DNA of 50,062 bases, from the NCBI GenBank assembly GCA_026415355.1, contig JAOAHF010000004.1:77897-127958 (forward strand), given 5' to 3'. The stretch is from Brevinematales bacterium (GTDB lineage: Bacteria; Spirochaetota; Brevinematia; DTOW01). The position numbers and the translations under genes are program-made. Under the pieces are notes generated by a model. It saw only the letters and a list, made by a program, of their open reading frames with translations. It ran no database searches and had not been told where the DNA came from. Positions 1-50,062 of the stretch are shown in pieces. The first letter of the stretch is position 1. The number at the start of each line of letters is the position of its first letter.

Positions 1-27
1 CTATTATACAACTAGAAGTCTCCTAAT

Positions 28-56
28 TTGACCCATTGTTCTAAAATTCTTATAAT
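28..56 (+). promoter_or_regulatory. sigma70-type promoter of uvrB
   Basis: The sequence shows TTGACC at 28-33, a 17-base spacer and a perfect TATAAT at 51-56. The expected transcription start (about 62-64) leaves only some 6 bases before the ATG at 70, so uvrB mRNA would be nearly leaderless. The TTG at 28 is in frame with uvrB but is part of the -35 box, so it should not be taken as the start codon. Confidence 0.75.
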
Positions 57-69
57 TTTTTTAAAGTTT

Positions 70-2109
70 ATGTATATAGGAGAAAAAAATTTTAAAGTTG
101 TATCTGAATTTGAGCCTGCAGGAGACCAGCCAAAAGCAATTCAAGAAATTGTCAAAGGATTTACTGAAGAAGGATATAGTAGAATAACATTACTAGGTGT
201 TACTGGAAGTGGTAAAACTTTTACTATGGCACATGTTATTGAAAAACTTGGATTACCTACTCTTGTTATATCACATAATAAAACACTATCAGCACAACTT
301 TACAGAGAATTCAAACAGTTTTTCCCAAACAACGCAGTTGAATACTTCGTTTCATACTATGACTATTATCAACCTGAAGCATATATACCACAAAATGATA
401 CGTACATAGAAAAACAAGCAACTATAAACGATGAAATAGATAGATTAAGGATATCAGCAACAGCAAGCCTTTTAAGTAGAAAGGACGTTATAGTAGTAGC
501 AAGTGTTTCCTGCATATACGGAATAGGTGCTCCTACAGAATTTAGAGAATTTGTCCTTCTTTTAAAAGTAGGTGATGTAATAGATATCAGAGAACTATCT
601 TACAAACTAGCAGAGATGCAATACGAAAGAAGTGACTATAGCTTCACAAGGTCTACATTTAGAATCACAGGTGATAGAGTAGATATACACCCTGCATATT
701 CAAGAGACTACTTGAGAATTGAGTTTTTTGATGACGAAATAGTATCAATAAAAAGATATGACTCTCTTAATAACTCATTTGTAGAAAAGCACGACGCCGT
801 AGTAATATATCCCGCAAAATTATTTGTATCTTCAAGAAGTACAATCGAGAGAACAGTTGAAGAAGTATACAAAGAATTAGAAGAAAGGGTAAAAGAACTA
901 AAAAAGCAAGGCAAGGAAATAGAGGCAAGAAGACTCCAAATAAGAACAAAGTATGATATGGACTTATTACTAGAAACTGGTTATTGCCCTGGAATAGAAA
1001 ACTACTCAAGATATCTTTCTGGAAGAAAACCCGGAGAACGACCATATGTACTTTTGGACTATTTCCCTGAAAAATTCCTGACTATTATTGATGAATCTCA
1101 CGTCACTATACCTCAGATAAGAGGTATGTACAACGGTGATAGATCTAGAAAAGAAACACTTGTAGAATTTGGTTTTAGACTACCTTCCGCATTAGACAAT
1201 AGGCCGTTAAGGTTTGAAGAATTTGATAACTTACTTGACAAAGTACTATATGTATCAGCAACACCCGATGAGTATGAAATAAGCATATCACAAAAAATAG
1301 TAGAACAAATAGTAAGACCTACTGGTCTTCTTGATCCTGTAATCTACGTAAGACCAACTGAAAATCAAATAGAAGATATAATAAAAGAAGTAATGGAAAA
1401 CACAAAAAGAAACGAAAGAACCATGATTGTAACACTAACAAAAAAAATGGCAGAAGACCTAACAAAATATTTAACTGAAAGGGGTGTAAAAACTATATAC
1501 ATTCACGATGAAGTTGAAGTAATCGAGAGAGTCGAAATATTAAGAGACTTGAGAAAAGGAGAGTATGATTGCATTGTAGGTATAAATCTGTTAAGAGAAG
1601 GTATAGACTTACCTGAAGTATCACTAGTATGTATTCTCGACGCAGATAAAACAGGATTTTTAAGATCAACCAAATCTTTGATACAGATAATGGGTAGAGC
1701 AGCAAGAAATGTAAACGGAAGAGTTATAATGTATGCCGATAAAATTTCACAAGCAATGGAAGAAGCCATAAAAGAAACAGAAAGAAGAAGAAAAATACAG
1801 ATTGAATACAACCAAAAATACAATATCATCCCTAGAAGCATAAAAAAGGAAGTAGTTGACATAATAGAAAGAAAACACGAAAAAACTAAACCTCTATCAA
1901 AGAAGAAAGTAGTCGATATTATAGACGTTGTTGATGTTTTCGACTACATAGATGGAATAAAATCACAGTACACAAATAACACTAAAGAGATAATAAAAAT
2001 ATTGACAAATTATATGCTTGAACTAGCAGAAAAACTTGAATTTGAAAAAGCAAGTATCGTGAGAGATGAAATCAAAAAAATTGAACTACAAACATCAAAT
2101 AAGCAATAA
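70..2109 (+). CDS. uvrB: UvrABC excinuclease subunit B
   Basis: This is the damage-verifying helicase-like subunit of nucleotide excision repair, which loads with UvrA and positions UvrC for incision. From the ATG at 70 the protein has 679 residues, normal for the family. Visible motifs in order are the N-terminal FEPAGDQPKAI, Walker A GVTGSGKT, ISHNKTLSAQLY, the beta-hairpin YYDYYQPEAY, the DEAD-like IIDESHVT, GINLLREGIDLPE, QIMGRAARN and a C-terminal UVR motif (LEFEKASIVRDEI) that contacts UvrC. An in-frame TTG at 28 would add 14 residues but lies inside the promoter. No Shine-Dalgarno sequence precedes the ATG; a GGAG at 79-82 lies inside the gene and has no in-frame start after it. uvrA and uvrC are not nearby. 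The gene is monocistronic and converges on queA across about 160 bases. Confidence 0.97.
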   Translation: MYIGEKNFKVVSEFEPAGDQPKAIQEIVKGFTEEGYSRITLLGVTGSGKTFTMAHVIEKLGLPTLVISHNKTLSAQLYREFKQFFPNNAVEYFVSYYDYYQPEAYIPQNDTYIEKQATINDEIDRLRISATASLLSRKDVIVVASVSCIYGIGAPTEFREFVLLLKVGDVIDIRELSYKLAEMQYERSDYSFTRSTFRITGDRVDIHPAYSRDYLRIEFFDDEIVSIKRYDSLNNSFVEKHDAVVIYPAKLFVSSRSTIERTVEEVYKELEERVKELKKQGKEIEARRLQIRTKYDMDLLLETGYCPGIENYSRYLSGRKPGERPYVLLDYFPEKFLTIIDESHVTIPQIRGMYNGDRSRKETLVEFGFRLPSALDNRPLRFEEFDNLLDKVLYVSATPDEYEISISQKIVEQIVRPTGLLDPVIYVRPTENQIEDIIKEVMENTKRNERTMIVTLTKKMAEDLTKYLTERGVKTIYIHDEVEVIERVEILRDLRKGEYDCIVGINLLREGIDLPEVSLVCILDADKTGFLRSTKSLIQIMGRAARNVNGRVIMYADKISQAMEEAIKETERRRKIQIEYNQKYNIIPRSIKKEVVDIIERKHEKTKPLSKKKVVDIIDVVDVFDYIDGIKSQYTNNTKEIIKILTNYMLELAEKLEFEKASIVRDEIKKIELQTSNKQ

Positions 2110-2269
2110 CAAGCACACATCATTCTAAACATTATCGAAAGAACTTAATAACACAAAGGCAGTTACATATCTCAAATCTAACTCTACATAAACTCATTTG
2201 AATTCAATCTATACAATTTAACTTTGCCCATTAAAAGTTGTACAATTACAACAACCTAAGAATTCCAAG

Positions 2270-3316
2270 TTAAAGTATAAGCATAGCATCACCATAACTA
2301 TAAAACCTAAACTTGTTTTGAACAGCATAATTATAAGATTTTAAAATTAAATCTTTCCCGGCAAAAGCAGATACTAAAAGTATCAGAGAAGACTTAGGTA
2401 AGTGGAAGTTAGTCACTAATGCATCAACAGCTCTAAACTCAAATCCTGGATATATAAATATATTAGTTATACCTTTATATCCTTCCATATTCTCTTTGAT
2501 ATCTCTGAATACTGTTTCAAGAGTTCTAACAACTGTAGTTCCAACAGCAAATACCCTGTTTCCTCTCTCTTTTGCCTTTATGATATCTTGGATCACTTCC
2601 TTACTTGCTTCCATGTATTCACCTCTAAGCCTAAACTCTTCCACTTTCTCAGTTCTAATAGGTTCAAAAGTTCCAAGACCAACATGTAAAGTTATATATC
2701 TTATTAATACTCCTTTCTGCTCTATCTTGCTTAGTAATTCTTCAGTAAAATGTAACCCTGCAGTAGGAGAAGCTATTGATCCATAAATAGATGAATAAAC
2801 AGTTTGATAAAATAACTCATCTTCTTTTGTAGCAACAGGAAGCTTCAACTTTTGCCTTTTTTTCTCAATATAAGGTGGCAAGGGTATTTGCCCTATTTCT
2901 TCCAGATCATTAATACTGAAGTTTCTATTAGCTACAAAAACTCCTAATCCATCCTTGATACCTTTGAAAGTAAAAATAAAATCTTGAACCTCTAACTGCT
3001 CATCAATCTTAAGTCTTTTTAGATTTTTAACGAGTGCTATAAATTCATTGTTTCCAATAAAGTTTGTAATTAGCATTTCATACAGTTTACCCGTCTTTCT
3101 AGATTTTGCGAACACTTTCGCTTTAATTACCCTTGAATTATTCAATACCAAAACATCTCCTTTATTCAGATACTCAACAATATCCGAAAATACTCTCTCA
3201 TGAAAAGTGGAAGTTTTCCTATCAACCACAAGTAATCTACATTTATCCCTTTGGGATATAGGTTCATGAGCAATTAGGTCTTCTGGTAAATAAAAATCAA
3301 ACTCTTTTATATCCAT
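2270..3316 (-). CDS. queA: S-adenosylmethionine:tRNA ribosyltransferase-isomerase
   Basis: QueA transfers and isomerises the ribosyl part of SAM onto 7-aminomethyl-7-deazaguanine in tRNA, making epoxyqueuosine at the wobble base of GUN anticodons. The 348-residue product is the usual length. It begins with the typical DFYLPEDLIAHEP and contains LNNSRVIKAK, SPTAGLHFT, HVGLGTFEPI and the late LVTNFHLPKSSLILLVSAF. It is the last gene of a minus-strand run (atpD-ymdB-queA), starting 10 bases after the end of ymdB, so it is probably co-transcribed. The other queuosine genes (tgt, queG) are not in this window. Confidence 0.96.
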   Translation of the reverse strand: MDIKEFDFYLPEDLIAHEPISQRDKCRLLVVDRKTSTFHERVFSDIVEYLNKGDVLVLNNSRVIKAKVFAKSRKTGKLYEMLITNFIGNNEFIALVKNLKRLKIDEQLEVQDFIFTFKGIKDGLGVFVANRNFSINDLEEIGQIPLPPYIEKKRQKLKLPVATKEDELFYQTVYSSIYGSIASPTAGLHFTEELLSKIEQKGVLIRYITLHVGLGTFEPIRTEKVEEFRLRGEYMEASKEVIQDIIKAKERGNRVFAVGTTVVRTLETVFRDIKENMEGYKGITNIFIYPGFEFRAVDALVTNFHLPKSSLILLVSAFAGKDLILKSYNYAVQNKFRFYSYGDAMLIL

Positions 3317-3326
3317 AGCCGTAAAT

Positions 3327-4136
3327 CTAAAGAGAATTTATATCAAAAGTTAAATTAACTCTCTTTATGCTTATAGTCTTTGATGTAACTAAATCAATAT
3401 CAGAAACTATACCGTTTATTTGAAACTCTCCTTCAGTAGAAGGATTCAATCTCTCTGGTACCCCCACTACAATTCTTTTCGTCGACTCTTCTATTTTGCT
3501 TCCAATCACGGACTTCATAAAACCACACATTCCGATGTCTGTTATATATCCAGTACCGTTAGGTAGTATTTTTTCATCAGCAGTCTGGACGTGAGTATGC
3601 GTTCCAAATACCAAAGACACTTTACCATCCAAAAACCATCCCATAAGTATTTTTTCAGCCGTAGCCTCAGCATGAAAATCAACAACTACTATTGAGGTTA
3701 ATTGTTTCAGATTTTTCAACTCTTCCTCAACAGAATAAAATGGAGAGACAAAAGGAGAATCCATCAACACACTCCCTATCAGATTAATAATTCCTACCTT
3801 AAAACCATTCTTCTGAATCAAAGTACTACCCTTCCCTGGTAGAGATGGATGATAATTCAAAGGCCTAAGCACTCTATCTGTCTTGTCTATGAAAGAGAAG
3901 ATTTCCTTTCTATTCCATACATGGTTACCAGTTGTAATAACATCAACCCCAGCATCTAATAGTATTTTATACTCTTTTTCTGTCATTCCAACTCCATTTT
4001 GACTCGCATTTTCACCATTAACAATAATAATATCTGGATGTAAAGTATCACTAAATATCTTAATGAACTTAGAAAGTATCTCAACAGCTTTTGTGCCAAC
4101 AACATCACCAAAAGCAAGTATTCTAATATTTTTCAT
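3327..4136 (-). CDS. ymdB: YmdB-family metallophosphoesterase (TIGR00282)
   Basis: This is a dinuclear-metal phosphoesterase of the YmdB family; in Bacillus YmdB hydrolyses 2',3'-cyclic nucleotides and affects biofilm and motility decisions. Metal-binding motifs are visible in order: AFGDVVG, VNGENAS, TTGNHVWN, VDFHAEATAEK and FGTHTHVQTADEKILP, ending with the family signature GYITDIGMCG. I chose the ATG at 4136 (269 residues) because GAGGA sits 8 bases before it; a TTG two codons upstream (4142) is possible. The start overlaps the 3' end of the ATPase subunit D gene by 14 bases, so the two are translationally linked. In Firmicutes ymdB is often next to rny; here rny lies about 4 kb away in a separate operon. 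Confidence 0.92.
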   Translation of the reverse strand: MKNIRILAFGDVVGTKAVEILSKFIKIFSDTLHPDIIIVNGENASQNGVGMTEKEYKILLDAGVDVITTGNHVWNRKEIFSFIDKTDRVLRPLNYHPSLPGKGSTLIQKNGFKVGIINLIGSVLMDSPFVSPFYSVEEELKNLKQLTSIVVVDFHAEATAEKILMGWFLDGKVSLVFGTHTHVQTADEKILPNGTGYITDIGMCGFMKSVIGSKIEESTKRIVVGVPERLNPSTEGEFQINGIVSDIDLVTSKTISIKRVNLTFDINSL

Positions 4137-4770
4137 TTCCAAATTCCTCTTTTGACTTCTTACCTTTCATTCGTTGTAACTGGAATATAACCTCTCTGTC
4201 CCTATCTTCAAGAGAATCAATAATAAACTTTATATCTTCCTGCAGTTCAGGTATTATTACATTATCAAGAGCATTTACTCTTCTTTGAGTTTTCTTCAGA
4301 TCTTTTATTAAGTTCCACAAGACCGTCTCTTTCTCAGATAATTCTACCATCTTCCTGAGAAACACTTCAAACTTGTTTTTGAGTGATTCAAGCCTGTAAG
4401 AAGATAGAAAAACAGAATTATTTATAGCATTGTTCATTTGTATATTCATAGATTTAACAACAGGCACAACAACACCTATTATATTCTTAGGAAGTATATC
4501 AAATTCAACTTCTCTAACATTAGCACATTTCAACTCATTGTAAATAAACTCATCCCCCATTATAGATTTTATGTGAATAAATTCGTTGTAAATCTCTTTA
4601 GTCAAATTATCAAACTCTTCTCTTATCTTCTTCACTTCCTTTATGACAGACAAGATATTAGTTATCAAAACTTCCTTCTTCTCATCAAGAAGATTCCTAC
4701 CATCTTTCGCAAGTTTAAGAAATTCTTTTGTATTTATGAGATTAAGTTTGGTAGGAACTACTCTTGGCAT
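4123..4770 (-). CDS. atpD: A/V-type ATP synthase subunit D
   Basis: Subunit D is the central rotor stalk of A/V-type ATPases, joining the A3B3 head to the membrane ring. The 215-residue product is nearly all helix. It starts with the characteristic PTKLNLINTKEFLKLAKDGRNLLDEKKEVL and ends with a second long helix (RRVNALDNVIIPELQEDI), which pairs with the first as an antiparallel coiled coil. The SD AAGGTGAT lies 5 bases before the ATG, and a promoter (TTGAAA-18-TATAAT) is visible upstream. It leads an operon with ymdB and queA. No A, B, E, I or K subunit gene is present, although in spirochaetes these are normally clustered with D. Family assignment is firm; operation within a full ATPase is inferred. 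Confidence 0.88.
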   Translation of the reverse strand: MPRVVPTKLNLINTKEFLKLAKDGRNLLDEKKEVLITNILSVIKEVKKIREEFDNLTKEIYNEFIHIKSIMGDEFIYNELKCANVREVEFDILPKNIIGVVVPVVKSMNIQMNNAINNSVFLSSYRLESLKNKFEVFLRKMVELSEKETVLWNLIKDLKKTQRRVNALDNVIIPELQEDIKFIIDSLEDRDREVIFQLQRMKGKKSKEEFGNEKY

Positions 4771-4788
4771 TACATCACCTTCTACTGA

Positions 4789-4818
4789 TTATATATATGG
4801 TACAAACTTCTTTTCAAA
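4789..4818 (-). promoter_or_regulatory. promoter of the atpD-ymdB-queA operon
   Basis: Read on the minus strand, TTGAAA (4818-4813), an 18-base spacer and TATAAT (4794-4789) precede the subunit D ATG at 4770. The leader is about 12 bases and contains the SD AAGGTGAT. It is divergent from the deacetylase gene promoter. Confidence 0.65.
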
Positions 4819-4934
4819 TACATTCATGTAATAAATCACAAAATTCTTAGAATTCATAAAAAGTGAGTTAAGATATAATATATACTTTTAGCACAACCTT
4901 ATGCATTTTCTAGTAGTTAGCAAAGTATTCCGAT

Positions 4935-4940
4935 TATAAT
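4935..4940 (+). promoter_or_regulatory. -10 box directly before the deacetylase gene
   Basis: A perfect TATAAT ends 7 bases before the ATG at 4948, so the predicted transcription start falls on the start codon. No convincing -35 box at standard spacing and no Shine-Dalgarno sequence are visible. Confidence 0.5.
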
Positions 4941-4947
4941 TGCTGCT

Positions 4948-5844
4948 ATGCAAAAAGGTATTATTTTCTCAATTCTACTCTATATCTTTATTATTATGCT
5001 CGTAGTAATAATCATACCCCTATTTTCCCAAATAACATACAACACATTTGGCTCAAAGAAAAACATCTACGAAATACATCATGAAACACAAACAAACCCG
5101 GAACCAGACATAAGTGAATACCCTATTTTTGAGGAGTTTGAAAAAAAAGATGATATCTACTTGCCAAATTTAGAAAAACCTATAATAGTCTTAGTTATAG
5201 ATGATTTTGGCTATTCAATCGAAGAATATATTATATCAGCGATAAAAGACTTACCAATTACTGTCGCAATAATTCCATTTCTTGCTCATTCAAAACATAT
5301 CTATAACATAGCAAAGGAATACAAAAGAGAAATTATAGTTCATTTGCCAATGGAAGCTTATGGAAACAAAAGAAATGAAACTAATTATGTTAAAGTCGGT
5401 ATGTCAAAAAACGAAATATACAACATACTAGAAGATTCATTTGAAAATATACCAGGTGTTGGACTGAATAACCACATGGGATCAAAAGCAACAGAAGATA
5501 GTGAAATAATGGATACCATATTATCTTTTGCTAGCAGTAAAAACTTACTTTTCTTAGACTCTCTAACATCTCCCAAAAGTGTAGGTTACAAAAAAGCAAA
5601 AGAATATAACATGGCACCATTAAAAAGAGATGTATTCTTGGATAATACAGATTCAAAGTACTACATCCTTGAACAACTAAAAACAGTAGAAAAAATTGCA
5701 AACGAGAAGGGATTTTGCATTGCAATAGGTCATGCTAGAAAAACCACCTTTGAAGTCTTGAAAAATTGGTATATCCAAAAATCAAACTATTACGAATTTA
5801 GCAAATTAAAAGACCTTTATTCTATTTTCATGAAAAACATGTAA
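4948..5844 (+). CDS. divergent polysaccharide deacetylase (DUF610/YibQ family), membrane-anchored
   Basis: The 298-residue protein has an N-terminal membrane anchor (residues about 5-28), a short acidic linker, and a catalytic-like domain from about residue 72 with IVLVIDDFGYS, LPITVAIIPF, EIIVHLPMEA, the signature LNNHMGS, LFLDSLTSP and GFCIAIGHARKTT. These match the divergent polysaccharide deacetylase family, whose members are periplasmic and related to the NodB fold; the substrate is unknown. The context gives no pathway clue: it stands alone, divergent from atpD, with a 6-base -10 box immediately upstream and no ribosome site. A role in cell-envelope polysaccharide or peptidoglycan turnover is inference. 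Confidence 0.85.
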   Translation: MQKGIIFSILLYIFIIMLVVIIIPLFSQITYNTFGSKKNIYEIHHETQTNPEPDISEYPIFEEFEKKDDIYLPNLEKPIIVLVIDDFGYSIEEYIISAIKDLPITVAIIPFLAHSKHIYNIAKEYKREIIVHLPMEAYGNKRNETNYVKVGMSKNEIYNILEDSFENIPGVGLNNHMGSKATEDSEIMDTILSFASSKNLLFLDSLTSPKSVGYKKAKEYNMAPLKRDVFLDNTDSKYYILEQLKTVEKIANEKGFCIAIGHARKTTFEVLKNWYIQKSNYYEFSKLKDLYSIFMKNM

Positions 5845-5869
5845 TAAAGGAAAATAATCTTATACAGAT

Positions 5870-6076
5870 TTAACTCTTAGTACTGCAAGTATTTATACCC
5901 AAAAGAGCATACAACCCACAAAAACCGGTTATAGCAGTCACTCCCAAAACAGCACCAGCAGCTATAAGTACTACTTGCAACACACCTGTTGAAAATATAC
6001 CACCTATTACTAAACCAACTGCAATAACAGCTCTCACTATCCTATCAGCAGGACCTTCGTTAACCTTAAATTTCAT
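5870..6076 (-). CDS. DUF2892 (YgaP-like) small membrane protein
   Basis: The 68-residue product begins MKFKVNEGPADRIVRA and carries two hydrophobic segments (about residues 17-32 and 33-51), ending in a Cys-containing tail (GFCGLYALLGINTC). This is the layout of DUF2892, found alone or fused to rhodanese domains as in YgaP. The ATG at 6076 was chosen because GGAGG lies 7 bases upstream; an upstream in-frame start at 6115 would add 13 residues without a ribosome site. The function of the stand-alone form is not known; the C-terminal cysteines suggest a link to sulfur or redox chemistry, which is only a guess. Confidence 0.8.
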   Translation of the reverse strand: MKFKVNEGPADRIVRAVIAVGLVIGGIFSTGVLQVVLIAAGAVLGVTAITGFCGLYALLGINTCSTKS

Positions 6077-6313
6077 ACAAATCCTCCAAAAGCTTTTAGT
6101 TAAAAAATAACACATACCTTTAAATAAATCAAGTGTTTACAACTAAAGATAACATAATGTTATTACTTTGTTGAGAATAAAGATACTAACAATGGAAGCA
6201 AGCTTCGGAATTAAATTCGTCTAGCAATCTAAACTGCAAGTCATATTTCTCATAACACCATACTTTATCTAAAACAGTAACACTTTAGATTTTTCTAACT
6301 ACCCAGATAGAGT

Positions 6314-6341
6314 TTGATAAGAAGCAATTAAGAATTATAAA
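6314..6341 (+). promoter_or_regulatory. promoter of pyrB
   Basis: TTGATA (6314-6319), a 16-base spacer and TATAAA (6336-6341) end 10 bases before the pyrB ATG. The predicted leader is about 4 bases, and no Shine-Dalgarno sequence is present. Confidence 0.6.
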
Positions 6342-6351
6342 ATTCAAAACA

Positions 6352-7278
6352 ATGAAACACTTATTAGGTATAAAAGATTTGTCCGAAAAAGAAATAATGT
6401 CAATACTTGAGCTTGGGGAGTTCTATAGAGATAAACTCATAAATGACAGAGATAGCATAGAGCAAAAACTCATAGAAAAAGTCATAGTGAACTTATTTTT
6501 TGAGCCTTCAACAAGAACCAGAATGAGTTTTGAAATAGCATCTAGTTTATTAGGAGCAAAAGTTATAAATTTTTCTGAAAACATAAGCTCTATACAGAAA
6601 GGAGAAAGCAGGCTAGACACCCTAAAAACCATAGAAGCCATGAAAGTTGATGCTGTAGTTGTCAGATCAAACATATCAGGATTACCTTATCTTCTAGCCA
6701 GAGACATAAAGGATGTTAGTATAATAAACGCAGGCGATGGTTCCCATGAACACCCTTCTCAAGCACTTCTAGACGCATTGACGCTAAAACTAAGATTTAA
6801 GGATATAAGAAAAGTAAAAATGTCAATAATAGGTGATATTCTCTTCAGCAGGGTTGCTAGATCGAATATCATACTCATGAAAAAAATAGGAAATCCAAAT
6901 ATAATGGTATACGGTCCCACAACACTCATACCTAAAGAAATAGAATCTCTAGGAGTAAGAGTAGCAAGAAACTTTAAGGAAGCGGTAGAATTCGCAGACG
7001 TAGTTATGTTACTACGAATACAAACCGAAAGACAAAATTCAGCTTATGTGCCATCAACTAGAGAGTACAAAAAGTTTTGGGGACTCACAGAAGATAAACT
7101 TAACAATTTCAAGAAAGAAATACTAATAATGCACCCTGGCCCAGTAAATAGAGAAGTAGAATTATCATCTGACGTAATATATTGCGAAAATTCACTAATA
7201 CTCAACCAAGTTACAAGCGGCGTAGCAGTAAGAATGAGTATTTTATCTCATATTTTCAACTCAAGAAATAGAGACTGA
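6352..7278 (+). CDS. pyrB: aspartate carbamoyltransferase catalytic subunit
   Basis: PyrB condenses carbamoyl phosphate with aspartate, the first committed step of pyrimidine synthesis. The 308-residue product has the carbamoyl-phosphate site FEPSTRTRMSFE, the loop IQKGESRLDT carrying the catalytic lysine, DGSHEHPSQALLD, and MHPGPVNREVE near the end, all matching the ATCase family rather than ornithine carbamoyltransferase. The regulatory subunit pyrI is not adjacent. The gene is monocistronic with a near-leaderless promoter. Its last 31 bases overlap, on the opposite strand, the 3' end of the outer-membrane-like gene at 7248-7982, so each transcript is antisense to the other's tail. Confidence 0.96.
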   Translation: MKHLLGIKDLSEKEIMSILELGEFYRDKLINDRDSIEQKLIEKVIVNLFFEPSTRTRMSFEIASSLLGAKVINFSENISSIQKGESRLDTLKTIEAMKVDAVVVRSNISGLPYLLARDIKDVSIINAGDGSHEHPSQALLDALTLKLRFKDIRKVKMSIIGDILFSRVARSNIILMKKIGNPNIMVYGPTTLIPKEIESLGVRVARNFKEAVEFADVVMLLRIQTERQNSAYVPSTREYKKFWGLTEDKLNNFKKEILIMHPGPVNREVELSSDVIYCENSLILNQVTSGVAVRMSILSHIFNSRNRD

Positions 7279-7982
7279 AAAATACCCAATCCATCTCTAA
7301 AAGATACTCCATAACCTATATTAACTACTTGGTACATAGCAGAAACATCAAAAAAAGGATTTATACTCTTAAGAGTTCCATAATACAACCCACTAGTTAT
7401 ACTCAAGCTAAAACCACTATGCTCAAAAACTCTTGTAAAAATAAAGAAGAATAAATCTTGACAAACATAATTCAATTTGTAACCTATCCCAACATCAGTA
7501 AATCCGTATCTACAAGAAATAATACCATCAAGTTCAATAACAAAACTTCTAATTTCCACCTTATTAAACAAACGAATCAAAGAATTGTCAAATATAATAC
7601 CCAAACTTCCACCTACGTACAACTCAGAAAAATAGTAATAGTACTCATATTCACTGAAAATTGATATATAATACCTAAAATTCTTAGTAATTTCATTAAG
7701 GTAGCAAGCTTCAAAATCCCAACCATTTATATAAAAACTAGCATCTACAGACTTTTGGTCATTAACTATCAAAAATTCACCTAACTGTCTGTAAGAAAAA
7801 TTAAACCCAAACCTATCATAGAATATAGATGTCTCAAATATCTCATCACCAAGAAATCCACTTGAGTAAGAAAAAGTGTACACACTGTTTTTGTAATCAA
7901 AGATATATTTTCTTACATCATTCACCAAAGCAAACACTTGACTTGATAAAATTACTATAATCAAAGCAAAAATATATTTCAT
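7248..7982 (-). CDS. predicted outer-membrane beta-barrel-like exported protein
   Basis: I do not recognise a named family. The 244-residue product starts with a signal peptide (MKYIFALIIVILSSQVFALV). The rest consists of alternating aromatic/hydrophobic and polar stretches (for example FNFSYRQLGEFLIV, YYISIFSEYEYYYYF) typical of amphipathic beta strands, ending on a hydrophobic strand. It lacks the usual C-terminal phenylalanine. A small spirochaetal outer-membrane protein is the best guess. The 3' end overlaps pyrB by 31 bases in convergent orientation. No clear ribosome site is seen; a weak CATAAT lies 11 bases before the ATG. Confidence 0.6.
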   Translation of the reverse strand: MKYIFALIIVILSSQVFALVNDVRKYIFDYKNSVYTFSYSSGFLGDEIFETSIFYDRFGFNFSYRQLGEFLIVNDQKSVDASFYINGWDFEACYLNEITKNFRYYISIFSEYEYYYYFSELYVGGSLGIIFDNSLIRLFNKVEIRSFVIELDGIISCRYGFTDVGIGYKLNYVCQDLFFFIFTRVFEHSGFSLSITSGLYYGTLKSINPFFDVSAMYQVVNIGYGVSFRDGLGIFQSLFLELKI

Positions 7983-8067
7983 TCCTATAACAAATTATGT
8001 AAATACAACTACACTAGTTACCAGCACAAACTTTTGATCATTTCAAGATTAAGATTTTACAAGTTTA

Positions 8068-9633
8068 CTATCTAACGGTTTCTACTATTCTAGTCTCTCT
8101 TATGAGAGTAACTTTTATCTGACCTGGGAATGATATTTCTTCGTATATTTTTTTAGCTATTTCCTTAGCCATTAACTTTGCTTCTTCATCTGAAACCTTT
8201 TGGCTATCAACAAATACTCTTAGTTCCCTACCTGCTTGTATAGCATAAGCCTTTTCGACATTAGGAAAGGAAATAGCTATTCTTTCCAAATTTTCTAATC
8301 TTTTTATGTAATTTTCAATACTTTCTTTCCTTGCACCAGGCCTAGCTGCAGATATTGCATCTGCTACTGTTACTATACTCGATTCAATATAGAGAGGTTC
8401 AACTTCACCATGATGAGATGCTATTGCATTCACCACTTTATCAGAATACCCCCATGACTTTGCTAAACTAGCACCAACCGCAGAATGGCTACCTTCCATA
8501 CCATTACAAACCTTACCGATATCATGTAACAACCCTGCCTTCTTAACAGTACTTACAGAAAAACTATCAAGCCCCATTTCCTCAGCTAACCGAGCAGCAA
8601 TAAGAGCAACTTCTACAGAGTGAGACAAAATGTTTTGAGAGTAACTATGTTTAAACTTCATCTTACCTATATACTTATACTCTTCATTAGACATAGGTTG
8701 AATACCTAGCTCAATATAAGTTTGTTCTCCAATCTTGTATATTTCCTCTTCAAACTCCTTACTAACCCTATCAAACACTTCTTCTATCATAGTTGGATGT
8801 ATTCTACCATCATCAACTAGTTTTACCATTGTTCTTCGTGCTATTTCTCTCCTTATAGGATCAAAACTAGATAATGCTATTACATTAGGAGTATCATCTA
8901 TTATCACATCTACACCTGTTATCATCTCAAAAGCCCTAATATTTCTACCCTCTCTACCTATTATTCTACCTTTCATATCATCACTCGGAAGTTGAACTGT
9001 CGAAACTACAGTTTCATTTACAACATCTAAAGCCACTTTCTGTATTGAATCTATTATTATTTTCCTTGCTTTCTCTAGGGCTATCTGCTTATGCTCTTCC
9101 TCTATCTTCTTAACAAGCTCCATTGATGATATCTCTACATCTCTTCGTATGTTGTCCAACAAAAGATTTCTTGCTTCTTCTTGAGTCATACTTGCTATTT
9201 TTTCTAAATCTCTCTTTATAGATTCTTTGATAGAAAGAAGTTCGTTTTCCAAATCTCTTATTTCTTTTTCCTTTATTGATATTTCTTTTTCCTTCCTTTG
9301 AAGATAAACTTCTTTTCTTTCCAAAATTTCCTCTTTGCTAGCGAGACGTCTTTCGAACATTTGAAGATCTTTTCTTATATTCTTCAGATCTTTCTCAACA
9401 TCATTCCTATATGTATTTATCTCTTCCTTAGCTGATGCAAGAAACTTGTTCTTTAGCTCTTCTGCTTCTTTGTATGCAAGCTTTATAAGATTTTCTTTCT
9501 CTTCTATAGCATTACTCAATATAGACTCTGCTTTTTCTTTAGCCCTAATTATTCTCAATCTATCTAGTGTCAAAAATATTCCTGAAGTTAGGGCAGCAGA
9601 TAGTAATGCCACCAAAATCATTTCATACCACAT
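8068..9633 (-). CDS. rny: ribonuclease Y
   Basis: RNase Y is a membrane-anchored endoribonuclease that initiates mRNA decay. The 521-residue product shows the standard order: an N-terminal transmembrane helix (residues about 4-24), a long charged coiled coil (about 28-190), a KH domain with GRIIGREGRNIRAFE, and an HD phosphohydrolase domain with GLLHDIGKV and ASHHGEVEP. A GGAG ribosome site lies 7-8 bases before the ATG. It is the last gene of a three-gene minus-strand run, 39 bases after the DUF1015 gene. The membrane position fits an RNA-degradosome-like anchor; partners are not seen here. Confidence 0.97.
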   Translation of the reverse strand: MWYEMILVALLSAALTSGIFLTLDRLRIIRAKEKAESILSNAIEEKENLIKLAYKEAEELKNKFLASAKEEINTYRNDVEKDLKNIRKDLQMFERRLASKEEILERKEVYLQRKEKEISIKEKEIRDLENELLSIKESIKRDLEKIASMTQEEARNLLLDNIRRDVEISSMELVKKIEEEHKQIALEKARKIIIDSIQKVALDVVNETVVSTVQLPSDDMKGRIIGREGRNIRAFEMITGVDVIIDDTPNVIALSSFDPIRREIARRTMVKLVDDGRIHPTMIEEVFDRVSKEFEEEIYKIGEQTYIELGIQPMSNEEYKYIGKMKFKHSYSQNILSHSVEVALIAARLAEEMGLDSFSVSTVKKAGLLHDIGKVCNGMEGSHSAVGASLAKSWGYSDKVVNAIASHHGEVEPLYIESSIVTVADAISAARPGARKESIENYIKRLENLERIAISFPNVEKAYAIQAGRELRVFVDSQKVSDEEAKLMAKEIAKKIYEEISFPGQIKVTLIRETRIVETVR

Positions 9634-9672
9634 AAGTATCTCCTATTTATGTTTATAGAACAAAAACTAAAA

Positions 9673-10986
9673 CTACTGCTCTCGGAACAAGAACAATGAT
9701 AATCCGCTTTCTATTTTAGGATAGAAATCCGTTGATTTTTGAGGCATAACAAGCCCTCCTTCAGATACTTTTATAACCTCATCTATACTAACAGGATTCA
9801 ATACAAATATAATATCTCTTATCCCCTTCTTAACTAACTGTATTCCTTCTTTCTCACTTCGTATATAGTCAACATAAGCTCTTGAAAGTATTTGTTCTTC
9901 GCTAAGTCCTAAAACTTCCTTTAAAACTATTTCAGTAAGGATAGATACATCAAGTGAAGCAACTTCTTTTCCGAGAGTCTTAGATAGGTTTTGAATAATA
10001 CCGTTTTTCAGTTCTTCCTTTAGTGTTATTAGATATATCTTACTCGGTTCATACATAGAATAAATACCAAAACAAGTTAATCCTTTTTGTTTTCTATCAT
10101 TCATAACTATGTTAAGCTTATTCACGTCTGCATCAATAGATTGATCTGAATAATTCATAACACCTATCTTAAAATAATTACTAAGTTTAGTCAAAAAAGT
10201 TTCCTGTGAAAATGATTCTACTTTAACAAGTCTATGAGTTGGAAGTATTACTAAATCTTTAGAGTACATATTAAAAAAGGTACCCAAAACATAAGAAAAA
10301 GGATCGTCATCAGTACCATTTCTTTCTTTGGAGTAATTAAGAGTAGTTTCATATCTATGATGCCCATCGGCTATGTATATGCGAGATTTAGATATAGTAT
10401 CAAGTATAAAGCTTTCGAGTTGCTTATTAGACAACTTCCAAAGTGTATGCTTGACCCCATTTTCATCAACTACACTTTTAGCAGTATAATCGAATTCCAT
10501 ATCGTATATCTTGCTATTAACAAGGTTTTCCTTATCTGCATAAAGGAAAAATAAAGATTCAAGCTGACCTTCTACTGCTTCCATAAGTTTCTTTCTATCT
10601 TCCTTCGGTCCACCAAAAGTTTTCTCGTGTCTGAATACCCCATTACCATAATCCTCAACTTTCAACAGCGCAACAATACCTCTTCTCTTATAGTTAACAG
10701 CTCTAATCGTGAATTTCTGTTCGTATATGAATATTCCAGAATCTTTATCCGTTATTAGTATATCTTTAAGAAGCCAGCTAAGCAATTTTTTCTTTGCGTT
10801 TGAATACTTTTCATCTCCTTCGCCCTCAGGAAGAGTTAGATGAACTATGTTATAAGGACTTTTGGAAGCATATTTCTCCCTCTGCTCTGGTGAAATAACA
10901 TCGTAAGGTGGTGCTACTACTAAATTTAGATCACCTATGAGATTAGTGTTATATACTGTAGCTTTAAATGGTCTAAGTAGAGGCAT
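9673..10986 (-). CDS. DUF1015 family protein
   Basis: The 437-residue protein matches DUF1015 across its whole length: the N-terminus PLLRPFKATVYNT, VVAPPYDVISPEQ, NIVHLTLPEGE, the motif IADGHHRYETTLNY near the middle, and a C-terminal region with EKEGIQLV and the closing MPQKSTDFYPKIESGL. The conserved DGHHR suggests a catalytic or nucleotide-binding site, but I know of no firmly assigned reaction for this family member. AAGGAG lies about 10 bases before the ATG. It is the middle gene of an operon with a HAMP membrane protein (21 bases upstream) and rny (39 bases downstream). Confidence 0.9.
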   Translation of the reverse strand: MPLLRPFKATVYNTNLIGDLNLVVAPPYDVISPEQREKYASKSPYNIVHLTLPEGEGDEKYSNAKKKLLSWLLKDILITDKDSGIFIYEQKFTIRAVNYKRRGIVALLKVEDYGNGVFRHEKTFGGPKEDRKKLMEAVEGQLESLFFLYADKENLVNSKIYDMEFDYTAKSVVDENGVKHTLWKLSNKQLESFILDTISKSRIYIADGHHRYETTLNYSKERNGTDDDPFSYVLGTFFNMYSKDLVILPTHRLVKVESFSQETFLTKLSNYFKIGVMNYSDQSIDADVNKLNIVMNDRKQKGLTCFGIYSMYEPSKIYLITLKEELKNGIIQNLSKTLGKEVASLDVSILTEIVLKEVLGLSEEQILSRAYVDYIRSEKEGIQLVKKGIRDIIFVLNPVSIDEVIKVSEGGLVMPQKSTDFYPKIESGLSLFLFREQ

Positions 10987-11007
10987 ATTATAGTATCTCC
11001 TTATAAA

Positions 11008-12120
11008 CTACTTTATATTATATCGTTCTGATATAGATTTTAAAGTATTGTTTATTTCCTTAGCAATATCAAGGAGAAAGTCATTTTTCCTTAGTCTTAT
11101 TTCGTGAGTTATTGGAAGTTTACCATCTGCTATCTCTCTCAGTTCCCTCTTTATTCTATGTACAGGCCCCGCTATCCTATGAGAGAAAAATAATCCAAAT
11201 ACAATGATAAGCAGAACTTGAAGTAAACTCAAAGCAAGTATAGGTCTCCAATATAGATCCAACAAATTATATGCTTTCTTGCCATAGGTTCTAGTCTCAT
11301 AATATAAAGTATCACTATAGCTTTTTACACTTGATACTACACTCTTTATCCTTGAAACACTAGAAGACAAAGAAGATACTATAGTGTCATCTTGCATTCC
11401 CTGAGAGTATAAGCTTGATATAATCCCCTCAACATTAGGTATAAACTCAGGAATAGACCTAACAACCTCATACGACCTTATTACCAAATTCTTATAATCA
11501 TCAAACATCATCTTAAACTTTTTAGCACTCTCAATATCCTCACTCTTGACAAGCAAAGATGATAATTTAGAAATTGCTTCAGTACCTACATCAAATTCAC
11601 ACTCTTGAATACCTCTTTCTATATCAATTCTATACCTACTTACTTGTATTTTAGCTCCTTCCATATCAACCCCAAGGGCAGATGGATTAACATTACCATC
11701 CTTTATAGACTCATTAATTTTAAAGAAAAATCCACCTTCATATGATAAACTAACTTCTTTGATTAACTGCTTTCTCATCTCAATCGCCTTGAGAATATTA
11801 TTCTCAGCTTCCCTTAAGTCATAAACATACTTATCAATTTTTCTTACAATATCATTAATAGTTTCAGGAGGTATAGATAACTTAGATAAATTATTCTTTA
11901 TTTTTGTGCTTTCTACAGATAAATCAGTTGTTTTGTAAAAATCTCTAACCAGCTCTTCAAATAAAACACCTTTTGAAAACTTCTGACTATCTATGTATAA
12001 GAAAAAACCTAAAGAAAACAGAGCACTTATTAAAACAAGTATCACAAAATTTAGGATAAACTTTGTCTGGAATGGCTTATCAACAAAATACTTAAATCTC
12101 TTTTTCTTACCTTGACTCAT
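11008..12120 (-). CDS. membrane protein with C-terminal HAMP domain, no output domain
   Basis: The 370-residue protein has a cytoplasmic basic N-terminus, TM1 (about 21-43), a large mostly helical extracytoplasmic region (about 45-290), TM2 (about 293-313) and a HAMP domain (SHRIAGPVHRIKRELREI) that ends the protein. The layout resembles a chemoreceptor or histidine kinase sensor half, but neither a methyl-accepting nor a kinase domain follows. It could act as a partner for another signalling protein. GGAGG lies 7 bases before the ATG and a promoter (TTGAAT-17-TAGAAT) is visible upstream. It leads the operon with the DUF1015 gene and rny. The signal sensed is unknown. Confidence 0.8.
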   Translation of the reverse strand: MSQGKKKRFKYFVDKPFQTKFILNFVILVLISALFSLGFFLYIDSQKFSKGVLFEELVRDFYKTTDLSVESTKIKNNLSKLSIPPETINDIVRKIDKYVYDLREAENNILKAIEMRKQLIKEVSLSYEGGFFFKINESIKDGNVNPSALGVDMEGAKIQVSRYRIDIERGIQECEFDVGTEAISKLSSLLVKSEDIESAKKFKMMFDDYKNLVIRSYEVVRSIPEFIPNVEGIISSLYSQGMQDDTIVSSLSSSVSRIKSVVSSVKSYSDTLYYETRTYGKKAYNLLDLYWRPILALSLLQVLLIIVFGLFFSHRIAGPVHRIKRELREIADGKLPITHEIRLRKNDFLLDIAKEINNTLKSISERYNIK

Positions 12121-12150
12121 AGGAACACCTCCGAATTCTCTAATACCCTT

Positions 12151-12179
12151 ATTCTAAAACATATACACCTATTATTCAA
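12151..12179 (-). promoter_or_regulatory. promoter of the HAMP-DUF1015-rny operon
   Basis: On the minus strand, TTGAAT (12179-12174), a 17-base spacer and TAGAAT (12156-12151) lie 30 bases before the ATG at 12120. This leaves a normal leader that carries the GGAGG ribosome site. Confidence 0.6.
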
Positions 12180-12275
12180 CAAAATAGTATCCTAAAAAGT
12201 TAGAAAGATAATTGAAATTGTTGAATCTCAAATAACTTTTCTAAAGAGATAAAGTATCTTCAAACACGATTAATG

Positions 12276-13205
12276 TTAAACAATAACTTCTAACAATTCA
12301 TGCGTATTCTTAACACTTTCAACCGATTTACTGAGCATTTCTCTTTCCTTTTGAGACAAAGGTATTTCGATTATCTCTTCAATTCCATTCGAACCTATCT
12401 TTGCGGGCAAACCAAAAAAAATTCCTTCTATTCCATACTCTCCTTTACAAAAAACCGAAACAGGCAAAACTTCTTTCTTATCAAAAATTATGCTCTCGAT
12501 CATTCTTACAACAGCCATACCTGGTGCATAGTAAGCAGAACCAGTTTTAAGCAACCTAACTATCTCTGCTCCTCCATGCTGAGTTTTCTGCACTATCTCA
12601 TCAATCTCTTCACTACTAATAATATCTGTTATTGGCTTACCCGATATAGTAGTTGACGATATTACAGGCACCATTTCATCACCATGTCCTCCCAAAACTA
12701 TACAGTTTATACTGTTATATGAATAACCTGTTTTCTCCTTTATGTAATACTTAAATCTAGCTGTATCAAGAATACCCCCCATTCCAAATACTCTACTTCT
12801 ATCAAAACCAGAAACTTTATATGCCAGATAAGAAAGTGTATCAACAGGATTTGTAACTACTATTATGTAAGTGTTAGGAGAAAACGATATCAAATTCTCT
12901 ACTACCTCTTTTACTATTTTAGCATTTGTCTCAATTAGCTCTTCTCTGCTCATTCCTGGTTTCCTAGCAATACCAGCCGTAATCACACAAATGTCACTAC
13001 ACGAGGTTAATGAATAATCACTACCACCAACTACTGTAGCATCAGAACCTAATATAGCACATTGCTGATTCATATCAATAGATTTACCTTTAGCAAGCTC
13101 ACCATCAATGTCAATTAATACAACATCTGCATAACCTCTCTGTACTAAAGTATTAGCAACCACACCCCCAACATTACCAGCACCAACTACCGTTATCTTT
13201 TTCAT
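12276..13205 (-). CDS. mdh: malate dehydrogenase (LDH-like, NAD-dependent)
   Basis: The enzyme interconverts malate and oxaloacetate. The 309-residue product has the Rossmann motif GAGNVGG, an NAD-selecting acidic residue in LIDIDG, the substrate loop AGIARKPGMSREEL whose arginine marks malate rather than lactate specificity, VTNPVDTLSYL, the catalytic histidine in GGHGDEMVP, and the late SVFCKGEYG. It belongs to the LDH-like MDH group. No good Shine-Dalgarno sequence or canonical promoter is obvious directly upstream. Downstream is the HAMP-rny operon on the same strand, separated by 155 bases, so it is probably a separate unit. Confidence 0.95.
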   Translation of the reverse strand: MKKITVVGAGNVGGVVANTLVQRGYADVVLIDIDGELAKGKSIDMNQQCAILGSDATVVGGSDYSLTSCSDICVITAGIARKPGMSREELIETNAKIVKEVVENLISFSPNTYIIVVTNPVDTLSYLAYKVSGFDRSRVFGMGGILDTARFKYYIKEKTGYSYNSINCIVLGGHGDEMVPVISSTTISGKPITDIISSEEIDEIVQKTQHGGAEIVRLLKTGSAYYAPGMAVVRMIESIIFDKKEVLPVSVFCKGEYGIEGIFFGLPAKIGSNGIEEIIEIPLSQKEREMLSKSVESVKNTHELLEVIV

Positions 13206-13410
13206 AAACTAATTTTCTTTGAAAAAATCTCAATCTATCAATTTGGAATAATGCTTTAGCCTACCAAACTAGAAAAATTCATTTAATACTTCTCAAGAAA
13301 TACTTGCTAACTTCTTAACCATTCACTTATCCAAATGAACTCAATACTCTAAATATAGACAATAATCATCTTACTAACTAAACTACACAACAAAAATGCT
13401 CTTAAATTCC

Positions 13411-14512
13411 TTATAGAAATACTGATTTCATACCATAAGACATTCCCGGAGTACCACCCGTCTTACCATAGAAACAGCATATATTCAAAACATTACCAGA
13501 GCTTGTCATCGCACTTATAACAGTGTCATGGTATTATGAAAGTACAAGCAACATCATATTCACGATAGAAAGTATTAATCAGTACCAAGAAATGCTTTAT
13601 CAACTACAAAATAGTCCGAGTCTGTGAAACTATGATTATCACTAACACCAACAGATTAAACCTCAAGTATCAAGTATATATTTACCATCATCAATACAAT
13701 TCAGATTAGTAACTCAATCTCTGTCTGAATTTTTGCAAAAGCATTAATACTAACTCCAAAACAAACTTCCTTAAGTCCACTACTATTATTACTTGCCACT
13801 CCCTGTATACTTACTGTAGCATTAGTAAAAATGTGATTATTGGTTCGGAAACAATATGGATATAGTAGGTCCCTGAGCATAAATAAAAAACACTATAGCG
13901 TTTGCAACACTGTAATTATCCACAATATAATAAACTCGGACATAGTAGGTGCTATTACCAGAAGTTGATACATTCGCACTCCAATTGCTTATTCTCACTT
14001 AACATACTAAATGGAACTGAAGCATTTAAGTTAGTAATAACTCTTATCCAAGTATCTCTTATACCCCCATTATCATACAAGAAATCAGATATAATTACGT
14101 TATCTCAGGTGATATTTTCACTTTCATTAGATGTTATAATACTAACAGTAGGAGCACTACCATCCACTGTGAAACCTACTTTTAAAGTACTTGTATTACT
14201 AATAAAACGAATTGAAATCCCTCTAACAATGTGCTTTCAGCTTCTGTGAAATTCTTACTATCAACATTCTTACTATCAACTCTGACACACACTTCTTTTA
14301 CACCACTTGATAGTTTCTTCCTTGAATCAACCTTAAGATCATAAGATTCACCTACAATTACTATGTTACTTGAGCTTAAAATTGAGTTACTCGTAAGGCT
14401 CTTTATATTAGGACATATATCAACAACATACCCCTCATACAGATTAAGCTAACTTGCTACCTACTTGAAAAGCAACTATAGTATAGAGAAGAGTCAACAC
14501 CCTGCTCATCAT
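13411..14512 (-). pseudogene. decayed gene for an exported Ig-like repeat protein
   Basis: No open frame covers this stretch, but the minus strand still reads as a broken protein. A ribosome site (AGGAGTAAGGA) precedes ATG-ATG at 14512-14507 and a signal peptide (MMSRVLTLLYTIVAFQVGSK), then a frameshift. Three diverged Ig-like units follow in shifting frames. Unit one runs from DICPNIKSLTSNSILSSS to SSGVKEVCVRVDS. Unit two begins GSAPTVSIITSNESENIT and is cut by a TGA. Unit three begins QGPTISILFPNQ and continues after a frameshift to SSGLKEVCFGV. The final readable piece ends in GGTPGMSYGMKSVFL before TAA at 13413-13411. At least four frameshifts or stops make it non-functional. It lies 56 bases after the mlaD stop on the same strand. 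The intact form was probably a surface or periplasmic protein; the assignment rests on repeat pattern only. Confidence 0.75.
14251..14280. repeat. 15-bp tandem duplication in the pseudogene
   Basis: The 15-mer ATTCTTACTATCAAC occurs twice in direct succession (14251-14265 and 14266-14280). On the minus strand it duplicates the five codons for VDSKN in frame within the decayed Ig-repeat gene. It is a likely replication-slippage product that arose around or after loss of selection. Confidence 0.85.
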
Positions 14513-14557
14513 AAATTCCTTACTCCTATAAAACTTTTAACAATTAGAAAAGAACAA

Positions 14558-14574
14558 AAGTAATAAAATTACTT
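14558..14574 (-). terminator. weak hairpin over the mlaD stop codon
   Basis: On the minus strand AAGTAAT, a TTT loop and ATTACTT form a 7-bp stem that overlaps the mlaD stop codon and is followed by TTGTTCTTTTC. The stem is A/T-rich and therefore weak, so terminator function is uncertain. Confidence 0.3.
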
Positions 14575-15441
14575 ATTTCCTTTCAACACTAATATGATAT
14601 CATTTAGGTTACGGCTAAGTGCTTCAAGATTCCTTACAAGATTGCTAATATCTCCTCTGTTGTTTTTCAAATCTTCAGTAACTTTTGATATATCATATGT
14701 TATCCTATTAACATTTGATAAAGTTTGTTTTACATTCTCATCTTTCAAAATTTCGTTTAAAGTATCCATAAGAGAAGTTGTTTCTTTCATAAGTGAAGGT
14801 AATTCTTTTGCAAGTACACTATCAACTGAAGGTAAGGTACTACTATTTAATCTTGCTAGCACTATATTAAGATTATCAAGCACTCTATTAATACTGTTTA
14901 ATATTCTTGGAATTTCACCATCCTTATCAACATAATCGAGAAGTAAAGAAGATATCAACGATATATCGTTGATTATCTTGTTTATGTCCTCATCCACAGA
15001 ATATACACCTTTAAGCTTTGCAAGTACTTTACCTTCGTAAACATCGGTAGAATAAACCATCTCACCATCTTTTAAGGTTTCAGTACTTTCACTACCAGGT
15101 ATTATCTCAAATCTTTTACTCCCTAAAATTTCAGATCTTATAATAAAAAGAGTATCAGTTTTAATCTTGTTAGTATATTCGGAATAGATATAGAAATCAA
15201 CTCTAAATGTATCATCAGGTTGAATTGAAACTTCTGCTACTTTACCTATAACTATACCTTTATAGTATATCTTTTTCCCTGGCGATACATCTTGAACATT
15301 ATTTAGTATAGTATAGTACCTTACATAAGGTCTAAACCATTCGTTTGCTCTGCCTAGAAAGAGTATTAACACAAAAAGCAAAAATAAAACGAGAATTATA
15401 GTAACTCCAACTAACTTTTCTATAAAACTAAACTTGTACAT
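14569..15441 (-). CDS. MCE/MlaD family lipid-transport protein
   Basis: The 290-residue product has one N-terminal transmembrane helix (about 8-31), an MCE domain (about 36-115; LNNVQDVSPGKKIYYKGIVIGKVAEV and IIRSEILGSKRFEIIPG, given here as separate motifs) and a helical, coiled-coil-like C-terminus. MlaD-type proteins form hexameric rings in the periplasm that carry phospholipids between membranes with an MlaE permease and MlaF ATPase. Neither partner gene is in this window. I start at the ATG at 15441: a TTTACA-17-TATAAT promoter ends 9 bases upstream, giving an almost leaderless mRNA. A TTG three codons earlier (15450) is in frame but less likely. The decayed Ig-repeat gene follows on the same strand. 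Confidence 0.85.
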   Translation of the reverse strand: MYKFSFIEKLVGVTIILVLFLLFVLILFLGRANEWFRPYVRYYTILNNVQDVSPGKKIYYKGIVIGKVAEVSIQPDDTFRVDFYIYSEYTNKIKTDTLFIIRSEILGSKRFEIIPGSESTETLKDGEMVYSTDVYEGKVLAKLKGVYSVDEDINKIINDISLISSLLLDYVDKDGEIPRILNSINRVLDNLNIVLARLNSSTLPSVDSVLAKELPSLMKETTSLMDTLNEILKDENVKQTLSNVNRITYDISKVTEDLKNNRGDISNLVRNLEALSRNLNDIILVLKGNK

Positions 15442-15450
15442 ACAATACAA

Positions 15451-15479
15451 ATTATAAACTATCTATCTATATCTGTAAA
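15451..15479 (-). promoter_or_regulatory. promoter of the mlaD-like gene
   Basis: On the minus strand, TTTACA (15479-15474), a 17-base spacer and a perfect TATAAT (15456-15451) end 9 bases before the ATG at 15441. The expected leader is about 2-3 bases. Confidence 0.65.
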
Positions 15480-15559
15480 AATTATCTATAGTAAAACACA
15501 TAAAAGCTCTCCAGAATAAATTTATCTCAAACTTCCCTAACTGTTTCTTAGTTTTAATC

Positions 15560-15589
15560 TTGATACCTTTTGTTTTAAATTGATAGAAT
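15560..15589 (+). promoter_or_regulatory. promoter of the small membrane-anchored protein gene
   Basis: TTGATA (15560-15565), an 18-base spacer and TAGAAT (15584-15589) end 12 bases before the ATG at 15602. The expected leader is about 6 bases, too short for a normal ribosome site. Confidence 0.5.
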
Positions 15590-15601
15590 ATTTTAGTAGG
15601 A

Positions 15602-16087
15602 ATGAAAAAAGTAATTCTCATCGTTGTAATATCGATTTCTGGCATAGCATTATTTCTCGCTGTATCTTACTTATCCTATCTAATCGAAATAAATAGCGTA
15701 CAAGACGTCGTATCAAGATTTATAAAGGCTATTCAAACAAAAGATCTAACTTTACTCGAAGAGATATCTGGAGGGAGTATATTTGTAAACATATTCTCAG
15801 GGGATGAAAGTTTAAGAAACTACTATCTTGAAGAAATGAGAAAGAAATTCCCCCAAAACATTGAATTGATTTTTCTTAGAGTCTATAGAGCATCTGAATT
15901 CTCACCTGAGGAAAGAAGGAAATATGGTTCTATATCTTGGAAGGTCAATACAGTTGTCATAAGTAAGGAGAATCAGTATGTTTCAGGATACATATTCTAT
16001 GTTTCAAAATACCAGGAAGAAGATCAAAACGCCAAAACAATATTCAAAGTAATAGGGATATCAAATGTAGGGGAGGTAAATTTTTAA
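15602..16087 (+). CDS. membrane-anchored protein of unknown function
   Basis: I do not recognise this gene. The 161-residue product has an N-terminal membrane anchor or signal segment (residues about 4-28), followed by a soluble domain beginning NSVQDVVSRFIKAIQTKDL, an alpha-helical opening typical of NTF2-like or SnoaL-like folds. It then alternates helices (SLRNYYLEEMRKKFPQ) with beta strands (WKVNTVVISKENQYVSGYIFYVS). The soluble part should face the periplasm. It is followed 3 bases later by a methyltransferase gene and so probably forms a two-gene operon. The NTF2-like idea is inference from the pattern only. Confidence 0.7.
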   Translation: MKKVILIVVISISGIALFLAVSYLSYLIEINSVQDVVSRFIKAIQTKDLTLLEEISGGSIFVNIFSGDESLRNYYLEEMRKKFPQNIELIFLRVYRASEFSPEERRKYGSISWKVNTVVISKENQYVSGYIFYVSKYQEEDQNAKTIFKVIGISNVGEVNF

Positions 16088-16090
16088 TTT

Positions 16091-16651
16091 ATGGTTTGGT
16101 TTACTCTTACAATTCTTTTTTTAACAATAATCTTCTTAAGTTTCTATTACAATCTATGGTTTGTAGGTATAATATTTGTAATACTGAATGTATCTCTTTT
16201 GTGGACTTGGAAACTTGGGGCTGCTTGGGATCCAACACCCATGAGAGTAATAAACAAAGTATTAAATTACCTTGAACCTAAGCCTACAGATGTGATATAT
16301 GACCTAGGATGTGGAGATGGTAGGTTCATAATAGAAGCTGTGAAGAAATATAACTGTAAAGCAGTAGGAATAGAAATTGATCCAATAAGGTATCTAATAA
16401 CAAAAATCAGAGTAAAAAAACTAGGACTTAAAGATAAAATAAAGGTTGTCTGGGCAGATTTTTTCAAATATCCTATTAACGAGGCCACAATAGTTTTTTG
16501 CTTTCTAACCGAAGAAGCAAATAGAAAACTAGAAATAAAACTCTCAAAAGAACTTTCATATGGAACAATAATAGTATCATACATTTGGCGATTCTACGGT
16601 TTTCAACTACTAAACGTTATTGACAACGAGATATTTTTCTATATAGTCTAG
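16091..16651 (+). CDS. membrane-anchored class I SAM-dependent methyltransferase
   Basis: The 186-residue product opens with two short hydrophobic segments (about residues 4-18 and 22-38), then has the phrase PMRVINKVLNYLEPKPTDVI, motif I YDLGCGDGRFI, the acidic residue in VGIEIDP that binds the SAM ribose, and motif IV WADFFKYPINEATIVFCFLT. This arrangement resembles the small FAM173-type protein-lysine methyltransferases found in bacteria and mitochondria, but the substrate cannot be read from the sequence. It starts 3 bases after the preceding stop; GGGGAGG lies about 14 bases upstream, inside the end of the previous gene. It converges on the UDG gene. Confidence 0.82.
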   Translation: MVWFTLTILFLTIIFLSFYYNLWFVGIIFVILNVSLLWTWKLGAAWDPTPMRVINKVLNYLEPKPTDVIYDLGCGDGRFIIEAVKKYNCKAVGIEIDPIRYLITKIRVKKLGLKDKIKVVWADFFKYPINEATIVFCFLTEEANRKLEIKLSKELSYGTIIVSYIWRFYGFQLLNVIDNEIFFYIV

Positions 16652-16713
16652 CTTCTATCACATTCTCAATATTCAAAATTAATTAAATTCTGATACAAAA
16701 CTTTTATTCTTAC

Positions 16714-17478
16714 CTACGATATCTTTGAGATAATAGATTTAAGTTTTTGGAAATCTTCTCTTATGAGAGGCAATTTATTCATCTCATCTCTCAACACTGC
16801 AGCAGGATGAAAAGTAGGTAAAAATATAATACCATCAATATCAAATATCTCACCTCTAACTTTGGTTATTTTCTCTTCACCTAGAACTGCCTTGAGTGAA
16901 GTACTACCCAATATTAAAACAACTTTGGGTTTTATAATTTCAAACTGCCTTCGTAAATAACCTCTACAAGCCAAAACTTCATCCTGTGCTGGAATTCTAT
17001 TATTAGGGGGCCTACATTTAACAACATTAGTTATATATACATTTGACCTCTTTATACCTATTTCCTCAAGTAACTTAGTCAAAAGTTGTCCTGCTCTACC
17101 AACAAATGGTTTACCTTGAATATCCTCTTCATACCCAGGAGCTTCTCCAATTATCATTAGTTTAGCATTATAATTCCCATCTCCTGGAACTGCTTTAGTT
17201 CTACCTTTATATAGGGGACATCTAGTACATCTAGTAACTTCTAATTCTAATTCCTTCATCATCTTTGTAATTTCTTCGCTAACATCATTCAAATGATCTT
17301 TCAGTCTCTTTTCAACCTTAATGTCTCCAGGCACTTCAGAATCTACATTAGAATATTCTTTATCTCTAAAAGCTTTGTATATACTCTTTTCAAACCTCTC
17401 CACTAATCTTGAATAAAAAGGTTCCCCATCAACCAAAGATCTTATATTTTCATACAACCTATCTAAATCTTCTTTCAT
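16714..17478 (-). CDS. type 4 (iron-sulfur) uracil-DNA glycosylase
   Basis: The enzyme removes uracil from DNA to start base-excision repair. From the ATG at 17478 the product has 254 residues: a helical N-terminal extension of about 80 residues, then the family 4 core with iron-sulfur cysteines in CTRCPLYKGR, VVKCRPPNN and LACRGYL, the active-site motif MIIGEAPGYEED with FVGRAGQLL, and the late HPAAVLRDE. Family 4 is common in thermophiles. An in-frame TTG at 17535 would add 19 residues, but a TTGCTA-18-GATAAT promoter sits within that stretch and no ribosome site precedes the TTG. The N-terminal extension is longer than in the shortest family members. Confidence 0.93.
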   Translation of the reverse strand: MKEDLDRLYENIRSLVDGEPFYSRLVERFEKSIYKAFRDKEYSNVDSEVPGDIKVEKRLKDHLNDVSEEITKMMKELELEVTRCTRCPLYKGRTKAVPGDGNYNAKLMIIGEAPGYEEDIQGKPFVGRAGQLLTKLLEEIGIKRSNVYITNVVKCRPPNNRIPAQDEVLACRGYLRRQFEIIKPKVVLILGSTSLKAVLGEEKITKVRGEIFDIDGIIFLPTFHPAAVLRDEMNKLPLIREDFQKLKSIISKIS

Positions 17479-17490
17479 ACAACTCAATAA

Positions 17491-17520
17491 ATTATCTCTA
17501 ACTAACTTAAATTTTAGCAA
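17491..17520 (-). promoter_or_regulatory. candidate promoter of the UDG gene
   Basis: On the minus strand, TTGCTA (17520-17515), an 18-base spacer and GATAAT (17496-17491) end 12 bases before the ATG at 17478. The match is moderate; the gene could also be read from the MFS transporter transcript. Confidence 0.4.
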
Positions 17521-17553
17521 ATAATTCGTTACCAATTCAACGAAAAATTCACA

Positions 17554-18735
17554 TTACGCTGATTTTCTGGAGGAAAGTACTATGTGTATCGTGACAACTA
17601 TAAGTGCCAAAATCTCCACAATAACTACAAACAAAATTACGAAAACCTTATTAACTTCGTAAAGGTAACCAACTAAAGAGTTTCCAATACCAAAACCTAC
17701 ACCAAGTAATGTATTGAATATACCATAAAACTTCCCTCTATCTGAAATCGATACACTATCGCCTATATATGCCCTTATGATTGTTTCATAAGCAGACATA
17801 ACCACACCCCAAATGCCAAGACCTATAAACAATAAAACAATATGATTAGAAAACCCAAATACTACTGTGAGTATTACCAAAACTGGAATAACTATCATCA
17901 CTTTAATTCCAACTTTATCGTATAACAATCCTATAGGCATAGCAACCAAAGCATCTAATATCATAACAAAAGAGTAAATCAGAGGCACAAAATTATCTGA
18001 TATTAATCCAACCTTAACCGAATGAAAACTTACTATAGGAAAGCCTACAAAACCCAAACTCGTAAATAGTATGAACCCTAAATACAAATAAACACTACTA
18101 CTTTTATTATTCAATATATCATTTTTATCCTCAGAAATCTTAGAGTCTATTTTACTAGCAAAGTTTTTAGCAACAACTAATAATACCATTACCACCACAA
18201 AAGGTACAAAAAGTAATAAGAAACCAATTTTATACCCTAATCCTAATGTAAGTAATAGATAAAAAAGTAATGGACCTAAAACTGCTCCTATTTGATCTGT
18301 CATTTCGTGTATTCCAAACGATAATCCTTTACCTATCCCTCTAGAGTAAATTGATATCAAAGTATCCCTTGAAGGGGTTCTTACTGCTTTACCTATTCTT
18401 TCAAGTACTATCAAAATACCAGCTAAAACCCAATAATCTGCTATCGCCAATAGAGGTATAGATACAATAGTAAAGTAACCGAGAAAAACAAATGTCCAAT
18501 ACTTTCTACTTCTATCAACAAGAACTCCTGCCACTATTCTCAAAACATATCCCAAAAATTCACCAAATCCAAATATAATCCCAACAGCAAAAGCATTAGC
18601 TCCAAGATACCCTAAGTAAGGCCCCATTATCCCTCTAGCAGTTTCATAAACTACATCTGCAAATAAACTTACAAGTCCTAGCAAAACTACAAACTTAATT
18701 GATGCAATCTTACTCTCATCCCCAAATTTCGACAT
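17554..18735 (-). CDS. MFS transporter
   Basis: The 393-residue protein has about 12 hydrophobic segments divided by a charged central loop (about residues 190-210: KNFASKIDSKISEDKND), the standard major facilitator layout. N-half motifs include FADVVYETARGIMGPYL and GVLVDRSRKYW, a version of the loop 2-3 signature, plus ERIGKAVRTPSRD. These resemble MFS proteins often annotated as drug or general permeases; the substrate is unknown. A TAGAAT box (18749-18744) ends 8 bases before the ATG with no ribosome site, again suggesting a leaderless transcript. It is divergent from the GH57 gene across 243 bases. Confidence 0.88.
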   Translation of the reverse strand: MSKFGDESKIASIKFVVLLGLVSLFADVVYETARGIMGPYLGYLGANAFAVGIIFGFGEFLGYVLRIVAGVLVDRSRKYWTFVFLGYFTIVSIPLLAIADYWVLAGILIVLERIGKAVRTPSRDTLISIYSRGIGKGLSFGIHEMTDQIGAVLGPLLFYLLLTLGLGYKIGFLLLFVPFVVVMVLLVVAKNFASKIDSKISEDKNDILNNKSSSVYLYLGFILFTSLGFVGFPIVSFHSVKVGLISDNFVPLIYSFVMILDALVAMPIGLLYDKVGIKVMIVIPVLVILTVVFGFSNHIVLLFIGLGIWGVVMSAYETIIRAYIGDSVSISDRGKFYGIFNTLLGVGFGIGNSLVGYLYEVNKVFVILFVVIVEILALIVVTIHIVLSSRKSA

Positions 18736-18841
18736 AGAGCTCTATTCTAAACAACCTAATGAGAAAAACTGAAATTAAAATACCTATTAGCCAGTTTAAT
18801 AATACAAACCTTTATAAAAGTTCAACCTACACATAAGTAGA

Positions 18842-18859
18842 TTGACTTACTAAAGTCAA
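18842..18859. promoter_or_regulatory. inverted repeat between MFS and GH57 genes
   Basis: TTGACTT-ACTA-AAGTCAA is a perfect 7-bp inverted repeat in the 243-base divergent gap, with further GTAGA/TCTAC pairing on the outside. It could be an operator or a stem-loop; nothing ties it to a known regulator. Confidence 0.3.
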
Positions 18860-18925
18860 CATATTCTACTAGCACACTCAAAATTCAATCAATTAAATTC
18901 AAATCTCGTTGAATATTAGAAACTA

Positions 18926-18954
18926 TTGAAAACACTCACTTATTCATTTAGGAT
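18926..18954 (+). promoter_or_regulatory. promoter of the GH57 gene
   Basis: TTGAAA (18926-18931), a 17-base spacer and TAGGAT (18949-18954) are followed by a leader containing AAGGAGG at about 18967-18973, 5 bases before the ATG. This gene therefore uses a standard ribosome site. Confidence 0.5.
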
Positions 18955-18978
18955 AAACTCGTAGAAAAGGAGGTAAAG

Positions 18979-20583
18979 ATGGCCAAGGGTTACTGGATAT
19001 TAGTTTTACATGCTCATTTACCTTTCGTTAGACATCCTGAATACACAGATTCGATGGAAGAGAGGTGGCTTTTTGAAGCAATGTCAGAAACATATATACC
19101 GCTCTTACAAGTTTATGAAAGGCTTTTAAATGAAGGGATTGACTTTAGAATAACGATGTCTATAACACCACCACTTGCAAATATGCTAGGAGACTCTCTA
19201 CTACAAGAGAGATACGAAAGACACATTCAAAAACTTGTTGAACTAGCCGAGAAAGAAGTACACAGAACAAGATGGCTACCCGAGTTTCACGAAACTGCGA
19301 AAATGTATTTACAGCACTTTAGAGATTGCCTAAACATCTTTTACAAGTACAATCGTAATCTACTAAATGGATTCAAGATGTTTCAAGATCTTGGTAAGCT
19401 AGAAATAATAACTTGCAGTGCTACTCACGGATATGCTCCCCTTATGGAGATTTATCCAAACGCTGTTAGAGCTCAATACCTTGTAGCAAAAAGAGACTAT
19501 GAAAGAGTATTTGGAAAATCTCCAAGAGGTATATGGAACGCAGAATGTGCTTACTATCCTGGACTCGAAGAAATTCTAAAAGAAGCAGGTATAAGGTTTT
19601 TCTTTGTCGATACTCACGGAATTCTATACGCTGATAAGAGACCAAAATACGGAGTATTTGCTCCGATGTACACTAGAAACGGTATAGCATATTTCGGAAG
19701 AGATCTAGAAACCTCCAAATCCGTATGGAGTGCTAAAGAAGGATATCCTGGAGATCCTTGGTATAGAGAATTTTATAGAGATCTAGGATATGATGCAGAC
19801 TACGACTACATAAGACCGTATATACACGAAAGTGGAATAAGATTAATGACAGGCATTAAGTATCACCGAATAACTGGATCAGATGTACCCCTTGATAGGA
19901 AAGAGCCTTATGATTATGGTAAGGCCATGGAAAGAGTATGGGAACATGCCAGTAACTTCATATTCAACAGACAAAAACAAATAGAATATTTGTCATCAAT
20001 AATGGATAGAGAACCTCTTATAGTTTCAATGTATGATGCAGAACTATTCGGACATTGGTGGTTCGAAGGACCTCAATTTATATACGCCGTCGCAAAAAAA
20101 TGTTGGGAATCAAGAAACTGGGATACTCAAGTAGAGATGATAACACCAGTTGAGTACTTACAAAAGTATCCTAAAAACCAAGTAGCAACACCTCCTATGT
20201 GTAGCTGGGGTTACAAAGGATATAATGAATTCTGGCTATCAGGGCCAAACGATTGGATATACAGACATCTACACAAGGCAGACGAAAAAATGATAGAATT
20301 AGCAAATAAATTCAAAAATACTCAAGATAAACTAATAGAAAGAGCACTAAATCAAATGGCAAGAGAATTACTACTAGCTCAATCTTCAGATTGGGCTTTT
20401 ATAATGAGAACAGGAACTACAGTTGAATATGCAGTAAAAAGAACTAAAGATCATATCAATAGACTCTACAAGATCTACGATATGGTTCAATCGGGACACA
20501 TCGATATAGAATGGCTAAAGTATATCGAATACCTCGATAACATATTCCCAGAAATTGACTTCAGATATTATGCAGATAAGTAG
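18979..20583 (+). CDS. GH57 1,4-alpha-glucan branching enzyme
   Basis: The enzyme introduces alpha-1,6 branches into glycogen-like glucans. The 534-residue product matches GH57 branching enzymes such as the Thermococcus TK1436 type in length and motifs: HAHLPFVRHPEY at the start, GIWNAECAYYPGLEE containing the presumed catalytic glutamate, YDAELFGHWWFEGP containing the presumed acid/base aspartate, and a C-terminal helical region (DUF1957-like) with SSDWAFIMRTGT. A strong AAGGAGG ribosome site precedes the ATG. No glgA, glgC or glgP is nearby. GH57 branching enzymes are frequent in thermophiles and some spirochaetes. It converges on argD. Confidence 0.93.
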   Translation: MAKGYWILVLHAHLPFVRHPEYTDSMEERWLFEAMSETYIPLLQVYERLLNEGIDFRITMSITPPLANMLGDSLLQERYERHIQKLVELAEKEVHRTRWLPEFHETAKMYLQHFRDCLNIFYKYNRNLLNGFKMFQDLGKLEIITCSATHGYAPLMEIYPNAVRAQYLVAKRDYERVFGKSPRGIWNAECAYYPGLEEILKEAGIRFFFVDTHGILYADKRPKYGVFAPMYTRNGIAYFGRDLETSKSVWSAKEGYPGDPWYREFYRDLGYDADYDYIRPYIHESGIRLMTGIKYHRITGSDVPLDRKEPYDYGKAMERVWEHASNFIFNRQKQIEYLSSIMDREPLIVSMYDAELFGHWWFEGPQFIYAVAKKCWESRNWDTQVEMITPVEYLQKYPKNQVATPPMCSWGYKGYNEFWLSGPNDWIYRHLHKADEKMIELANKFKNTQDKLIERALNQMARELLLAQSSDWAFIMRTGTTVEYAVKRTKDHINRLYKIYDMVQSGHIDIEWLKYIEYLDNIFPEIDFRYYADK

Positions 20584-20740
20584 CTATTTACTATAAATTA
20601 CTAAATAGAAACTAAATTTTACTACTCAAACCTAAATATTTTGGCAACTAACAGGTTCAGCAAAAATTCAGGCATTGAGTTACAGATAAACGTTGTTGAT
20701 TGGATTAAAAATCCAATGCAATACCACAAACCATCCAAAG

Positions 20741-21934
20741 CTAATAAGAACTTATAACCTTTTTGAATGCTTTTAAAAAGGTTTCTATTTCTTTATCCTT
20801 CACTATCAAAGGTGGAAGAAGTCTCAACGTGTTTTCTCCTGACTTTAATGTTAAGACTCCCTCATTCATAAGAGAGCCTATTACATCCATAACTTTTACT
20901 CTATCATCAAATTCAATTCCCACCATAAATCCCTTTCCTCTCACATCTTTTATAAATTCATATCTCTGTTTAAATTCATTCAATTCCTTGAATAAAGCAA
21001 AACTAATCTTTTCTACACATTTCAGAATATCCGTTTCTTTGAGAAGTTTCACAACAGTATATGCTACTGAAGTAGCAAGTTGATTACCACCCATAGTCGA
21101 TGCATGCATACCTGCCTCACATACCTCGAAATATTTCCTTTTGAGAATAGTTGCTCCGATAGGAATCCCTCCCCCCAAAGCTTTTGAAAGAGTTATCATA
21201 TCAGGCTCTATATCATAATTTTGATATCCAAAATATTTGCCTGTCCTACCTATACCAGTTTGAACTTCATCAAAAATAATAAGTGCATTATACTTTTGAC
21301 TTAGCTCTTTAACTTTTTCAACAAATTCATTGCTTAAAGGTCTAACTCCACCTTCACCCTGTATCGCTTCCAGCATTATAGCACACACATCTTCATTGAA
21401 TTTCCTTTCTAAATCTTTCACATCGTTATACTCTACATACTCAAACCCACTAGGCAAAGGTTCTAGATTTTTCTGATACTTTCTCTGTCCTGTTGCTGTA
21501 ATAGCACCTAGAGTCCTACCATGAAATGAACCAGTTAGAGACAAGATAATGTACTTACTTTTTGATATCTTTTTACCATAAAATCTAGAAATTTTTATAG
21601 CTGTCTCATTCGCCTCGGCACCACTATTTGAGAAAAACACACCTCCATCAAAACTTATTTCAACTAAAGACTTAGCAAGTCTAACTCTCTCTTCAGAGTA
21701 GTAAAGGTTTGAAGTTGACATTAACTTTTTTGATTGCTTTATAATAGTTTCGACTATCTCTTTTTTGGTATGCCCGAAATTTAAAACCCCTATTCCAGAC
21801 GTGAAGTCTAAGTATTTCTTGTTATCGTAAGACCAAAGATAACTTCCATACCCCTTCTTAAATCCAATATTAAACCTGTTATAGAAAGGTAATATATACT
21901 GTTTATCAAGAGAAACTATTTGATCAAAATTCAT
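20741..21934 (-). CDS. argD: acetylornithine/class III aminotransferase
   Basis: The 397-residue PLP enzyme belongs to class III. It has LDFTSGIGVLNFGH, the phosphate-binding FFSNSGAEANETAIK, GSFHGRTLGAITATGQ, the aspartate motif IIFDEVQTGIGRTG and the Schiff-base lysine in TLSKALGGGIPIGA. The compact N-terminus and the ArgD-like GEGGVRP fit acetylornithine aminotransferase of arginine synthesis; ornithine, GABA or succinylornithine aminotransferase cannot be excluded, and no other arg gene is adjacent. A promoter (TTGAAT-18-TAAAAT) occupies the 42-base gap after the glycosyltransferase stop, with 9 bases between -10 and ATG and no ribosome site. Confidence 0.85.
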   Translation of the reverse strand: MNFDQIVSLDKQYILPFYNRFNIGFKKGYGSYLWSYDNKKYLDFTSGIGVLNFGHTKKEIVETIIKQSKKLMSTSNLYYSEERVRLAKSLVEISFDGGVFFSNSGAEANETAIKISRFYGKKISKSKYIILSLTGSFHGRTLGAITATGQRKYQKNLEPLPSGFEYVEYNDVKDLERKFNEDVCAIMLEAIQGEGGVRPLSNEFVEKVKELSQKYNALIIFDEVQTGIGRTGKYFGYQNYDIEPDMITLSKALGGGIPIGATILKRKYFEVCEAGMHASTMGGNQLATSVAYTVVKLLKETDILKCVEKISFALFKELNEFKQRYEFIKDVRGKGFMVGIEFDDRVKVMDVIGSLMNEGVLTLKSGENTLRLLPPLIVKDKEIETFLKAFKKVISSY

Positions 21935-21943
21935 AGATTACTT

Positions 21944-21973
21944 ATTTTAAGTGCTAATAACCATATAATTCAA
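21944..21973 (-). promoter_or_regulatory. promoter of argD in a 42-base intergenic gap
   Basis: On the minus strand, TTGAAT (21973-21968), an 18-base spacer and TAAAAT (21949-21944) end 9 bases before the ATG at 21934. The whole promoter fits between the upstream stop and this start. Confidence 0.6.
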
Positions 21974-21976
21974 AAA

Positions 21977-23503
21977 CTATTTCGAATAAAACATACCAGC
22001 AAATCCCCATACTAATCCAAATACAGCCAAAACAAGAGAAAAAAATAAAAATACAGGGAAAACAAAAATATATCCAAAACCTGACAAAATGACTTTAAAG
22101 AGCAAATAAAAACCAAAAAAAACAAAAAATGGAATCGCAGTCCACCAAACATTAAAAAATATTCCAAGCAATCCTAACCATAAAACCAATAAAAATATTC
22201 CTCTATATAATACACCAGAAAAGTTACCCGTTTTTACTAGAATAATTATTCTATCCACAAAATCTCTAAGTAAACTCCTTTCAGACATTTCTACTTCGTA
22301 ACTCCAATCTGAAACTAACAAAATTGAGTTGTATTTTCTCCTTATGCCAAGTATAATATTTCTTTCATCATTGAAATCCACACCAATATCCAGAAGATAC
22401 TTAAAAACTTTACCACTAACACATAAAAAGTTTGATAGCGGAATGGGAATAATCTTAGGTGTAACTACCTTGTATTTGAGATTAAAAATAGGTTGTAATA
22501 TTACTGAATTAAGTATATGACTTTTCAAATGATCTTTAAAGCGTTTGGATTTGACAACATAAGTACCATTTATTATTTCAATCCTGTAAGAACTTATAAT
22601 GGAAGTTAAGATACTAATATCTACTTTTTTACCTATATTGTATTTTCTAAGTATCACAAAATCATTATCTGCTAAATCATTAATCTTCTTATCTTGACAG
22701 TTTATACCTTCTAGTGTACTTCTGTCCTTCATGAAATAGAAGTTGTATAAATGTGATTTTGCTATGAATACTGGTCTATCATAGTATTGAAGTATTTTGA
22801 GCCTGTAGAATATAGCAATAGTATCAATAAAACTAGATATTAAAACTCTTGGACTTATAAAACCAGAACCATGATAGTTTATTTTGACAGGTATTGATTT
22901 AATAGCAAAGTTATACCTGTGCGCTATAAGTAAGAGTTCTAAATCAAAAGCAAATCTCTTAATAACCATCCTACTCAAACAAATTTCAAGAACTTGTCTA
23001 CTGAATAGCTTAAGCCCTGTTTGAGTATCTCTGAAAGGTAATCCAAATAAGACTTTAGATATTCCATAGAACAATAAACTAACTATTTTTCTCAAAATAG
23101 GATATTCAATCTGAGATCCTTTTTCAAATTTCGATGTTATAACAACATCAAAACCATTATTGTATTCATCTATAAGATTTTCTATTTGATCTGGAGGTAT
23201 ATCAAGGTCAGAGTCAATTAGAACTACAACATCACCAGTAGAATTAAAGAAACCGTTTTTTAAAGCAAATCCCTTACCCTGATTAAACGAATTTTGAACT
23301 ATTACAATTTTTTCATTACCAGAAAAGTTTTTCTGAAGCAAATCAAAAGTATTATCAAGAGATCCATCATCAACAACAACTATCTCGTAGTCATCTACTA
23401 AACCTCTTGACACGTAGGATAATAGAACTTCTTCTACTTTCTTAGTATTCTCAACGATAAACTTTTCTCCGTTATAAACAGGCATGACAACAGATAGTTT
23501 CAT
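21977..23503 (-). CDS. GT2 glycosyltransferase with C-terminal membrane segments
   Basis: The N-terminal part (about residues 1-230) is a GT2 domain of the dolichyl-phosphate-mannose-synthase type: LSVVMPVYNGEKFI, EIVVVDDGSLDNT, NQGKGFALKNG, the metal-binding IDSDLDIPP and the RDTQTGLKLFSR loop. It probably uses a nucleotide sugar to glycosylate a polyprenyl phosphate or lipid. Residues about 240-420 form a second domain I do not recognise, and the last 90 residues contain three or four membrane helices. At 508 residues it is longer than simple Dpm1 proteins. The ATG at 23503 has TAAGG upstream and lies 5 bases after the fliO stop, so the two genes are probably co-transcribed; an upstream TTG (23518) would overlap fliO. 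Confidence 0.85.
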   Translation of the reverse strand: MKLSVVMPVYNGEKFIVENTKKVEEVLLSYVSRGLVDDYEIVVVDDGSLDNTFDLLQKNFSGNEKIVIVQNSFNQGKGFALKNGFFNSTGDVVVLIDSDLDIPPDQIENLIDEYNNGFDVVITSKFEKGSQIEYPILRKIVSLLFYGISKVLFGLPFRDTQTGLKLFSRQVLEICLSRMVIKRFAFDLELLLIAHRYNFAIKSIPVKINYHGSGFISPRVLISSFIDTIAIFYRLKILQYYDRPVFIAKSHLYNFYFMKDRSTLEGINCQDKKINDLADNDFVILRKYNIGKKVDISILTSIISSYRIEIINGTYVVKSKRFKDHLKSHILNSVILQPIFNLKYKVVTPKIIPIPLSNFLCVSGKVFKYLLDIGVDFNDERNIILGIRRKYNSILLVSDWSYEVEMSERSLLRDFVDRIIILVKTGNFSGVLYRGIFLLVLWLGLLGIFFNVWWTAIPFFVFFGFYLLFKVILSGFGYIFVFPVFLFFSLVLAVFGLVWGFAGMFYSK

Positions 23504-23508
23504 ATACC

Positions 23509-24090
23509 TTATTCCCAATTTTTTATTCTATCTTTCTGATTCTTGATGAAGCTTATCCTATCATCAGTAGTCTTAGTATCTTCCTTCTTCTTCTTAAATA
23601 GAGAGACAATAGTATCTAAAAAATCCTCCTTTACACTACTTGCTTGCTTACTTTTTTCTAAATTTAGGATGTTTACAAGCTCTTTATCTTCTATTTTAGT
23701 AATCAAATTCAATCCCCTTTCTCCAGATGACATAACGTAATAATCTTTACCTATCCTTATTATGTATATCGCAACACCTTGCGAAATACCTTTAGAAGCC
23801 ATTATTTCAATTACTCCAAAATCATCAACTGGGCTTCCTGTCGCTTTCTTTAAAAATCTCAGAGAAACATAAACTATTGCTATAACTATAGCAAGCGTAA
23901 GCAAAATATTCAGAATATCAACTATAACCCACCAAAAGCTTCGACCACCTTCCTCTTCTTGTTTGTAAAATCTGTCAAGAAATCCTCCATTAGTGTTTGT
24001 TTCTTGAGCAAAAACAAAACTGAAAACAGATGATACAATAAAAATTAAAATAAGCAACCTGAAAATCCAAACATTACATCTACTGTTCAT
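23509..24090 (-). CDS. fliO: FliO-like flagellar biosynthesis protein
   Basis: The 193-residue product has a signal-like N-terminus (about residues 9-29), a short periplasmic segment, a transmembrane helix (about 55-75) and a cytoplasmic domain with EIMASKGISQGVAIYIIRIG and MSSGERGLNLITKI. This is the pattern of FliO/FliZ, which helps assemble the FliP-FliQ-FliR core of the flagellar export gate. The lysine-rich tail (FKKKKEDTKTT) is not conserved. The gene is usually next to fliP; here it precedes a glycosyltransferase gene. TATAAT ends 6 bases before the ATG and no ribosome site is present. Identification rests on domain layout and is not certain. Confidence 0.65.
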   Translation of the reverse strand: MNSRCNVWIFRLLILIFIVSSVFSFVFAQETNTNGGFLDRFYKQEEEGGRSFWWVIVDILNILLTLAIVIAIVYVSLRFLKKATGSPVDDFGVIEIMASKGISQGVAIYIIRIGKDYYVMSSGERGLNLITKIEDKELVNILNLEKSKQASSVKEDFLDTIVSLFKKKKEDTKTTDDRISFIKNQKDRIKNWE

Positions 24091-24096
24091 AATGGC

Positions 24097-24102
24097 ATTA
24101 TA
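24097..24102 (-). promoter_or_regulatory. -10 box directly before the fliO-like gene
   Basis: On the minus strand TATAAT (24102-24097) ends 6 bases before the ATG at 24090, so transcription should begin at the start codon. No clear -35 box is seen at standard distance. Confidence 0.5.
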
Positions 24103-24214
24103 AAGAATGACAATATAACATTTCTATATAGTAGCACCAAATCAAGACTATACTTAAGTAATTGCAAGAAAGATTATACATTTTTGAAAATTACTTTATG
24201 TTTGGGAGGGGAAA

Positions 24215-27200
24215 ATGTTTGAAACAATAATCTATGTTTTAGTATCTGCTATAACCGCAATCGTGACTTCTTTTATTATAAGAAGTAGAGATAAAAATCT
24301 CTCAAACTTTGAAAAACTCAAGAAATTTACAGAAAAGCAAATCAACGAGTTTGAATCTTTTTTGAGAGAGAAAGAAAAATCACTAGAAGATCTGGTAGTC
24401 AGATTAGAGTCAAATTTAACCATTGGTAAGAACCTTGTGTTTACCATAAACGAAAAAATTAATGAAATAAGAGGAGGAGATAGCGAAATATCTGAAGCAC
24501 TAAAAAGAATAAATGAAACCAAAAAAGAGATAAAAGAAATAATCTTATCCGTAGAGAGCATAAAAGAAGATTTTCAAAAGTTCAAAAACGAGTCAAAAGA
24601 ATCTTCAAAAGTAATACAAGAATTTAAAAACGTTTTATCAAAAGTTAACGAAACAAAATCTCAGATCGACAAAGAAATGAAAAATCTCGAGATACAGGTT
24701 CTAGAATCAGAAAAGAACGTTGATAAAGTCATGAGTAAATTAGATTCCTTGGAATCATCTTTAAACAACTTTTACGGAGATTTTGAAAATAAAGTTAAAA
24801 CAATAGAAAATAAATTAAATGACAGAGTAAGAGAAGTTAGTAACTTTACTAATACGCTAGAAGCAAAAATTGATAGAGATTTAGACAATATTCTTGCCGA
24901 AATAGATTCTAACTTCAATAAAGTCAAACAATCAATAAATAACAAGATTCTTGAAATATCAAACAACTACCAAACTCAGATATCAAAAGACCTTGAACAA
25001 AAATATATCGAGATAAAAGAGTATGCCGAGGAAAAATTGAATAAAAACTTTTCTGACATCGACAACTTAGCAAAAAGGGTAAAACAACTGGAAGATACAA
25101 CCAACAAGTCTATAAGTGAAATTGGTTCACTAATAAACAATGCTGCTGATAAGTTTAATAATATATCTAGCAGCCTAAAAGAATTCTCAGAACTACTAAA
25201 TGAAACAATAAAAACTAAAAACGTTGAAATTTCAAACTTACAAAATTCACTCAATCTTATAGACAACTCTCTCAAGGAGTTCAACGATAGACTTAAAACA
25301 CTAGACATAGATTTTTCTAAAATCAAACAAGAAATTGAAAATACAAAAGATTATTACATGGAAATGATAATATCTGAATTTAACAAAGTTAAATCTGTAC
25401 TAACTTCTGGAATAGAAGATAAGGTTCAATCTCTTATAAAGGAAGTGAATAATAGAGTTGACGCCAACATATCAGAAAAATTAAGAATACTTGAAAACCT
25501 ATTCACTATAAAACAAGAAGAACTTTTTAATAGGTTTAAAGATAACTTCGAATCCATAAGAAACAGCATGAGTAGAGAAATAAACGATTACATAAAAAAT
25601 TTCGACTTGCAAATAGATTCAATAAAAAGCGAATTTATAAACGACATAAATAAACTTGACAGACAGTTTTCAGAAAAGTTTGAAACAATATCTTCACTCG
25701 AAGGTAAAATGAGTCTACTAAAGGATGAAATATCAATTATTGAAGGAAACATAAAGAAATTCAATGAAAACATCTCATTATTACTAAAAGAAAGCCAAGA
25801 AAAAGACAAAGAGCTTAGAGAACTATATGTTAATCTATCAAATGACTTAATGAACCGAATAAATGAGTTATCCCAAGATGTTGATATGAGAATCAAAGTT
25901 GTCATAGATAGAATTGAAAAAGAAATAAATCAGGCAAAAGAAAAGTTTAACCAGAACCTAAACAGCGTATATGAAAAATTTGTAGAAGATATGAGAACAA
26001 ACGTGGCAGAACATGTTGACAACTTGAAGCTATCTTTCAATAATACGTCTGACATAATGCTAAATAGAGTAAGAACAGAAATAGAAAATATCGATAAAAA
26101 GATAGCTGACACAAACAACAATATCGCTCAAATTTCAAATGAAATATCAGAAAGACAAAATGAAATAACCTTAGTTAACGATAAACTCAACAAAATTTCC
26201 GAAACGATAAACAACCTTGTTGAAGGATTTGATAAAAGGATTAATGAAGAAAAAGATGATATTAGAAAAACCGTAGAAAGATTTAACCAAAAAGTCCTTG
26301 AAATATTTTCTTCAGTTGAGAATAAGTTTGAGAACGTAAAGAAAGAATTAGATGAACTATACAAACGCGAAACAGACAGATTCCAGGAAACTATCAACAA
26401 CTATGATAGAAAATTCCTAGAAATACTATCAAAGCTAGAGAACGATACAATCAAAGGATTTGATAAAATAAAAGATGAATACTCAAAAATGCTAAACGAT
26501 TATATAAATAACAAGAATAATTACATATCAGAAGAGATTGAGAAGATAATTAAGAAATCTGCCAAGGATTATGAGGTAAATATATACAATCTCAAGAACA
26601 GGTTTGATAATTTCTTAAATGAATTACAGTCAGAATATGCATCAATGAAAGAAACTGTAAAGAACTATTTATCCAGTTTAGGTGAGACAAAGAAACAAAT
26701 ACTTCAAGATTACGGAAATTTTGAAAACGATCTTAAATCAAAATACAAAGAAATGGAAAATAGATTTATTGAATTATATACATCTAGGTTAAGTGCTTTG
26801 AAAGAGAAGTTTGAAGATACAGTCAAAAAACTAGAAGAAGACCATAAATCCTTCAAAGAAGCATTGAAAAATACCTATTCTTCAGACATCAATCAGTTCA
26901 TAGAATCTTCAAAGAAGAATTTCGATAACAATATTAATCAGTTAACTAATACTGTAAAATCCCAGATTGAAAAAATCAACGAGATCATAGCATCGTTAGG
27001 TAATAAATACAAAGAAACTGAAACATACATAAATAACAGTTTTGAAGCCCTAGATAACAAAATATCTGAAATAGTAAAAGACACAAGTACTAAAGTCAGC
27101 GATATTTTAAACGCACTTCAATCAAAGTACAGAGAAAGTGAGACTAGCATATTAGTTAACTTAAACAACCTAGAAAACAAAGTATCTAACACTGTCAAAG

Positions 27201-28771
27201 AAACAAATGAGAAAATAGATAAATTGGTAGAAAACGCAAATTTGAGAATTTCAGAATCAATGAAAAAATATGACGATAGTTTATCTTCAAAAATAGAAGA
27301 CTTCGAAAAATTGATGGGTGAATTTAAAACCAATATGACAAATCTCACATTCTCACTTAAAGAGCAATTTAATAACCAGATGGAAGAATATCTAAAAGAA
27401 ATATCAAATAAAGTTGAAAATGTTGAAAACAGAGTAGAAGATTATTTAAATAGCATAACAAGGTCTCTTCAAGACAAAATATCCGATCTTGAAGATAAGT
27501 CTCAAGATAATATAGTCAAATGGATAAACACGATGAAAGAAACATTTGAAAAAGAAAAACAGTCAATACATGAAAGAATAGATAGTTATAAATCACAAGT
27601 AGAGAAAGAAATATCAAACACCTTAAGTATCATTAGATTTCAGGCTGATTCTTTCGAAAAAGACATGATGAATAAAATAAACAGAATACAATCAGAAGTT
27701 AACACCTTATATACAAACGAGAAAGAACTCATAGACAGTTTACTAGAAAATGCTAAATCAAATCTGCATACTATTTCAAAAGAAGCAGAAAAAAGATCTC
27801 AAGAATTCAGAGATTTTATTGAGGACCAATTTAAAAAATATCACAGTACTATACAAAATTTAGACAAAAAAATAAGTGAAATAGAAGATAACATAAAAAA
27901 GTTTAACAAACTTGACGAAAGAATAGATCTTATTAACTCTAAAATAAACGATATAAAGACTATGATGTCAGTAATTGAGGAAAATAGGAAAGTAGTCTCA
28001 TCTGTAATGAGAGATATAGATGATATAAGAAAGGAAAAGATAAACTTAGAGAAATTCCTATCATACTATGAAAAGAATTCTAGATTAGTAAAAGATATAG
28101 AAAGCAAATTGCTTGTTTTGAATGAAATTGCCAACAGAATTTCCTCAAACATCGAATTCATAAAAGATAAAGAAAAACTCATACTTGATGTTTCAAATAG
28201 AATTACAACCTTCGAAAAAGATATACAAAATATAGCTGAAATACTGTCAAGCTTAGATGCCAAGAAGGGAATAGTAGAAAACATGCTAACTCAAATAAAT
28301 CACCTCAGAAATAGTATTACAGACTTCGAGAAAAAGTATAACCAACTTTCGAGAGTACTATCCGAAGCTATGAAAAAGAAAGAAGAAATTGAAGGAATAC
28401 TATCATCAATAAACTCAAGGATAGATCACATCATAACTACAAATCACAACATAGAAGGAGCAGTCAGTAAAATACAGAGCTTAGAAGGAATAATAGCTCA
28501 TGTAAACTCAGAACTTAGCAAAGCAGTAAAAGTCAAAGAAGATCTTCTTAAACTTGAAGACAAACTAAACAATGCCATCGAAATTGCTAAAAAGTATATA
28601 TCAAACATAGAAAACAAAACTGGCGTTAAGATCAAAGAGAATAATATATCTGATGAACAAATATCAACAATTATGAGAATGCATAGAGAAGGATGGAATA
28701 TAGATAATATTTCTAGAGCAGTTGGAGTTACAAAAGATTTTGTTAAACTAATAATCGAGAAATATTCATAA
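24215..28771 (+). CDS. giant membrane-anchored coiled-coil protein (SpiroCoCo-like) with C-terminal HTH-like tail
   Basis: The 1518-residue protein has one N-terminal membrane segment (about residues 4-23). About 1430 residues of nearly continuous charged heptad-type coiled coil follow, rich in Lys, Glu, Asn, Ile and Ser, with almost no Pro, Trp or Cys. A compact C-terminal tail of about 45 residues (ISDEQISTIMRMHREGWNID followed by ISRAVGVTKDFVKLIIEKY) reads like a helix-turn-helix. Long coiled-coil proteins of this sort, annotated SpiroCoCo in spirochaetes, are thought to be structural; the exact function is not known. A GGGAGGGG ribosome site lies just before the ATG. recX begins 1 base after its stop, implying one mRNA. 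A tether or scaffold linking the inner membrane to DNA or the cell cylinder is inference. Confidence 0.8.
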   Translation: MFETIIYVLVSAITAIVTSFIIRSRDKNLSNFEKLKKFTEKQINEFESFLREKEKSLEDLVVRLESNLTIGKNLVFTINEKINEIRGGDSEISEALKRINETKKEIKEIILSVESIKEDFQKFKNESKESSKVIQEFKNVLSKVNETKSQIDKEMKNLEIQVLESEKNVDKVMSKLDSLESSLNNFYGDFENKVKTIENKLNDRVREVSNFTNTLEAKIDRDLDNILAEIDSNFNKVKQSINNKILEISNNYQTQISKDLEQKYIEIKEYAEEKLNKNFSDIDNLAKRVKQLEDTTNKSISEIGSLINNAADKFNNISSSLKEFSELLNETIKTKNVEISNLQNSLNLIDNSLKEFNDRLKTLDIDFSKIKQEIENTKDYYMEMIISEFNKVKSVLTSGIEDKVQSLIKEVNNRVDANISEKLRILENLFTIKQEELFNRFKDNFESIRNSMSREINDYIKNFDLQIDSIKSEFINDINKLDRQFSEKFETISSLEGKMSLLKDEISIIEGNIKKFNENISLLLKESQEKDKELRELYVNLSNDLMNRINELSQDVDMRIKVVIDRIEKEINQAKEKFNQNLNSVYEKFVEDMRTNVAEHVDNLKLSFNNTSDIMLNRVRTEIENIDKKIADTNNNIAQISNEISERQNEITLVNDKLNKISETINNLVEGFDKRINEEKDDIRKTVERFNQKVLEIFSSVENKFENVKKELDELYKRETDRFQETINNYDRKFLEILSKLENDTIKGFDKIKDEYSKMLNDYINNKNNYISEEIEKIIKKSAKDYEVNIYNLKNRFDNFLNELQSEYASMKETVKNYLSSLGETKKQILQDYGNFENDLKSKYKEMENRFIELYTSRLSALKEKFEDTVKKLEEDHKSFKEALKNTYSSDINQFIESSKKNFDNNINQLTNTVKSQIEKINEIIASLGNKYKETETYINNSFEALDNKISEIVKDTSTKVSDILNALQSKYRESETSILVNLNNLENKVSNTVKETNEKIDKLVENANLRISESMKKYDDSLSSKIEDFEKLMGEFKTNMTNLTFSLKEQFNNQMEEYLKEISNKVENVENRVEDYLNSITRSLQDKISDLEDKSQDNIVKWINTMKETFEKEKQSIHERIDSYKSQVEKEISNTLSIIRFQADSFEKDMMNKINRIQSEVNTLYTNEKELIDSLLENAKSNLHTISKEAEKRSQEFRDFIEDQFKKYHSTIQNLDKKISEIEDNIKKFNKLDERIDLINSKINDIKTMMSVIEENRKVVSSVMRDIDDIRKEKINLEKFLSYYEKNSRLVKDIESKLLVLNEIANRISSNIEFIKDKEKLILDVSNRITTFEKDIQNIAEILSSLDAKKGIVENMLTQINHLRNSITDFEKKYNQLSRVLSEAMKKKEEIEGILSSINSRIDHIITTNHNIEGAVSKIQSLEGIIAHVNSELSKAVKVKEDLLKLEDKLNNAIEIAKKYISNIENKTGVKIKENNISDEQISTIMRMHREGWNIDNISRAVGVTKDFVKLIIEKYS

Positions 28772-28772
28772 A

Positions 28773-29204
28773 ATGAACAAAGATATATTATTAAAAACAT
28801 TGAGATATGTCTCAATAAAACCCAGAACTAGTAAAGAAATCCAAGATTATCTTGAAAAAAAACTCAATCTCAACAAAGAAGTTATAAACGAAGTCTTAGA
28901 ATACCTCAAACAAAACGGCTATATTGATGACGAATTTATAAAGGATAGCATAATAAGATCAAAGATATCTAAGGGGTTTGGACCTAACTATATAAAAATG
29001 AAATTACTGTCACGCGGATTAAGTAGTAACTTAGAAATAGAACCAAACATAAACAAAGCAGTAGAAATAGTAAAAAGAAAATACTCAAGTGAACTCCACA
29101 GCGGATACAATCAAAAGGTGGTATCCAAAATCATCAGATTTCTTTCTTATAGAGGCTTTACTCCCTCTCAAATATCAGAAATACTAAAAAAAGTTATAGA
29201 ATAA
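28773..29204 (+). CDS. recX: RecX family regulatory protein
   Basis: RecX proteins bind RecA filaments and limit recombination activity. The 143-residue product is all helical and built from RecX-type three-helix modules: an opening LKTLRYVSIKPRTSKEIQDY, the hallmark LEYLKQNGYIDDEFIKDSII, SKGFGPNYIKMKLLSRGLS, and a closing RFLSYRGFTPSQISEILKKV. It starts 1 base after the stop of the giant coiled-coil gene, with no ribosome site of its own in the gap, so it is probably translated by reinitiation. recA is not in the window. It ends 5 bases before the converging TPR gene. Confidence 0.88.
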   Translation: MNKDILLKTLRYVSIKPRTSKEIQDYLEKKLNLNKEVINEVLEYLKQNGYIDDEFIKDSIIRSKISKGFGPNYIKMKLLSRGLSSNLEIEPNINKAVEIVKRKYSSELHSGYNQKVVSKIIRFLSYRGFTPSQISEILKKVIE

Positions 29205-29209
29205 CCCAT

Positions 29210-29986
29210 CTACTCACCCAACATAACTCTATATTTTTTGATTTTCAAAGCTTCTTCTTTGAGTTCAAGAAGCTCAATAATATCATTCAGTTTCTGAAGT
29301 TCCATATCCTTTTTTTGAGATATTTTCTCAAGAGATGAGATAATGTATTTCAATGTTTCAATATATTCCTTAACTTTTTCCTGCTTTACCATCTCATCTT
29401 CTACTTCAGTTTCTCTCAAATTTGTACCTACTTCTTGTTCTTTACTAATTTGAAACAAACGATCACTCCCTTGTATCTCCATACTTTGGTAAAATGCAGA
29501 ATAAAGTGTAGGATATTTTTTCTTATACTTGTTTAGAATCTCCACAAACTTGTTTTTATTGCCACTTAGCTGAAGGGAGTTCAACACCATAGTGAGTATT
29601 ATCTCTTCAGCATTATGAGAATCACCAACATTATCAAGGTATTCTATACCGTAGAAGTAAACTTTGTCTAATACGTTTAGAATATAAGAAGAGAAGACAA
29701 CATTATACAGAGATTTGGCATAGAAAAAATCTTTCTTACCGTTAATAACTTCCTCTCCATACCTTATAGAATTTTCAAAATCTTTCATTACAAAATACAC
29801 CTCACACAAATAGTAGTTTATGGTTCTTTCATTATCTTTTGTCTTCTGTAGTTTGGTCAGAACTTCTATGGCATTGGAGTAATCCTTTTTAGAAATAAAC
29901 TCTATGGCTTGAGACAAAGTATTTGAATATATTCTTCCCTCTAACAAAAAACCAAGTAGTAATACAAAAAAAACCCTCATCAGCAT
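29210..29986 (-). CDS. exported TPR protein
   Basis: The 258-residue product has a signal peptide (about residues 1-21, ending near RIYSNT). It then has TPR-like helical pairs (LSQAIEFISKKDYSNAIEVL, YLCEVYFVMKDFENSIRYGEEV and more) to about residue 165, an acidic linker, and a C-terminal coiled coil of about 55 residues. Such proteins act as periplasmic scaffolds. Two ATGs (29986 and 29980) are possible; the second gives MRVFFVLL. No ribosome site is seen. It is downstream of and on the same strand as the cheX-like gene, with a 28-base gap. Confidence 0.72.
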   Translation of the reverse strand: MLMRVFFVLLLGFLLEGRIYSNTLSQAIEFISKKDYSNAIEVLTKLQKTKDNERTINYYLCEVYFVMKDFENSIRYGEEVINGKKDFFYAKSLYNVVFSSYILNVLDKVYFYGIEYLDNVGDSHNAEEIILTMVLNSLQLSGNKNKFVEILNKYKKKYPTLYSAFYQSMEIQGSDRLFQISKEQEVGTNLRETEVEDEMVKQEKVKEYIETLKYIISSLEKISQKKDMELQKLNDIIELLELKEEALKIKKYRVMLGE

Positions 29987-30014
29987 ATACTAAAAATAAT
30001 CGGAACAAAAATAT

Positions 30015-30482
30015 CTAAACTGACAGTACTTTGTCAAAAACTACACTTAGTATTACCTCACCATAATGCGTTATAAACAATACTTCAACACATGGTGAAG
30101 AATAAGATATAACTTTACCCTTATACTTATAAAACATAGGATGTGATATAGAATAATCGAGCTTTCTTTTATAGGTTATTTCAAGAAGTTGTGAATTCAC
30201 TATATTTCCAAACTCTCCAACTCCTGATAACATAAGCTCCTTATCTTTAGGTATCTCATCAATCTGATATATTCTTTTAACCACTTCAATCGCAAGCCTC
30301 TCGTCCATTTCATATATAACATTACCTTTAAAATCACCCTTTATCTTAAAGAAAAAAGAAATATCCTTTTCTATCTTTTTACCTGTTTTAAGATTAACTT
30401 TGTCTTTATGTATCTCAATATTCAACTTCTTACAAACCGATACAAAAGCATCAATGAACGGATTTATTATCTCAAATCTCAT
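30015..30482 (-). CDS. CheX-like chemotaxis phosphatase
   Basis: The 155-residue product begins INPFIDAFVSVCKKL, includes FKIKGDFKGNVIYEMDERLA and has the E-x-x-N active-site pattern in SGVGEFGNIVNSQLLEITYK, as in the CheC/CheX/FliY family; CheX dephosphorylates CheY-P in spirochaetes. The strands near the C-terminus (CVEVLFITHYGEVILSVVF) complete the fold. The catalytic Glu and Asn are both present. Its ATG overlaps the stop of the Nudix gene by 4 bases (ATGA), showing translational coupling. No cheA, cheY or cheW is close by, so a role in classical chemotaxis is plausible but not shown here. Confidence 0.75.
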   Translation of the reverse strand: MRFEIINPFIDAFVSVCKKLNIEIHKDKVNLKTGKKIEKDISFFFKIKGDFKGNVIYEMDERLAIEVVKRIYQIDEIPKDKELMLSGVGEFGNIVNSQLLEITYKRKLDYSISHPMFYKYKGKVISYSSPCVEVLFITHYGEVILSVVFDKVLSV

Positions 30483-31009
30483 AAAATTTCTCCTAGTTTA
30501 TCAAGTATTGTGAAAGATAAAATAGTCTTTGCATCTTTTATAGTATTATCTCTTATCATATTCATAATTTGCTCATAGTCAAGTATCACAACCTCTGTAA
30601 ACTCGTCTTCATCTAAATTTTTTCTTGTTTCAATTAAATCTTCAGCAACTACAACATGTATTCTTTCTGAACTATATCCAACTGCTGGATAATACTCATA
30701 TATCTTTCTAACCTTTCTAGCTCTATAGCCTGTCTCCTCTTCTAATTCTCTAACAGCAGCTTCAACAACACTTTCATTAACTTCCATTTTGCCTGCAGGA
30801 ACCTCTAATAATTCTTCTTTTACAGGATACCTGTATTGCTTTATTAAGACAAACTTATGCTTTTCAATCATAGGTAGAATTGCTACCGCCTCTGGATACA
30901 TAACCACATCTTTAGTCATTTCTTTACCATTATACTCTATTCTATCAGAATACAAAGAAAAAGATTTACCTTTGTAAATCAATCTACTATCAATAACCAC
31001 TATCTCCAT
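30479..31009 (-). CDS. Nudix hydrolase, ADP-ribose pyrophosphatase-like
   Basis: The 176-residue product fits the ADP-ribose pyrophosphatase group: two opening beta strands (VVIDSRLIYKGKSFSLYSDR), VAILPMIEKHKFVLIKQYRY, and a complete Nudix box running from AGKMEVNE to RELEEETGY with all the metal-binding glutamates. It then has the ADPR-type features YPAVGYSSERIHV and the C-terminal helix AKTILSFTILDKL. It likely hydrolyses ADP-ribose to AMP and ribose-5-phosphate. It is translationally coupled with the downstream cheX-like gene. A TAATAT box ends 8 bases before the ATG and no ribosome site is seen. Confidence 0.88.
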   Translation of the reverse strand: MEIVVIDSRLIYKGKSFSLYSDRIEYNGKEMTKDVVMYPEAVAILPMIEKHKFVLIKQYRYPVKEELLEVPAGKMEVNESVVEAAVRELEEETGYRARKVRKIYEYYPAVGYSSERIHVVVAEDLIETRKNLDEDEFTEVVILDYEQIMNMIRDNTIKDAKTILSFTILDKLGEIL

Positions 31010-31281
31010 ACACTGAAATATTATTTATGAAACGTCTTCTTGTTTAAAGTTTTTAACTATATCAATCGTAATATTAAAAAAATCAACATTTGGCAAATAA
31101 AAAATAAATATTCAAAAGAAAATAAGAATTATCATCTACTAAACAAAATTACAACTCCAACAATCACATTAATATAAATTTTTTCAATCAACAAAAACCT
31201 TGTACTAAAAAACCTTACATTCTCAGTAAAACCTAAGAAATGAAGAAAAGTTTTCTCAGATAATTAAGACAAAGATTAAAA

Positions 31282-32331
31282 CTACCTTATAATTGTATCA
31301 ATAAATGCACTACCAACAACTGTATCGTTATCATATAATACAGCAAGCTGTCCTGGAGTTATTCCAAACTGTTTTTTGTCAAAAATAACCCTTATTTTAC
31401 CATCTTCAATATCAACCATACCAAAATCACCACTGTTTCTATACCGTATTTTAACTACAAACCTGCCACCTTGTACAGGTTTATTCCAAATCCAGTTAAG
31501 ATTTGATCCTATGAACCCAGAAAAGTAAGGATTCTCCGAAACAGTTAAAGTATTTTGCTTAAGATCCTTATCAATAACATAGTACCTCTTACCAAGTTGT
31601 AACTTAAGTCCTCTTCGTTGACCTATGGTATAGAAAAAAATCCCATCGTGATATCCTACAACCTTACCTTCCTCGTTAAGTACATTACCTTTAACTTTTT
31701 TAACACCATTTTCAATCAAAAAACCGGTTATGTCATCTCCAGGAACAAAACACAAATCTTGACTTTCTCTCTGGTTAGGTTTAAGAGGCAATCCAGACAA
31801 TTTCGCTATCTCTCTAACTTCATCTTTCGTCATATCTGCCAGCGGGAATATAGTTTTAGATAACTGAAACTTTGTAAGCCTCGCTAAAAAATAAGATTGA
31901 TCTTTAACCTTGTCTCTTGCTTCCTTTAGTATATAATCTTCGCCAACTTTCTCAACTTTTGCGTAATGTCCTGTAGCTATAAAATCAGCTCCCTTCGAAA
32001 TGCTATACTCTAGTAGATACCCAAATTTAAAATATAAATTACAGTTTACACACGCATTTGGTGTCCTACCTAATAGATATTCTTTTATAAAAGGATTTAT
32101 TATTTTCGCATTGAAAAGTGCTTTAACATCTATAACTTCGTGCGGTATACCTAAATACTTGCACACATATTGTGCATACTTAACCTCATCAATAGAACAA
32201 CACTTCCTTTCACCCTCAACTCCTGAAAGTACTAACGTTACACCCCTAACGTCATATCCTCTCTCTTTTAGAATTAGAGCAGAAATACTACTATCTATAC
32301 CTCCACTCATTCCAACATAAACTGTAGACAT
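31282..32331 (-). CDS. mnmA: tRNA-specific 2-thiouridylase
   Basis: MnmA adenylates and then thiolates U34 of Lys, Glu and Gln tRNAs. The 349-residue product has the PP-loop GMSGGIDSSIS, the catalytic cysteine in TPNACVNCNLYFKF, ATGHYAKV, the persulfide cysteine in ESQDLCFVPG, and the C-terminal beta-barrel domain (FFYTIGQRRGLKL, GITPGQLAVLYDND). Both catalytic cysteines are present. It is flanked by a 272-base gap downstream, in which I see no gene or strong structure, and by the phospholipase-like gene downstream on the same strand. No clear ribosome site precedes the ATG. Confidence 0.96.
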   Translation of the reverse strand: MSTVYVGMSGGIDSSISALILKERGYDVRGVTLVLSGVEGERKCCSIDEVKYAQYVCKYLGIPHEVIDVKALFNAKIINPFIKEYLLGRTPNACVNCNLYFKFGYLLEYSISKGADFIATGHYAKVEKVGEDYILKEARDKVKDQSYFLARLTKFQLSKTIFPLADMTKDEVREIAKLSGLPLKPNQRESQDLCFVPGDDITGFLIENGVKKVKGNVLNEEGKVVGYHDGIFFYTIGQRRGLKLQLGKRYYVIDKDLKQNTLTVSENPYFSGFIGSNLNWIWNKPVQGGRFVVKIRYRNSGDFGMVDIEDGKIRVIFDKKQFGITPGQLAVLYDNDTVVGSAFIDTIIR

Positions 32332-32418
32332 AGTTAATAAATATAATAAAAATAATTTTTATAAGTAAGCTATACCTCAGACAAAATATACTTTAAAAAC
32401 TATTACCTAATTTAACCT

Positions 32419-34533
32419 TCATTTTACTACAACTTTTCTAATTACTTTATTTCCCTGGTTGTAAAAAATAATAAACGCTAGGGAAGGTACCTTATAAGGC
32501 ATTAAAATAATATATCTTCTACCGTCCAAATCTTCTCCAATGCTAAAAGGAACTAGATTATAATGTTTATCCAGAACTTGAATTTTCTCAAAATTGCCTT
32601 CAACGAATATTTTTTCATCTTTTGACACTATAGTTGGATAGACAAATATATCACTGATTTCATACACGGTAAACTCAACAACATCAGAATACGAATTGCC
32701 TAACTCATCTTCTATGGTAAAGAATAATCTTATTTCACTTTTATTACCAGTGAAAAACGAAACAGTACCATCAGAGTGTACAGTAGTAGAAACATTACCA
32801 TCAACCGATATTTTCAAATTCCTACCAAATGACGATAATATATCAAATTTTATAGAGTGAAAAGAATTCTTATAAACCTTATCAGGCTTCCTTAGCTTAT
32901 ACGAGAATGCAGGTAGTACTATATAATTCGTTAAACAGAGATTACTATAACAAAACATTATTGGCATATCGTTAGAAAACCTGTTTATTAACGTATCCAA
33001 ATAAAAAGTTGTACTGTAATGATCTTTGTTTCTAACAAGTGGTACAGAAAAACTCTTACCCTCAAGTTTTATATCTATGCTACTGTAAGGTAGCGTTAAA
33101 AAAGTATATAACCTTACATTTACTGGCTCATCTGCCTTTATCACTTTACTACCATCATTTATTATTAACAAAGGCTCATCTTGAGAAAACAAAGATAGTT
33201 TTGTAGGTGTTATCTCGCTCATGTTACCTTGCATTATAGAAACTAGATTAAAAGATCCCGATATATTAGGAACAGCAAAAGTAATTCCGTTTGTGAAGTT
33301 TGATATTATTGATAAAGTTGCTACTCCAGTATCATTTGATACTACAAGGGATAAAACTTTATGTAAGTTTCTACCATAAATCGTATTCGTTGAATTTAAT
33401 GGAACAGTCAAATTTGTCTTGAAAAATGAAGGTAGCAAGATATCTTGGATATTTTTACCACTTCTTGTGAAATGATACAAGAAGTCTCTAAAGTACTTTC
33501 TTGCTATCACTGGATTATTTCTAATAACTATCACATTTTCTTCATTATTTTCTTCAGCATTCTTTGATATATTGTATGATCCCGTTACAATTATAGCGTT
33601 CTCCGGAGCATCTTCAGTATAGTTCAGTATAATATACTTGTTATGTAATACTTTATACTCGTAATCGATAGTAAAATTATCGGGCTTTTTAGAATACAAA
33701 AACAGAAAAGCAGAATATGGATGAAATGCATGACCCCCATCAAAAACGCCGTATATACTCTTACTATCCAACATTTCATAAATTACATTAAAAAGCTCTG
33801 AATTAGTGGAAGATGAATAAGCACAAATATATATGTTTGTTGATTCGAGAAGAAGGTTTTTAATTCTATCCTTTATTTTGTTTCTATCAGAATAGGAAAA
33901 ATAAACCTCAATATCACCTGACTGATGAAAATATGGTGGGGGATCTGTTTTCTGTCTACCTATTCTACTAGCAATTGGATTAAATTCAAAATCATTTCCC
34001 CCCCATTCCTCGTTAAATTCTTGTATGTACACATTAGCTATATCTATGTTATTTGAAACTATAACAACATTATTATATTGCAACTTACTAGCAGACAATG
34101 TAAAGTTAAAAGATCCCGTAATTACCGTGTTTTTCACAGGCGAGGTAGATACATCATAATCAATAACTATGAATTTACTATGATGCTGTCTGGAATTTTG
34201 TTTATAACCTTTTGATTTCAAATCATTGAAAACATTTATATTTGGTTGGCTATCAAGTAACCCAACAATATCATTCCAGTAATCACTATCAACCATTATT
34301 CTTATTTTAACTCCTCGTCGGCTTGCGTTTATCAGCGCATTTGCAATATCCATATCATCAAACGAGTAAGCACTCATCGAAATATTACTCTGAGATAAAT
34401 TTATGTACAATACTATCATATTCTTTAGATTCTCACCAAACTCTGGGCTGTTAAAAAAAGCAACTACTTCACAAAATCCATTAAAACAATACATCAAACA
34501 CACTAAAACTAATACTATCCTCACTAAACTCAT
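32419..34533 (-). CDS. exported phospholipase D-like protein with C-terminal beta domains
   Basis: The 704-residue protein has a signal peptide (about 1-21) and two PLD repeats. The first has the full HKD motif HHSKFIVID followed by TGSFNFT; the second has HNKYIILN and TGSYNIS, where the usual motif aspartate is Asn. Members with this shape include PLD-type nucleases and cardiolipin or phosphatidyl-transfer enzymes. Residues about 380-704 are beta-rich and look like several Ig-like or Big domains (VPLNSTNTIYGRNLHKVLSL, IFVYPTIVSKDEKIFVEG), suggesting a surface location. The exported location argues against a housekeeping cardiolipin synthase. The substrate is not known. It is divergent from fliG. 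Confidence 0.83.
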   Translation of the reverse strand: MSLVRIVLVLVCLMYCFNGFCEVVAFFNSPEFGENLKNMIVLYINLSQSNISMSAYSFDDMDIANALINASRRGVKIRIMVDSDYWNDIVGLLDSQPNINVFNDLKSKGYKQNSRQHHSKFIVIDYDVSTSPVKNTVITGSFNFTLSASKLQYNNVVIVSNNIDIANVYIQEFNEEWGGNDFEFNPIASRIGRQKTDPPPYFHQSGDIEVYFSYSDRNKIKDRIKNLLLESTNIYICAYSSSTNSELFNVIYEMLDSKSIYGVFDGGHAFHPYSAFLFLYSKKPDNFTIDYEYKVLHNKYIILNYTEDAPENAIIVTGSYNISKNAEENNEENVIVIRNNPVIARKYFRDFLYHFTRSGKNIQDILLPSFFKTNLTVPLNSTNTIYGRNLHKVLSLVVSNDTGVATLSIISNFTNGITFAVPNISGSFNLVSIMQGNMSEITPTKLSLFSQDEPLLIINDGSKVIKADEPVNVRLYTFLTLPYSSIDIKLEGKSFSVPLVRNKDHYSTTFYLDTLINRFSNDMPIMFCYSNLCLTNYIVLPAFSYKLRKPDKVYKNSFHSIKFDILSSFGRNLKISVDGNVSTTVHSDGTVSFFTGNKSEIRLFFTIEDELGNSYSDVVEFTVYEISDIFVYPTIVSKDEKIFVEGNFEKIQVLDKHYNLVPFSIGEDLDGRRYIILMPYKVPSLAFIIFYNQGNKVIRKVVVK

Positions 34534-34638
34534 ATAAATCCAAAAAGTAATATTTTAGATACCTTATTAACTTTTCAACTAAACGAATCTTAAACAAAAA
34601 CAATTTACTTATGATTACTAGGTAGTAGCAGGATTTTC

Positions 34639-34667
34639 TTGACAATAACTTCAGCGATATGTATACT
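34639..34667 (+). promoter_or_regulatory. strong promoter of fliG
   Basis: A perfect TTGACA (34639-34644), a 17-base spacer and TATACT (34662-34667) are visible, with an overlapping TATAAT at 34667-34672. An in-frame ATG at 34659 lies inside the promoter and cannot be the real start if this is the main promoter. Confidence 0.75.
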
Positions 34668-34685
34668 ATAATTAGAGGTAAGTTT

Positions 34686-35771
34686 ATGGGTGATGCTGAG
34701 AAATCTACTAAGGATAAAAAATCAGAGGTTCAACAAGCAATATCCCAGCAGAAAAAAGACAAGAAGCAATCAAAAGCTTTAACAGGTAGGAGGAAAGCTG
34801 CAATATTCTTAATCACTGTTGGACCTGAGGTATCAGCAGAAATATTTAAGCACCTCAAAGAAGATGAAATAGAAGAGCTAACATTTGAAATAGCAAGAAC
34901 AGACAAAGTCGAACCTGAAGAGAGGGAAAAAGTACTGGCAGAATTTCAAGAACTTATGATGGCACAAGAATTCATAGCACTAGGTGGAGTTGATTATGCT
35001 AGAGAGGTTTTAGAAAGAGCACTTGGTACTCAAAGAGCTATCGATATCATCAATAGGCTTACTTCTTCCTTACAAGTGAAACCATTCGATTTTGTAAGAA
35101 GAGCAGATCCTCAACATCTTGTAAATTTCATACAAGGCGAACATCCACAAGTTATAGCACTTATACTTTCATATCTTGATCCTAAAAAAGCAGCAACCAT
35201 ACTTTCAGCACTACCTGAGGAAATACAACCAGATATAGCAAAAAGAATAGCACTCATGGATAGAACAACTCCAGACGTCTTAAGAGAAGTAGAAAGAATA
35301 CTAGAAAGAAAACTATCAACCTTAGCAAGTGAAGACTACACCCAGGCAGGTGGTATAGATGCTATAGTCCAAATACTCAATAATTCAGATAGAACTACAG
35401 AAAAGAATATAATTGAAGCTCTTGAGGAAGATAACCCAGACTTAGCAGAAGAAATTAAAAAGAGAATGTTTGTATTTGAAGATATAGTTCTTTTAGATGA
35501 TAGATCAATACAAAAAGTTCTTAGGCATATAGATCAGCAAGATCTAGCAAAAGCACTTAAACATACAGACCCCGAGGTTCAAGAGAAAATATTTAGAAAT
35601 ATGAGTAAGAGAGCATCTCAAATGTTAAAAGAAGACATGGAATATATGGGTCCTGTCAGACTAAAAGATGTCGAAGAAGCTCAACAAAAAATTGTAGGTG
35701 TCATAAGAAAACTCGAAGAGCAAGGTGAGATTATCGTTTCTAGGTCTCCTGAGGACGAAATAATTGTTTAA
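34686..35771 (+). CDS. fliG: flagellar motor switch protein FliG
   Basis: FliG is the rotor protein that contacts the stator and sets rotation direction. From the ATG at 34686 (AGAGG 7 bases upstream) it has 361 residues. The N-terminal domain has TGRRKAAIFLITVGPEVSAE and FIALGGVDYAREVLERALG, the middle domain has the EHPQVIALILSYLDP signature, and the C-terminal domain has MFVFEDIVLLDDRSIQKVL with the charged torque helix. An extra Lys/Gln-rich N-terminus of about 30 residues is typical of spirochaetes. It is a lone gene with its own strong promoter; no fliF or fliH adjoins. Its stop overlaps that of the converging phosphatase gene, the two sharing TTAA at 35768-35771. Confidence 0.97.
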   Translation: MGDAEKSTKDKKSEVQQAISQQKKDKKQSKALTGRRKAAIFLITVGPEVSAEIFKHLKEDEIEELTFEIARTDKVEPEEREKVLAEFQELMMAQEFIALGGVDYAREVLERALGTQRAIDIINRLTSSLQVKPFDFVRRADPQHLVNFIQGEHPQVIALILSYLDPKKAATILSALPEEIQPDIAKRIALMDRTTPDVLREVERILERKLSTLASEDYTQAGGIDAIVQILNNSDRTTEKNIIEALEEDNPDLAEEIKKRMFVFEDIVLLDDRSIQKVLRHIDQQDLAKALKHTDPEVQEKIFRNMSKRASQMLKEDMEYMGPVRLKDVEEAQQKIVGVIRKLEEQGEIIVSRSPEDEIIV

Positions 35772-38170
35772 TCACTTACATATATCAGTGAGAACGTTAT
35801 ATCGTCAATTATTGATTTTGAGAGTGAATTATTGAATATATCCTTCATTAATTTATCCCATATTGAATTTGGATCTCGGTTTGAAAGCATTATAGACTTC
35901 AAGTACTCTATTTGTTCAACACCTTCTTCAATTGACGGATTCATTATATCTGTAAGACCATCCGAAAATATTAAAAATACCATACCTTTACTCACTTTTA
36001 GCTTGTAAGTCTCATACTTAAAATCATCAAAAATACCTATAAGACCACCTTTTGGAGATATTTCAATTACTTCTTTACCATCAAACATCAATAATGGGGG
36101 GCTACCACACCTTACTATTTCTGCATCACCAGTTTTTTTATCTATCGTTATACCTGATAGTGTTAAGAAGAAGTTTTCAACACTAAACAAAGGTTCATTT
36201 ATTAATATTTCATTCACTATTTCCGCGGACTTACTTATGGTTAGGTTGTTCTTGACTATTTCACTTATAAGAGTATAACAAGTAAAAGATATTGCTGCTG
36301 CTGACAAACCCTTACCACATATGTCAGATAACCAATATGTAAAATACTTTTCTGAATTATAGACACCATATATATCACCTGCTAGTTCTATCATGGGTTC
36401 CCAATAGTTCATTAAGTTAACCTTCCCCACAGATGTATCAATAGTATAGCTTCTACCAGATCTTAATATATTCATCTGAGAGTTCCTTAAAAGATTAAAC
36501 TCAAAATCCAAAACCCTTACAAACTTCATAGAGTTTATGAGAGAGAGGCTCTGTATATCAACCATAAAGGAATCAGCTATTACTTTTATTTGCTCAATGT
36601 CAGATTCCTTTAATACCCTCCTAGATGATATTCCCACAATACACTTGTTGTTACTTATTTGGAAACCCAATATATAGTTTACTCCAAAATTACTGAAAAC
36701 TCTCTCAAATTTTGAATATCTACTATCAAAAAAAACATCGTTTAAGGTTATTATCGTTTTATCTGTTATACTATCCCATATTTCACTGTATGGCATATAG
36801 CTTTCAAACCCTTCTTCTGCGTATATAATTGGATATTGGAATATTATCTTAACATTATCTATAAAACTAAATCTTTTTCTTAACTTCCTCAGAAAGTAAT
36901 TCTTGATATCTTTTTCTACAGTATCAAAATCAAAATAAAACACATTCATACTAGAATGAAGCTTATTATCAATGCTATACCATACAACCAGAGATAAAAA
37001 TAGAATTGAAGGTATCCCATATATACCGAATATGTATACAGAATCCTGAGGTAAATTAACTGCAACATTTGATATTAGGAAAACACCTACTATTATTACT
37101 ACTCCAATTATTATTGAGAAAAAAGTCCTTTCCTTTGAGTACTTTACGTTGTGATCGTTTATCACAGTTGCCATAACTGGTGAAAGTACAAAGAAGACAA
37201 TAAAGAATATTGATACAGGTAAAGTATATATACTTATACCTTGTATTAAAAACACAATACCCAATACTAAAACTGGTAAAACTAATATCCATATCGCTAT
37301 CCTTATCCGTTCTTTCTCTATCACGTTTTCAGTTTTCTTTGATAATGAGGCGAGGTAATACACACCTAATATTACATTTAGTGCAATTATTATATAGTTT
37401 AACTTAACTACTGACAAGAGCATTTTTGAGTTTTCAAAAAAAACCAAATAAGCTGTTAATAAAAGGGATGAAATAAGTATGTTAGAAGTTATTACAAGAA
37501 CCCACCATCTTGAACTACTGTAAGTAAGATTGTAAAAAAATATGCTCAGGAATATTCCAATAGTACCAAATGTTATATACAGAATAGGTAACAAGACTTT
37601 CCTGGTCACTAAATCTAAACCAGATATAACTAACATTCCCATGGTCACAAATAAAAGAATCGAAGATATAAACATCCTTCTTTTGTTATCTGATAAAATA
37701 TCATAATTTCTAATAATCAATACCCCAAGGTAGTATGATATTGAAAAAAGGACTAATGAAAATACAATGGGAAATAAAAAAGAAACCAAAAAGTCAATAT
37801 AACCAACTTCGTAAAGTTTAATTTTTGATACGTATTCATATTCTATAAAAAAGAACGGATTAGAGAATTTTATCTCTATCTCTTGAGTCTGAGGAGGAAT
37901 TTTTGATAATGCTTCATAAAACTCTTTATCATTTTTGACCTGTATTCCATTAACTTCCTTTATATAAGAAAGTGGCAACACTGTCGTAATATTTTCTTGT
38001 TTAAGAAACATCCCTATAGTATCAATACCTAATTGTTTTGTAACTAGAAACGGAGGCTGTCTTTTACCTAAAAGGTCAACAAAAGACATTAGCTGGTAAA
38101 CTGCCAGAAAAATCAAAACAATAAACAAAATACTCAAAAACGATAAAAGTAAATACTTTGAAGTCTTCAC
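35768..38170 (-). CDS. membrane PP2C/SpoIIE-type serine phosphatase with PDZ-like extracytoplasmic domain
   Basis: From the GTG at 38170 the product has 800 residues; an in-frame TTG at 38206 gives 812 but is also the TTGAAA of a likely -35 box. Order: TM1; a PDZ-like segment (SYIKEVNGIQVKNDKEFYEA); a block of about eight membrane helices to near residue 390; a GAF-like linker; and a C-terminal PP2C phosphatase (LAGDIYGVY, LSDICGKGLSAAA, FSDGLTD, DDITFSLIYV). Metal-binding aspartates are visible. Enzymes of this class (RsbU, SpoIIE) dephosphorylate anti-anti-sigma factors. The substrate here is unknown, and no STAS protein or anti-sigma gene is adjacent. A PDZ-like sensor on this architecture is unusual. 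Confidence 0.82.
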   Translation of the reverse strand: MKTSKYLLLSFLSILFIVLIFLAVYQLMSFVDLLGKRQPPFLVTKQLGIDTIGMFLKQENITTVLPLSYIKEVNGIQVKNDKEFYEALSKIPPQTQEIEIKFSNPFFFIEYEYVSKIKLYEVGYIDFLVSFLFPIVFSLVLFSISYYLGVLIIRNYDILSDNKRRMFISSILLFVTMGMLVISGLDLVTRKVLLPILYITFGTIGIFLSIFFYNLTYSSSRWWVLVITSNILISSLLLTAYLVFFENSKMLLSVVKLNYIIIALNVILGVYYLASLSKKTENVIEKERIRIAIWILVLPVLVLGIVFLIQGISIYTLPVSIFFIVFFVLSPVMATVINDHNVKYSKERTFFSIIIGVVIIVGVFLISNVAVNLPQDSVYIFGIYGIPSILFLSLVVWYSIDNKLHSSMNVFYFDFDTVEKDIKNYFLRKLRKRFSFIDNVKIIFQYPIIYAEEGFESYMPYSEIWDSITDKTIITLNDVFFDSRYSKFERVFSNFGVNYILGFQISNNKCIVGISSRRVLKESDIEQIKVIADSFMVDIQSLSLINSMKFVRVLDFEFNLLRNSQMNILRSGRSYTIDTSVGKVNLMNYWEPMIELAGDIYGVYNSEKYFTYWLSDICGKGLSAAAISFTCYTLISEIVKNNLTISKSAEIVNEILINEPLFSVENFFLTLSGITIDKKTGDAEIVRCGSPPLLMFDGKEVIEISPKGGLIGIFDDFKYETYKLKVSKGMVFLIFSDGLTDIMNPSIEEGVEQIEYLKSIMLSNRDPNSIWDKLMKDIFNNSLSKSIIDDITFSLIYVSD

Positions 38171-38235
38171 GTAAAATATATTGAATATACAAAAAATAAC
38201 TTTCAATAATATAGGCTATAAAATCTGAGAATTTA

Positions 38236-38265
38236 TTGTGATTTATTCTAAGCAATATTTATACT
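38236..38265 (+). promoter_or_regulatory. candidate promoter of livM
   Basis: TTGTGA (38236-38241), an 18-base spacer and TATACT (38260-38265) end 13 bases before the ATG at 38279. No Shine-Dalgarno sequence is visible; the expected leader is about 6 bases. Confidence 0.45.
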
Positions 38266-38278
38266 AATTCAACTATCT

Positions 38279-39343
38279 ATGAATAAAACCTATTCGCCAT
38301 ACTATCAAAACTCCAAAAAGACTAGTGTGTTTATTTATGTGTTAATATCTGTAATACTATTATTACCCATTCTACATTATTTCATTGCAGGAGGTACAAC
38401 GTCTTACTATATCGATGTTGGAATAAGAATAGGTGTATATCTACTGCTTGCATTAGGACTTAATCTAGTTATCGGTTACACAGGTCTTCTTGATCTTGGA
38501 TATATTGGTGTTTTTGGAATAGCATGTTACACCACTGCTATACTCAATACAAACGGAGTACCATTTATACTTTCAGCATTTAGTGCAATAATAGCAGTAA
38601 TGATTTTTAGACTTCTAATAGGTTTACCAATAATCAAACTCAGAGGCGACTATCTAGCGATAGCAACACTAGGTTTCGGAGAAATTGTCAGACTGGTTGC
38701 TAACAACTGGGATGCTCTAACAAATGGACCTAGAGGATTACCTAGAGTTGGACAAAGTATTGATAGTATAAATCTTGGTTTTTACTCTCTCAGTTCAAGT
38801 CTTGAAGTTTACATATTTACTCTAATTATGATATCCCTTGGTATCCTTACATCATACAGAATAGAAAATTCAAGGATTGGTCGAGCTCTGATAGCAATAA
38901 GAGAAGACGAAATAGCATCCTCTCTTATGGGAATAAACGTACCAAAATTAAAACTCTTTATATTTGTAATAAGTGGCATTTTTGGTGGCATCGCAGGTAT
39001 TATATATACTCATAAAGTTGGGTATATAACTCCAAACTTAATACAATTCTGGGACTCTATACTTCTTGTTTCAATAGTTGTTATAGGTGGTATAGGTAGT
39101 ATACCTGGAGTTGTTTTCGGCGCTATTGTATTCTACGGTATTCCAGAACTACTAAGAGATGTATTAGGATCTCAATTAACAGAATATAGAATGCTTGTTT
39201 TTGGTATTATAACCTTGCTTATGATAATATTCAGACCTCAAGGCATAATCCCCTCTGAAAGAAGAAAAGTTGAACTTAAACCAGAAGATACCAAAATAAG
39301 AGAAGAAGAAGATCAATCGATGTTTGACATCGAAAAGAGGTAA
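38279..39343 (+). CDS. livM: branched-chain amino acid ABC transporter permease LivM
   Basis: LivM is one of the two membrane subunits of the Liv-type importer for branched-chain amino acids. The 354-residue product has about nine to ten membrane segments and LivM hallmarks: GLNLVIGYTGLLDLGYIGVF, IIKLRGDYLAIATLGFGEI, EDEIASSLMGINVPKLKL and GIGSIPGVVFGAIVFYGIPE. The C-terminal Asp/Glu/Lys-rich tail is cytoplasmic. No livH, livG, livF or livK lies next to it, although these usually form one operon. It converges on the M20 peptidase with a 4-base gap. Confidence 0.93.
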   Translation: MNKTYSPYYQNSKKTSVFIYVLISVILLLPILHYFIAGGTTSYYIDVGIRIGVYLLLALGLNLVIGYTGLLDLGYIGVFGIACYTTAILNTNGVPFILSAFSAIIAVMIFRLLIGLPIIKLRGDYLAIATLGFGEIVRLVANNWDALTNGPRGLPRVGQSIDSINLGFYSLSSSLEVYIFTLIMISLGILTSYRIENSRIGRALIAIREDEIASSLMGINVPKLKLFIFVISGIFGGIAGIIYTHKVGYITPNLIQFWDSILLVSIVVIGGIGSIPGVVFGAIVFYGIPELLRDVLGSQLTEYRMLVFGIITLLMIIFRPQGIIPSERRKVELKPEDTKIREEEDQSMFDIEKR

Positions 39344-39347
39344 AACT

Positions 39348-40448
39348 TTAGCTTACTGCAAGTGATATTACAAGCTTTGATATGTCTATTAAATCTTTTA
39401 TGTATATAAACTCTTCACAGGAATGTGGATTTCTCATTCCGCAGGATATGTTTAGAGTTTCTAACCCTTTGCTATTAAATATATTAGCATCACTACCACC
39501 TCTTGTATCAACTAGTTTTGGTTTTATCCCAATTTTGTAACAAGTCTGAATAAACCTTTTCACAGATACTGAATCTTCGCTTATAGAATACCCATCATAG
39601 AGCTTTTCGTAAGTAAATCTAAAATCTCCACCAAATTTAGATTTTGACTCAACACACGCAATACTTATCTTGTTAAGTTCTTCATCTATTCTATCTTTTG
39701 AAAAACTTCTGACTTCTCCTTCAAAAACCACACTATCAGGAACTATGTTTGTTGCTTTTCCTCCGTGTATTTCACCAATGTTCAAAACAGTATCTTTATC
39801 GAGAAGTCCTGTGTTAATTCTATCTATTATGTAGGAAGCGATTTTTATAGCGTTAATACCCTTTTCTGGATCTATTCCTGCATGCGAGGATTTACCAATA
39901 CACTCTACTTTAAACCTGTAATGTGTAGCTCCTCTAATTATAGCAACACCAATATCTCCGTGAGAATCAAGACAATATCCATACCTTGCTTTTATGTTAG
40001 ATATATCCAGATGTTTTGCACCTACTAGACCGATTTCTTCAGCCGATGTAATTATAAGATATATATCCCCATACTTTGAGTGAGATTCTTCTCTAAGATG
40101 ATATGCTAATTCTAACATGGCAGTTATACCTGCCTTGTTGTCAGCAGATAAAATTGTTCTACCATCAGATTTTATAATTCCACTATCTTCATCGATAATT
40201 GGACTTATATCCTTAGCTGGCTCAACTGTATCAGCATGAGCACAGAAAAATATAGCATCTTTTGTATTATCATTTCCTTCAATAAATGCTATCATATTCT
40301 TAACTTTTCCATTTACCTGAATCTCCGAAACAATACCTAACTCTCTAAACTTCCTAAAAAGATACTCAAAAACAAAATCTTCCATTAGCGAAGGGCTATA
40401 AATCTTTACAAGATCAACAAAGGTTGATATTATTCTATTCGTATCCAT
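39348..40448 (-). CDS. M20 family metallopeptidase (peptidase T-like)
   Basis: The 366-residue di-zinc peptidase shows the M20 ligands and catalytic residues in order: FCAHADTVEP (H, D), LSADNKAG (bridging D), TSAEEIGLVG (catalytic E and ligand E), LDSHGDIG (ligand D) and GMRNPHSCEE (ligand H), with a dimerisation lid domain between about residues 170 and 280. It resembles peptidase T or tripeptidase-like proteins rather than ArgE or DapE, whose motifs differ. I start at the ATG at 40448. The frame extends to a TTG at 40487, but that TTG is the start of a TTGAAA-18-CATAAT promoter ending 9 bases before the ATG. Confidence 0.9.
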   Translation of the reverse strand: MDTNRIISTFVDLVKIYSPSLMEDFVFEYLFRKFRELGIVSEIQVNGKVKNMIAFIEGNDNTKDAIFFCAHADTVEPAKDISPIIDEDSGIIKSDGRTILSADNKAGITAMLELAYHLREESHSKYGDIYLIITSAEEIGLVGAKHLDISNIKARYGYCLDSHGDIGVAIIRGATHYRFKVECIGKSSHAGIDPEKGINAIKIASYIIDRINTGLLDKDTVLNIGEIHGGKATNIVPDSVVFEGEVRSFSKDRIDEELNKISIACVESKSKFGGDFRFTYEKLYDGYSISEDSVSVKRFIQTCYKIGIKPKLVDTRGGSDANIFNSKGLETLNISCGMRNPHSCEEFIYIKDLIDISKLVISLAVS

Positions 40449-40457
40449 AGTTGCTAG

Positions 40458-40487
40458 ATTATGAAACTTTATCCTTACTGATTTCAA
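40458..40487 (-). promoter_or_regulatory. promoter of the M20 peptidase gene
   Basis: On the minus strand, TTGAAA (40487-40482), an 18-base spacer and CATAAT (40463-40458) end 9 bases before the ATG at 40448. Its -35 TTG is in frame with the gene and mimics a start codon. Confidence 0.6.
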
Positions 40488-40493
40488 AGTTTA

Positions 40494-41597
40494 CTAATTC
40501 AATTTTTTAATCTCTTCTATTTTCTCCAAAATTCTTCTCTCTATATTCTCCGTCTTTATGTTATTCAAATAGTTTAGAGCAAAAAGTAGTTCTCTATTCA
40601 TTGCATCCTTGTCTTGAGAGGTATTAATTATCCACAATAAAACTGCTACTTGATTTTTTATATCCCCATCAACACCTTTTGTAGCTAATAATTCCTTTAA
40701 TTTTCTCTCAACTCCAATTATATCTCTAGATTTAAAGATATCAATTACACACATAAGATACTTCTTCAAGTAAGCATCTAGTATATAATTTACTGCTATA
40801 CTCGCACCTTCTACATCGTTTAAATTCAAAAATCCTATTACCACATATTTTGCGTTTCCAGGAGATATACCATACAGTTTCACTTCTTCAATTCCCTCTT
40901 TTATATACCCAAATCTTATCATAAACTCAACCCTTAAAGGTGTAAAGATAGGATTTTTTGAAGACAATATCATCAGACTTTCTTCGTCACCTAACTCTCC
41001 TAACGCTCTAGCAATATAAGACAGTTCTACACTATCAAAATTTATTACTCCCCTAAATCTACGATACAACGCCGCAATTTCTCGAAACATAAGAAAAGAA
41101 TACAATCTATTAATCAAATCAGATATTATCAAACCATTAGTTACAAGTCCACTAAGCACTACATCAACAACAGGTTCAATATGATTATTAAGAAAACAAA
41201 CTCTAGAAAAGTTTCCAAACACTACTTCACTAAATCTCTTTTTCTCCAGCAGATATTTGGAAAACTTTCCTAGTAACTTATCATCACTAAAAACACTACT
41301 GTAGATGTATCCATCAAAAGCATTTGTATCCATAATTTCATAAAAATCATTCATTATATTTTCCCCCAACGGGTATCCTATTTTTACTTTCTCAACTTTA
41401 ACCTCATAAGAGTTAGTTTTATCGAGGATTTCTTCTAATACTTTGTACAGTTCTTTATACATTGACCTTGAAGCAAAGTACGAAACTATATATTGTAAGC
41501 CTACTCTACCCTGCAAATACATGTGTACAAAATCATTAGATGAACCAGTCATTGTAAGCATAAGTACAAATACTATAGCAACAATTAATTGCTTCAT
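40494..41597 (-). CDS. exported helical-repeat protein of unknown function
   Basis: I do not recognise a family. The 367-residue product has a signal peptide (about 1-20) and is otherwise nearly all helical, with repeating paired helices that look like TPR or HEAT-type repeats (VELSYIARALGELGDEESLM, YVVIGFLNLNDVEGASIAV, KNQVAVLLWIINTSQDKD). A periplasmic scaffold or binding protein is likely. A TTGATT-18-CATAAT promoter ends 6 bases before the ATG and no ribosome site is present. The M20 peptidase gene follows on the same strand with its own promoter. Confidence 0.7.
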   Translation of the reverse strand: MKQLIVAIVFVLMLTMTGSSNDFVHMYLQGRVGLQYIVSYFASRSMYKELYKVLEEILDKTNSYEVKVEKVKIGYPLGENIMNDFYEIMDTNAFDGYIYSSVFSDDKLLGKFSKYLLEKKRFSEVVFGNFSRVCFLNNHIEPVVDVVLSGLVTNGLIISDLINRLYSFLMFREIAALYRRFRGVINFDSVELSYIARALGELGDEESLMILSSKNPIFTPLRVEFMIRFGYIKEGIEEVKLYGISPGNAKYVVIGFLNLNDVEGASIAVNYILDAYLKKYLMCVIDIFKSRDIIGVERKLKELLATKGVDGDIKNQVAVLLWIINTSQDKDAMNRELLFALNYLNNIKTENIERRILEKIEEIKKLN

Positions 41598-41603
41598 TTA
41601 TCC

Positions 41604-41633
41604 ATTATGGATGTAACCAAATGTCAAAATCAA
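41604..41633 (-). promoter_or_regulatory. promoter of the helical-repeat protein gene
   Basis: On the minus strand, TTGATT (41633-41628), an 18-base spacer and CATAAT (41609-41604) end 6 bases before the ATG at 41597, so the mRNA should start at the ATG. The -10 lies in a small palindrome TCCATTATGGA (41601-41611). Confidence 0.6.
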
Positions 41634-41761
41634 GAAGTCATTTTTTATATCTTCAAACTCTCAAAACCCTAACATGATGACAACAGTGTAAAAACTTACT
41701 TCACATAATAGGTATATAGCCTTTGTTTCTAACCAATGTAGATTACCTAGTATTTCTTAAA

Positions 41762-41842
41762 TTAGATATAATAGCCACTAATCTTTAGTGCATCTGGTAT
41801 TTCAACTTTCTCTTTACCTGAAGAGAGAGTTAAAACTACCAA
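41762..41842 (-). other. 26-codon coding-like tail overlapping the end of the preceding gene
   Basis: On the minus strand, a TTG at 41842-41840 opens a short frame reading VVLTLSSGKEKVEIPDALK and ending SGYYI-TAA. Its composition looks coding. It sits in the -1 frame relative to the end of the 41836-43275 gene, so a single-base change or frameshift near GATTGG would join the two. It could also be chance; it has no ribosome site. Confidence 0.3.
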
Positions 41843-43275
41843 TCATCTTCAACATCAGTAGATTCTACTTTAACTATAAAGTAGAGTTTTTCAAAAAACT
41901 CCCTAGTTTTTTCCTTAATTAATGTATCTCCATAAGCAAAAGTAAAACCAATTCTACGATCCAGAAAGAGTCTTCCAGTTTTTAATAAGCTACCAGAAGT
42001 TTTTGATAAGAAACTATCAAGCATATCATTTCCAAGTTCTTTACGAATTCCTAACAGTGCTAACAAATAAGCTGCTGGATTCGTTGTGTTAACCGCATAA
42101 TACAACTTCGGTGAATCCAACTTAGGAAGTAGGCTATGAAATAATTTTTCAAATTTCTTTACCCTACTATTGAAGATTATCTTCAATGCATTCTCTAAAA
42201 AGTTTATTTTGTCCTTTATCAATTCAAGCTCATTACCTTGATACCTTTTCTGGAAATACTTTATATCTTCCTCAAGTCTACTATATCCACTTCTCGATAT
42301 GTAAATTGAGAATATATTGAGTACATCCATATCGACACCAACTAATGCTTTCGCTATTGTGTTTGTACTCGTGTAGTTTGGTATTTCATCAATTTTTTGA
42401 ATTTTATCTATATATCTCACTATCTTACTTATAACGCCAGGCAAAACTCTAGGTCCAAAAAAAGCTCTTAATAAAGCTTCTCTTATTTTATCTAGTTTTT
42501 TTGAAATCGGTAGATCTACCCCATCTTGTTGTAATATCTTATTCAAATGAATAGAAGTGAAGAACTTTGTTGTTTCTATCCAATCACTATCATAAATCAA
42601 TGTAGATTCCTTGTACTTCACCAAATTTTCGACAGACTCCCAGGTTCTCTTTGAAATATTACTCTTAATTTTGTAACCAGACTCTTTCAAAGAAGATACA
42701 AGTGTATATATCTCATCTTCACTTAACATTGTAATAAGTCTTGAAAATATGAATTGAAGACTAACCTTATCAAGCATACAAAAGAAGTTATCTAAATCCC
42801 AAGGTATACCAGAAAAACCATAAAAGAGCTCTGTAACTACTGAAAATAATTTATTAAACACCTCATCAGAATCATAAGATCTTATCGAAAAAGTTCTACC
42901 TAGAAAATCAAATAAAGGTTTCATAATTTGTTCAATAACACTCACTCTGCTGATTATCAAGTAATCCCTAAAGTGTAAAACCAGCAACAAATCATTCTCT
43001 GAATAAACCCTAGTCGATGGTACATCTTTCATATACATCTCAATTTCTGGATCACTAGATATAAAAAGTTTTAGAATTTCTTTATTCACAAACATTTTGT
43101 CTGGAGTTACCTTTTTACCTACTACTAACATCTTTTCTCCTAATTTGTTCAATTTTATTATCAAATATCTATTTTCACGTATGAAATACTCCTTAACTAT
43201 GTCTAATTTTACGATTTCGTCTTCGAAGAAAATATTTAGAAACAATTTAACACTACCTTCCAACAACTGGTTCAT
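41836..43275 (-). CDS. large protein of unknown function
   Basis: I do not recognise this gene. The 479-residue product lacks a signal peptide and membrane segments, so it is probably cytoplasmic. It begins with a beta-rich stretch (VKLFLNIFFEDEIVKLDIV, YLIIKLNKLGEKMLVVG) that might be a PilZ- or split-barrel-like fold, then becomes mostly helical. A segment near residues 165-205 (LDKVSLQFIFSRLITMLSED) weakly recalls FliG-type helical modules. No ribosome site is obvious before the ATG. After its TAG stop, an overlapping frame continues with coding-like codons to 41762, which raises the possibility of a frameshift or a tiny overlapping gene. Confidence 0.65.
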   Translation of the reverse strand: MNQLLEGSVKLFLNIFFEDEIVKLDIVKEYFIRENRYLIIKLNKLGEKMLVVGKKVTPDKMFVNKEILKLFISSDPEIEMYMKDVPSTRVYSENDLLLVLHFRDYLIISRVSVIEQIMKPLFDFLGRTFSIRSYDSDEVFNKLFSVVTELFYGFSGIPWDLDNFFCMLDKVSLQFIFSRLITMLSEDEIYTLVSSLKESGYKIKSNISKRTWESVENLVKYKESTLIYDSDWIETTKFFTSIHLNKILQQDGVDLPISKKLDKIREALLRAFFGPRVLPGVISKIVRYIDKIQKIDEIPNYTSTNTIAKALVGVDMDVLNIFSIYISRSGYSRLEEDIKYFQKRYQGNELELIKDKINFLENALKIIFNSRVKKFEKLFHSLLPKLDSPKLYYAVNTTNPAAYLLALLGIRKELGNDMLDSFLSKTSGSLLKTGRLFLDRRIGFTFAYGDTLIKEKTREFFEKLYFIVKVESTDVEDDW

Positions 43276-43442
43276 ACAAACTCTCAGTAATTTTTAACAT
43301 AGAATAGCTCTTTATAAAAATAAAAAGATACTCTCCTAAACAACAAGTTCTAATAAATACGGAAAAGATAATTTGTTTTATCGAGTATTTAGTGAGTATT
43401 CTTAATCTACTCTAAACTCCACAATTCAAAAAGTTAAATATT

Positions 43443-43472
43443 TTGATACAACAATGCTTCGTTTTATATCAT
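43443..43472 (+). promoter_or_regulatory. promoter of prfA
   Basis: TTGATA (43443-43448), an 18-base spacer and TATCAT (43467-43472) end 6 bases before the ATG at 43479; TATATC at 43465-43470 is an alternative -10. The transcript would begin at or within a base or two of the start codon. The TTG at 43443 is in frame and could be mistaken for a start. Confidence 0.6.
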
Positions 43473-43478
43473 TATGCT

Positions 43479-44561
43479 ATGTCAAAATTTTTGAAAGCTT
43501 TGGAAGCATATAGCACAAAATATAAGGAACTTGAGGAAAAGATATCAACAATAGATCCTAGTAAAGATGTAGATGAATACACAAAAACTCTCAAAGAAAT
43601 GAAAAAGCTTGAGGATTACGTTGATCTTTACAAGAGACTAAAGAAAGTTATTGATGGAATGAACGAAGCCAAAGAAATCATAGAGAATTCTGACGATGAA
43701 GAACTTAAAGAAATAGCAAAAGAAGAAATATCAAAGGGTGAAGAACTACTAAAGAACCTTGAAGATGAAGCTGAAAATTTACTTCTTTCGACTGATGAAG
43801 ATGCCAAAAACGTAATAATGGAAATCAGGGCTGGAGCAGGTGGTGAGGAAGCAGCTCTTTTCGTAGCAGATTTATTTAGAATGTATTCAAAGTTTGCAGA
43901 AAGAAAAGGGTGGAAAGTACAAGTAGCTGACTTCAATGAAACGGGACTTGGAGGTTTTAAAGAGATTGTATTTACTGTTTCTGGTAAGATGGCATACAAA
44001 TATCTTAAGTTTGAAAGTGGAGTACATAGAGTTCAAAGAATACCTATCACAGAAGCTAGTGGAAGGATACACACTTCTACCGCTACTGTAGCAGTATTAC
44101 CAGAAGTTGAAGAAGCAGATGTTTACATAGATCCTAAAGACATAGAGATCCAAACTTTTAGAGCAGGTGGCAAGGGTGGACAACACGTTAATAGAACAGA
44201 ATCAGCAGTCAGAGTTATACATAAACCAACAGGTATAGTAGTCCAATGCCAAGATGAAAGATCTCAAATACAAAACAGAGAAAGAGCTTTAAGTATATTA
44301 AGAGCTAAACTCCTTCAATATGAAAAAGAAAAACAAAAACAATACGAAGACAATCAAAGAAGAGCACAAATTGGCAGTGGGGAACGCGCAGAAAAAATAA
44401 GAACTTACAACTTCCCACAGAACAGAGTTACCGATCACAGAATAAATTACACAATGTATAATCTATCAAGTTTTATGGAAGGTATGATAGATGAAATACT
44501 AGAAGCACTTATAGCAGAACATAAAAGAAAACTACTTGAAGAACAAAAACTAAATCCCTAG
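43479..44561 (+). CDS. prfA: peptide chain release factor 1
   Basis: RF1 recognises UAA and UAG stop codons and triggers peptide release. From the ATG at 43479 the protein has 360 residues, the same length as the E. coli protein. It shows the helical domain 1 with a long coiled coil, the [16 protein letters not shown] segment, the RF1-type anticodon tripeptide region [18 protein letters not shown] (tripeptide Pro-Ile-Thr) and the catalytic loop [18 protein letters not shown] with GGQ. The methyltransferase partner prmC is not adjacent. The mRNA appears leaderless. The last 12 bases overlap the 3' end of the outer-membrane-like gene on the opposite strand. Confidence 0.97.
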
Positions 44562-45203
44562 ACTCAAAATGATTTTCAAACCTGTTGGTTGAAATACTGG
44601 TGAACCATCTATTGGAGCCCCTTCGTAAGAATATATGCTAGGAAATCCATATGAAAAGTACAAACTTAGGTATATATTTCTAAAGAAAACTGATTTTACC
44701 CCTAACCCTAAGGAAACAGTTTTCGAACTTATCTCTTTCACGGTACCAGATATGTAAAAAGTAGTAAAATCAAGACTGTTATAGTACTTAAGGTTAAAAT
44801 TGTCAATTGAAATTGCGAAAGAAGGTCCCACATAAAAGTAGTTATACACCACTGTAAATAAGTAAGAAATATCAAAAGTATAAGTATCCATGCTATCAAC
44901 TATTTTCCATCCACCAATGTCATTTTCATTTATAGGATAAACTTTTGCACCATATGTGAATATAACCGCTAATCCTCTTGAAGCAAACCCTAAACTTATT
45001 CCTAGTAAAAATTTGCTATTGTCTATCTTAAGCCCATAGTCACTTTCGTAATTCCTGTAATTCATATATAAACTTGAGAAACCTATAATTGCCTTAGAAA
45101 AGAGTTCTGATGATGAAGTATCCGACACTACTTCACTGGAATTTTGAGAAAACCCAACAACAACTATAGACATTAAGATCAATATGATCAATATCTTTTT
45201 CAT
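44550..45203 (-). CDS. predicted outer-membrane beta-barrel-like exported protein
   Basis: I do not recognise a named family. The 217-residue product has a signal peptide (about 1-19, cleaved near VGFSQ), a short Ser-rich linker, then alternating strands such as [56 protein letters not shown] and [20 protein letters not shown], with periodic Gly and Tyr as in small outer-membrane barrels. The last strand LKIILSLGI resembles a barrel-closing strand without a terminal aromatic. A TTGATG-17-TATAAT promoter lies in the end of the lytic transglycosylase gene and stops 6 bases before the ATG. The 3' end overlaps prfA. Confidence 0.65.
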
Positions 45204-45209
45204 AATAAA

Positions 45210-45238
45210 ATTATACTAATCGTTTTCAGTATCATCAA
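45210..45238 (-). promoter_or_regulatory. promoter of the outer-membrane-like gene, inside the upstream coding region
   Basis: On the minus strand, TTGATG (45238-45233), a 17-base spacer and perfect TATAAT (45215-45210) end 6 bases before the ATG at 45203. The -35 and spacer are within the last codons of the lytic transglycosylase gene. Confidence 0.65.
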
Positions 45239-47633
45239 ATTCTTCGCTACTTTCTTGCATACCAAGTTGCTCTTGTAATGTTCTTATCTTATGTTTAAGT
45301 TCTTCTAAGCTTTGTTTATCTTCTATATCAAGTTGTCTTTTTACGATGTCAAAATTATATATTGATGAGTAGACATTATAATACTTCACAACTCTTTTTA
45401 TATAGTTTCTAGTTTCTCTAAATGCTAAGAACTCTGAAAATACAATACTATCATCCTCTGACAATTTATATTTTCGCTTTGTCTTTGTAAACACCCTAGG
45501 TCCTCCATTGTACGCCGATATTGCGTGATTAAGATCACCATAAGAGTCTAACAACATCGAAAGATATGCTGTTCCTAACATTATGTTTAAATCTGTTTTA
45601 AATAGATCCATTCTAGTTGATATTTGCACATCTAGTTTTCTAGCAACTAATTTACCAGTACTATATAAAACCTGCATAAGACCTATAGCACCAGCTCTAG
45701 AATATGCACCTTCTTGAAAAAAACTTTCCTGCTTCATCACGGCATATACTAAGTTAGGATCAACTCCAAACCTCTCGGCAGAATATATTACATCAGAAAC
45801 ATAAGGTATTGGATACAATACCTCCTGAATACTAAATGGTAAAAACTTTGAATATGCATCTATAAACTTGTTAGCAGTTATATTATTGCCTTCGTTGTAT
45901 ATACCTCTAGTTATCTTCATTTCAAGTCTATTTCTCATGATAATTATATGTGAGAATATATTTGAAAAACCCTTATACACAAGCTTATTTCTTATTACTC
46001 TACTAGCAATAACATATTCATCCTGTAATCTGTATAACACTTCTTTGATTTTCGATTTCTCACTTATATCCATACTGTCAATTATACTATAAGGTATGTT
46101 TAGAAGAAAATCATTACCTTCCTTTATGTTGTGAAATATATATGATTTGTAAGTTTCCGAATTTTGTTTGTCAAAGTTAAAAAGTATCTTAGCAATATTT
46201 ACCTTCTCTGGTACAGAAACAGTAGGATAGATAAACATATTATAGTATCCTCTTATCTCTTTATCAGATGATAATTCACTTATCCTTCTCGAAGCCAAAA
46301 AATCGTAATATCCTGAAGGAATAGAAAATATTGATCTCTCATAGAACTCCACCGCTTTATTTGTAATGCCTAGACTTTCATAAGCATATCCCTTGTAAAA
46401 GAAAAATCTATCTATATCTCTAGACCTAAAGTCTATATCCAAACTTCTACTATCAAGCACTTTAGTAATTTTTTCATAATCTTTAATCAGTATTAACTTG
46501 TCAATGATCTTCGATGCCAACAAAAATATTCTATTTTTAGTCTCTGATACATCGTAATAAGAGTTTAGATATTCAACAGATTTATCAACATTTTTGTCAA
46601 TATAGTATATTGCTAAAGATTTTAAAATCAACTTTTTCAAGCTTTCGTCAAGTTTATCTATCTTATTCTCGTATAAAATTGGATTAAATATAACATTTTC
46701 TAATTTCCCAAACAAGTACATCTTTGCTAATTTTTTCCATCCCCTCAACTTCAATAGTTTCATATCCAAAATAATCTCTCCAATAAAACTCTGATCTATC
46801 TTTGATAGATAAGCAACTTTCAACGCTTCTTCATAAAACTTATAATCAAAAAGTTCAAAAACTATCTCTTTTATGAGTTTTCCTATTTCATAACTTGACG
46901 TGTTTATAATGTCAAACTTGCTAACATATTCAAAATAACTAACTACATAATTCACATACTCATACTTATGCGTAAAGTCATATAATGTTAAGTTTCTAAC
47001 TAAATTCAGTGCATCTATTACTTTACCATCTTCTGACATCAAAACAGATTTACAGTATACATAAACCGGACTAGTTGAAATTTTTTTCATTTCTTCATAC
47101 AAACTCAAATAGTACTTTGCTGTTTGTATATTTCTCATCTTTATAAGTATCTCTGTTAACTTCAACAAAACCTCATCATAAACACTTGAATTTGATATCG
47201 AAACTAGAACTTTTATAGCGTCATTATATCTACCAACATTAGCAAGAATATCAGAATATACAATTCCAATGTCTGCTTTATATGGTGACGATGGTGACAC
47301 AGAGTTATACATTCTTTCAACAATTTGCAAACTGCTAACCTTAGGTGTCTTTCTAGGAGTAGCAATCTGTACTCTTTTGTAAACTCTTCTACCTTTCATA
47401 TCTCTCATTCTTCTAACTGTATACTTTGTATCAAAGTATGTTGTCTTATAAACAGAAATAAGTTTATCTAGATCTTGAACACAATTAAGTGTATCATACT
47501 TTACAAAAGAAAACTTACTTAAGTTTACTACATAATCATAGGTACTTTTATTTACAACTTTTTCTGGAAGGTTCATCTGAGAGAACAAAAATACAAACAC
47601 AAAAACACCAAATGTCCTTTTAATACCTTTCAT
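45216..47633 (-). CDS. exported lytic transglycosylase (SLT domain) with helical-repeat N-terminus
   Basis: The enzyme cleaves the glycan strand of peptidoglycan. From the ATG at 47633 (GGTGG-type ribosome site upstream) it has 805 residues: a signal peptide (about 1-20), roughly 560 residues of TPR-like helical repeats, then an SLT domain with the catalytic glutamate in AVMKQESFFQEGAYSRAGA, followed by IGLMQVL, GTAYLSML and AISAYNGGPR, and a helical tail rich in Glu. The layout is like Slt70. A TTG at 47675 would add 14 residues without a ribosome site. The last codons hold the promoter for the downstream outer-membrane-like gene. Confidence 0.9.
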   Translation of the reverse strand: MKGIKRTFGVFVFVFLFSQMNLPEKVVNKSTYDYVVNLSKFSFVKYDTLNCVQDLDKLISVYKTTYFDTKYTVRRMRDMKGRRVYKRVQIATPRKTPKVSSLQIVERMYNSVSPSSPYKADIGIVYSDILANVGRYNDAIKVLVSISNSSVYDEVLLKLTEILIKMRNIQTAKYYLSLYEEMKKISTSPVYVYCKSVLMSEDGKVIDALNLVRNLTLYDFTHKYEYVNYVVSYFEYVSKFDIINTSSYEIGKLIKEIVFELFDYKFYEEALKVAYLSKIDQSFIGEIILDMKLLKLRGWKKLAKMYLFGKLENVIFNPILYENKIDKLDESLKKLILKSLAIYYIDKNVDKSVEYLNSYYDVSETKNRIFLLASKIIDKLILIKDYEKITKVLDSRSLDIDFRSRDIDRFFFYKGYAYESLGITNKAVEFYERSIFSIPSGYYDFLASRRISELSSDKEIRGYYNMFIYPTVSVPEKVNIAKILFNFDKQNSETYKSYIFHNIKEGNDFLLNIPYSIIDSMDISEKSKIKEVLYRLQDEYVIASRVIRNKLVYKGFSNIFSHIIIMRNRLEMKITRGIYNEGNNITANKFIDAYSKFLPFSIQEVLYPIPYVSDVIYSAERFGVDPNLVYAVMKQESFFQEGAYSRAGAIGLMQVLYSTGKLVARKLDVQISTRMDLFKTDLNIMLGTAYLSMLLDSYGDLNHAISAYNGGPRVFTKTKRKYKLSEDDSIVFSEFLAFRETRNYIKRVVKYYNVYSSIYNFDIVKRQLDIEDKQSLEELKHKIRTLQEQLGMQESSEEFDDTEND

Positions 47634-47882
47634 CCCATCCACCCCCAATAATATTCGGAATAATGTTAAAAACACTTCGGTAAATTATATGTAAATAATC
47701 TTTCTACTATCCATATTGCAAACTTCATGAGAAGTATTTGCCCAACAAATTCTAAAGCTATCTTAATACTCAAAGAAATTGAAAATATATAATTCTTGAC
47801 TTTACTCAGTCGAAAATAAACTCCTAAGCAACTCAAAAAAAACAGCCTACACACTAAATAGAAAATTTAGTTTAGTATTTAA

Positions 47883-47914
47883 ATCACTAGATGATCACAA
47901 GATCATCCAGTGAT
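47883..47914. terminator. hairpin terminator after the disulfide oxidoreductase gene
   Basis: ATCACTAGATGATC (47883-47896), loop ACAA, and GATCATCCAGTGAT (47901-47914) form a 14-bp stem with one mismatch (A/C position, G-U-like on the minus transcript). It starts 7 bases past the minus-strand stop at 47922 and is followed on that strand by TTTAAAT. It is the clearest terminator-like structure in the window, though the U tract is short. Confidence 0.6.
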
Positions 47915-47921
47915 GTTTATC

Positions 47922-48584
47922 TTATTTACCATACGACAGGACAAGATTTATAAACTCATGTTCATTTTGTAATCCTATAGTTCGTGATTCTTCTGAATCA
48001 TTTATTATCTGCGTAGGTACACTTTCTACACCCCATTCCATTGATATTTCAGGATTTTCATTTGCTTCTATAACTTCAGACAATACTTTTCCATCTGATG
48101 CAACAGCAATCCTATTTGCCAAATATGCTGCTCCAGGACAATAAGGACAGCTAGGTGTAACAAAAACTTTTATATTTACAGGTTTTGCTATAGACTTCAA
48201 ATCTTTTGAAAGACTATCTTCTATTTCATGACTACCTGTTGACACCATTACTATTGTCTCAACTATCTGACTTGCTTCATATCCCAAAGGTGACCCACTA
48301 AAAAGTATCTTATAACCTTTACTTTCCCCTATCGTAAGACTAGGATTAGTCCTTATTAGTATTCCTGTTTTAGTTTTCTCACCAGGTTTGTGTTCTATCA
48401 ACGACACTCTTATCTTACTACTTATCTCAGACAATTCTGAAATGAAGTTTTTAGTAAATTCTATGTAGTCTTTTAGCTCATCATTACTACTATCATAATA
48501 AACATTGACATCAACTTCGTTTTTAAGTTCACTAAACTTCTCCTCCAGAAATTTCCTAGATTCTTCATCAATTATACGGTCCAT
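47922..48584 (-). CDS. protein disulfide oxidoreductase (two-thioredoxin-fold glutaredoxin-like protein)
   Basis: The 220-residue product consists of two thioredoxin folds. The first (about residues 1-105) has lost the CxxC motif; the second (from about residue 115) carries CPYCPGAAYLANRIA and the cis-proline region VPTQIIN, matching the PDO family known from archaea and thermophilic bacteria, which exchanges dithiols with other proteins. GGGGAGG lies 5 bases before the ATG at 48584; an upstream start (48635) is less likely. A strong hairpin follows its stop. Many PDOs keep two CxxC motifs, so the single-motif form is noteworthy. A thioredoxin reductase partner is not seen. Confidence 0.88.
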   Translation of the reverse strand: MDRIIDEESRKFLEEKFSELKNEVDVNVYYDSSNDELKDYIEFTKNFISELSEISSKIRVSLIEHKPGEKTKTGILIRTNPSLTIGESKGYKILFSGSPLGYEASQIVETIVMVSTGSHEIEDSLSKDLKSIAKPVNIKVFVTPSCPYCPGAAYLANRIAVASDGKVLSEVIEANENPEISMEWGVESVPTQIINDSEESRTIGLQNEHEFINLVLSYGK

Positions 48585-48769
48585 AAAACCTCCCCAAAAT
48601 TTCTTAAAATATAAGAATAAATTCCAATAAGTCAAGAGTTAGTAACTCAAATACAAAAATTAAAAGGCAAACAAAGTTTAGCTGATATTGATAAACATTA
48701 TTAGTACAAGCACAATAAACCAGTATTATAAAAAATAATTTTCAAAAAACAATCAAACTTCAGACAAAT

Positions 48770-48799
48770 TTGCCAGAAAATAAACAAGTTGGTTAAAAT
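48770..48799 (+). promoter_or_regulatory. candidate promoter of the glycosyltransferase cluster
   Basis: TTGCCA (48770-48775), an 18-base spacer and TAAAAT (48794-48799) lie 22 bases before the ATG at 48822. A short AGGG at 48807-48810 may serve as a weak ribosome site. Confidence 0.4.
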
Positions 48800-48821
48800 A
48801 ATCCTTAGGGCACATCACTAT

Positions 48822-49967
48822 ATGGAAAATACTAAGGCACGCAAGGTTTTATTTGTCTGGCATGGAGCAGTTGAAAAAAGTTATCGTCAGTTGTTCTATG
48901 AAATGTCCAAGTACAACTTTGACCTGATAATTATAACATCAAAAAGGTGGTACGAAACCTCAAAGTGGCAAGATTTCGAACCTATAGAACTTGATAAGTA
49001 TTACAAAATCTATCCTCTGAGGACAATTTTCACAAATCACATAAGAGCCTTTTTCTACTTTAACTTTATAAAGATTATTTGGATCATTATTAAGTACAAG
49101 CCTGATATTGTCTATCTAAAACAAGAACCATACTCAACCGCAGGCTTTATAATACTCTTTCTAACTAAACTGTTAAGCCCAAAGTCGAAGATACTAATAG
49201 AGAGCGATGAGAATATCTTCAAGAATCATCCAATACCGTTTAAATTCTTCGAAAGATTTAGCCTTAGTGTAGCAGACGCTATGTCTGTTATACCAACCGA
49301 TGCAATAGAGGTTTATAGGAAGAAAGGTTTCAAGAAAGAAATATACAAAACCTATAACTTCATACCTAAATTTAGAACCGATGTAGACCCCCTGGACATT
49401 GAAAGTAATGCTAGGCTCAAAGTAGGTTTTGCAGGAAGGATAGTAAAACTAAAGGCAATTGATACCATAATTCTATCCATTCATGAACTAAAGACAAGAG
49501 GGTATGATGATATTGAGCTTTTTATAGTTGGGTATCCTGAAGAAAGAGATTACTACGAATATTTGGTTAAACTTGCCAAAGAGAAAGAAGTCAAGATGAA
49601 TCATATCGGCACACTTGGTTTGGATAAGATGTTTGCTTTCTACAAGGCCATAGATGTTTTAGTCCTACCATCTAGAACCGTACCTTGGTGTAAAGAGCAG
49701 TTTGGTAGAGTTTTAGTTGAGGCAATGGCTTGTGGCACACCTTGCGTAGGATCATCCTCTGGAGAAATACCAAGAGTTATTAATAATCCTAACCTAATTT
49801 TCCAAGAAGATAACTACTGCCAATTGGCCGATATTCTAGAGAAGTTTTACAATAGAGAGTATTCAAAAGAAAAGATGGCTCAAAATCTCATAGAATATTC
49901 AAGAAACTTCACTGTTGAAGCAGTAGCAAAAAACAAAGTAGAAATTTTAAGAAGGATATACGAATAG
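48822..49967 (+). CDS. GT4-type glycosyltransferase
   Basis: The 381-residue product has the two-domain GT-B layout: an N-terminal acceptor-side domain (VLFVWHGAVEKSYRQLFYEM, PDIVYLKQEPYSTAGF) and a C-terminal GT4 domain with VGFAGRIVKLKAIDTI, LFIVGYPEE, the E-x7-E region of the nucleotide-sugar site FGRVLVEAMACGTPCVGS, and GEIPRVI. It probably adds a sugar from a nucleotide donor during polysaccharide or glycolipid synthesis. An in-frame TTG at 48789 would add 11 residues but precedes the likely transcription start. The next gene begins one base after its stop, so this starts an operon that continues beyond the window. Confidence 0.9.
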   Translation: MENTKARKVLFVWHGAVEKSYRQLFYEMSKYNFDLIIITSKRWYETSKWQDFEPIELDKYYKIYPLRTIFTNHIRAFFYFNFIKIIWIIIKYKPDIVYLKQEPYSTAGFIILFLTKLLSPKSKILIESDENIFKNHPIPFKFFERFSLSVADAMSVIPTDAIEVYRKKGFKKEIYKTYNFIPKFRTDVDPLDIESNARLKVGFAGRIVKLKAIDTIILSIHELKTRGYDDIELFIVGYPEERDYYEYLVKLAKEKEVKMNHIGTLGLDKMFAFYKAIDVLVLPSRTVPWCKEQFGRVLVEAMACGTPCVGSSSGEIPRVINNPNLIFQEDNYCQLADILEKFYNREYSKEKMAQNLIEYSRNFTVEAVAKNKVEILRRIYE

Positions 49968-49968
49968 T

Positions 49969-50062
49969 ATGATTGAGAGTACTAAAGTAGCATTCATAAT
50001 ACTGAACTACAATAGAGCAGACTTAACAACTAAACTAATTAAAAATATCCTTGATGTGGAAG
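49969..50062 (+). CDS. GT2 glycosyltransferase, N-terminal fragment (cut by window end)
   Basis: Only the first 31 codons are present: the ATG at 49969 is followed by KVAFIILNYNRADLTTKLIK, the classic opening beta strand and N-Y-N motif of GT2 glycosyltransferases. It starts 1 base after the stop of the preceding GT4 gene, implying translational coupling. The remainder lies outside the window. Confidence 0.75.
   Translation, partial: MIESTKVAFIILNYNRADLTTKLIKNILDVE

Follow-up and report, generated by a model that had tools for sequence, protein, structure and literature searches.

What does a spirochaete do with a 1518-residue coiled-coil protein that is predicted to be held in the membrane at one end and to carry a small folded domain at the other? 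The gene that raises this question (24215..28771, + strand) lies in a 50,062-nucleotide stretch of DNA from a Brevinematales bacterium, the whole of which is referred to here as the window. Its product matches the profiles NF047514 and NF047515 of the SpiroCoCo family, whose record gives no function, and no paper was found under the family name or the locus names in the open-access literature searched. The initial annotation regarded the system as under-described, which holds in that the literature searched offers no function, but the family itself had already been named.

A giant membrane-anchored protein of the SpiroCoCo family

The open frame is not a chance ORF, since the density of stop trinucleotides gives a probability of ~8e-45 for one of this length, and a Shine-Dalgarno-like sequence, GGGAGGGG (24204..24211, +), lies 5' of its ATG. 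The N-terminal membrane segment that had been claimed was recovered by hydropathy as a single transmembrane helix, residues 4-22 (24224..24280, +). This is the sole hydrophobic segment of the protein, with a Kyte-Doolittle value of 2.36 compared to 0.95 for the next best segment elsewhere. The helix is followed by IRSRDK, and by the positive-inside rule the N-terminus is therefore predicted to face out and the coil to be cytoplasmic. Within this stretch, R23 and D26 form a family motif and are invariant among 12 aligned SpiroCoCo N-termini.

Along its entire length the protein has no proline and no cysteine. As one helix, residues 26-1465 (~1,440 residues) would extend for ~214 nm, in agreement with the order of 200 nm given previously. 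Fourier analysis revealed a 3.5-residue (heptad) periodicity at both ends of the coil, at about residues 26-205 (24290..24829, +) and 1166-1465 (27710..28609, +), and mainly an 11/3 (hendecad-like) to 3.6 periodicity in the long middle, at about residues 206-1165 (24830..27709, +); these boundaries were taken from 120-residue windows and are approximate. The coil is thus uninterrupted in the sense of ~1,440 residues without proline or cysteine, but it is not a uniform heptad coil. Matches to SMC/Rad50, apolipoprotein, ATG17 and other coil models were rejected as compositional, being far under, or unrelated to, the full-length models.

The N-terminal transmembrane domain scored 92.2 bits against SpiroCoCo_N (NF047514), over the cut-off of 75. 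The C-terminal domain, tail included, was matched end-to-end by SpiroCoCo_C (NF047515; residues 1202-1514, model positions 2-313, E 8e-30), at 104 bits for a cut-off of 125. Scores are similar elsewhere in the class (14 of 18 genomes under 125 bits, 4 over), and we therefore took this shortfall as divergence. On these profile matches the protein is a member of the SpiroCoCo family, with which the LA_3659 family (NF047516) is grouped. At E <= 1e-3, SpiroCoCo was detected in 281 of the 296 genomes of Spirochaetota, and the best 80 loci in named genomes were, going by their titles, all from spirochaetes. The shortest open frames, in some drafts, have ~500-900 aa; the longest, in a genome of family f14, has 9,127 aa. 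Frames of 3,000 to 9,127 codons in that family (e.g. in G070 and G103) place these proteins among the largest bacterial coils. Tandem SpiroCoCo genes were seen in families f6 and f19 (L088 and L114; also L083/L092 of f19), and at loci of f8 and f27 a second long coil gene lies upstream.

The C-terminal tail has a predicted helix-turn-helix fold

The last 108 residues were modelled with AlphaFold2 together with 19 relatives. The model consists of one long helix followed by a confident three-helix domain (residues 1480-1491, 1496-1503 and 1507-1517; pLDDT of the block 92-97), and we delimit the tail as residues 1474-1518 (28634..28768, +). Foldseek superposed it on helix-turn-helix (HTH) domains, including those of IstA, resolvases and paired domains, over ~36-45 residues and with an rmsd of 0.6-2.2 Å for the cleanest matches; none of the HTH matches had an E-value under 0.07. 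The HTH-like tail noticed in the initial annotation is therefore a predicted trihelical HTH fold, and it is kept in other spirochaetes. In an alignment of 34 SpiroCoCo tails from ~28 families of the phylum, W20 and I25 were invariant and L15, G19 and V36 nearly so, and G1493, W1494 and L1512 of the 1518-residue protein sit on family-conserved columns. Nearly all families overlooked by the tail profile carry related, more divergent tails, with no readable tail at two loci (L283, L302). The tail profile picked up no second SpiroCoCo copy in the genome from which the window comes.

When the 34 tails were scanned singly against Pfam, the best-scoring family was DUF6115 (PF19610), matched by 31 with a lowest E of 1.7e-10; the tails align to the C-terminal end of this model, and no function for the family is described in the literature searched. 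HTH_23, a model of DNA-binding type, matched 32 of the 34 (best E 2.8e-7), and DUF2802 matched 24 (best E 2.3e-7). The tail of the 1518-residue protein itself scored under the gathering cut-offs, with 20.1 bits against DUF6115 (cut-off 27) and 12.5 bits against DUF2802 (cut-off 33.5).

A homologous tail in a short protein of the flagellar gene cluster

Searching genomes with the tail profile revealed a second, short protein (~150-280 aa) with the same tail in many spirochaetes. It has an N-terminal transmembrane helix, a coil, a linker and the tail. In most genomes examined its gene belongs to the run that holds flhA-flhF-flhG, the distance downstream of flhF being ~4-7 kb in ten of them. The order at the locus is flhA-flhF-flhG, then genes fitting FlgV, sigma28, FapA and YjfB, then the short protein. 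This position corresponds to the slot of the flagellar superoperon for which the FlgV paper (PMC11607428) reports a TM + HTH protein that had not been characterised. These loci are among the flhA-flhF regions L180-L195 and L199; at L186, from a genome with a 1.1-Mb single chromosome, the gene is on the strand opposite to flhF.

Profile-profile alignment with hhalign matched the tail of the giant protein to those of the short proteins with a probability of 98.5 and an E-value of 3.4e-15 (1.1e-14 with longer C-termini). As controls, sigma28 region 4 gave E 0.012 and a two-sequence profile of Rpn/transposase-like tails gave E 3.3e-7, the latter indicating that the tail hairpin occurs in unrelated proteins as well. 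In Pfam, 15 of 16 short proteins matched DUF6115 (2.4e-8) and nine matched DUF2802 (1.5e-6), with few matches to generic HTH models. The two proteins share an N-terminal transmembrane helix, a coil and a homologous C-terminal HTH-fold tail, the N-terminal likeness being weak (probability 64). In contrast to the giant protein, the short one has a disordered linker in place of the giant coil, is encoded in the flagellar operon and lacks the W after the conserved G of the tail. In the window's own genome, a TM + coil protein with a degenerate tail (L187, 10293-10961, -) is perhaps the local short paralogue; a small YjfB-like gene (10958-11395, -) adjoins it.

SpiroCoCo co-occurs with flagella

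The phyletic distribution was tallied by hand across the 296 Spirochaetota genomes, 231 of which have a completeness of 90% or more and a contamination of no more than 5%. FlhA was used as the flagellar marker because SRP GTPases cross-match the FlhF model (TIGR03499) in all control genomes, for which reason FlhF was rejected. Of these 231 genomes, 219 have FlhA. SpiroCoCo_C (E < 1e-15) was found in 217 of the 219, whereas the 12 that lack FlhA had no match; the two exceptions among the FlhA-bearing genomes, G098 and G157, are both draft genomes. The threshold was set after weak coil matches had been seen down to ~1e-8. When 26 genomes were searched again at 1e-10, the 14 controls among them had no match and the same two exceptions stood. 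All 12 FlhA-less genomes belong to one family, f49, and so represent one co-loss, not twelve. We take f49 to be the Sphaerochaetaceae, and it has presumably lost much else besides flagella.

The giant protein thus has a tail homologous to that of a flagellar-operon protein and co-occurs with flagella, and a flagellar link is reasonably supported. In the genomes examined, the SpiroCoCo gene was never found inside a flagellar operon.

Comparison with FipA and a proposed role

FipA recruits FlhF in gamma-proteobacteria, binding it via DUF2802, and has 163 aa arranged as a short periplasmic N-terminus, a transmembrane helix, a coil and a C-terminal DUF2802; it is reported absent from spirochetes (PMC11620751). 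The 1518-residue protein has the same topology and domain order, and SpiroCoCo tails match the C-terminal half of DUF2802 weakly but repeatedly. The two differ in length (163 compared to 1518 aa), and FlhF binding by SpiroCoCo is a conjecture by analogy. In FipA, G110 and L129 are needed for FlhF binding and E126 is not (PMC11620751). If the 68 columns of DUF2802 are laid ungapped on FipA 68-135, a register inferred from the Pfam alignment, these residues correspond to G1493 (G110), L1512 (L129) and F1509 (E126). Among 32 tails the G is found in 31, the L in 27 and the E in 21, with the G replaced in some families (f9, f32). This match is suggestive only, because the G and the core positions are shared by HTH domains in general. 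At the E126 position the majority of Spirochaetia tails carry Glu, and all ten members of the class to which this DNA belongs have an aromatic residue there; this class mostly keeps the Leu three residues on, and the change may track an altered partner surface.

We tentatively propose, at somewhat less than even chances, that the 1518-residue protein is a giant paralogue of the flagellar-operon TM + coil + HTH protein and that it captures a factor for placing or assembling flagella. A flagellar protein of this plan would have been duplicated, one copy growing the giant coil. The N-terminal helix would anchor it in the inner membrane, and the coil, up to ~200 nm here and probably oligomeric, would project into the cytoplasm or run under the membrane. 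The tail would then be a protein-binding HTH-fold module that catches the factor away from the anchor. Capture is suggested by the membrane anchor and the comparison with FipA, whereas the topology, the oligomerisation and the flagellar role are ones we infer. As to the partner, our guess by analogy with FipA is the GTPase FlhF as first candidate, with FlhG, the C-ring or the export gate as alternatives; that it is FlhF specifically is much less probable than the proposal as a whole. The purpose of the coil length is likewise a guess. A more elaborate version, which we consider improbable, has the short operon protein and the giant coil (~720 to >9,000 aa) act as a FipA-like pair that places periplasmic flagella, the FlhF-binding tail reaching hundreds of nanometres and the coil serving as a line or ruler for basal-body positions.

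FlhF matters for flagellar placement in Borrelia, and the landmarks used beyond bacteria with a single polar flagellum are unclear according to a review (PMC12826062). SpiroCoCo, near-universal in spirochaetes and with a tail of flagellar type, is a specific candidate for positioning or counting internal flagella. A flagellar role, if true, would also supply the function that this named family lacks.

Alternative explanations

The tail could instead bind DNA, the coil tethering the chromosome to the membrane and recX marking a link with chromosome maintenance, as the initial annotation suggested. The fold does superpose on DNA-binding HTHs, and HTH_23, HTH_7 and HTH_SB match many SpiroCoCo tails. 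Against this, the tails are neutral to slightly acidic (mean net charge -0.5 per 30 residues in 32 family tails, and -1.9 in the short paralogues), whereas the HTH region of Sleeping Beauty is strongly basic at +10, and most Spirochaetia tails have a conserved, exposed-looking E/L in helix 3. The best curated match is DUF6115, the same tail occurs in the membrane protein of the flagellar operon, and the adjacency of recX is not conserved. The FlhA-less family, whose chromosome still needs upkeep, has no SpiroCoCo. DNA tethering found no support in these data, and we regard it as very improbable; the tail may nonetheless bind DNA.

A cytoskeletal or cell-shape element, in which a long sub-membrane filament stiffens or measures helical or flat-wave cells and the flagellar link is indirect, seems unlikely but deserves more weight than tethering. 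Its great length variation, up to 9,127 aa in the f14 genome, would be in keeping with a role in mechanics or spacing, the coil has stretches of hendecad type, and the loss in f49 could mirror a lost cell shape. It offers no reason for a flagellar-operon protein to have the same tail. A third alternative is that SpiroCoCo is a flagellar factor acting without FlhF, through regulation of the export gate or of some other basal-body step. The precedent is SwrB of Bacillus, which is anchored N-terminally and activates the export apparatus through FliP (PMC4526659, PMC13344023). SwrB is conserved in Bacillus only (PMC4526659), and we give this explanation a rather low probability.

Genes neighbouring the SpiroCoCo gene

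As had been noted, recX (143 aa; 28773..29204, +) starts one base after the stop codon of the coiled-coil gene, which ends at 28771. Its product scores over the Pfam cut-off of 26 for RecX_HTH1 (35.8) and RecX_HTH3 (28.6) and under it for RecX_HTH2 (22.8), and matches PRK14135 with E 1.8e-18, under the curated cut-off of that model. The suggested coupling of the two genes, whose failure in relatives the initial annotation had named as grounds for refutation, did not extend to relatives outside the genus. Both genes were found in two congeners, in each of which recX directly follows SpiroCoCo. The recX match is on a different contig in six genomes of the same class, and families f2-f5 of the class have an apparent serS in its place, with other genes there in more distant relatives. 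The adjacency is most likely a chance, genus-level gene order, and with it the hint of a link between RecX and chromosome maintenance loses its support. recX was ruled out as a functional partner on synteny and is not judged part of the system.

The divergent neighbour (23509..24090, -) encodes a FliO-like protein (E 2e-7 for TIGR03500 and 4e-4 for PF04347, each under its cut-off). It was rejected as evidence of flagellar function, the adjacency not being conserved in two congeners. Other conserved neighbours of SpiroCoCo genes, named by eye from sequence starts, were set aside as housekeeping-like: a HAD-like gene, which lies upstream in 10 families, and apparent GrpE/DnaK and ExbB/ExbD genes. 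Within the window, flagellar and chemotaxis genes are scattered among housekeeping genes, and include those for a CheX-like protein (30015-30482, -) and a complete FliG (34659-35771, +).
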